IMG/VR virus record: IMGVR_UViG_3300042260_000229
Coordinates: 1 to 29,768 of that record
Direction: 5' to 3' (one strand)
DNA length: 29,768 nt
Source: a virus
This document shows, piece by piece, positions 1 to 29,768 of the stretch (positions within the stretch are counted from its first letter, which is position 1; each line of letters starts with the position of its first letter). The notes beneath the pieces were generated by a model that worked only from the letters and a program-made list of their open reading frames with translations, made no database searches and was not told the origin of the DNA. The position numbers and the translations under genes are program-made.

Positions 1-682
1 GCGTACCGGCAACGCGCAAACCTGGAGCGTCAGTCACAATCATCGCCTTACCCAGAATATCAACAACGCGCACGTTTTGAGACTGGAACAGTTGCGGGGT
101 ATTGGTCAGGTTGTCACCAATCAGCTTGTGATATACAGCGCCGGTTACGACAGTGGCAACTAAGTCGCCTGAGCGGTCGCCAAACTTAGCGTGAGCGCCG
201 TTCATGCTGGTGTAGTTGATACCGGCAGTCGCTGATACGTCATTGGTTGCAGCAGCTTGGTTTGCGATAGCTGCGCGTAATGCCGTAATGGCTGTATTCA
301 GCTGGTCAGCTAACAGCGCCTCAGCAAAGTTACGGCTTGCTACTTCAATACCGCGAGCTGTTGGCATGGTTAGCCAAGTCATTTGACCAGGCTCAAAACG
401 GATTGGGCCGAAACCGCCAGCGACTTTTACAGTGCTGTGTTTCAGTTGTGTCAAGTCGGTTGCTGACGCTGCTGACTGAGCTGCGTAGCGGTCAACACGG
501 CGCTGTGCAGAGTGAATAGCTGAAAAGAATGACTCTTGCAGGAAGTCGCCGGTAAAGCCAGTTGTAGTCAGTCGAATAGCGCCATTTGATGCCTGATTGA
601 ACTTGTCGATCATCTGACCTAAAGTCTCAATAGTGGCAGGCATGATGTATTCGTTAAAAACTTGCATTTGTGATAATGCCAT
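1..682 (-). CDS. Major capsid protein, partial (C-terminus outside window)
   Basis: The reading frame opens at ATG 682 (MALSQMQVFNEYIMPAT...) and runs off the left edge, so 227 codons are visible. A GAGG ribosome site lies 7 bases upstream of the start. The composition is that of an HK97-type coat subunit: an Ala/Gln/Thr-rich N-terminal part with helices suited to an N-arm, and no signal peptide or membrane segment. It follows a scaffold-like gene in a terminase-portal-scaffold-capsid order, which is the main support for the call. The subunit would build the icosahedral shell. A minor head protein is the alternative, but the position directly after the scaffold favours the major capsid protein. 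Confidence 0.85.
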   Translation of the reverse strand, partial: MALSQMQVFNEYIMPATIETLGQMIDKFNQASNGAIRLTTTGFTGDFLQESFFSAIHSAQRRVDRYAAQSAASATDLTQLKHSTVKVAGGFGPIRFEPGQMTWLTMPTARGIEVASRNFAEALLADQLNTAITALRAAIANQAAATNDVSATAGINYTSMNGAHAKFGDRSGDLVATVVTGAVYHKLIGDNLTNTPQLFQSQNVRVVDILGKAMIVTDAPGLRVAGT

Positions 683-695
683 GATCGAACCTCAT

Positions 696-1391
696 TTATG
701 TTGGTAAATTAAATATCTGTGCAATGGCAGCTTCTCGCGCTTTGCGGTCTCCGCCAAGATTGCCCTTACCAGATGAGGCACTGCCGCCACTGTTAGAGCC
801 ATTCGCACCGCCAGCGCCATTAGTGGCAATTGCGGCTTTTACTAAGTGTTTGAACTTGCCTTCTTTCGTTAGCATCGCTTCAAACTCTGACCGATTGACG
901 CTTAAGGCACTGCCAGAAGCATCTAAAAAGTATTCTTTGTGCGTTTCAGGGTCAACCTTTACGCGCTGTTTAATCAGCTCTGCAATCACTTCCGCAGCGT
1001 CTTTATCAACTGCGAGGTTTGCGCCGATTGTATCAGCAATGCCGGAAGCCTTGGTGTCTGCCTGCTTCTGGCTTAATTCTTTGGTGACGCTGCTGCGCTC
1101 ATCTTCACGGGCGCGTTTAACGGCGTCTTCCATCTGCTCTTGGTAGCGTTTTTCTACCTCTGCAACATCGCCTTTCGTCTTGGCTTCTTCAAGCCCTTTG
1201 GCCCGCGCAGCTTCGATTTCAGCGGCTTTGCCAGCTTCAATTTCTTTCAGCTTCGAGCCCAAGTTATCCAGGCTAGACTTCAACCCTTTCACTTTCAGCT
1301 CAGCCTGTGGCACATAAGCGCCCTCGTGCTGCACGTAATCGCCTTTGACGTACTCGGGCAATGTTTCAAACTGTTCTTGTGTTAATGCCAT
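696..1391 (-). CDS. Capsid scaffolding protein
   Basis: This 231-aa protein starts at ATG 1391 (MALTQEQFETL); a TTG 9 bases upstream is less likely. Residues about 30-115 form a long charged coiled coil rich in Glu, Lys and Ala. A compact region follows, then a Gly/Ser/Asn-rich linker near residue 195 and a short C-terminal helix ending QIFNLPT. This is the usual build of phage scaffolds, which fill the procapsid and leave or are cleaved before packaging, with the C-terminal helix binding the shell. No Ser-protease motif is visible, so it looks like a scaffold without a fused protease. It lies between portal and capsid genes with only 13 bases before the capsid start. Confidence 0.8.
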   Translation of the reverse strand: MALTQEQFETLPEYVKGDYVQHEGAYVPQAELKVKGLKSSLDNLGSKLKEIEAGKAAEIEAARAKGLEEAKTKGDVAEVEKRYQEQMEDAVKRAREDERSSVTKELSQKQADTKASGIADTIGANLAVDKDAAEVIAELIKQRVKVDPETHKEYFLDASGSALSVNRSEFEAMLTKEGKFKHLVKAAIATNGAGGANGSNSGGSASSGKGNLGGDRKAREAAIAQIFNLPT

Positions 1392-1421
1392 TGGGTACAA
1401 CCCTATGTTAGTTTCATCCTA

Positions 1422-1436
1422 CTGCATACGATGCAG
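1422..1436. repeat. Short inverted repeat in portal-scaffold gap
   Basis: CTGCAT, ACG, ATGCAG forms a perfect 6-bp stem with a 3-base loop in the 66-base gap between the portal stop and the scaffold start. No T-run follows on the minus strand, so it is not a standard terminator. It could be an mRNA processing or stability hairpin that sets scaffold and capsid levels apart from portal; that is inference. Confidence 0.35.
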
Positions 1437-1457
1437 CGCTTTGTCAATAATAAACCT

Positions 1458-2933
1458 TTATACGACAGTGGTCAAACCGCCGCTTTCCTCTTGCTCAGCG
1501 AGAATTGTCTCAACATCCGAGACAGTTACGCCGCCACGCACAAGAAGGCGCACAGCCTCAGTGCGTGAGTACAATGCGGCGGTGTAGTTGTCGCGGATTT
1601 CTTTTTGTTCCTGCGGCGTCAGCTTAGCTCGGGCAAACTCAGTAGGCAGGTCAATAACCACTTGCTCTAACTGCTGCTCAATCGCATCTTGCGACCATAA
1701 ACCTTCAAACATGCCGCAATATGACACGACGCGACGAAAGCAAGCCTCTAAGTTATCAGCAAGCGTAACGAGCCGGCTAGTGACTTCGCTGGATTCATTC
1801 TCTGACTGAGTGGCGGTCTTAGTTGCAGAACCTTCACCTGACGGCCAAACGCCACCAAGTCCGACAATCTTAGCTTTGTTCGCTTCGAAATAACGCTCGA
1901 AACCTTCAAGGCTGATAGACGGGTTTAGCGTTCCCATCTCAACGCCAAGCGGGAGGTTGTTAATTGCGCGAGCGCCGAAAGCGATGTATTCACGATTTCC
2001 GTTCATCAGCTGGAATTGCTCCCAGACTTGTTCGGTCCAGCCGGTTGTGTAGCTTGTCGGGCAGATGTTTTTAATGGTTTCTTTATAGTCAGCGCTGACG
2101 CGGTAACGCTCAAGGCATGCGGTAGCAATCGGAGACAACAAACCAAGCGCTTTAGGCATTGAGCCTGCCGGCTGTTCAATATCCGAGACAACTTCAACAG
2201 GAAGCCATTTGAGTGCAGTGCCGCCGACTGTGACGTATTTACGCTCAGCATCGCGCTGAGTCACTAGCTCATCATCAAACTTCTGCCAGTAGTAATTGCC
2301 TTCTTCATCCAGCGCCATTACTAAGTATTCTGTTTTGTCATCGCGCCCGCCGGTGATTCGGTTTAGCTCTGTGCGCTTCTCCATCATCTTGAGATAGGAA
2401 AGCTGCATCACGCCATTAATTCGGCGGAAGTCCCAGTCTAAAACAGACTCGCGATTGTAAGTCTTGATTGCTGCGCGGATGCCTCTTGATGCAGCCTGAG
2501 CTTGTGACATACTTTCGCCAGGCAGCGGAGCATTCATGTACTCAGCAACCAGCAAATGCCAACCCACTTGCATAACGTTTGATGCTGTCTGCTCAATCAA
2601 TCCAGCCAGCGATACGCCGTCACCGTCTGCGTTCTGAACCAGGTAGTTTAATCGGTCAGGAAAATCAAACTCAGCGTCTGTCAGCTTCATCCGCCCGATG
2701 AATGACTTCAGCGTTTGCTGTGTGATTTCGTCGAATTCAGCACCTGCTTTGTATTCAGTGTAACGCTGAACGGCCTCGGCGCTGGTCTTGTCAATCTGGC
2801 TAGGATGCGGCAGGTAGGTGTAGCCTTCGAGCTTTACAAAGAAGCCACCAAGCACGCAATCCCGAACAGATTTAAGCGCTGGCTGAATGGTTGCATAATC
2901 AGGATGCGTTGTCGTTGAATTCGCGGTTGCCAT
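1458..2933 (-). CDS. Portal protein (DUF4055 type)
   Basis: This 491-aa protein starts at ATG 2933 with AGGG 7-10 bases upstream. Its N-terminal part (HPDYATIQPALKSVRDCVLGG, then YLPHPSQ and a TLKSFIGRM segment) has the pattern of the DUF4055 phage family, which acts as the dodecameric portal at one capsid vertex. Its length, its place between the MuF-type head protein and the scaffold, and the lack of any other portal candidate agree. The portal is the DNA entry channel and docks the terminase. An acidic and Gln-rich C-terminus (about 440-491) may face the capsid lumen. A promoter-like TATACT lies just upstream, at 2962-2969. Confidence 0.85.
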   Translation of the reverse strand: MATANSTTTHPDYATIQPALKSVRDCVLGGFFVKLEGYTYLPHPSQIDKTSAEAVQRYTEYKAGAEFDEITQQTLKSFIGRMKLTDAEFDFPDRLNYLVQNADGDGVSLAGLIEQTASNVMQVGWHLLVAEYMNAPLPGESMSQAQAASRGIRAAIKTYNRESVLDWDFRRINGVMQLSYLKMMEKRTELNRITGGRDDKTEYLVMALDEEGNYYWQKFDDELVTQRDAERKYVTVGGTALKWLPVEVVSDIEQPAGSMPKALGLLSPIATACLERYRVSADYKETIKNICPTSYTTGWTEQVWEQFQLMNGNREYIAFGARAINNLPLGVEMGTLNPSISLEGFERYFEANKAKIVGLGGVWPSGEGSATKTATQSENESSEVTSRLVTLADNLEACFRRVVSYCGMFEGLWSQDAIEQQLEQVVIDLPTEFARAKLTPQEQKEIRDNYTAALYSRTEAVRLLVRGGVTVSDVETILAEQEESGGLTTVV

Positions 2934-2961
2934 TGGTCAGCCCTATAGTTTTGATTGTGTG

Positions 2962-2969
2962 AGTATAGC
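2962..2969 (-). promoter_or_regulatory. Possible internal late promoter element (GCTATACT)
   Basis: On the minus strand GCTATACT sits in the short gap between the MuF and portal genes. The same 8 bases occur within AAGCTATACT upstream of terS (6254-6263) and of the tape measure gene (28750-28759). TATACT is a good -10 hexamer, but no clear -35 lies 16-18 bases upstream at any of the three sites. This may mean activator dependence; the match here is the shortest of the three. Confidence 0.3.
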
Positions 2970-2975
2970 GCAGCG

Positions 2976-4106
2976 TCATTGAGCCAGTCCAGCACGCTTA
3001 AACGCATCGGCATCACGTTGGCGCAGCTCATCTATCGTTAAAGTTCTGCCAGTCATGTCAGTGAAACTTGATATAGGTAGCTTACCTTTCAAGAACAGCT
3101 TTGCTCGTGTTGGCCCAAGTGTATCTTCAATAAACCATGACGGCTGCCGCTTAAGCCACGTATCAAATTTTGTGCCCGCTCTTACTTGTTCAATTTTAAA
3201 TTTATTCAAGTCGCGCCGACCTTTGTATTTTGGCTTCTTGCCGGTTTTTTCTTCTTGCGCCTTGAATAACCGCTCAGCTTCTTCAGTATCTTTGCCGCCA
3301 ATCGCTGGCTTCATACCATCCGGTGCTTCTTGGCCTTCAACTAAAAACAGCCACTGCGAGCGGCAACCAAAATGTGCCGGAATAGTCGGATAATCCTTTG
3401 CATCAATCGGCCATTTCTTTAGGTGGCGTCCTGCGCACAGCAAAGTAACCCTATTGTCCATCGTAGCCCAGTAAACCCTTTCGCTAAGCAAGTCTTTATT
3501 CGATACCGCAAATTGTTCGCGCCCTTCGTTGGCGTAGAATTGCACGGCGGTTCTCACAAGCGCTTCAGCTTCACGCTTCAGCAAGCCATCAACCATCGGG
3601 CGCAGGTTACGCACCATGTCATTCACAGTCTCGCCGTTGCGATAACCGCTCTTGACTAGGTTTTGAACTGTACTGATAAAGCTGCCCTGATTGCCAGCAA
3701 CAAACTCGGGCCATGTGCCAGCCTTGCTGCGCTGGTTTGACTCCAAAGCCATCAGCGCTTTCTGCATCCAATCTTTCACCTGCTGCTGTGGTGGTGTTTT
3801 CATCCGGATCCCGGCATAGCCGCCAATCAGCTCTGCGTAATAGCCGGATTCGTACACTGCCAATCCGGTCAGCTCGTTAGTTGTTTCTTCCCATGCCGGA
3901 GTAGTTGCCGCCTCGATTGCTTTGGCGATTGCCTTATTGACCAAGGAAAGTTTTGTTGCACTGCCAATCGTTTCAGCATCAAGCAGGATTAGGCGCACGG
4001 CTTCATATGCTGCGTCGTAACTTGGGAATACGCGAGTGCGCAGCAGCTCAGTCGCGATGCGCCCGAGGTAGATGCTGTGACGGTCTAGGTCTTCAGGCAA
4101 TGCCAT
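2976..4106 (-). CDS. Minor head protein, Mu gpF-like (MuF domain)
   Basis: This 376-aa protein starts at ATG 4106. Residues about 150-265 hold the MuF signature: an RTAVQFYANEGREQF helix, then a strand pair around WATMDNRVTLLCAGRHLKKWPI and IPAHFGCRSQW, with conserved Cys and His residues. Such proteins are minor capsid components near the portal and are often injected. The C-terminal third is basic and Lys-rich, with PKYKGRR and LKRQPSWF segments. It is transcribed before the portal gene, whereas the common order is portal then MuF. Its start overlaps the 59-aa gene by 14 bases. Confidence 0.83.
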   Translation of the reverse strand: MALPEDLDRHSIYLGRIATELLRTRVFPSYDAAYEAVRLILLDAETIGSATKLSLVNKAIAKAIEAATTPAWEETTNELTGLAVYESGYYAELIGGYAGIRMKTPPQQQVKDWMQKALMALESNQRSKAGTWPEFVAGNQGSFISTVQNLVKSGYRNGETVNDMVRNLRPMVDGLLKREAEALVRTAVQFYANEGREQFAVSNKDLLSERVYWATMDNRVTLLCAGRHLKKWPIDAKDYPTIPAHFGCRSQWLFLVEGQEAPDGMKPAIGGKDTEEAERLFKAQEEKTGKKPKYKGRRDLNKFKIEQVRAGTKFDTWLKRQPSWFIEDTLGPTRAKLFLKGKLPISSFTDMTGRTLTIDELRQRDADAFKRAGLAQ

Positions 4107-4272
4107 CGTGCAAATCCTTAACGATTGTCGATAATATTCTAATCATATCATCTTTATCACCTAGATACTCTTCGCCGGATGCAAGTCTGCGAACGTCAAC
4201 GATGCAGATGATGTGCAATTCACCTGGTAGCTCAACAACAAAATGCGGCCGTCTATCGTTTAGCTCAATCAT
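4093..4272 (-). CDS. Small hypothetical protein in packaging operon
   Basis: This 59-aa reading frame (MIELNDRRPHFVVELPGELH...) joins its neighbours exactly. Its ATG overlaps the terminase stop as ATGA, and its 3' end overlaps the MuF start by 14 bases, which argues for a translated gene. The N-terminal half is strand-forming and the C-terminal half (EYLGDKDDMIRILSTIVKDL) looks helical. There is no membrane segment or recognised motif. The position suggests a packaging or head accessory role, but no function can be assigned. Confidence 0.6.
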   Translation of the reverse strand: MIELNDRRPHFVVELPGELHIICIVDVRRLASGEEYLGDKDDMIRILSTIVKDLHDGIA

Positions 4273-5834
4273 CCTGCGCGCGGGCCTCTTGCCATGACCG
4301 GCATGCCAGCCTCAGCTGTTGCTAGATACCGAAAACTGTCTGCACAATGCGAAGACCAATCGTGCAAAGGTCTGTCACGCCAACATCCTAGCTTGTCGTT
4401 CCATTCTTTCCGGTATGATTCTAGCGCTTTTATCCCTTCAGCGCATTTACGCTCATCAAACACGCATCTATCAAGGATTCTTCGCGCATCCTCAATACCT
4501 GAATCAATAGACTTCTTGGCGACCATCGAAAAGTTTATTCTGTACTTTTCACCGTCAATCACGAAGCCTTCAGCAGCTATCTGTCTTCGACTTAATCCGC
4601 CAGCTGCAAACTCTCTGTTTTCAATATCGTGTGGCGCATAATGGTATTTATACTGATAGCCTTTGCGCTTCAATACGCCCATATAATGCTCTAAGCCTTC
4701 GCCGCTGTTTTCGTAGTAGTCAATCAAGTGGATTTCATTTCCAATCTTTTGATAAAACCAGATCGCAGTCGAGTCGCCAACACCAATGTCCCATGCCGTG
4801 TATACGGGCGAATCGTTATTCATTGACTTGCATATTCTGCCGTCAGCGTAAATCTTGCGGAACTGCACAGCGTAGTAAGCGCCTTCGATAGACTGCGCAA
4901 ACGCCTCCTCTGGTGTTGATGGATATTCGCGCTTCATATCTTCGCCAAGCGTGCGCCACTTTGCAGAGTACCAAGCCTTCTGGCTGTCGCTTAACTCTAT
5001 TTTGTGCTTATCCGCCAGCTCATCGAAATAGCTTTCAAGTGCGTGCGCTACCTCTCCACCTTCGAGGGAATACCCTGCATTTGTGTGCCATGGGAAGAAG
5101 TGGAAAGCAAAGTCCAGCTTTGACGGTTCTTTGCTCTGGTCTTTTATCTTCTTCGCATCGGTGCAGTAATCGTAAAAATAACCCTCCCGACCTTCAGCGG
5201 TTGACTCTAATGTGATGTCGCCATTAATGCCAACAGCTTCAAATGCACCCGTTACAATCTCTTTGGCTTTGTCGGGGAACTTTTTGCATATCTTGCCGAA
5301 CTCAGACACATGCAAAGATTGAAGTGTGCCACCACGGTATGACACGCTAACTTTGATACTAGAGCCGTTAGTAAAGACATAGCTGTTATCCTTGTCGTTT
5401 ACCGGATTTGGCAATTCATAGCCGATAGAGCGCAGTAATTCGCGCTGACTTTGCGTGATTGACTGATAGGCAAATTTAATCTTGTTCCTGAAGATGTCTT
5501 TTGCATCCTCCAGGTTATGACAGATACAGCCTGCTGAATGGTTTGGAATGAACAGGCAGTCGTCCAAGTCGCTAATCATCTTGAACGTGGTGAAGCCAAG
5601 CTGGCGTGCTTTCAGGATGATGTCGCGGCCATGATAGCCAAGATAAAATTCTTCCTGCTCTGCGTTAGGCTCGAACAGAACTTTTTTACCTTCCTTGTTT
5701 TTGATGTGATAAAGCACATTCAGCCTGAACCACTTGTAAGTCATCGCATCAGCAAGTTGAACAAGTGTTAGGCTGTTTATGTTGGCAAGGTATTCTTTAG
5801 CCTTGAGATGGTTAACGCTAACGCTTTGAGCCAC
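4269..5834 (-). CDS. terL: Terminase large subunit (ATPase/nuclease)
   Basis: This 521-aa protein is the packaging motor that translocates and cuts concatemeric DNA at the portal. The N-terminal ATPase carries a Walker A-like stretch KARQLGFTT at residues 75-83 and a Walker B with catalytic Glu in LHVSEFGK near 175-180. The C-terminal RNase H-like nuclease shows acidic residues in AWDIGVGDS (Asp349), in PHDIENREF and in the final CADSFRYLA. The start is GTG 5834, inside the end of the small subunit gene; no good ATG is nearby. Length is normal for the family. Confidence 0.92.
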   Translation of the reverse strand: MAQSVSVNHLKAKEYLANINSLTLVQLADAMTYKWFRLNVLYHIKNKEGKKVLFEPNAEQEEFYLGYHGRDIILKARQLGFTTFKMISDLDDCLFIPNHSAGCICHNLEDAKDIFRNKIKFAYQSITQSQRELLRSIGYELPNPVNDKDNSYVFTNGSSIKVSVSYRGGTLQSLHVSEFGKICKKFPDKAKEIVTGAFEAVGINGDITLESTAEGREGYFYDYCTDAKKIKDQSKEPSKLDFAFHFFPWHTNAGYSLEGGEVAHALESYFDELADKHKIELSDSQKAWYSAKWRTLGEDMKREYPSTPEEAFAQSIEGAYYAVQFRKIYADGRICKSMNNDSPVYTAWDIGVGDSTAIWFYQKIGNEIHLIDYYENSGEGLEHYMGVLKRKGYQYKYHYAPHDIENREFAAGGLSRRQIAAEGFVIDGEKYRINFSMVAKKSIDSGIEDARRILDRCVFDERKCAEGIKALESYRKEWNDKLGCWRDRPLHDWSSHCADSFRYLATAEAGMPVMARGPRAG

Positions 5835-6213
5835 CGGTCAGGCGCTCCGCAAGTGTTTCGCCATCAGTAACGGTGAGGGTTTGCTCGACTTCTGACTTGT
5901 CTTTCCATCCAAAGTTTTTAAGCGCGAATATTGCGCCAGTAGGCTTGTCACCGCATAGCCGCATTTCGTAATGCCACTCAACGAACGTCTTGGCTCTTTT
6001 TACGGAGTTAGAAAACCCTTCGTAATTCTGGTATTCATCAATGCAAGCGCGCTGAGCAAAGCCCATAAATAACGCAAGACCAGTCCATGTTACTGGCTCT
6101 TTGGTTTCTTTGCAGTAGGCTTGGTATTCTTCGACTTTGCTGTCGAATTCTTGAGGGGATTTATACAGGCGAGGTCTACCGCCTAGGTTTACTTCTGTTG
6201 TTAGCTCAGACAC
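5818..6213 (-). CDS. terS: Terminase small subunit
   Basis: This 131-aa protein would recognise the packaging site and load the large subunit. The frame is open from GTG 6222, but AAGGAG abuts that codon and lies 8 bases before GTG 6213, so 6213 is the better start. The sequence has a GGRPRLYKSPQEF opening, a helical middle that can hold the DNA-binding helices (TWTGLALFMGFAQRACIDEY), and a GWKDKSEVEQ segment typical of these subunits before the C-terminal oligomer/TerL-contact region. Its last 17 bases overlap terL. Confidence 0.85.
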   Translation of the reverse strand: MSELTTEVNLGGRPRLYKSPQEFDSKVEEYQAYCKETKEPVTWTGLALFMGFAQRACIDEYQNYEGFSNSVKRAKTFVEWHYEMRLCGDKPTGAIFALKNFGWKDKSEVEQTLTVTDGETLAERLTGGSKR

Positions 6214-6232
6214 GGTCTGCACTCCTTAAATC

Positions 6233-6263
6233 GTGGTACAACCACTGAAGGTTAGTATAGCTT
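6233..6263 (-). promoter_or_regulatory. Candidate late promoter and palindrome before terS
   Basis: On the minus strand AAGCTATACT (6254-6263) gives a TATACT -10 some 40 bases before the terS start. A 13-base palindrome GTGGT-ACA-ACCAC (6233-6245) lies between it and the ribosome site. The upstream -35 position falls in the T-run of the terminator at 6275-6299 and is poor. The same 10 bases precede the tape measure gene. It is probably the start of the packaging/head operon. Confidence 0.45.
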
Positions 6264-6274
6264 GTGCAGATGAA

Positions 6275-6299
6275 ATAAAAAAGCCTGCTTATGCAGGCT
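6275..6299 (-). terminator. Rho-independent terminator of left early operon
   Basis: AGCCTGC (6282-6288), loop TTAT, GCAGGCT (6293-6299) makes a 7-bp GC-rich stem. On the minus strand it is followed by a run of six T and an AT-rich tail. It would end transcripts from the small early genes before the terminase operon, so the late genes can be controlled separately. Confidence 0.75.
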
Positions 6300-6621
6300 A
6301 ATGTTGGCAATGAACTGGCAGCCTCTGCGACTGCGCTTATCCGGAACCCCTTCGGGATAACTTCACGCTTGACGCGCTCATTCAGCTCATTGCTCTACCA
6401 CTTGAAACGCTGACCCGGCCTGAGATTCGGTCATTGTGCTGCTAGGAATCAACACACGCTATTTGGTCCGCTCGGATTATGAGCCCTGCTTCCCCAAGTG
6501 GTAGAGCGATAAACCCCACACTATCGCAGTGGGCGCTCTGTCTCAGCGTTCTGCATTTAAAGGCCAGAAACAGCAACAAACAAATACTACCACAACAAAC
6601 CTATTTCACAACTCCGACCAG
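6300..6621. other. Gene-free stretch with many inverted repeats
   Basis: No credible gene is seen in these 322 bases. They hold a 14-base inverted repeat (GCTCTACCACTTG near 6392 and CAAGTGGTAGAGC near 6495, about 90 bases apart). They also hold a TTATCC...GGATAA hairpin at 6338-6360 around a CCCCTTCGGG core, and GCGATA...TATCGC at 6507-6526 inside AGAGCG...CGCTCT. GTGGTAGAGC resembles a tRNA D-arm and CTCATAA (minus) a Met anticodon loop, but no full cloverleaf or T-loop could be folded. The place just before terS suits a packaging (cos/pac) site or a structured RNA; neither is shown. Confidence 0.4.
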
Positions 6622-6783
6622 TCAGCTTTTCTTCACCTCATTCAAAATATACCCACCCCCGACCGGCAGCAGCTCACCCTCTTTAATCATCCTCTTTGCT
6701 ACTTCTCTGCTGTTTGGCCCTAACTCATCAAGTCGGATAGGTCGCTTTGCTGCGTTGCGTCTAATATTTCTGTGTAAACTCAT
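6622..6783 (-). CDS. Small basic early protein, unknown
   Basis: This 53-aa frame begins MSLHRNIRRNAAKRPIRLDE. Its ATG overlaps the previous stop (ATGA) and GGAG lies 7 bases upstream. The N-terminus is strongly basic. The rest (SREVAKRMIKEGELLPVGGGYILNEV) could form helix-turn-strand as in a small winged DNA-binding fold, but no family was recognised. It is the last gene of the left early operon, about 320 bases before the terminator. Confidence 0.6.
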   Translation of the reverse strand: MSLHRNIRRNAAKRPIRLDELGPNSREVAKRMIKEGELLPVGGGYILNEVKKS

Positions 6784-7025
6784 CGGTTAACTCCAACTCT
6801 GTGTACTGAATTCATGTTGATTACATCACGCTCAGCCCGGCTAACTATCTCCTGGCGCTGAGCCGGACTGGCTGCAATCAACTGCATCAGTGCGTCTTTT
6901 GTCTCTGCGTCAGATTCAGGAAGTAACCTTGCAGCAGTCTGCACGATAACCGCCTGTTGGTTTTCTTTGTAGTACTGCGCTAGCCTGCGAGCTATGCAGA
7001 GTGTGGTGGCTTGTTGGTTAATCAT
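6780..7025 (-). CDS. Small helical early protein, unknown
   Basis: This 81-aa protein starts at ATG 7025 (MINQQATTLCIARRLAQYY), 4 bases after GGAGG; the frame is open further upstream but without a ribosome site. It is almost wholly helical (AQYYKENQQAVIVQTAARLL; DALMQLIAASPAQRQEIVSR), Gln/Ala-rich and soluble, with no metal or catalytic motif. It overlaps both neighbours by 4 bases, showing translational coupling. Function unknown. Confidence 0.65.
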   Translation of the reverse strand: MINQQATTLCIARRLAQYYKENQQAVIVQTAARLLPESDAETKDALMQLIAASPAQRQEIVSRAERDVINMNSVHRVGVNR

Positions 7026-7216
7026 TGCGCCTCCTCCGCCGCTATCCGCAGCAGCTCTTGATTTGTCAACGTAGCACTTTCGCGCCACTCGTTACCCTTC
7101 AGATACAAAGCATACGCATGAGGCCCAAGGCGGTATTCAGTGCCTTGGATTGTCCATGTGTAGTGTTCGCCGGTATTACCAGACGCCGCGATAATGTCGA
7201 TTCTCTTTAGCTGCAT
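7022..7216 (-). CDS. Small early protein, unknown
   Basis: This 64-aa protein begins MQLKRIDIIAASGNTGEHYT. It looks like a strand-rich N-terminal half (TWTIQGTEYRLGPHAYALYL) and a C-terminal helix (NQELLRIAAEEAQ). The start overlaps the previous gene by 10 bases and the stop overlaps the next start. No family recognised; the compact operon supports it being real. Confidence 0.6.
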   Translation of the reverse strand: MQLKRIDIIAASGNTGEHYTWTIQGTEYRLGPHAYALYLKGNEWRESATLTNQELLRIAAEEAQ

Positions 7217-7473
7217 TTGATGCCTGCCTGCTTTAGAATATCAGTCACGTCATCAAGCATAATTTCCTTGCCGCATTCTGCGCCATTAGTAAATTCGTCG
7301 CCAAAATCCAGCTTAGGGACTTTTGGCAACTGAATCAACAATGCCGCTCTGGATGCTTGCCATGCGTCAAAAGCATTTTTAGTTGACACAGCTCTGTATC
7401 CACCATACTTCGACACTTCAAGAATATATTTATCCTTCGCCCACTCTTCAAACTGCTCTCTTGATTTATCCAT
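7207..7473 (-). CDS. Phage early protein with WQASRAAL motif
   Basis: This 88-aa protein starts at ATG 7473, 8 bases after AAGGAG; a GTG one codon earlier is less likely. The layout (SREQFEEWAKDKY..., Y..YRAVSTKNAFDAWQASRAALLIQLPKV) is a widespread accessory phage pattern: an N-terminal FE.WA helix, aromatic strand, then W.AWQASR.AL. It is found in many enterobacterial phage early regions next to replication genes, with no known activity. It overlaps the 159-aa gene upstream by one base. Confidence 0.7.
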   Translation of the reverse strand: MDKSREQFEEWAKDKYILEVSKYGGYRAVSTKNAFDAWQASRAALLIQLPKVPKLDFGDEFTNGAECGKEIMLDDVTDILKQAGIKCS

Positions 7474-7952
7474 CACTTCAACTCCTTCGTTAACTCTTCA
7501 GCCCATAACGACGCATAACTAACCGCATCTAAAACAGAATCAGTATGCAGTCGTGTCGGGTCGCTGTACTGCCGGACTTTTTTAACCAGCTCCAGGATTA
7601 AACAAACATCGCTACCGCGCAGGCTTTTTCCTGTGATGCAATTAAACGCCTCTGCCGCTGCGTCAAAGCTGCGTTCGCCTGTACCGCTGGCGTCGTATTG
7701 CTTGGCTCGCTCCAATTGAACCTGGGCGCATGCAGATAGGTATTCTGCGGCGGTTGTTGGTGCGTGCTGTGTGGCATGTGGTCTGGTAAGTACCGTTTTG
7801 TAGTTATGCGGGCTATTGACTGACCTCAACCAAGAATCGTCCGCAGGTCTATACCACTCCCATTGGTCATGCTCAGTCTCGCGCCAAAATCTTTCGCTTG
7901 CGTAGTGCGTAGCCCCTTCAGGAGCATTATCCCAATCCACTGTATTACTCAT
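7473..7952 (-). CDS. DUF6378-like phage early protein
   Basis: This 159-aa protein starts at ATG 7952 with GGAG 6 bases upstream; a second ATG lies one codon earlier. The N-terminal third is Trp-rich (WDNAPEGATHYASERFWRE...WEWYRP), a pattern common in small phage proteins. The C-terminal half (ERAKQYDASG..RSFDAAAEAFNCITGK.LRGSDVCLILELVKKVRQ....DSVLDAVSYASLWAEEL) is all-helical with the R..Y...F..A...L....D...Y layout of DUF6378. It thus looks like a fusion of two small phage modules. Activity unknown; the helical bundle recalls MazG-like folds but the EExxE metal motif is absent. Confidence 0.65.
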   Translation of the reverse strand: MSNTVDWDNAPEGATHYASERFWRETEHDQWEWYRPADDSWLRSVNSPHNYKTVLTRPHATQHAPTTAAEYLSACAQVQLERAKQYDASGTGERSFDAAAEAFNCITGKSLRGSDVCLILELVKKVRQYSDPTRLHTDSVLDAVSYASLWAEELTKELK

Positions 7953-8118
7953 CATTATCTCCAATCTTATTAACCTTGCGATACTCAGCCATCAGCTTTT
8001 TCTCGACCTCAATGTATTCCGCTTTGTCGCCGTTAACGCAGGCACGAAACAAGCTAGGCTTCTTCAGTGTGTGCGCCTGCTTGTCTGTCATCTCTGCGTG
8101 TATCTTGCGGAAAGTCAT
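7945..8118 (-). CDS. Small early protein, unknown
   Basis: This 57-aa frame (MTFRKIHAEMTDKQAHTLKK...) starts in an ATGA overlap with the upstream stop and ends 8 bases inside the next gene. It is charged and helical (YIEVEKKLMAEYRKVNKI) with one Cys. No family recognised. The exact coupling on both sides is the reason for calling it. Confidence 0.6.
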   Translation of the reverse strand: MTFRKIHAEMTDKQAHTLKKPSLFRACVNGDKAEYIEVEKKLMAEYRKVNKIGDNDE

Positions 8119-8366
8119 TCCGACACCGCGCCATCAATCCGCGCCTGCTCGAGTGCGGATAGGTGTTGTTGGTATTCTCTCTCTGCCTGAAGGGTTGCGT
8201 AGTCGATGGCGTTATCACTCCAATCATCAGAAACAGTAAGCAGCCAATCGTCATCAGCAAGCAGTCTATCAACCTCTGCTGCAATGAAGTTTTCTTTGGC
8301 TTCTTGCCGGTCAATCTCGTGCTGGTGCCGTGCCAGCGCAATGCTGTTGTAGCATGGTTGGTTCAT
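8115..8366 (-). CDS. Acidic helical early protein, unknown
   Basis: This 83-aa protein begins MNQPCYNSIALARHQHEIDR at ATG 8366, which overlaps the previous stop and follows GGGGA. The longer upstream frame lacks a ribosome site and would overlap two genes. The protein is acidic and helical, with LLADDDWLLTVSDDW in the middle and a final LEQARIDGAVSE helix. A DNA-mimic role could be imagined from the acidity but nothing specific supports it. Confidence 0.6.
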   Translation of the reverse strand: MNQPCYNSIALARHQHEIDRQEAKENFIAAEVDRLLADDDWLLTVSDDWSDNAIDYATLQAEREYQQHLSALEQARIDGAVSE

Positions 8367-8479
8367 TTTGCTTTCCCCGCTTTCCAATAACGCTTTGCTT
8401 CTTCCCACGCTGCTACCGCACAAGCCAGCCACAACCAACGATAAGTTTTGTCTTTACCCCAAACTGCGTATCTCATCAT
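8363..8479 (-). CDS. Tiny Trp-rich early protein, unknown
   Basis: This 38-aa frame (MMRYAVWGKDKTYRWLWLAC...) starts in an ATGA overlap with the upstream gene, 5 bases after GGTGGAG, and ends in another ATGA overlap. The middle WLWLACAVAAWEE is hydrophobic and could touch a membrane, flanked by basic residues. No family recognised. Confidence 0.5.
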   Translation of the reverse strand: MMRYAVWGKDKTYRWLWLACAVAAWEEAKRYWKAGKAK

Positions 8480-8634
8480 TTCAACTCCACCAATTTACCA
8501 ACTTTAGAAACCAGCACGCCAATCAGGTCGTAATGCCAAATCGTCACCTCAGAACCTACCGCAGGAACTTCGTCATACCAGATTGTCCCGCGATAACCGT
8601 TATCTAAAACCGCAACTGCAAAATATTTACCCAT
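8476..8634 (-). CDS. Small strand-rich early protein, unknown
   Basis: This 52-aa protein (MGKYFAVAVLDNGYRGTIWY...) starts at ATG 8634 with GGGGA 6 bases upstream. The alternating hydrophobic pattern and Gly turns suggest a small five-stranded barrel (SH3-like): AVAVLDN, GTIWYDE, EVTIWHYD, LIGVLVSKV, KLVEL. No function known. Confidence 0.6.
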   Translation of the reverse strand: MGKYFAVAVLDNGYRGTIWYDEVPAVGSEVTIWHYDLIGVLVSKVGKLVELK

Positions 8635-8680
8635 GATATTTCCCCATCAATTAATCACAAAACAAACTGTATCAGCTTTT

Positions 8681-8707
8681 TTAGGTGGTAGTGGTCTTAC
8701 CACCTAA
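8681..8707. repeat. 10-bp inverted repeat with TAGTGGTCT core
   Basis: TTAGGTGGTA, spacer GTGGTCT, TACCACCTAA is a perfect 10-bp inverted repeat overlapping the stop of the 72-aa gene. The minus strand continues with A6, not T, so it is not a normal minus terminator. Its core TAGTGGTCT recurs at 18338 and 28759, so it may be an operator or RNA element shared across the phage. Confidence 0.5.
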
Positions 8708-8922
8708 GTGACTCGCCAAACCCGCATTCCACCTTCGACTTGTCGAACGGCATGCCCCCACCCTTGGCGATATACAAACTTTCTGATACGTTCAACTCTC
8801 GAATCTTTTTGGTTCGCGGCACCGGCAATAAAAACGCTATCTCCAGGTTGCATTTTTCTCAGTTCGTCCAAAGTCTTTTTATCGCTGTTTCTCACGGGTA
8901 AAGTTACGTTTTTTTCAATCAT
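8704..8922 (-). CDS. Conserved small phage protein (GMRVWRVT terminus)
   Basis: This 72-aa protein starts at ATG 8922, 6 bases after AGAGGG. It has a layout seen in many phages: a KTLDELRKMQPGDSVFI opening, a basic helix (SRVERIRKFVYRQGW), and a strand ending EGGMRVWRVT. The basic helix and small size suggest nucleic-acid binding, but the family has no known activity. It is the first gene of the left early operon behind the promoter at 8952-8980, so it should be among the earliest and strongest expressed products. Confidence 0.7.
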   Translation of the reverse strand: MIEKNVTLPVRNSDKKTLDELRKMQPGDSVFIAGAANQKDSRVERIRKFVYRQGWGHAVRQVEGGMRVWRVT

Positions 8923-8951
8923 ATAAAACCCTCTTGGCTAAGTACACATAG

Positions 8952-8980
8952 ACTTTAACGACAAAGGGACTGATTGTCAA
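8952..8980 (-). promoter_or_regulatory. Strong sigma70-like promoter for left early operon
   Basis: On the minus strand a perfect TTGACA -35 (8975-8980) is 17 bases from TAAAGT (8952-8957), a 4/6 -10. The first gene starts 30 bases on. The repeat GGGACTGA (8966-8973) lies in the spacer and overlaps members of the neighbouring repeat array, so a protein bound to the array could also control this promoter. Confidence 0.65.
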
Positions 8981-9303
8981 ATAAATTACGACCCTAAACA
9001 ACCATAGGGTCAGTCCCGCAATTTTAAAACTGATTCGGGACACAAAAAGATTTTTAATTTCAGTGTGTTACGTTAAAAAAATCAGTTTTGTCCCGCAAAC
9101 TCAGCAAATCTCTATTATCCGCTACTTTTTAAAAATTCTTTATATACACGGAAATCTCTATTATTTATTTCCTTATGTGTATTAACTTCAATATGTATAG
9201 GGTATATAGGGTAAGATGGTAAAAATATAAATAAAATCAGTAGTTTGAGCTGACCCTAACCTTGACCCTAACCTTGTGTTTGTCCCGCAATGTTTAGGGT
9301 CAA
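8966..9303. repeat. Repeat array, candidate replication origin
   Basis: Two short repeat families lie in a gene-free stretch beside the primase-helicase gene. Family A is GTCCCGCAA at 9013-9021, 9090-9098 and 9282-9290, with inverted relatives at 8966-8970 and 9036-9042. Family B is GACCCTAA at 8990-8997, 9252-9259 and 9264-9271, and inverted at 9005-9011 and 9294-9301. The 12-base unit TGACCCTAACCT is tandemly doubled at 9251-9274. GGGACTGA (8966) and TCAGTCCC (9010) enclose the inner pair GACCCTA/TAGGGTC. The middle, about 9040-9250, is very AT-rich. Iterons plus AT-rich DNA next to an AEP-SF3 replicase gene is the usual look of an origin. Confidence 0.5.
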
Positions 9304-9307
9304 CAAC

Positions 9308-9329
9308 AAAAAGCCCCTTTCGGGGCTTT
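9308..9329 (-). terminator. Rho-independent terminator after primase-helicase
   Basis: AAAGCCCC (9310-9317), loop TTTC, GGGGCTTT (9322-9329) is a perfect 8-bp stem. On the minus strand it is followed by T5 and lies directly after the primase stop at 9332. It isolates the origin-like region from primase transcription. Confidence 0.85.
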
Positions 9330-9331
9330 GG

Positions 9332-11605
9332 TTAAAACGGAACCGGTTTAAATTCGAGTGCTTTCCTCTTGTCGTCCCGACAATAGATTTGCTGGTTCTT
9401 CCTCTCACCGTCCTTATACCTTCCAATGTTGTGGTACCCCATCTGCAATAGAATATTTGCCAAACGTCCTGTTTTTGGAAAGTCTTTGTAATCGCTCCCA
9501 AACGTCACGCTTTCAGAAATCTTGTGATTTAACCTGGTTACGTTGACAACTTCGTGGTTGATGTCGTCGCACTCAAACTCTGCCAGAGCATCTTCGACAA
9601 GCAGGTAATCAGATGATTTGGCCATATCCACCATAGTCGCTTTGGCGCGAGTTTCAGGGGCCACTGTAAGCTCAAGAAACTCATTTGGTATAGTGTGAGA
9701 AGCTAACCAGTCCAGAATCTCGCCCGCACCGCTTCGCATTGCTTCGTACAGTTTCGGGTAATAGTTTGAATTGCTGGCTTTCCAGTTGTTCAGCGCTTCC
9801 TTACTTTGCCACTGTGAAAACAGCACGCAATAGCGCCGATCGTTGTCGTCAATCGGCAGAGCGTCTTTAAAGTTTGTTAGTGCAAAGTAATTGGTTGTGT
9901 TAACCGCTTCATACGCATCAGTGCGCATCTTCCGAACGCTGACCGTTGTGTTGGTGATGTATGGTTTTAGCTTGTTGAGCGTTTCGTATTTGCGGTAATT
10001 GTCAAGTTTCAGTTCCTCGATAAAGACCATACAATTGCCTTCGGCCCATGCGGTGAACTTCTCATCGAGCGATTCAACGCTGATTGTTCGACAGTTGCTT
10101 TGACCTAACAGCTTTCCCATCATCTCGGCGAAAAAGCTTTTGCCGTCACCTTGTACGCCTTGAAGGATGATGGCCCATTGCAGCTTCTTGCCAGGGTGCT
10201 GAATGTTATGTGCCAGATAATTAATAACCAGTTGCTGTTCGCTTTCATCCGGTAATAAGTGGGCGATGTGTCCTTTGACCATTTCGACGGTTTTGGAGCC
10301 TTCCCAATGCTTTCTGCGTAGTGTGTTTGGTTTGTACGTGTTAAAATACTTCACGCCTTCGTAGGTAAAAAACTCATCGAACATTGGGGCGTACATTCCA
10401 GAGTGTACGCACTCAATTCTGTTGTTGACATAGTTTGTGGCGTTTTGCGGATTGCCTTCCATATCGGTTGGCGTATCGCGGTTGTGCTTAACGTCAAATG
10501 CTCGCGGCCCCATTGTGATCTTCGTCACTTTATCCATGTACTCGGCGATTTGAGTCAGAAACACGTAGTCGTCGTAAAACTCTGCGCTGTGCTTTGGTTT
10601 GCTCATGCGGATCATGCGTTTAACATGCGACTCACTCAGCTTCTCGCCGAGTACCACGTTAAACTGTTTAATCAACATCTTTACGGCAAGCGTCGAATCG
10701 AGCTCAGTCAACTTGCACGATGCAATCTCAGCAATAACCGCTTCAATCTCATCCTTTGTCGATGCGTCTTTAATCTTCTCCATCACGCCAGATACGCGAT
10801 CGGCTTCAACAACGGCATATCCGCCAACCATGTCGATGACACTGGCGAACGTCACCGGATTGCTTTTCTTGCTGCGCGATAAAGACTCCCAGCGCTTGCG
10901 ATTCTTCGACTTGTCATAGTTACTTGGCGATAACTGGCTGAACTCATCAAACAAATGCCAACCTTCTTCACTACCTTGCGTCTGATGATAAATTGCCATC
11001 ATCACTTTTAGCCAAGTATCAGAGCTTTCGGCCTGCTCCGGTGTCAACTTGCGAACAAAGCCAACAACCTCGTCAAAGCCGATGTCGAGCGGTTGTGCGG
11101 CGATTGCGTCGAGCAGGTCGAAAGACTCCGACGGCGCTGTGTTGCTACCAAGCTTCGCAACAGCCTGTTCAGGTAGCGCGGGCCACATCTCGACATCGTG
11201 CAGCGCGTCAGCAACAGAGTCGGCGAACGTCAGGTTCTCGTACCCTTCGCCGGTTGCGATGTAACCTTTAAAGCTGGCGCGAGTGTCGAAGTGCTTGACG
11301 CCACAAACGTTCGTGCCGTTGGTCAAATCCAATTCGACCGGAACACGAAACACGTAATGCGTGCCGCCACTGCGCGTTTTCTGCAACTCAGCGCACTGCC
11401 AGTCCAATTCAACGCCAAACGCCGCATCAACCTGCTCGGTCGTCACACCTTTATATGTATCGAGGTCGAACACGATGACGCCCTTAGGTATCATCACGCC
11501 GACCATCTTGGTTTTTGCATCGCCACGATATTCGCGCCAATCGGTATTTTCCGGCACTGCTGGCGCTTTTTTGTCCGTCAGTGGGAAAATGACTTTATTT
11601 TGCAT
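9332..11605 (-). CDS. Primase-polymerase (AEP) / SF3 helicase
   Basis: This 757-aa replication initiator starts at ATG 11605, overlapping the regulator gene by 11 bases; TTG 11620 is an alternative. The N-terminal archaeo-eukaryotic primase-polymerase domain shows VFDLD (Asp47, Asp49), SGGTH (Ser79, His83) and HFDTR (Asp107). A PriCT-2-like linker follows (about 170-270, FVRKLTPEQAES..W..V..A). The C-terminal D5/VirE-like superfamily 3 helicase has Walker A GVQGDGKS (Lys489), Walker B MVFIEELK near 530 and a LPIDDNDRRY arginine-finger region. Such proteins make primers and unwind DNA at their own origin, as P4 alpha does. The gene ends beside the repeat array at 8966-9303. Confidence 0.92.
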   Translation of the reverse strand: MQNKVIFPLTDKKAPAVPENTDWREYRGDAKTKMVGVMIPKGVIVFDLDTYKGVTTEQVDAAFGVELDWQCAELQKTRSGGTHYVFRVPVELDLTNGTNVCGVKHFDTRASFKGYIATGEGYENLTFADSVADALHDVEMWPALPEQAVAKLGSNTAPSESFDLLDAIAAQPLDIGFDEVVGFVRKLTPEQAESSDTWLKVMMAIYHQTQGSEEGWHLFDEFSQLSPSNYDKSKNRKRWESLSRSKKSNPVTFASVIDMVGGYAVVEADRVSGVMEKIKDASTKDEIEAVIAEIASCKLTELDSTLAVKMLIKQFNVVLGEKLSESHVKRMIRMSKPKHSAEFYDDYVFLTQIAEYMDKVTKITMGPRAFDVKHNRDTPTDMEGNPQNATNYVNNRIECVHSGMYAPMFDEFFTYEGVKYFNTYKPNTLRRKHWEGSKTVEMVKGHIAHLLPDESEQQLVINYLAHNIQHPGKKLQWAIILQGVQGDGKSFFAEMMGKLLGQSNCRTISVESLDEKFTAWAEGNCMVFIEELKLDNYRKYETLNKLKPYITNTTVSVRKMRTDAYEAVNTTNYFALTNFKDALPIDDNDRRYCVLFSQWQSKEALNNWKASNSNYYPKLYEAMRSGAGEILDWLASHTIPNEFLELTVAPETRAKATMVDMAKSSDYLLVEDALAEFECDDINHEVVNVTRLNHKISESVTFGSDYKDFPKTGRLANILLQMGYHNIGRYKDGERKNQQIYCRDDKRKALEFKPVPF

Positions 11606-11786
11606 CTTGTCTTGCTCCAACTAAATCGACGGCCTTAAACTTGCCGTCCGTCATTTTTTCAATCTCAATGGCCCGACCTGGCGGCACGCCATCCACTAAC
11701 CATTGCGTCACGGCAGCTGGGCTAATCGCCAAACGCCGAGCAAGTTCTGATTGACTTCCGAAATACAAAAACAATTCATCTAACAC
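11595..11786 (-). CDS. Cro/YdaS-like HTH regulator
   Basis: This 63-aa protein starts at GTG 11786 with AGAGG 6 bases upstream. Residues about 9-45 form a helix-turn-helix (FGSQSELARRLAISPAAVTQWLVDGVPPGRAIEIEKMTDGKFKA) close to the YdaS/Cro pattern, in which such small proteins act as phage repressors. It heads the minus-strand replication transcript and faces the plus-strand early operon across 83 bases, the classic place for a switch protein. No CI partner was found in the window. Likely targets are the CTTAAAA repeats at 11800-11840 and 13352-13366. Confidence 0.8.
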   Translation of the reverse strand: MLDELFLYFGSQSELARRLAISPAAVTQWLVDGVPPGRAIEIEKMTDGKFKAVDLVGARQDAK

Positions 11787-11799
11787 GGTTGACCTCTTT

Positions 11800-11869
11800 T
11801 AAAGTTGCGCTTAAAATTAAAGTGTAGCTTAAAACTACAAAGCCAATCAACTAAACGCGAGAAATTAAA
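11800..11869. promoter_or_regulatory. Divergent early control region
   Basis: The gap between the two early operons holds repeated CTTAAAA motifs: GCGCTTAAAATTAAAG and TAGCTTAAAACTA, both roughly palindromic around TTAA. Minus-strand promoter candidate: TTGATT (11845-11850), 18 bases, TACACT (11821-11826), in front of the Cro-like gene. A plus promoter is less clear (TTGCGC at 11805-11810). The blocks CTTAAAAC, CAATCAACT (11844-11852) and TTAAAATG recur before the ssDNA-binding protein gene. Binding by the adjacent HTH protein is inference. Confidence 0.5.
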
Positions 11870-12211
11870 ATGTCCTTAGAACTGAAAATTGAAGAACTGA
11901 CCAAACAGGTCGCCAAGCTGACTGAAGTGATGACGTTCCTGGTATCGAATCCGGCAACGGCTATCTACACGCCAGAGCAGAAAACAGAACAAGCTGCGGT
12001 AGTCGAAACGGCCAAATCTGAGCCGGTCGCTGTGCCAGCTAAAACCGTAAACGCTGACGATGTGACTGGTTTGTGTTTGTCGCTGAGTCGTAGAGATCCG
12101 GCCAACAAGCTGAAAATCAAAGACCTGCTGACGTCTTACAAAGCGTCAAAGGTTTCGGATTTGAGCGAAACAAACCTTGCCGAGTTCGCCGCTAAGTTGG
12201 AGCAGCTGTAA
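11870..12211 (+). CDS. Phage coiled-coil protein, first gene of right early operon
   Basis: This 113-aa protein has an N-terminal coiled coil (MSLELKIEELTKQVAKLTEVM), a Pro/Ala/Glu-rich linker (40-65) and a C-terminal helical domain (DDVTGLCLSLSRRDPANKLKIKDLLTSYKASKVSDL...EFAAKLEQL). That C-terminal domain is common in small proteins beside DUF2800 genes in phages and recalls the helical end domain of some ssDNA-associated proteins. Its stop overlaps the DUF2800 start (TAATG), which links the two. No function is established. Confidence 0.65.
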   Translation: MSLELKIEELTKQVAKLTEVMTFLVSNPATAIYTPEQKTEQAAVVETAKSEPVAVPAKTVNADDVTGLCLSLSRRDPANKLKIKDLLTSYKASKVSDLSETNLAEFAAKLEQL

Positions 12212-13347
12212 TGGCTGCTCACGCGCGTTTGAGCGCGTCAGGCGCTGACCGTTGGGCGCGTTGCCCTGGTAGCGTCAAAGCTGAAGAAGGCTGCGCAGAT
12301 AAGGGCAGCGATTTTGCAGCAGAAGGTACAACGGCGCACGCCTTAGCGGATTACTGCCTATCAAACGGCGTTGCCGCTGCGTCTTGCGTCGGAATGACTT
12401 TCGAAGGTCGCCAGGTTGACGCCGAAATGTGTGACTACGTGCAACAGTATGTCGATTATGTTTGCTCTTTTAGCGGTGAACACTTTTATGAAGTGCGCGT
12501 TGACTTCTCGCCTTGGGTTCCTGAAGGTTTTGGGACTTCTGATTGCATAGTGATTGATGCAAAAAACAAGCTTCTGCGCGTGATAGATTTGAAGTACGGT
12601 AAAGGCGTCAAGGTCGATGCGGATAATAACTATCAAGCACAACTGTACGCGCTGGGCGCGATTAACGACATGGGCTTTTTGCTTGATGTTGAGCGCGTCA
12701 ATATCGCCATCGTGCAACCGCGCCTTGACCATGTCAGCGAATGGGAAATAACTGTTGCTGAGCTGATGCAGTTTGCCGAGTACATTAAAGAGCGTGCGCA
12801 GTTGGCTTGCGAGCTGAGCGCTGAGCGGGTGCCAGGAGAGAAGCAATGTCAATGGTGCAAGGCTAAAGCAACTTGCCCCGCGCTGTACGACTTGACGCAG
12901 CAAACGCTGATGCAGTCTTTCGATGTGATCCAAATCGACACCATGCCGAAAGTCGAGCGCCTGACAGACCTGCAACTGAAACTTGCGCTAGATAGCCGCA
13001 AGCTGATTGAAAGCTGGTTGTCAGCAGTCGAACAGTACGCAACTGAGCAAATCTTAGATGGTAAGCAGCTCGCAGGTTATAAGCTGGTCGAAGGCCGCAG
13101 CGTGCGTCAGTGGATTGACGAGCAACAAGCCGAAACGGCGCTGGCCGAACGCTTTGACGAGTCTGAGATTTACAAAAAGTCTTTTATCAGTGTTGCGCAA
13201 GCCGAAAAGCTATTGGGTAAAAAACAAGCCGCACTGCTTGACGGCCTTGTGACCAAACCGCAAGGAAAACCGACGCTTGCGCCAGAGTCAGACAAACGCG
13301 CGCCAATCGGCGCAAATATTTCTGATTTTGATGCTTGCACTGATTAA
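12211..13347 (+). CDS. DUF2800 family Cas4-like PD-(D/E)XK nuclease
   Basis: This 378-aa protein matches the DUF2800 phage family. The nuclease core shows Asp111, Asp126-Leu-Lys128 (D-x-K) and a downstream NNYQAQLYALG helix with the Gln of RecB/Cas4-type nucleases. Cys18 (ARCPGS) plus C-terminal Cys213, Cys216 and Cys222 match the one-plus-three cysteine layout that holds an iron-sulfur cluster in Cas4/AddB proteins. It would trim or resect DNA ends during replication or recombination. The coupling to the ssDNA-binding protein and polymerase genes is the usual context for the family. Confidence 0.85.
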   Translation: MAAHARLSASGADRWARCPGSVKAEEGCADKGSDFAAEGTTAHALADYCLSNGVAAASCVGMTFEGRQVDAEMCDYVQQYVDYVCSFSGEHFYEVRVDFSPWVPEGFGTSDCIVIDAKNKLLRVIDLKYGKGVKVDADNNYQAQLYALGAINDMGFLLDVERVNIAIVQPRLDHVSEWEITVAELMQFAEYIKERAQLACELSAERVPGEKQCQWCKAKATCPALYDLTQQTLMQSFDVIQIDTMPKVERLTDLQLKLALDSRKLIESWLSAVEQYATEQILDGKQLAGYKLVEGRSVRQWIDEQQAETALAERFDESEIYKKSFISVAQAEKLLGKKQAALLDGLVTKPQGKPTLAPESDKRAPIGANISDFDACTD

Positions 13348-13416
13348 ACAGTTAAGCTATGCTTAAAACCGTCAGCGATGACAATCAACTTTAAACTTAA
13401 AATGTGAGAACTTAAA
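13335..13416 (+). promoter_or_regulatory. Promoter-operator before ssDNA-binding protein gene
   Basis: TTGCAC (13335-13340), 17 bases and TATGCT (13358-13363) form a plausible promoter. The -10 lies inside a perfect palindrome TTAAGC-TAT-GCTTAA (13352-13366), the layout of a repressor-blocked promoter. The following leader repeats the blocks GCTTAAAAC, CAATCAACT (13382-13390) and GAGAA.TTAAAATG found before 11870. The ssDNA-binding protein may thus be made under the same control as the first early genes. Confidence 0.55.
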
Positions 13417-13938
13417 ATGTCTAAAATTAAATTGCAAAGCGTTCGTCTGTCTTTTCCGTCATTGTTTCAGCAAGCCGCTTTCGGTGGCGAATCTACCGGT
13501 AAATACGAAGCTACGTTCATTCTCGATAAGAAAGAACATGCTCAGGTTATTAGTCAGATTGAAGCTGAAATTGCCCGCTTACAGAAGGAAGAAATTAAAG
13601 CTAAAGTTTCTTCGGACAAAATCTGTTTGAAAGACGGTGACGAAATGGGTCGCCCTGAGTACGAAGGTAAAATGACTATTAAGGCGTCAACCAAGAAACG
13701 CCCTTTAGTTATCGACCGTGACAAAGCCCCTATTACTGAAGATGACAATATTGTTTACGCTGGGTGTTTCGTAAATGCAATTTTAACGTTATGGCCTCAA
13801 AATAATAACTTCGGCAAGCGCGTCAATGCTCAACTTGACGGCGTACAGTTTGTACGTGATGGCGAGCCGTTTGGCGATGGCGGTATCTCAGCCGATGCGT
13901 TTGACGCTTTCGGCGATGACGACGAGATGTTTAGCTAA
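13417..13938 (+). CDS. DUF2815 single-stranded DNA-binding protein
   Basis: This 173-aa protein opens MSKIKLQSVRLSFPSLFQQA with KYEATFILDKKEH, the signature of the DUF2815 family of phage ssDNA-binding proteins with an OB-type fold. The very acidic C-terminal tail (GDDDEMFS, with a Phe near the end) is the classic partner-binding tail of SSB and T7 gp2.5. It would coat unwound DNA and contact the polymerase. It has its own promoter upstream and a terminator directly after. Confidence 0.87.
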   Translation: MSKIKLQSVRLSFPSLFQQAAFGGESTGKYEATFILDKKEHAQVISQIEAEIARLQKEEIKAKVSSDKICLKDGDEMGRPEYEGKMTIKASTKKRPLVIDRDKAPITEDDNIVYAGCFVNAILTLWPQNNNFGKRVNAQLDGVQFVRDGEPFGDGGISADAFDAFGDDDEMFS

Positions 13939-13952
13939 TACACTTTCCTTTC

Positions 13953-13973
13953 GCGCCCTTCGGGGCGCTTTTT
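13953..13973 (+). terminator. Rho-independent terminator, UUCG loop
   Basis: GCGCCC, loop TTCG, GGGCGC, then T5 forms a strong terminator 14 bases after the ssDNA-binding protein stop. The polymerase gene follows with no evident promoter, so read-through or antitermination must supply it. That would keep the binding protein abundant and the polymerase scarce. Confidence 0.85.
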
Positions 13974-13991
13974 AATTTACGGGCCACTCCC

Positions 13992-15776
13992 ATGAAAAAA
14001 CAAATAGTCATAGACACCGAAGTCTATGTGAATTACTTCCTGCTTTCCGCTTTAGAACCCGCAACTGGTAAAATCTGGCACTTTGAGAAGTACGACGGCA
14101 AAGAGCTGGACACCAAATCAATTTCATCCCTGATGGCTACTTGCACAACAATCAGCTTTAACGGCAACGCCTTTGACTTGGGGATTATCTTTGGCGCTTT
14201 GTCTGGTTGGTCTAACAAAGGCATTAAGAAATTCTGCGACGACATCATTAAAACGAACCTTGCGAGCTGGCAGATATTCCGCAAGTATGAAGTGCGCATT
14301 CCTCAGAATTGGGATCACATCGACATCATCGAAGTTGCACCAGGTCAAAGCAGCTTGAAGATTTATGGCGCACGCTTACACGCGCCAACCGTTCAAGACT
14401 TGCCGATTGAGCCAGATGCGAAAATTACCCCTGAACAGCGCCAAGAGCTACGCGACTATTGCGTAAACGATTTGCAGACAACCTGGCTACTGTATAAGTC
14501 ACTTGAAAAGCAAATTGAGCTTCGCTGTCAGATGTCCGAACAATACGGCGTTGACCTTCGAAGCAAGTCCGATGCGCAGATTGCCGAAACGGTTATCAAG
14601 TCGGAGCTGCACAAGATGACGGGGCGCGAGTATCGCAAGCCTGATATTGATGACTCGACTGTGTTTCGTTACTTGGATCCAAAAATCATCACCTTTAAAA
14701 CGCAGCAGCTCAAAGATATTTTTAAGCTGGTCACAACCATTCCGTTTCGCCTAGCAGATAACGGCTCAGTCAAGATGCCCGATGAGCTTGCAAAGGCTCA
14801 AATCAAGATTGGCAGCACTGAGTACAGTTTGGGCATTGGCGGCTTGCATAGCTGCGAGAAAACGCGCCTAGTTCGCGCAGATGCTGAACATCGTTTGTTT
14901 GATTACGACGTTGCGAGCTATTACCCGAACATTATTCTGCAACAGAACCTTGCGCCGAAGTCGATGGGTGCACCGTTTTTGAAAGTGTATCAGTCCATTG
15001 TTGACCGCCGGATTAAAGCCAAGAAAGAAGGCGACAAGGTGACGGCCAACACGCTGAAGATTTGTGTCAACGGCTCTTTCGGAAAACTCGGATCTAAGTG
15101 GTCGGCTTTGTACGCTCCCGACCTGATGATACAAACAACACTTACTGGTCAGCTGGCACTGTTGATGCTGATCGAGTCGATGGAATTGGCAGGCGTGTCG
15201 GTTGTTAGCGCCAACACGGACGGCGTGGTTTTGCGCTGTCCTATCGACAAGATTGACGAGATGGAAAACATCGCATTCGATTGGATGCTGACGACCAGCT
15301 ACGAGCTTGAACGCGCGGAGTACAGCGTGCTTGCCAGCCGCGACGTCAACAACTACGTTGCTGTGAAAACAGACGGCGAGATTAAACGCAAAGGCGTGTT
15401 CGCCGATGGTGGATTGGCTAAAAACCCCGATTGCAATATCGCCTTTGACGCGGTGGCGCAATATCTGGCAACAGGTAAACCGTTAAAAGAAACCATTATG
15501 GAATGCAACGACGTTCGGCAGTTTTTAACTGTTCGTCGCGTTACCGGTGGCGCTGTTTGGTGCGGTGAGTATTTGGGCAAAGCTGTTCGCTTTTATTACA
15601 GCCGCGCAGTTGGCAAAGATGTTTGCATTGCATACGCCAAGAACAGCAACAAAGTGCCAAAGTCTGACGGCGCTCGCCCGATGATGACTTTAACCGATGC
15701 TGTGCCGGATGACGTTGATTATGCGCGTTACATCGAAATGGCTGAAGAACTATTAAAAGAGGTTGGTCATGCGTGA
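13992..15776 (+). CDS. Family B DNA polymerase with 3'-5' exonuclease
   Basis: This 594-aa protein replicates the phage DNA. Exonuclease motifs: D8-T-E10 (Exo I), FNGNAFD with Asp62 (Exo II) and Y156-CVN-D160 (Exo III). Polymerase motifs: motif A D306-VASYYPN, motif B K356-ICVN360-GSFG and motif C at 404-411, S-A-N408-T-D410-G. Canonical family B motif C is D-T-D; here the first Asp is Asn. It is compact (most family B enzymes have 750 or more residues) with no obvious TPR1 protein-priming insertion between motifs A and B. No good ribosome site is seen before ATG 13992 (ACTCCC), suggesting low expression. Confidence 0.88.
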   Translation: MKKQIVIDTEVYVNYFLLSALEPATGKIWHFEKYDGKELDTKSISSLMATCTTISFNGNAFDLGIIFGALSGWSNKGIKKFCDDIIKTNLASWQIFRKYEVRIPQNWDHIDIIEVAPGQSSLKIYGARLHAPTVQDLPIEPDAKITPEQRQELRDYCVNDLQTTWLLYKSLEKQIELRCQMSEQYGVDLRSKSDAQIAETVIKSELHKMTGREYRKPDIDDSTVFRYLDPKIITFKTQQLKDIFKLVTTIPFRLADNGSVKMPDELAKAQIKIGSTEYSLGIGGLHSCEKTRLVRADAEHRLFDYDVASYYPNIILQQNLAPKSMGAPFLKVYQSIVDRRIKAKKEGDKVTANTLKICVNGSFGKLGSKWSALYAPDLMIQTTLTGQLALLMLIESMELAGVSVVSANTDGVVLRCPIDKIDEMENIAFDWMLTTSYELERAEYSVLASRDVNNYVAVKTDGEIKRKGVFADGGLAKNPDCNIAFDAVAQYLATGKPLKETIMECNDVRQFLTVRRVTGGAVWCGEYLGKAVRFYYSRAVGKDVCIAYAKNSNKVPKSDGARPMMTLTDAVPDDVDYARYIEMAEELLKEVGHA

Positions 15777-16065
15777 ATCTGTGATTGAGAAGTATCTGGT
15801 TGAAGAGGTATCAAAGATTGGTGGAGTGGCGGAAAAATTCACTTCCCCAAATAGAAGGGGTGTGCCCGACAGGTTGATTTTGTTCCCGAAAGGGGTGTTG
15901 TTTTTTGTTGAGGTTAAATCTTGTGGTAAGGTGCCAACTAAGATACAATTAAGAGACCATCAAAAAAGAAGAAACATGGGCTTTGAAGTTTTTGTGGTTG
16001 ATTCTAAAAAGTCTGTTGATGAATTTATAAGGGGTATCGTAAATGGAAGAGTGGAAAAAGATTGA
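15769..16065 (+). CDS. VRR-NUC domain nuclease
   Basis: This 98-aa stand-alone VRR-NUC protein starts at ATG 15769 with AGAGG 6 bases before it, overlapping the polymerase end by 8 bases; TTG 15763 is an alternative. Catalytic residues of this PD-(D/E)XK clan are visible: GVPD34, VE48-V-K50. The N-terminal Glu3/Glu7 helix and Q..H...G....V are also typical. Stand-alone phage VRR-NUC proteins cleave branched DNA such as Holliday junctions. The gene is visibly more AT-rich than the polymerase gene. Confidence 0.88.
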   Translation: MRESVIEKYLVEEVSKIGGVAEKFTSPNRRGVPDRLILFPKGVLFFVEVKSCGKVPTKIQLRDHQKRRNMGFEVFVVDSKKSVDEFIRGIVNGRVEKD

Positions 16066-16606
16066 GGGTTACGAAGGTATTTATGAAGTTTCAAACAAGG
16101 GTCGATGCCGGTCTTTAGATAGAGTGGCTGTAGATAAGAACGGCCTGCAAAGAACATTAAAAGGTCGGATGCTACAACCAAAAGCACAAATTTCAGGACA
16201 CTTATCTGTGCATCTTTGTAAAAATGGTCAACCAAAGCAACTTTTGCTGCATAGGATTGTTGGTTTTGCTTTTTTACAAGGTCACTTTGACGGCGCTTGT
16301 ATTAGGCACTTGGACGGCGACTGTAGAAACAATTCTGTTGAAAACTTATCTTGGGGGACATTCTCTGAAAACTCCAAAGATATGTACCATGCGCATGGGA
16401 AAAGGGTCGGATTGAAAAGTCATTTCTCAAAATATACAAAAGAAGAAATAGACGCGGCTGTTGCTTTAAAAGGTAAGATGAGTTCTTCAAAAGCTTCAAA
16501 AATAACGGGAATTAGTCGCAGATATATTAGCGAATTGTGGTCAGGCGGAGCTGGTTTTCAAAAAGCACAACGCTTGATGGAGGCCGCAAATGCTTTCACG
16601 GGATAA
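16043..16606 (+). CDS. HNH endonuclease with NUMOD4 domain
   Basis: This 187-aa protein starts at ATG 16043 after AAGGGG. The NUMOD4 module is EEWKKIEGYEGIYEVSNKGR; the HNH core follows (LLLHRIVGFAFL, IRHLDGDCRNNSVENLSWGT, then N..D...HGK). A C-terminal helix-turn-helix (SSSKASKITGISRRYISELW) would bind DNA. This is the build of free-standing phage homing endonucleases, which cut cognate DNA lacking them. It overlaps VRR-NUC by 23 bases and the helicase by 17, and is more AT-rich than the replication genes, so a later insertion is likely. Confidence 0.88.
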   Translation: MEEWKKIEGYEGIYEVSNKGRCRSLDRVAVDKNGLQRTLKGRMLQPKAQISGHLSVHLCKNGQPKQLLLHRIVGFAFLQGHFDGACIRHLDGDCRNNSVENLSWGTFSENSKDMYHAHGKRVGLKSHFSKYTKEEIDAAVALKGKMSSSKASKITGISRRYISELWSGGAGFQKAQRLMEAANAFTG

Positions 16607-17936
16607 TCTGCACGAATATCAGCGCCGAGCTGTTCAATTTATTGTCGAGAAGAAGCGCTGTCAGCTTTGGCTTGACATGGGCCTTGGCAAAAGCGTCACG
16701 ACTTTAACTGCAATCACCGATTTGCTCGACAGCTTTTCGGTGTCAAAGGTTTTAGTTATTGCCCCTTTGCGCGTAGCGAATAGCGTTTGGAAACAAGAAG
16801 GGGAGAACTGGCAACATCTAAATGGCTTGCGGATTGTCGTTTGCACCGGCTCAGAAAAACAGCGCTTGCAACGGCTGCAATCTGACGCCGATGTGTATGT
16901 GATCAACCGTGAAAATGTCGCTTGGCTCTGCGACTTGTATCAGAAGCGCTGGCCGTTTGACTGCGTAGTTATCGATGAAGCCAGTAGTTTTAAAAGCGCA
17001 TCCGCTCAGCGCTTTAAGAGTTTGAAGCGCGTATTGCCGCACACATCGCACATGGTGCTGCTGACCGGCACACCGTCGCCAAATGGCCTGATGGATTTGT
17101 GGGCGCAGTGCTATTTGGTTGATTTTGGCGCAGCGCTTGGTAAAACGATGACGTCGTACAAACAGCGTTTTTTCGAGTCTGATTTTATGGGCTACAAATT
17201 CACGCCGCGAGAAGGTGCGGACGACAAAATTAAATCGCTTGTAGCGCCTTACACGCTATCTATGCGCGTCGAAGATTACTTGGATATGCCTGACTATTTA
17301 CCGTCGATTATGGGAGTCGATATTGGGGCCAAAGCGCTTAAACAGTACGGCGAGTTTGAGGACAATCTTTTTGCCGAGTTCAAAGGCCACGAAATCGAAG
17401 CGCAGAGCGCTGCGGTGCTGGCTAACAAGCTGCTGCAATTTGCAAATGGTGCGATGTACGTAGATGAGCATAAAAATTATGTGGAGATCCACAACGAAAA
17501 ACTCGAAGCACTTGCCGAGCTAGTAGACGACAATCCGACAGAAAACTTGTTGGTTGCGTACAACTACCAAACAGACTTAGAACGCCTGCAAAAGCGCTTC
17601 CCGTTCGCAACAGTGCTCGACAAAAACCCCGACACAATCAAAGCCTGGAACGCTGGTAAAATCAAAATGCTGTTAGCGCATCCGGCCAGCGCCGGTCACG
17701 GTTTAAACCTTCAACACGGCGGCAGCGTCATTGTGTGGTTCGGCCTGAACTGGTCACTTGAGTATTATCAGCAATTCAATTGCCGACTATACCGCCAAGG
17801 TCAGCTCAAACCAGTTCGCATCATCCACATCGTCGCAACAGGCACTATTGACGAGCGCGTTGTTTCAGTTTTAAGTGATAAAGCCGTTACTCAAAACGAT
17901 TTGATGAACGCATTAAAATATAAGGGCCAATTATGA
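16590..17936 (+). CDS. SNF2-type superfamily 2 helicase
   Basis: This 448-aa protein has Walker A LDMGLGKS (Lys34), motif II IDEAS (Asp129, Glu130), motif III LTGTPSPN, and a C-terminal RecA domain with HPASAGHGLNL and motif VI QFNCRLYRQGQ followed by the VATGTIDERV end helix. This is the compact phage SNF2/DEAD-like translocase that follows VRR-NUC in many phages with DUF2800/DUF2815 genes. It probably moves along duplex DNA during replication or recombination. The ATG lies within the end of the HNH gene. Confidence 0.9.
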   Translation: MLSRDNLHEYQRRAVQFIVEKKRCQLWLDMGLGKSVTTLTAITDLLDSFSVSKVLVIAPLRVANSVWKQEGENWQHLNGLRIVVCTGSEKQRLQRLQSDADVYVINRENVAWLCDLYQKRWPFDCVVIDEASSFKSASAQRFKSLKRVLPHTSHMVLLTGTPSPNGLMDLWAQCYLVDFGAALGKTMTSYKQRFFESDFMGYKFTPREGADDKIKSLVAPYTLSMRVEDYLDMPDYLPSIMGVDIGAKALKQYGEFEDNLFAEFKGHEIEAQSAAVLANKLLQFANGAMYVDEHKNYVEIHNEKLEALAELVDDNPTENLLVAYNYQTDLERLQKRFPFATVLDKNPDTIKAWNAGKIKMLLAHPASAGHGLNLQHGGSVIVWFGLNWSLEYYQQFNCRLYRQGQLKPVRIIHIVATGTIDERVVSVLSDKAVTQNDLMNALKYKGQL

Positions 17937-18082
17937 ACCAACCACACCAGCCAAACCGCCTAGTATTGCCGGAACTAAACTACCCATACGCAGCAGGTTT
18001 GAGTCGATACGATACGGCTATGTTGAGGATGTGGGTAGTTTTAATCACTGAAATCGCCATGGAGCGAATGCGTGAAGAATAA
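17933..18082 (+). CDS. Small early protein, unknown
   Basis: This 49-aa frame (MNQPHQPNRLVLPELNYPYA...) starts in an ATGA overlap with the helicase stop. The Pro-rich N-terminus precedes an amphipathic helix (SRYDTAMLRMWVVLITEIAM) ending in charged residues. It overlaps the next gene by 11 bases. No family recognised. Confidence 0.6.
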   Translation: MNQPHQPNRLVLPELNYPYAAGLSRYDTAMLRMWVVLITEIAMERMREE

Positions 18083-18215
18083 AGAGCAATGCAAATGGTG
18101 CTATAGATGCGGAAGCTATAGGTCTGCATCTCAGTTTGCACCCGAACAATTGCCTCTATGGTGGTGTAGATGGTGCATTGATTGCCAAGCAAAGCCAATA
18201 GGTTGCAGGAAATGA
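18072..18215 (+). CDS. Cysteine-rich zinc-knuckle-like small protein
   Basis: This 47-aa protein starts at GTG 18072 with GGAG 7 bases upstream. It has seven Cys in two matching clusters, CKWCYRC (7, 10, 13) and CRWCIDC (32, 35, 38), plus Cys45, with Trp in each. This suggests two internally repeated metal-binding loops. It overlaps the next ATG by 4 bases. It could bind nucleic acid or a host protein; no known family. Confidence 0.6.
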   Translation: MKNKEQCKWCYRCGSYRSASQFAPEQLPLWWCRWCIDCQAKPIGCRK

Positions 18216-18340
18216 AGAAATACACAATTAAGCTGCCAGGCCATGAACGGCCATTTGCATACATCGCTGACATATCACCAGAAGAAGTTCCAGAGGCGAT
18301 ATTTCAGCGGTTCCGTTTATGGGCGGAGTGGGTTAGGTAG
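18212..18340 (+). CDS. Small early protein, unknown
   Basis: This 42-aa frame (MKKYTIKLPGHERPFAYIAD...) starts in an ATGA overlap. It has a short strand hairpin and a C-terminal helix (EEVPEAIFQRFRLWAEWVR) rich in aromatics. It is the last gene of the replication transcript before a new promoter at 18364-18392. The TAGTGGTCT repeat begins in its stop codon. Function unknown. Confidence 0.55.
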   Translation: MKKYTIKLPGHERPFAYIADISPEEVPEAIFQRFRLWAEWVR

Positions 18341-18351
18341 TGGTCTGACCA
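18338..18351. repeat. TAGTGGTCT palindromic element, copy 2
   Basis: TAGTGGTCTGACCA contains TGGTC-T-GACCA, an 11-base palindrome, between a gene end and the promoter at 18364. Copies with the same 9-base core lie at 8689 and 28759. All three are at gene boundaries. A regulator binding site is the simplest reading. Confidence 0.45.
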
Positions 18352-18363
18352 GCAAAATAGTGC

Positions 18364-18406
18364 TTGCAACTTACGTTTCAGGAAACTATAGTTTCTTTAA
18401 CGAAAC
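18364..18406 (+). promoter_or_regulatory. Promoter with 14-bp palindromic operator
   Basis: TTGCAA (18364-18369), 17 bases, TATAGT (18387-18392) is a strong sigma70-like promoter. The -10 is inside a perfect 14-base palindrome GAAACTATAGTTTC (18382-18395). Extra half sites GTTTC (18375-18379) and GAAAC (18402-18406) flank it with similar spacing. This is a typical repressor-controlled promoter. The next gene encodes an HTH-like protein, so autoregulation is likely. Confidence 0.7.
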
Positions 18407-18420
18407 GAAGGAGATAAAAA

Positions 18421-18767
18421 TGAACACTAAGCAGTTAGCAGAATTTTACGGCATCAGCACACAAGCGGTTAATCGCTGGGATTCAGTAAAGCGCCACCGC
18501 AAAACAATCCAAGCAGAAGCAGACGTAACGCCGCTAGAGTGGCAGTTAGTCGGTGAGATTGCGCAGTTGTGTTATTTGTATAATGCGCAGAATTGGTTTT
18601 GCGAAAAACCGACCAATTGGGCTTGCCTTGAGGTTTCCGCATGGGGCATGTCTATTATGTTTTTAACTTTTGGTAAACCGTCGATTGACTGTAAATTGAC
18701 AGCAAAAACATCAAACACCGCAGAAATGCAATTAATCAAAATGCAGCTTGAGAAGCTGGTTTATTAA
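18421..18767 (+). CDS. Predicted HTH protein, possible autoregulator
   Basis: This 115-aa protein starts at ATG 18421 with AAGGAG 7 bases upstream; the frame extends far upstream but only through promoter DNA. Residues 3-25 (TKQLAEFYGISTQAVNRWDSV) look like a helix-turn-helix with the Q..A..YGIS..AV..W pattern. The rest is helical with Trp and Cys (CYLYNAQNWFCEKPTNWACL, WGMSIMFLTF) and resembles no family I know. The palindrome over its promoter suggests it binds there. It could be the phage's second switch protein. Confidence 0.65.
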
Positions 18768-18806
18768 CCAACAAGCCCAGTTGCGCAGTCGGGCCGGAGA
18801 TTTCAA

Positions 18807-18968
18807 ATGGAAACGAAATTCTTGATTAACTACTCTAAATCAGCTGCGGAACACACACCACGCCGCAGCAATATGGTGATGATTGCGCGTTGGTTTGCTG
18901 TCGTGGCGTGTGCGTCTGGCGTCGTTGCATTACTTGAAGCGGCTAACCGCTTGGGGTGGCTGCAATGA
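18807..18968 (+). CDS. Small single-span membrane protein
   Basis: This 53-aa protein starts at ATG 18807, 6 bases after CGGAGAT. A basic N-terminal part (HTPRRSNM) is followed by one membrane segment, residues about 24-46 (MVMIARWFAVVACASGVVAL). Its N-terminus should stay in the cytoplasm. The stop overlaps the next ATG. Early phage membrane peptides may act in exclusion of other phages or in host takeover; no homology seen. Confidence 0.6.
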   Translation: METKFLINYSKSAAEHTPRRSNMVMIARWFAVVACASGVVALLEAANRLGWLQ

Positions 18969-19093
18969 TGCGTAGATGTGATGATAAGGCTAAGTTAGAT
19001 AGACTGATTCGCGTGACTGTGTGGATGCTTGGATTGGCTTACTGCGGGTTGGTTTGGGCGTTTGTTGTTTTACTTGTGGAGGGGTTTTTATGA
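18965..19093 (+). CDS. Small single-span membrane protein
   Basis: This 42-aa frame (MMRRCDDKAKLDRLIRVTVW...) starts in an ATGA overlap. A charged N-terminus leads into one hydrophobic segment, residues about 18-39 (TVWMLGLAYCGLVWAFVVLL). It lies in tandem with another membrane peptide gene. Its end overlaps the start of the next gene as TATGA. Function unknown. Confidence 0.55.
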   Translation: MMRRCDDKAKLDRLIRVTVWMLGLAYCGLVWAFVVLLVEGFL

Positions 19094-19305
19094 GCAGCAA
19101 CTTAATCGAAGCAAAAGCAGCGTTAACCGGCTGCCGGTGTAAGTCTCAAGTGATGGCAGTAGTCGAGGCGTTTTGCAGTAAGTGCCGGTTTAGCTACAGC
19201 AGTGACTTGAGCCTGTCTGACAATGCAGTGATTGCAAGTCGGCAGTCAAAAGCTAAAGTGTCAGAGGTTTTGGGCTTTGCAGCTAGACAATGGGAGCGGA
19301 TGTGA
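19090..19305 (+). CDS. Small protein with Cys pairs, unknown
   Basis: This 71-aa protein starts at ATG 19090 with GGAGG 7 bases upstream; the frame is open upstream but lies within the previous gene. Cys15/Cys17 (GCRCKSQ) and Cys29/Cys32 (CSKC) could form a small zinc site, followed by a Ser-rich part and a helix. The QSKAKV...AARQWERM end is basic. Coupled to the next gene by a TGATG overlap. Confidence 0.6.
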   Translation: MSSNLIEAKAALTGCRCKSQVMAVVEAFCSKCRFSYSSDLSLSDNAVIASRQSKAKVSEVLGFAARQWERM

Positions 19306-19457
19306 TGAACTACCAACCAAAAGGCAGTCAGTGCGCGAACTGTAAAAACAAGCACAAAGATTGCAGCAAGCTAGAGTTCCATAAGATGCGCACTTACTCA
19401 ACTGACGGCGATGTCACGGTTGTCTTGTGCAACAAATTCGTGAGTGATAAAAAATGA
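19305..19457 (+). CDS. Small zinc-binding-like phage protein
   Basis: This 50-aa protein starts at ATG 19305 (MNYQPKGSQCANCKNKHKDC...). Cys10, Cys13, Cys20 and Cys42 are placed as CxxC...DCS.L.F..M......DG...V.C..F. This pattern recurs in many phage and proteobacterial short proteins and probably forms one zinc site. GGGAG lies 8 bases upstream. Function unknown. Confidence 0.65.
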   Translation: MNYQPKGSQCANCKNKHKDCSKLEFHKMRTYSTDGDVTVVLCNKFVSDKK

Positions 19458-19609
19458 TGCTGATATGCGGCAAGCCGTTTATCATCTGCGAAGATGGTGC
19501 GACAACGATTAAACAGTGCATCGAGTGTGAGCAGCCTGAGTTGGCTATCAGTCCGGCACTTTATGCTCAGATTTTGGCGGGCGCAGAATTTTGCACTTGG
19601 AGTGTTTGA
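19454..19609 (+). CDS. Small Cys-containing protein, unknown
   Basis: This 51-aa frame (MMLICGKPFIICEDGATTIK...) starts in an ATGA overlap; only a weak GTGAG precedes it. Five Cys (5, 12, 22, 25, 47), with CIEC in the middle, could bind one metal ion. It is the fourth Cys-rich microprotein in 1.5 kb. No family recognised. Confidence 0.55.
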   Translation: MMLICGKPFIICEDGATTIKQCIECEQPELAISPALYAQILAGAEFCTWSV

Positions 19610-19611
19610 AA

Positions 19612-19746
19612 ATGATTCGTAAATCACTAGTTCGCATCAAAGCCACCGGAAAAGAAATTGTCGTGAAGTCATACGGCAACGGCGCAATAGACGCAGCTGG
19701 TAATTTTTACCATGCTAGTACATATGAATTTGTGAGGAATGTTTGA
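19612..19746 (+). CDS. Small strand-rich protein, unknown
   Basis: This 44-aa frame (MIRKSLVRIKATGKEIVVKS...) starts at ATG 19612, 9 bases after GGAG. It is basic and predicted as strands (VRIKAT, EIVVKSYG, AIDAAGNFYHAS) with aromatics, like a small barrel. The stop overlaps the next ATG. Function unknown. Confidence 0.55.
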   Translation: MIRKSLVRIKATGKEIVVKSYGNGAIDAAGNFYHASTYEFVRNV

Positions 19747-19832
19747 TGGAGCTTATCGCATGGCTAGCCTTCGGATGCGCAATCGCTTTTGCAGTAGTGT
19801 TTGCGCTGGTTCAGTTTTTACCTGGAGATTGA
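19746..19832 (+). CDS. 28-residue membrane peptide
   Basis: The frame MELIAWLAFGCAIAFAVVFA...PGD is almost wholly one membrane helix. It starts in a TGATG overlap with GAGG 8 bases upstream, which makes translation likely despite its size. Such peptides in phages can modulate membrane proteins; no specific function is known. Confidence 0.45.
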   Translation: MELIAWLAFGCAIAFAVVFALVQFLPGD

Positions 19833-19833
19833 G

Positions 19834-20112
19834 ATGAAAAGACGAATCTCAAAAATGACCGACATCATTCTGTCGCAGCCTGCCGAGCTGACTAACCGCG
19901 AAGTGGCTGACAAGTTGAAAGTTGATATTGACTCAGTGCGCAACGCCCGCCGGCGTCATGGTGTGCCTCATAATATCAAACCAAGAGACCGAGGTATTGC
20001 TGCGCGAATTGCTATGGCGTTTGGTGCGTCAAATGCAAAAGCTGTTGCAGCTGAACTAGGGTGTTCTGCAATCTACGTTCGGCAGGTTTGGCGAGGTATG
20101 CGCAATGGATAG
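19834..20112 (+). CDS. Double helix-turn-helix DNA-binding protein
   Basis: This 92-aa basic protein starts at ATG 19834 (MKRRISKMTDIIL), 6 bases after GGAG; an upstream extension would overlap the membrane peptide. Two HTH units are visible: residues about 20-44 (LTNREVADKLKVDIDSVRNARR) and 65-88 (AKAVAAELGCSAIYVRQVWR). Both have the A..L......V...R pattern of the homeodomain-like/transposase HTH class. Together with the next gene it closes the early operon, the usual place for a late-gene activator or antiterminator; that role is inference. Confidence 0.7.
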   Translation: MKRRISKMTDIILSQPAELTNREVADKLKVDIDSVRNARRRHGVPHNIKPRDRGIAARIAMAFGASNAKAVAAELGCSAIYVRQVWRGMRNG

Positions 20113-20377
20113 CGGATATCTACCACAAAAGATATACGAAATGAGCCGCGAGCAGCTAATCGAGGAAATAGAGCGAATACGCCGACAGAATCACTCGTTA
20201 CGGACTGCTGTATGCAGCTTGCAAAAAGGCATAAAGCAGAAGCCGAGTCGGCGCGGTGATATTTTGTATCGGTGGCACTCTGGAGAAAGCATAAAAAAAA
20301 TTGCAGCAGATGTCGGATGTTCTATTGCTAATGTTTATAAGACTATACACAAAGAAAAAGCCGCACAATCAATTTGA
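20105..20377 (+). CDS. Coiled-coil HTH protein
   Basis: This 90-aa protein starts at ATG 20105 and overlaps the double-HTH gene by 8 bases. Residues about 12-45 form a coiled coil (SREQLIEEIERIRRQNHSLR), suited to dimerisation. Residues 58-85 hold an HTH (WHSGESIKKIAADVGCSIANVYKTI) like that of the preceding protein. It is likely a DNA-binding dimer and a second candidate for early-to-late control. It is the last plus-strand gene before the convergent lysis genes. Confidence 0.68.
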   Translation: MDSGYLPQKIYEMSREQLIEEIERIRRQNHSLRTAVCSLQKGIKQKPSRRGDILYRWHSGESIKKIAADVGCSIANVYKTIHKEKAAQSI

Positions 20378-20386
20378 TAGTCGGCT
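20351..20386 (-). terminator. Possible terminator of lysis operon (minus)
   Basis: On the minus strand AGCCG (20382-20386) and CGGCT (20359-20363) enclose an 18-base loop containing ATCAA/TTGAT, followed by T5CT3. It lies 50 bases after the Rz stop and overlaps the end of the plus-strand HTH gene. The stem is short, so it is moderate at best. Confidence 0.5.
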
Positions 20387-20435
20387 ATGAAATACAGCTG
20401 GGGAATGATGCTTGAGATGAATCAGAGCTTCGTAG

Positions 20436-20906
20436 TTATCTTATGGCATTGTGTTCGTTTATGCAAGCCTGCAATGCTATTCGATGCTTTCCAACTTCCT
20501 CAGCGTACTTTCCCGCCATGTAGTCAGATATTCCAAGCAGCTCGGATAGCACTCTGGTATTTGTTGCGGCATTTGCGCGCTCTGCGAGAGTGCTGGTATT
20601 GCCACTTGCGGGCATGGCCTTAATTCTGTTGAGTTGCTCGCGCATCCGCTCAGCTGCAATGCGGCTATCAGCGACATTGCGATCATGCTTTTCTTTAAGT
20701 ACTTCTGCCGCTTTGTAAGCATTGTCTAGCTCCTGTAAAAGGTTTTTCTGCTTTGTAAGTGTGGCTTCTGCTGCTTTCTGGTTTGCTTGCGCGTCTTCCA
20801 GCATGTGAGCATCCCATTTACTCTGCCACAGAGTACCATTTAGCCAAAATCCGCAAGCGAATGCGGCAGCTAAGGCTCCAATCTTAAAGTATAGGCTATT
20901 CATCAT
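20436..20906 (-). CDS. Rz: Rz-like inner-membrane spanin (i-spanin)
   Basis: This 156-aa protein starts at ATG 20906 (a second ATG follows). An N-terminal membrane anchor (residues 7-24, FKIGALAAAFACGFWLNG) is followed by a long periplasmic coiled coil (WDAHMLEDAQANQKAAEATLTKQ...) and a helical end. This is the i-spanin layout: with the outer-membrane lipoprotein nested in the same DNA it fuses inner and outer membranes at the last step of lysis. It follows holin and endolysin, overlapping the holin stop. Confidence 0.87.
   Translation of the reverse strand: MMNSLYFKIGALAAAFACGFWLNGTLWQSKWDAHMLEDAQANQKAAEATLTKQKNLLQELDNAYKAAEVLKEKHDRNVADSRIAAERMREQLNRIKAMPASGNTSTLAERANAATNTRVLSELLGISDYMAGKYAEEVGKHRIALQACINEHNAIR
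20477..20722 (-). CDS. Rz1: Rz1-like outer-membrane lipoprotein spanin, nested
   Basis: This 81-aa frame lies wholly within Rz in another frame. It starts at ATG 20722, 7 bases after AGGAG. A basic N-terminus (KRQKYLKK), a hydrophobic stretch and lipobox LSGC with Cys27 mark a signal peptidase II signal, leaving a 55-aa mature lipoprotein. The mature part is Pro/Gln-rich (PCPQVAIPALSQSAQMPQQIP) as in o-spanins. The fully nested layout is that of lambda Rz/Rz1. Confidence 0.88.
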   Translation of the reverse strand: MLTKRQKYLKKSMIAMSLIAALQLSGCASNSTELRPCPQVAIPALSQSAQMPQQIPECYPSCLEYLTTWRESTLRKLESIE

Positions 20907-21159
20907 CTTTTATGTTGCTCCGGTGCAGTGAGTCCACGCCCTTCCAAATAGCTGCGATAAGGGCCGCTGCAATCGCTCCAAACGCCATTGCAGCCTGTGA
21001 TGGGTCTAGCAGTTTCAGTGTGCGCACAATCTCCCACAGCAGTAGCTGAGAGCTTATGATTAGCCCGACTGGCACTATACGCATTTGGCGCAATGTTACA
21101 TGCAGTGGCTGTTTAACCATGAAGCCAAGCACGTTTTCAATAGCCTCAAGCAGACTCAT
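20896..21159 (-). CDS. Holin, two membrane segments
   Basis: This 87-aa protein starts at ATG 21159 (MSLLEAIENVLGF), 3 bases after GGTGGC; the longer upstream frame lies within the endolysin gene. Two membrane segments are seen, residues about 28-46 (VPVGLIISSQLLLWEIV) and 56-74 (AAMAFGAIAAALIAAIW), with a charged C-terminus (HRSNIKDDE). This suits a class II or similar holin that opens the inner membrane and times lysis. The position between endolysin and Rz supports it. Confidence 0.72.
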   Translation of the reverse strand: MSLLEAIENVLGFMVKQPLHVTLRQMRIVPVGLIISSQLLLWEIVRTLKLLDPSQAAMAFGAIAAALIAAIWKGVDSLHRSNIKDDE

Positions 21160-21589
21160 TGCGCCACCGGTTATAATCATCAAGATACTTTTTCGGCGTG
21201 GCTCTACCTGTGCGATTCCAATATGACTTGCAGTATTCAGCCATCGCTTCAGGTGTTTTCGGCAGTGGGTTTTTATCCATTGCCAAGTAACACCTAGCCA
21301 CAAAAGTCGCATATCTATCATCAAACTCTAGCTTAGACAAATCCCGCTTAATGCCGAGCTTTAGTGCTTTGACGTGAATAGAGTCTGAGTTATCCCAGAT
21401 AGAATCGTGCGTCGCCGGCTCCATTTGGTACAAGCCAAGTGCCGGACCGCCACCAACCTGACGCCGATACTTTCCGCCAAGTGATTCGTGAGCCACGAGC
21501 ATCGCCAACAGCTCAACGCAATGGTCGGAGTGCATGCCGAATTCTAGGAGAAATTCAGTACACCAATGGCGAAAGTCGTGGTATTTCAT
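21146..21589 (-). CDS. Lysozyme/transglycosylase-like endolysin
   Basis: This 147-aa protein starts at ATG 21589 in an ATGA overlap with the gene before, 9 bases after GGAG. AHESLGG (Glu35 as catalytic acid) followed by GGGPALGLYQMEPATHDSIW is the lysozyme-fold transglycosylase pattern (ES..G....G..Q). It would cut the glycan backbone of peptidoglycan. No signal peptide or anchor was found, so release through the holin is expected. It lies within holin-endolysin-spanin order. Confidence 0.75.
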   Translation of the reverse strand: MKYHDFRHWCTEFLLEFGMHSDHCVELLAMLVAHESLGGKYRRQVGGGPALGLYQMEPATHDSIWDNSDSIHVKALKLGIKRDLSKLEFDDRYATFVARCYLAMDKNPLPKTPEAMAEYCKSYWNRTGRATPKKYLDDYNRWRNESA

Positions 21590-22041
21590 TCTTTCAATCT
21601 CCACCAGTCACTGACAGTCGGACTATACCCATCAATAAAGCGCTTTGTCACATGCCCGACAAGCTCAGAGCAATTATAGCTGTACTTGCTGCCCAAGTGG
21701 ATTCGGAGCAACCTGAAGAACCACAGAGCGCCTATAGTGGCCAGCATGTCGTATTCTGTTTTGCTTGTCACTAAAAGCTCGCACTGCTCGCGCCAGGATT
21801 GGTTACTTGTCCAAACTTCTTTCGTGCGCCAAGCTGAGTAACGCTTCTTAAACACATCAACCGGCGTCTTGATAACTCCCTTACGCCTGCCGATTCTGCC
21901 CTTGTAACGACCGCCAACTGATTCGTAAACAAAGCCGCCATCAAGGATTGCAACGTGCGACCACGGGCTTACATCAAAAAACCGAATCAGCAGCCCGACC
22001 AATTTCGAGCTGCGACCGAAAATTAAGGTGACTTTCGTCAT
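21586..22041 (-). CDS. Papain-like (permuted NlpC/P60) hydrolase
   Basis: This 151-aa protein starts at ATG 22041. His29 in PWSHVAILDGGFVYES and Cys124 in YNCSEL are in the order His-then-Cys, as in the permuted NlpC/P60 and YiiX/LRAT-like papain folds. It may cleave peptidoglycan peptides or act as an amidase. Coupled directly to the transglycosylase gene, it could be the second wall enzyme or a tail-tip hydrolase used at entry. There is no signal peptide. The fold is supported by the motifs; the substrate is inference. Confidence 0.72.
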   Translation of the reverse strand: MTKVTLIFGRSSKLVGLLIRFFDVSPWSHVAILDGGFVYESVGGRYKGRIGRRKGVIKTPVDVFKKRYSAWRTKEVWTSNQSWREQCELLVTSKTEYDMLATIGALWFFRLLRIHLGSKYSYNCSELVGHVTKRFIDGYSPTVSDWWRLKE

Positions 22042-22430
22042 TACTTGCTTGCCGACAGGTTGCTGCCGTCAAACTTGGTCCCGTTCTTAATCAGCCACTT
22101 TAACTGCTCAGTGAAATCATTCTGCGGATAATCAGGAATGCCTGCGCCGGTAACTGATTTCAGAATCGCATTGGCTCGATTAAGGAAATCAATGTAATAA
22201 GCCAGCATGTCGCTTTTAAACTTTTGAGCACACTTAAACACTGGGTCATTATCCTGCAAATGAAATTGCCATGTTTCGCTAACGTTGGGCAGTCCGCCGC
22301 CTTTCGCCTTTTCGATGCTGAGGCACAGCATATCCTCATCGCCGGTCGGGTTATTGATGCCAATGCCAAATTTAAAGCCATTTGACACTGCGATAAAATC
22401 ATCGCCTGCTACTGGAATGTTGCCTTTCAT
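22041..22430 (-). CDS. Hypothetical protein, tail/lysis region
   Basis: This 129-aa protein starts at ATG 22430, overlapping the 48-aa gene by 4 bases. The N-terminal half is strand-rich (GDDFIAVSNGFKFGIGIN...), the C-terminal half helical (FKSDMLAYYIDFLNRANAILKSV...). There is no membrane segment, signal or known motif. It is coupled to the hydrolase start (stop/start share one base). Possibly a virion or tail-fibre assembly protein. Confidence 0.65.
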   Translation of the reverse strand: MKGNIPVAGDDFIAVSNGFKFGIGINNPTGDEDMLCLSIEKAKGGGLPNVSETWQFHLQDNDPVFKCAQKFKSDMLAYYIDFLNRANAILKSVTGAGIPDYPQNDFTEQLKWLIKNGTKFDGSNLSASK

Positions 22431-22573
22431 GGTAATTCCTCCGGTTCAATGTACCAATATGATTCAGTCACTCCGCCCCACATGTCAAAATATCGGTAGT
22501 GTTGCCCGTTAACTGTTGGTGTGCCAGCAATCCAGTTGCCGCCAGCATCTTTAATTTCATAGTATGGCGTCAT
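22427..22573 (-). CDS. Small Trp/Tyr-rich protein, unknown
   Basis: This 48-aa frame (MTPYYEIKDAGGNWIAGTPT...) starts at ATG 22573 with GGAG 6 bases before it. Many aromatics (YYEI, HYRYFDMWGG, SYWYIEP) suggest a small strand-rich domain, as found in carbohydrate-binding or tail-tip pieces. The stop overlaps the next start (ATGA). It fills the 147-base gap between two longer genes. Function unknown. Confidence 0.55.
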   Translation of the reverse strand: MTPYYEIKDAGGNWIAGTPTVNGQHYRYFDMWGGVTESYWYIEPEELP

Positions 22574-22574
22574 G

Positions 22575-22952
22575 TTAATCTCCGTAAACATGCGAGTAGT
22601 AAATTGTCGCTGCGGTGTTTCCTGCGTTTTTCACAATGGCAATAGTTGAATAGCCTTGCAGGTATGGGATAGAGTTTGTGCCATTACCAGAACATCCAAC
22701 CACAAACCCCGCATTTCCGATACCGCTTACAAGGTCTGTTGTTGCCACGACAGTCGAGCCATCAACAACAACGGAAATTCCAGACTGCGAACCCAGAGGA
22801 GCCTGCAAACCAATTAGTCTAACCTTCTTGCCTGCTGGCGCTGTGATGGTTAACAGAGTGCCGGTAACGCCGCTTGCAATAGACCCAATGTTGTATGCTG
22901 ACGGCACAAACACGCCGGATGGTAAAATTGTATCTGCTGAAATATCTGCCAT
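22575..22952 (-). CDS. Strand-rich virion protein, unknown
   Basis: This 125-aa protein (MADISADTILPSGVFVPSAY...) is rich in Gly, Ser, Thr and Val and appears all-beta (TLLTITAPAGKKVRLIGLQAPL, GISVVVDGSTVVATTD, TAATIYYSHVYGD). This resembles small phage tail or capsid decoration proteins. It starts one base before the stop of the upstream gene region ends (TAACATG spacing) and has only a weak GGTGG site. A tail-tip role is likely by position. Confidence 0.6.
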   Translation of the reverse strand: MADISADTILPSGVFVPSAYNIGSIASGVTGTLLTITAPAGKKVRLIGLQAPLGSQSGISVVVDGSTVVATTDLVSGIGNAGFVVGCSGNGTNSIPYLQGYSTIAIVKNAGNTAATIYYSHVYGD

Positions 22953-22953
22953 G

Positions 22954-23661
22954 TTAGTAAGCCACCAATGCTGTTGAACTGATTGCGTAAGCGCGGAAAA
23001 TCTGCCCTGCGCGGTATGTGATGTTATCGCCGGATGCCACTACGGAGCCGCGAAAGTTTGTTACTGTCACGCCTGATTTTACAATCCGCATCAACTGAGT
23101 CGATGTTGGGTTGTTGGCTATAACAAAGAAGTCGCCAGCAACGAATGACGGCAGCGTAACGTCGAGTGTCGCGGATGTTGCAGTAACAGGATAAAGCGCA
23201 TTCTTTGCCGCTGTAAAGTTACCTGTCTGCACGGCCTGCCAACGAGTGCCGCTGATAAACTGCCAGTCTGCGTTGGTGAGTGACGGAGCGGATGTCGTGA
23301 CGTTTGCCAAGTTGTTATTTAGCGCCCAAAAGCTGCCGTTATGAAAAACAGAGTAAGGTTTATTTGCTGCACCTGTTTGCGCTGACCATAAACCTTTATA
23401 GTTTGCACTGCCCGCCGACAGCCCTGCACTTGTGTTTGCCGCTGTTGCGCTGTTTGCTGCTGCTGTAGCGCTGTTACCCGCTGCCGTTTTGTCTGCATCA
23501 ACCGCAACGCCTACCGCATCAATGTAATCGCCTGAATCGTTAATCTGCTCCTGCAATAACGGCAAGGCAGACAAAAACGTATCAACGTCATCGCTGAAAG
23601 TCTCGGGCGCAGAGCTGCGGTTTGGCGCCGCCGGTAATGGCGAAATCGGAGTGTAAGGCAT
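22954..23661 (-). CDS. Tail fibre-like protein
   Basis: This 235-aa protein has a Pro-rich N-terminus (MPYTPISPLPAAPNRSSAPETF), a helix with DDVDTFLSALPLLQEQIN and Ala/Asn/Thr repeats (NSATAAANSATAANTSAGLS). A strand-rich C-terminal half follows (YKGLWSAQTGAANKPYSVFHNGSFWALN...). The F-D-V/L-P-LQ.QIN opening and the NSATAA repeats are typical of lambda-like fibre proteins. It is short, so it may be a fibre stub or a receptor-binding connector rather than a full fibre. Confidence 0.75.
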   Translation of the reverse strand: MPYTPISPLPAAPNRSSAPETFSDDVDTFLSALPLLQEQINDSGDYIDAVGVAVDADKTAAGNSATAAANSATAANTSAGLSAGSANYKGLWSAQTGAANKPYSVFHNGSFWALNNNLANVTTSAPSLTNADWQFISGTRWQAVQTGNFTAAKNALYPVTATSATLDVTLPSFVAGDFFVIANNPTSTQLMRIVKSGVTVTNFRGSVVASGDNITYRAGQIFRAYAISSTALVAY

Positions 23662-24572
23662 TACACTAACTCCCTAATTTGAATTGTTGACTTGCAGTAA
23701 CTGGGCGCGTCAATGTTTTGCTGATACTTAATATGATAGCCGTAAACTACCGTCGCGTCATCTGTGTCAGAAGTGCCAGCCCATACGCAAGGCTTGTCAA
23801 CTAGCTTGCTGATTTGGTTAATCACAAAATCCAGCTTGCTCTTTTCGACGCTAACATTGTAATTCATGAGCTTGTACTTCCTGCGCTTGGTTACTGTTAT
23901 GTCGCCAAAGTCATTTTCATCAACGCGAGACAGGTTGATATAGTCGAAAGAAGTGCCATAGCAAGCCACGCCAAGCGTTAACGACGAACCAATAACCAAA
24001 GTGCCAACCGACACCGCTGCGCTGCCAGTGACCGTTACAGTGAGTTTTGCACCTGCCGACTTTGGCATATCGTTAACAAAGAACTTGTAGCGCTGCACAA
24101 CGGGCAGGTTGAAGTATTCCCAATAGTCCAGCACTTCGCTGTTATCAATCGCATCAACGGTCTTGTCATAAGACAAAGCGCCAGTTGCTGTATGCACCTG
24201 ATAGCGCACACTAGTAACGCCAGTTGCATTAAAGATTGCTGCTGAGTTAAAGCCTTTAGGTGATGTGATCTCAACGACAACAGGCGCGGCGTGAACTGAT
24301 TGGCTTGAATTGACTTGGTCAAACATGCGGTAACGGTTTGTGTAACTAACTACAACCCATGTCGGCACAGCTTTAGCTGCGCCCACGTTTGGCGCGTCAG
24401 TTGTCACGGCGACGCACTCATACAGCAAATGCGTTGTAGTCATTATACGTCTATCGCCAATAGCGGCAGTGTAGGCAGACCAAGCAATCTCCCCAGCACT
24501 TGCGTCAGGCTCTGGAATGCTCGAAGTAGTCAGCAAGCCGCCGATAATGTCATACGGTTCAACAACAATCAC
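23661..24572 (-). CDS. Tail protein downstream of tape measure
   Basis: This 303-aa protein overlaps the tape measure stop by 4 bases and the fibre gene start by 1. It is strand-rich with segments WVVVSYTNRYRMFDQVNSSQ, YDKTVDAIDNSEVLDYWEYF and a C-terminal YCKSTIQIRELV. The NRYRMFD region is familiar from structural proteins found after phage tape measure genes, but no activity is known. It probably forms part of the tail tip. Confidence 0.7.
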   Translation of the reverse strand: MIVVEPYDIIGGLLTTSSIPEPDASAGEIAWSAYTAAIGDRRIMTTTHLLYECVAVTTDAPNVGAAKAVPTWVVVSYTNRYRMFDQVNSSQSVHAAPVVVEITSPKGFNSAAIFNATGVTSVRYQVHTATGALSYDKTVDAIDNSEVLDYWEYFNLPVVQRYKFFVNDMPKSAGAKLTVTVTGSAAVSVGTLVIGSSLTLGVACYGTSFDYINLSRVDENDFGDITVTKRRKYKLMNYNVSVEKSKLDFVINQISKLVDKPCVWAGTSDTDDATVVYGYHIKYQQNIDAPSYCKSTIQIRELV

Positions 24573-27500
24573 AGCGCAGCCTCCTGAGCTTCGTATTGGT
24601 TCAATTCTACGACATCCGCAGTTGTTTTGGTATGTTTAGCTGTCGCTTCCTGCGCGTGAAGGATTTGGGTTAACACATCAAGCATTTCCTGCGTAACGAC
24701 TTTGCCGTCAGTTGTATATCTATCCGGCATTGTTGGCGGCACCCACACGCGCCCATCAGGCTTTGTGATCTCAACAATCTGCTGACCAACTTGAACAATT
24801 GCTGCCTCAACTCGGTTGATTGCTGCGACTTGCTCTGACGCCACGCCTAAGCCTAACTCGTTAGCTGCACTCATCGCCGCATAGAATTCAATCAGTGCCT
24901 GGTCAATAGTCAGCAGCCTATCATCAACACCAAGCAGCGCATTCAGTTGCTTCTGCGCTTCAGTCAACTGCTCATCAATCTTGCCGACCTGCTCATCGTG
25001 GAGTTTTTGCGCAGCATCTGCCGCAAGGTCTAGCTTGGCGAGTTGTGCAATGTAATATTCATCTGCTGCCGTCGCTTGGTATTCAATCCATTGCAGCTGT
25101 GATTTAGCGCCACCCATCGCACCGCCGACAATACCCTGAATGCCTGCCGCTTGGTTGCGAGCAATCGCCATTGCGCGGTTCTGCTCGAATGCTGAGCTAA
25201 ACCCTGCTGAGCCTGCACCAGACACACCAGAAAGCACAGATGATAAACGCGAAGAGTCTGGCAGCAGCCCCGCCTTCGCTTCGTTATAAATCATCGCAAG
25301 CTCTTTAAATGGATTGGCTTGCGTGCCGGTATCGGACAAGAAACCGGTCAGAATATCGTTAAGACCTTCAAGCTTGTTAATGTACTGCTCGACAGCTTTC
25401 CCTTGCTCTTGGTAGCCATCAATAACTGAATCGCGCTGCTGCTTCAGCAGGTCCTTTTCTGCGTTGATTGCCTCAAGTTTTAAATCCAGCTCAGTGCCTA
25501 ACCGGTCTTTTTCGCGCTGCGCAGACTCTTGCAGTTTACCAAATGCGTTTTGTGCTGCATCGATTGCCGCTGATGCTGCATCTCTTGCTGATTGTGCGGC
25601 TGCGTCCTGTGCTGATGCAAGCTCACGCTGAGCCGCTGCTGCGTCTTCTGCCGCATAGATTTGCAGGAGTAAAGCCCGCAGCGTTTCGTCAGTTGCGTCT
25701 AATTCCATCTGACGGCGTAAAGCCAACGCCTCAGCAGACTGCCCGAGCGCATCATATAAGCGTAATTGCAGGTCTAGACCTTGCGCTTTCAGTGCTGCCG
25801 CTTTGGCTTCAGCTTCCTTACGCGCCGCCTCTGCTGCATCTTCAGACGCTTGGCGTTGTGCCTCTAAAGCGGATAAGTATTGATCCATTCCTGGCACTAA
25901 CTTCATCAGCTCAGCAAACATCTTTTGACCGGCTTCGGATGTCAAATCTAAGCCATCCACAAGCGCCCTGAATCCATCGCGCGTGTTAGGCATGGTGACA
26001 TTCAGCGTCGCAAACGATTCGCTCAGCTGTGCGACTAGATTAGCCTGCTGTTCAGCGTCTGAGTAAAATGCTGAGTAATATTGGCTAGTAAGTGCTGATA
26101 ACTGCTCAAGACCGCCAGCAAGCTCAACGATGTTGGTTGATGCAACCATTGCTGCTTTGCCGGTCAGGTCGAAGCCTAAGCCGAGCGTTTTACTGATTGA
26201 CTGCACTGCGCCCATATTGGCAGTTAAGCGAGCGACCGCATCAATGACGCCCTCGCCCTCTTTCTGCAGTCCATCAAGCGAATCACCGAAAACAGCGTTG
26301 ACTAATGCGCCGGTTGTGTTGCCAACCCATTCTTCGATTGCTGCTTGAATCTCAGCTTCTGACTTGTCTTTGATGTTGATGTTAGCCGCAGCGGTGAAAC
26401 CTTTGATGATTTCGTCAGCGCCAGTAATGCCGAAAGCGTTAGCTGCTTGACCAAGTGCAGATGAGATTGCATCGAATGCCGAATCGATGGCGGAAGCGTC
26501 ATAGCCTGTAGTGCTTGTGCGTGTTTTTGTGCCACGGAACAGCGAGCGCTTACGGCTCTCCTCTGTGGTGATTGAGCCGGTAATATCTCCGCCGCCTAAT
26601 GACAATCCTAGCGACTGGCCGGTAGTTTTAAACGATGAGCCAAATAGTCCGCCGCCTGATAGCTTTTGAATGCCAGCCAATGCAGCGCCAAGGCCTGCAA
26701 TGATAGGCGTCGCCATGCCAAGACCAGCCATGATATTTCCAGAGCCAAGCAAGGAGCCAGCGCCGCTAAACAGCGTGCCGAATTGACCAGCGCCAACCAA
26801 TGCACCGCCGCCCATTAAGCCTCCGCCGAATGAGCCCCCGATTAAACTGCCAAGCCCGGTAATGCCACCGCCGATACTTCCGAGCAGCCCTAAGCCGGAT
26901 GCAGCGCCACCAATGCTTGATGCGCTAGCTCCGCCAGGTAACATACCACCCATACCCATGCTAATCATAATTGGGCGGGTAAGTGCCATATGCGCCATCT
27001 CAGCAAGCATGCGCTTGAATGCGTTTTTCATGCCGTCAACGACAGATTCGAAGCCATCAAAAGCATTCATCCACGCATCTGCAAATGCTTCCTCTATACG
27101 CTCTGCTGCTTTTTCGCTTACACCAACATATCTGTCAATATCCTCAATTGCCTTGTCGATTCGCTCCATCTCTGCAACCGCATTTTCCTCTGCGATTCTA
27201 TCCATTTCTTCAAGGCCAGACTCTATCTCGTCATACCAGTATTCATCCCAGCCATCCTGAATTCTTTGAATATTAGCCATTTCCTTGGCAAGCTCTTTGG
27301 CTGACTTTGTAGCAGATTTTACTGCTAAAGTTTGCCCTGTAATTGGAGGTAGACTGTCATCAAACGCCTTATTCATCCCTTCTATTTTTGCCTGCAATGC
27401 AGCCTTTTCTTTTCCAAGCTCAGAAATAACCCTAGCTTGATTTGCGGTTGCGGTTGTATTGCCGAACATCCCAGTGCCTGTCTGCTTCATTGCTTCTTGG

Positions 27501-28723
27501 AGTTTTTTCTCTTCATCAATGAGCTGCCGCTCAATATCTATAATTCTTTGTTGCGCAGCGACATACTGTTGCGCCCTAGCTGCGTTGCTTGAGCGTTCCC
27601 ACTCCTGATTTAGCTTTTCAGTAGCTAATCTTGCCGAGTCCGCATCTTTAGCGTAAGAGTCAAACGCAATTGCAGCGGCACCAGCCGCCGTAATAACCAA
27701 GCCAAGCGGACCCATCAGCAATCTCGTTGCCGCAGTTAGCGCGTATGTTGCTGTAGTAACTCCGGCAGTTGCAGCACCAAGAGCAATATTCGCAGCAGCC
27801 GCTCGACCAGCAGACAGAACCCATGCCCCGCCAAGTATTGACGCGCCAACCCCAAGCGCTCTCGCTAGAGGCTCAAGGTTTTCACTGACGGATAGCAAGC
27901 TAGAGCCAACAGACTCAGTTACAGCTTGCAATGACTTGCTACTACCAACCCACTCAGTGATGTTTGCTTGAATTATTTCGTTAGTTTGCGCAAAGGTCCG
28001 CTGAGTAACGCCAACCATTTTATCTGCTTCGGTTGCGTAACCCTCTAGCGCCTTAACCATCATCTCGGCTGTAATACCGCCTGTTGCAGCAAACTCTCTA
28101 AGCTCTCCGCGAGTCATGTTTAACTGTTTTGCTAAGGCGTCAAGTATTCTAGGCGCACCCTCTGCCACAGAGTTAAACTCGTCGCCGCGCAACGCGCCAG
28201 CGGCCAAGGCTTGAGCAAGCTGCCTGATAGATCCAGACGCTTCAGCTGCTGACTTGCCACCAGCCAGAAACAGTTTGTTTATTGTGCCTGTCACGCCAAG
28301 AACTCGCTCTGATGACAATCCGAGGTCAGACGTTGCGCGTGTAAGCTCGCCGTATAGTTCGGCGGTAGACAGTAGGTTTGAGTTTGTTTGCTTGGCTAGC
28401 GCCAATACTGACTGCTGAGCCTTAATAAAATCAGCTTCAGATGTCGTAACCTGCCTTAGCACGTTGTTGAACGATTTCCAGCCATCTGAGTACTGAATAA
28501 CCTGACCAACTGAAACAGTAGCAGCAAGAGCGCCCAGCCCAGCAGTTAAGGATGAAACTGCGGCAGTTGAAGACCTAAAAGAATCTGACATACCTTTGTT
28601 GGCGTCATTTATCTTTCTTTCAGTTTGCTCGCCTGTACTGCCTAGCTTCTTTAACTTTACGTCTGCTTGGTCTAAGTCTCTAGTATCGGCGCGGAAGCCA
28701 ATAGTTGCCAGTGTATCAGTCAT
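24569..28723 (-). CDS. Tape measure protein
   Basis: This 1384-aa protein starts at ATG 28723 with GAGGG 6 bases upstream. Residues about 75-260 hold the tape measure domain (NNVLRQVTTSEADFIKAQQS..., GAPRILDALAKQLNMTRGEL...). Hydrophobic helices lie at about 290-350, a Gly-rich stretch at about 588-690 (GMGGMLPGGASASSIGGAAS) and long Ala-rich coiled coils at about 950-1120. It sets tail length and passes into the cell envelope with the DNA. At the usual 0.15 nm per residue the tail would be about 200 nm, which fits a siphovirus. No peptidase motif was recognised. Confidence 0.92.
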   Translation of the reverse strand: MTDTLATIGFRADTRDLDQADVKLKKLGSTGEQTERKINDANKGMSDSFRSSTAAVSSLTAGLGALAATVSVGQVIQYSDGWKSFNNVLRQVTTSEADFIKAQQSVLALAKQTNSNLLSTAELYGELTRATSDLGLSSERVLGVTGTINKLFLAGGKSAAEASGSIRQLAQALAAGALRGDEFNSVAEGAPRILDALAKQLNMTRGELREFAATGGITAEMMVKALEGYATEADKMVGVTQRTFAQTNEIIQANITEWVGSSKSLQAVTESVGSSLLSVSENLEPLARALGVGASILGGAWVLSAGRAAAANIALGAATAGVTTATYALTAATRLLMGPLGLVITAAGAAAIAFDSYAKDADSARLATEKLNQEWERSSNAARAQQYVAAQQRIIDIERQLIDEEKKLQEAMKQTGTGMFGNTTATANQARVISELGKEKAALQAKIEGMNKAFDDSLPPITGQTLAVKSATKSAKELAKEMANIQRIQDGWDEYWYDEIESGLEEMDRIAEENAVAEMERIDKAIEDIDRYVGVSEKAAERIEEAFADAWMNAFDGFESVVDGMKNAFKRMLAEMAHMALTRPIMISMGMGGMLPGGASASSIGGAASGLGLLGSIGGGITGLGSLIGGSFGGGLMGGGALVGAGQFGTLFSGAGSLLGSGNIMAGLGMATPIIAGLGAALAGIQKLSGGGLFGSSFKTTGQSLGLSLGGGDITGSITTEESRKRSLFRGTKTRTSTTGYDASAIDSAFDAISSALGQAANAFGITGADEIIKGFTAAANINIKDKSEAEIQAAIEEWVGNTTGALVNAVFGDSLDGLQKEGEGVIDAVARLTANMGAVQSISKTLGLGFDLTGKAAMVASTNIVELAGGLEQLSALTSQYYSAFYSDAEQQANLVAQLSESFATLNVTMPNTRDGFRALVDGLDLTSEAGQKMFAELMKLVPGMDQYLSALEAQRQASEDAAEAARKEAEAKAAALKAQGLDLQLRLYDALGQSAEALALRRQMELDATDETLRALLLQIYAAEDAAAAQRELASAQDAAAQSARDAASAAIDAAQNAFGKLQESAQREKDRLGTELDLKLEAINAEKDLLKQQRDSVIDGYQEQGKAVEQYINKLEGLNDILTGFLSDTGTQANPFKELAMIYNEAKAGLLPDSSRLSSVLSGVSGAGSAGFSSAFEQNRAMAIARNQAAGIQGIVGGAMGGAKSQLQWIEYQATAADEYYIAQLAKLDLAADAAQKLHDEQVGKIDEQLTEAQKQLNALLGVDDRLLTIDQALIEFYAAMSAANELGLGVASEQVAAINRVEAAIVQVGQQIVEITKPDGRVWVPPTMPDRYTTDGKVVTQEMLDVLTQILHAQEATAKHTKTTADVVELNQYEAQEAAL

Positions 28724-28749
28724 GTCACGCCCTCAAGAGTCTTTGGCAC

Positions 28750-28777
28750 AGTATAGCTTAGTGGTCTGTCCACTTAA
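28750..28777 (-). promoter_or_regulatory. Candidate promoter of tape measure gene with palindrome
   Basis: On the minus strand AAGCTATACT (28750-28759) gives a TATACT -10 about 27 bases before the tape measure start. Directly upstream, in its spacer, is TTAAGTGG-ACAGA-CCACTAA (28758-28777), which carries the third copy of the TAGTGGTCT core. The -35 is poor. The same -10 block precedes terS. Since a terminator lies at 29121-29140, this promoter may be needed for tape measure expression. Confidence 0.5.
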
Positions 28778-28822
28778 AGGCTTGTGGTGTGCTAGCATAA
28801 ATTATCAACATCAGGAGTTAAT

Positions 28823-29134
28823 ATGAACAAGTTTATTATCGTGTCATTGGCTTTGTTATCGCTAAACGTGTCTGCAAACTGTCAATTAATATCATCGCTG
28901 TCATCGGCTGTAATGAAGGCGCGGCAAGCGGGCGTCAGCAAAGAACATTTAGTTATGCGCGCTAGCGATGCTCCAGAAAGCATAAAGCCGCTTTATTTGG
29001 GATTGATTGATGACGCATATAAGACGCCAGTAATGAAGTCAAAAGATGATGCAGACCGAGAGGTGCGCAAATATGAAGGCGAAATGCTTGCTCTTTGCGT
29101 CGGTGGGTTGCTGAAAAACAAAAAGCCTCACTAG
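28823..29134 (+). CDS. Secreted protein on opposite strand (moron candidate)
   Basis: This 103-aa protein starts at ATG 28823, 5 bases after GGAGT. It has a clear Sec signal peptide (MNKFIIVSLALLSLNVSA, cleavage before Asn19); the residue before Cys20 is Asn, so it is not a lipoprotein. The mature part is helical and charged with Cys20 and Cys92, which could form a disulfide. It stands alone, opposite to the tail operon between tape measure and chaperone genes, with its own -10-like TAGCAT preceded by TG (28791-28796). Such genes often alter the host surface or block superinfection. No family recognised. Confidence 0.72.
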   Translation: MNKFIIVSLALLSLNVSANCQLISSLSSAVMKARQAGVSKEHLVMRASDAPESIKPLYLGLIDDAYKTPVMKSKDDADREVRKYEGEMLALCVGGLLKNKKPH

Positions 29135-29140
29135 GAGGCT
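29121..29140 (-). terminator. Terminator at the convergent moron/GT gene ends
   Basis: AGCCTC (29124-29129), loop ACTAG, GAGGCT (29135-29140); on the minus strand T5GT5 follows. The loop contains the CTAG in which both converging stop codons lie. It would stop transcription from the G/GT genes before the tape measure gene, at least in part. Confidence 0.6.
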
Positions 29141-29544
29141 CTCATCATCGCTTTCATGCGTTTGGCGTTAATCGCCTGTATTTCCTTCAGCTTGTCAGCA
29201 TCTGGAATAATCGGCGGGTCAATGGTGCTGTCTTGGCTCGTTTTGCTGTACCAACCGCAGTAGGCGTTAGACATTGCGCGTAAAGCGCCAAACTCCCACG
29301 AATCTGCATTGGTTCCTGATAAGTCAGACCACGCTTTAATCTCTGACCAGCTCAGCGGCTCAGGTCCATTGAATCCGCGAGCATACCAACCCAAATCACT
29401 AAACCAACCGGCTATATACTCACAAGGCGCTTCAGGGAGCCACGCAGCGTCACCGTAAATATCTCTGAACGTGTCGTGTGAATCCTTGTGTGGCGCATGA
29501 AGCCAGCCATAATAACCAGCCCATGCGCACAGGTCTTGCGTTAC
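29131..29544 (-). CDS. Tail assembly chaperone T-extension (made by -1 frameshift)
   Basis: This 137-codon frame opens exactly at the slippery heptamer of the G gene (GTA at 29544-29542, VTQDLCAWAGYYGWLHAP...) and stays open to TAG 29131. It has no ATG, GTG or TTG for its first 50 codons; the first start-type codon is a TTG at 29394 with no ribosome site. It is thus almost surely translated only as the tail of a G-T fusion, as in lambda gpGT. The T part recruits the tail tube subunit onto the tape measure. It is rich in Trp (WLHAP, WLPEAP, GWFSDLGWYARGF). Immediately downstream lies the tape measure region, the normal order. Confidence 0.82.
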   Translation of the reverse strand, partial: VTQDLCAWAGYYGWLHAPHKDSHDTFRDIYGDAAWLPEAPCEYIAGWFSDLGWYARGFNGPEPLSWSEIKAWSDLSGTNADSWEFGALRAMSNAYCGWYSKTSQDSTIDPPIIPDADKLKEIQAINAKRMKAMMRAS

Positions 29545-29768
29545 TTTTTTACGTAGTTGTTCCGGTCGCTGATGAACTTATCGACCTGCTCGTAAACGAC
29601 TGGGTATTTCTCGTAAAACTCAATAGCCTGCTCTTGGCTGAACTTCTCTTTGAAGTTTTCCCAGCCTTGAGTTAGCTCAGCGACAAACTCGATGTTGATT
29701 TTGCGAAGCGCTTCAACGTCAGATTCGGTTGGCAATGCGTCTTTGTGGCGTTTTTTGTTGATAACATC
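29541..29768 (-). CDS. Tail assembly chaperone G, partial (N-terminus outside window)
   Basis: The frame enters from the right edge (DVINKKRHKDALPTESDVEA...) and ends at TAA 29541, leaving 75 visible residues. It is acidic and helical (EALRKINIEFVAELTQGWEN, EQAIEFYEKYPVVYEQVDKF) like phage tail assembly chaperones that precede the tape measure gene. Internal TTG codons are not the real start because the frame stays open to the edge. The last codons are AAA AAG TAA within a slippery heptamer. Confidence 0.8.
   Translation of the reverse strand, partial: DVINKKRHKDALPTESDVEALRKINIEFVAELTQGWENFKEKFSQEQAIEFYEKYPVVYEQVDKFISDRNNYVKK
29544..29550 (-). promoter_or_regulatory. Slippery heptamer A-AAA-AAG for -1 frameshift
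   Basis: On the minus strand the codons GTA AAA AAG TAA place A-AAA-AAG in exactly the X-XXY-YYZ phase, directly before the G stop codon. A -1 slip moves the ribosome to GTA ACG CAA GAC, the T frame. This heptamer is among the most shift-prone in E. coli. No strong stimulatory hairpin was found in the next 40 bases by eye. Confidence 0.82.

Follow-up and report, generated by a model that had tools for sequence, protein, structure and literature searches.

A predicted -1 frameshift joining the G and T tail assembly chaperone frames of a siphovirus-like phage

Genes and reading frames at the locus

The DNA analyzed here, referred to as the window, is a complete IMG/VR record of 29,768 bases from a virus in a metagenomic collection. 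At its high-numbered end lies a pair of overlapping open reading frames, the second in the -1 frame relative to the first, upstream of the tape measure gene, which is the gene order expected of a G/GT tail chaperone pair (Table 1). Terminase, portal, and capsid genes are located elsewhere on the contig. The 5′ end of the G gene lies off the contig end, and the window retains only its last 75 codons. The two contig ends (1-682 and 29541-29768) fall inside the genes for the major head protein and for G, respectively, and the contig may therefore be close to a whole genome, perhaps lacking a short stretch between the ends that would carry the rest of the capsid genes, the connectors, and the major tail protein. 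The opposite-strand gene that separates T from the tape measure gene is likewise present at this position in Vibrio phage K67.

Table 1. Features of the G/T region and its surroundings in the window
Feature	Coordinates	Strand	Basis or remark
G-type tail assembly chaperone gene, final 75 codons plus TAA	29541..29768	-	Phage_TAC_4 and PHROG tail assembly chaperone matches
Slippery heptamer A-AAA-AAG	29544..29550	-	in phase with G, abuts TAA at 29541-29543; same in L002 and L008
T extension, -1 frame, 137 codons and stop (29131-29133)	29131..29544	-	Phage_TAC_18, PHROG 18915, purifying selection
Initial 50 T codons, without ATG, GTG, or TTG	29395..29544	-	14/14 substitutions between window and L002 synonymous
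Putative RNA stem-loop, about 10 nt 3′ of the heptamer (candidate stimulator only)	29483..29533	-	folding
Tape measure protein gene, downstream of G/T	24569..28723	-	PHROG tail length tape measure, E=2.5e-75; Pfam TMP_3, E=6.3e-50
Small ORF on the opposite strand, between T and the tape measure gene	28823-29134	+	signal-peptide-like start; PHROG 2315, unknown function

Both parts of the overlapping pair belong to recognizable chaperone families. The 75 residues of G present in the window match Pfam Phage_TAC_4 (PF08748) by a narrow margin (22.1 bits against a gathering threshold of 21.1, E=1.9e-4), as does the complete G of the related contig L002 (21.6 bits, same threshold), and the G part also matches a PHROG tail assembly chaperone family with E=5.8e-7. 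The T part matches Pfam Phage_TAC_18 (PF23812; 31.6 bits against a gathering threshold of 27, E=1.8e-7) and PHROG 18915 (E=3.1e-13).

A first-pass annotation, made from the nucleotide sequence, had claimed that G ends in GTA AAA AAG TAA, that the heptamer within this end is correctly phased, and that it opens onto a -1 frame of 137 codons whose first 50 contain no usable start codon. Each of these statements was confirmed. The G end is read on the minus strand at 29552-29541, in the longer context AAC TAC GTA AAA AAG TAA, with A-AAA-AAG (29550-29544) in frame with the upstream ORF and followed immediately by TAA (29543-29541). This places an in-phase heptamer of the X XXY YYZ form inside the overlap of G and T. 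The -1 frame is open from 29544 to its stop at 29133-29131 and is in fact already open from 29577, upstream of the heptamer; the other two frames across T contain 7 to 13 stops. Counting T codons from 0, no ATG, GTG, or TTG appears until a TTG at codon 50 (29394); a CTG occupies codon 4.

The RNA downstream of the heptamer folds in the window with a predicted energy of -23 kcal/mol and a z score of only -0.7 to -1.9 relative to shuffled sequences. The stem fold is similar in L002 and different in L008. With a stability not clearly beyond that of shuffles and a shape that is lost in L008, a conserved RNA stimulator was dropped from the model.

Coding evidence from near relatives

Two related phage contigs that hold both parts, L002 and L008, formed the near-kin comparison. 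The T of L002 is 94% identical to that of the window, and its whole G homologue is 145 aa long. L008 is more diverged, with a T 50% identical to the window (68/137) and a G 79% identical to that of L002. A-AAA-AAG abutting TAA is kept in both contigs; the codon preceding the heptamer is GTA in the window and TTA in L002.

The startless first 50 codons of T provide the most direct evidence for coding in the -1 frame. Between the window and L002 this stretch has accumulated 14 synonymous and 0 nonsynonymous substitutions, which fall on the three codon positions of the -1 frame as 0/0/14. The chance that all 14 would be third-position changes under an even spread is (1/3)^14, or about 2e-7. Comparison of the same codons with L008 gives a dN/dS of about 0.2. 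As every one of the 14 changes is synonymous and in the third position, the startless stretch is translated in the -1 frame. On this comparative evidence T is translated from the slip site onward, and entry from G by slippage is the simplest route.

Slip sites across the family and in known systems

An alignment of five T sequences was used to find 80 viral loci, which were picked on T similarity alone, ignoring G and the heptamer. Addition of Salicola phage CGphi29, Acinetobacter phage Effie, Vibrio phage K67, the window, and L008 resulted in a set of 59 non-redundant loci. A locus was scored as -1 when T was shifted by -1 relative to an upstream ORF that overlapped it and had at least 60 codons; the heptamer search looked for in-phase X XXY YYZ motifs among the final 16 codons of G, wherever the T frame was open. 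The -1 arrangement was scored in 56/59 relatives, and a canonical in-phase heptamer was present in 47 of these 56 overlaps, compared with 2.6 on average and at most 7 when the codons of the G genes were shuffled 200 times. Likewise, in-phase heptamers occupy 9.0% of overlap codons against 0.35% of codons elsewhere in G, and the two wrong phases of the overlaps have rates of 0.5-0.8%.

The motifs themselves are diverse. A AAT TTT is the commonest (21 loci), with T TTT TTN, G GGA AAC or AAG, C CCA AAA, and others also represented, and the distance from slip site to stop ranges among relatives from 1 to 11 codons. The remaining 9 of the 56 have the -1 overlap and no canonical heptamer, and the exact form of the site is therefore not required family-wide. 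When 13 G-T fusions were built at their predicted sites, the alignment ran gap-free through the junction. Most of these members are predicted to slip on an Asn-Phe pair (AAT TTT), whereas the window lineage has Asn-Tyr at that pair and a predicted slip three codons later, at Lys-Lys. The predicted slip site of this lineage differs in both sequence and position, with the frame relation the same. Conservation of the heptamer, which the first-pass annotation had named as a check, with its loss in relatives as a refutation, thus holds in the closest relatives and gives way farther out, where sites shift in sequence and place and the -1 arrangement persists. Such turnover around a constant frame relation is the usual pattern in genes of this kind, and non-conservation of the heptamer is too strict a refuting test.

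The three relatives scored as +1 are L053, L062, and L068. Inspection showed that in L053 a longer spurious ORF masks a true -1 overlap with A AAT TTT, and the +1 score was rejected; in L062 the matched segment sits in a different frame from the T start. A search of plasmid records for relatives yielded no match.

Several relatives have G ends of individual interest. A subgroup (L017 at 3658, L020 at 3407, and L018, L022, and L047, each at 4001) ends G with GAA/GAG CTT TTT AAG GCA/GCT TAA; its T and G overlap by only 7 nt, without a canonical heptamer, and a TAA in the -1 frame at the usual slip position blocks a simple -1 slip there. In Vibrio phage K67 (L006, 2455-2504), as in numerous similar Vibrio phages, T is -1 relative to G, and the overlap offers only the non-canonical candidates A ACT TTT and C AAA AAC. 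In L013, the G end, right before the T match at 4001, carries three in-phase heptamers that overlap one another: T TTT TTG, T TTG GGA, and G GGA AAG. The last of these is the lambda site, and it abuts TAA.

Phage lambda and many other tailed phages make a short and a long tail chaperone through a -1 slip. Lambda G/GT, with its G-GGA-AAG site, had been proposed as the model for the window, and the likeness is clear in arrangement and in the roles after which the genes are named: a short chaperone before the tape measure gene, a -1 extension near its 3′ end, and a T domain of similar length to the 137 codons found here. The model does not extend to homology. Searches of both parts against lambda G and T detected none (blastp gave nothing better than E 7.5, and hhalign a probability of 0.2), and the resemblance is therefore one of architecture only. 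Two differences of detail were also seen. The lambda slip site lies 6 codons before the stop, in contrast to the abutting site of the window, and in lambda a GTG, the annotated T start, overlaps the heptamer end (AAAGTG...), where the window has 50 codons without ATG, GTG, or TTG.

CGphi29, Effie, and Vibrio phages including K67 have a homologous T that lies in -1 relative to a preceding G. In CGphi29 and Effie the canonical heptamer is A AAT TTT, three codons upstream of the window site in the alignment; K67 differs in having no canonical heptamer.

Other phages can be compared with the window by site only. Burkholderia phage AH2 has the same predicted heptamer, AAAAAAG, and Burkholderia phage KL1 a predicted GGGAAAC directly before the TGA stop of G, although neither is reported with both features (PMC3483164). 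AAAAAAG is also the predicted G/GT slip site of seven Paenibacillus larvae phages (PMC6003738), and it is listed as predicted for VT1-Sakai, PVL, ul36, and others in a passage citing Xu et al. (PMC3483164). Frameshifted G/GT genes are described as widespread among tailed phages in a statement that cites Xu et al. 2004, and A-AAA-AAG is among the most shift-prone heptamers in E. coli, where dnaX uses it (PMC5009743). Neither A-AAA-AAG as a tail-chaperone slip site nor a site abutting the stop is new, both having been reported earlier, and the locus is best seen as a well-supported, ordinary example of a known mechanism.

Proposed mechanism and alternative explanations

We consider it about 95% probable, on the sequence comparisons above, that the locus encodes the paired G/GT tail assembly chaperones of a phage with a long tail (siphovirus-like), joined by -1 slippage. 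The programmed frameshift proposed in the first-pass annotation is supported by the protein families, the gene order, the synonymous evolution of the -1 frame, the retention of the site in L002 and L008, and the family-wide -1 overlap with its heptamers. From these observations we infer the slippage itself and, through the following model, its rate and the roles of G and G-T. The majority of ribosomes would stop at TAA and release G. A minority would move back one base on A-AAA-AAG, so that the two tRNA-Lys exchange their AAA-AAG pairing for AAA-AAA, and would read 137 further codons to produce a G-T fusion, predicted at 282 aa in L002, which is the closest relative whose G is complete. If lambda is a guide, G would coat the tape measure protein, the major tail protein would be recruited by the T part, and neither G nor G-T need be in the virion.

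The position of the stop suggests an extension of this model with which frameshifting is fully compatible, namely that the TAA abutting the heptamer makes the G:GT ratio hinge on competition between release factor and slippage, for which this heptamer would be a natural test case. On bacterial ribosomes, frameshifting at the HIV-1 slippery sequence fell when a stop codon followed it directly and was abolished by extra matching release factor (PMC4373837). By analogy with that result, it is plausible that termination sets the ratio in the window phage, where TAA abuts the site as it does in L002 and L008. However, the stop lies farther from the site in other family members, so that the arrangement is not general, and slippage before translocation of the second tRNA would leave the stop outside the A site. 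We regard the extension as possible but less likely to hold than to fail. A related evolutionary scenario is more speculative and, to our minds, doubtful: the window lineage may have lost the commoner A AAT TTT, and a stronger A-AAA-AAG may have arisen three codons downstream at the TAA, with release-factor competition lowering a high slip rate to the small fraction needed for tail assembly.

Ribosomal frameshifting on A-AAA-AAG must also be weighed against other routes to the T frame. The frames could be fused by RNA polymerase slippage on the A6 run, since runs of A are known sites of such slippage. The run here has six A, shorter than the runs of more than 7 named as transcriptional slippage sites (PMC3711429), and most relatives have sites without a long single-base run (A AAT TTT, G GGA AAC), which makes this route very improbable. 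Slightly less probable still is that T is a gene of its own, translated by coupling to G termination from the TTG at 29394 or from a rarer start. That TTG and the CTG at T codon 4 are indeed available, but purifying selection in the -1 frame is strong across the 50 codons ahead of the TTG, and no start is conserved: in L008 the first start codon is an ATG at another place, and the CTG of codon 4 is CTA. Finally, indels are common at six-A runs and the virus record is metagenomic, but a sequencing error or a decayed gene as the source of the frame change is refuted by the other contigs, with L002 and L008 carrying the same site amid diverged surroundings and the relatives overlapping in the same -1 sense.

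Joining G to T by slippage also corrects the annotation of this region. A start-codon-based approach, as the first-pass annotation anticipated, recovers only an 87-aa ORF (29131..29394) beginning at the TTG and misses the fusion. Deposited relatives show the same omission, listing T as a hypothetical protein with a late start: the CGphi29, Effie, and Vibrio records present G and T as two hypothetical proteins, and in L004 (2537-2965), L005 (2624-2944), and L006 (2519-2923) the deposited T is annotated separately, as hypothetical, with its start after the G stop.
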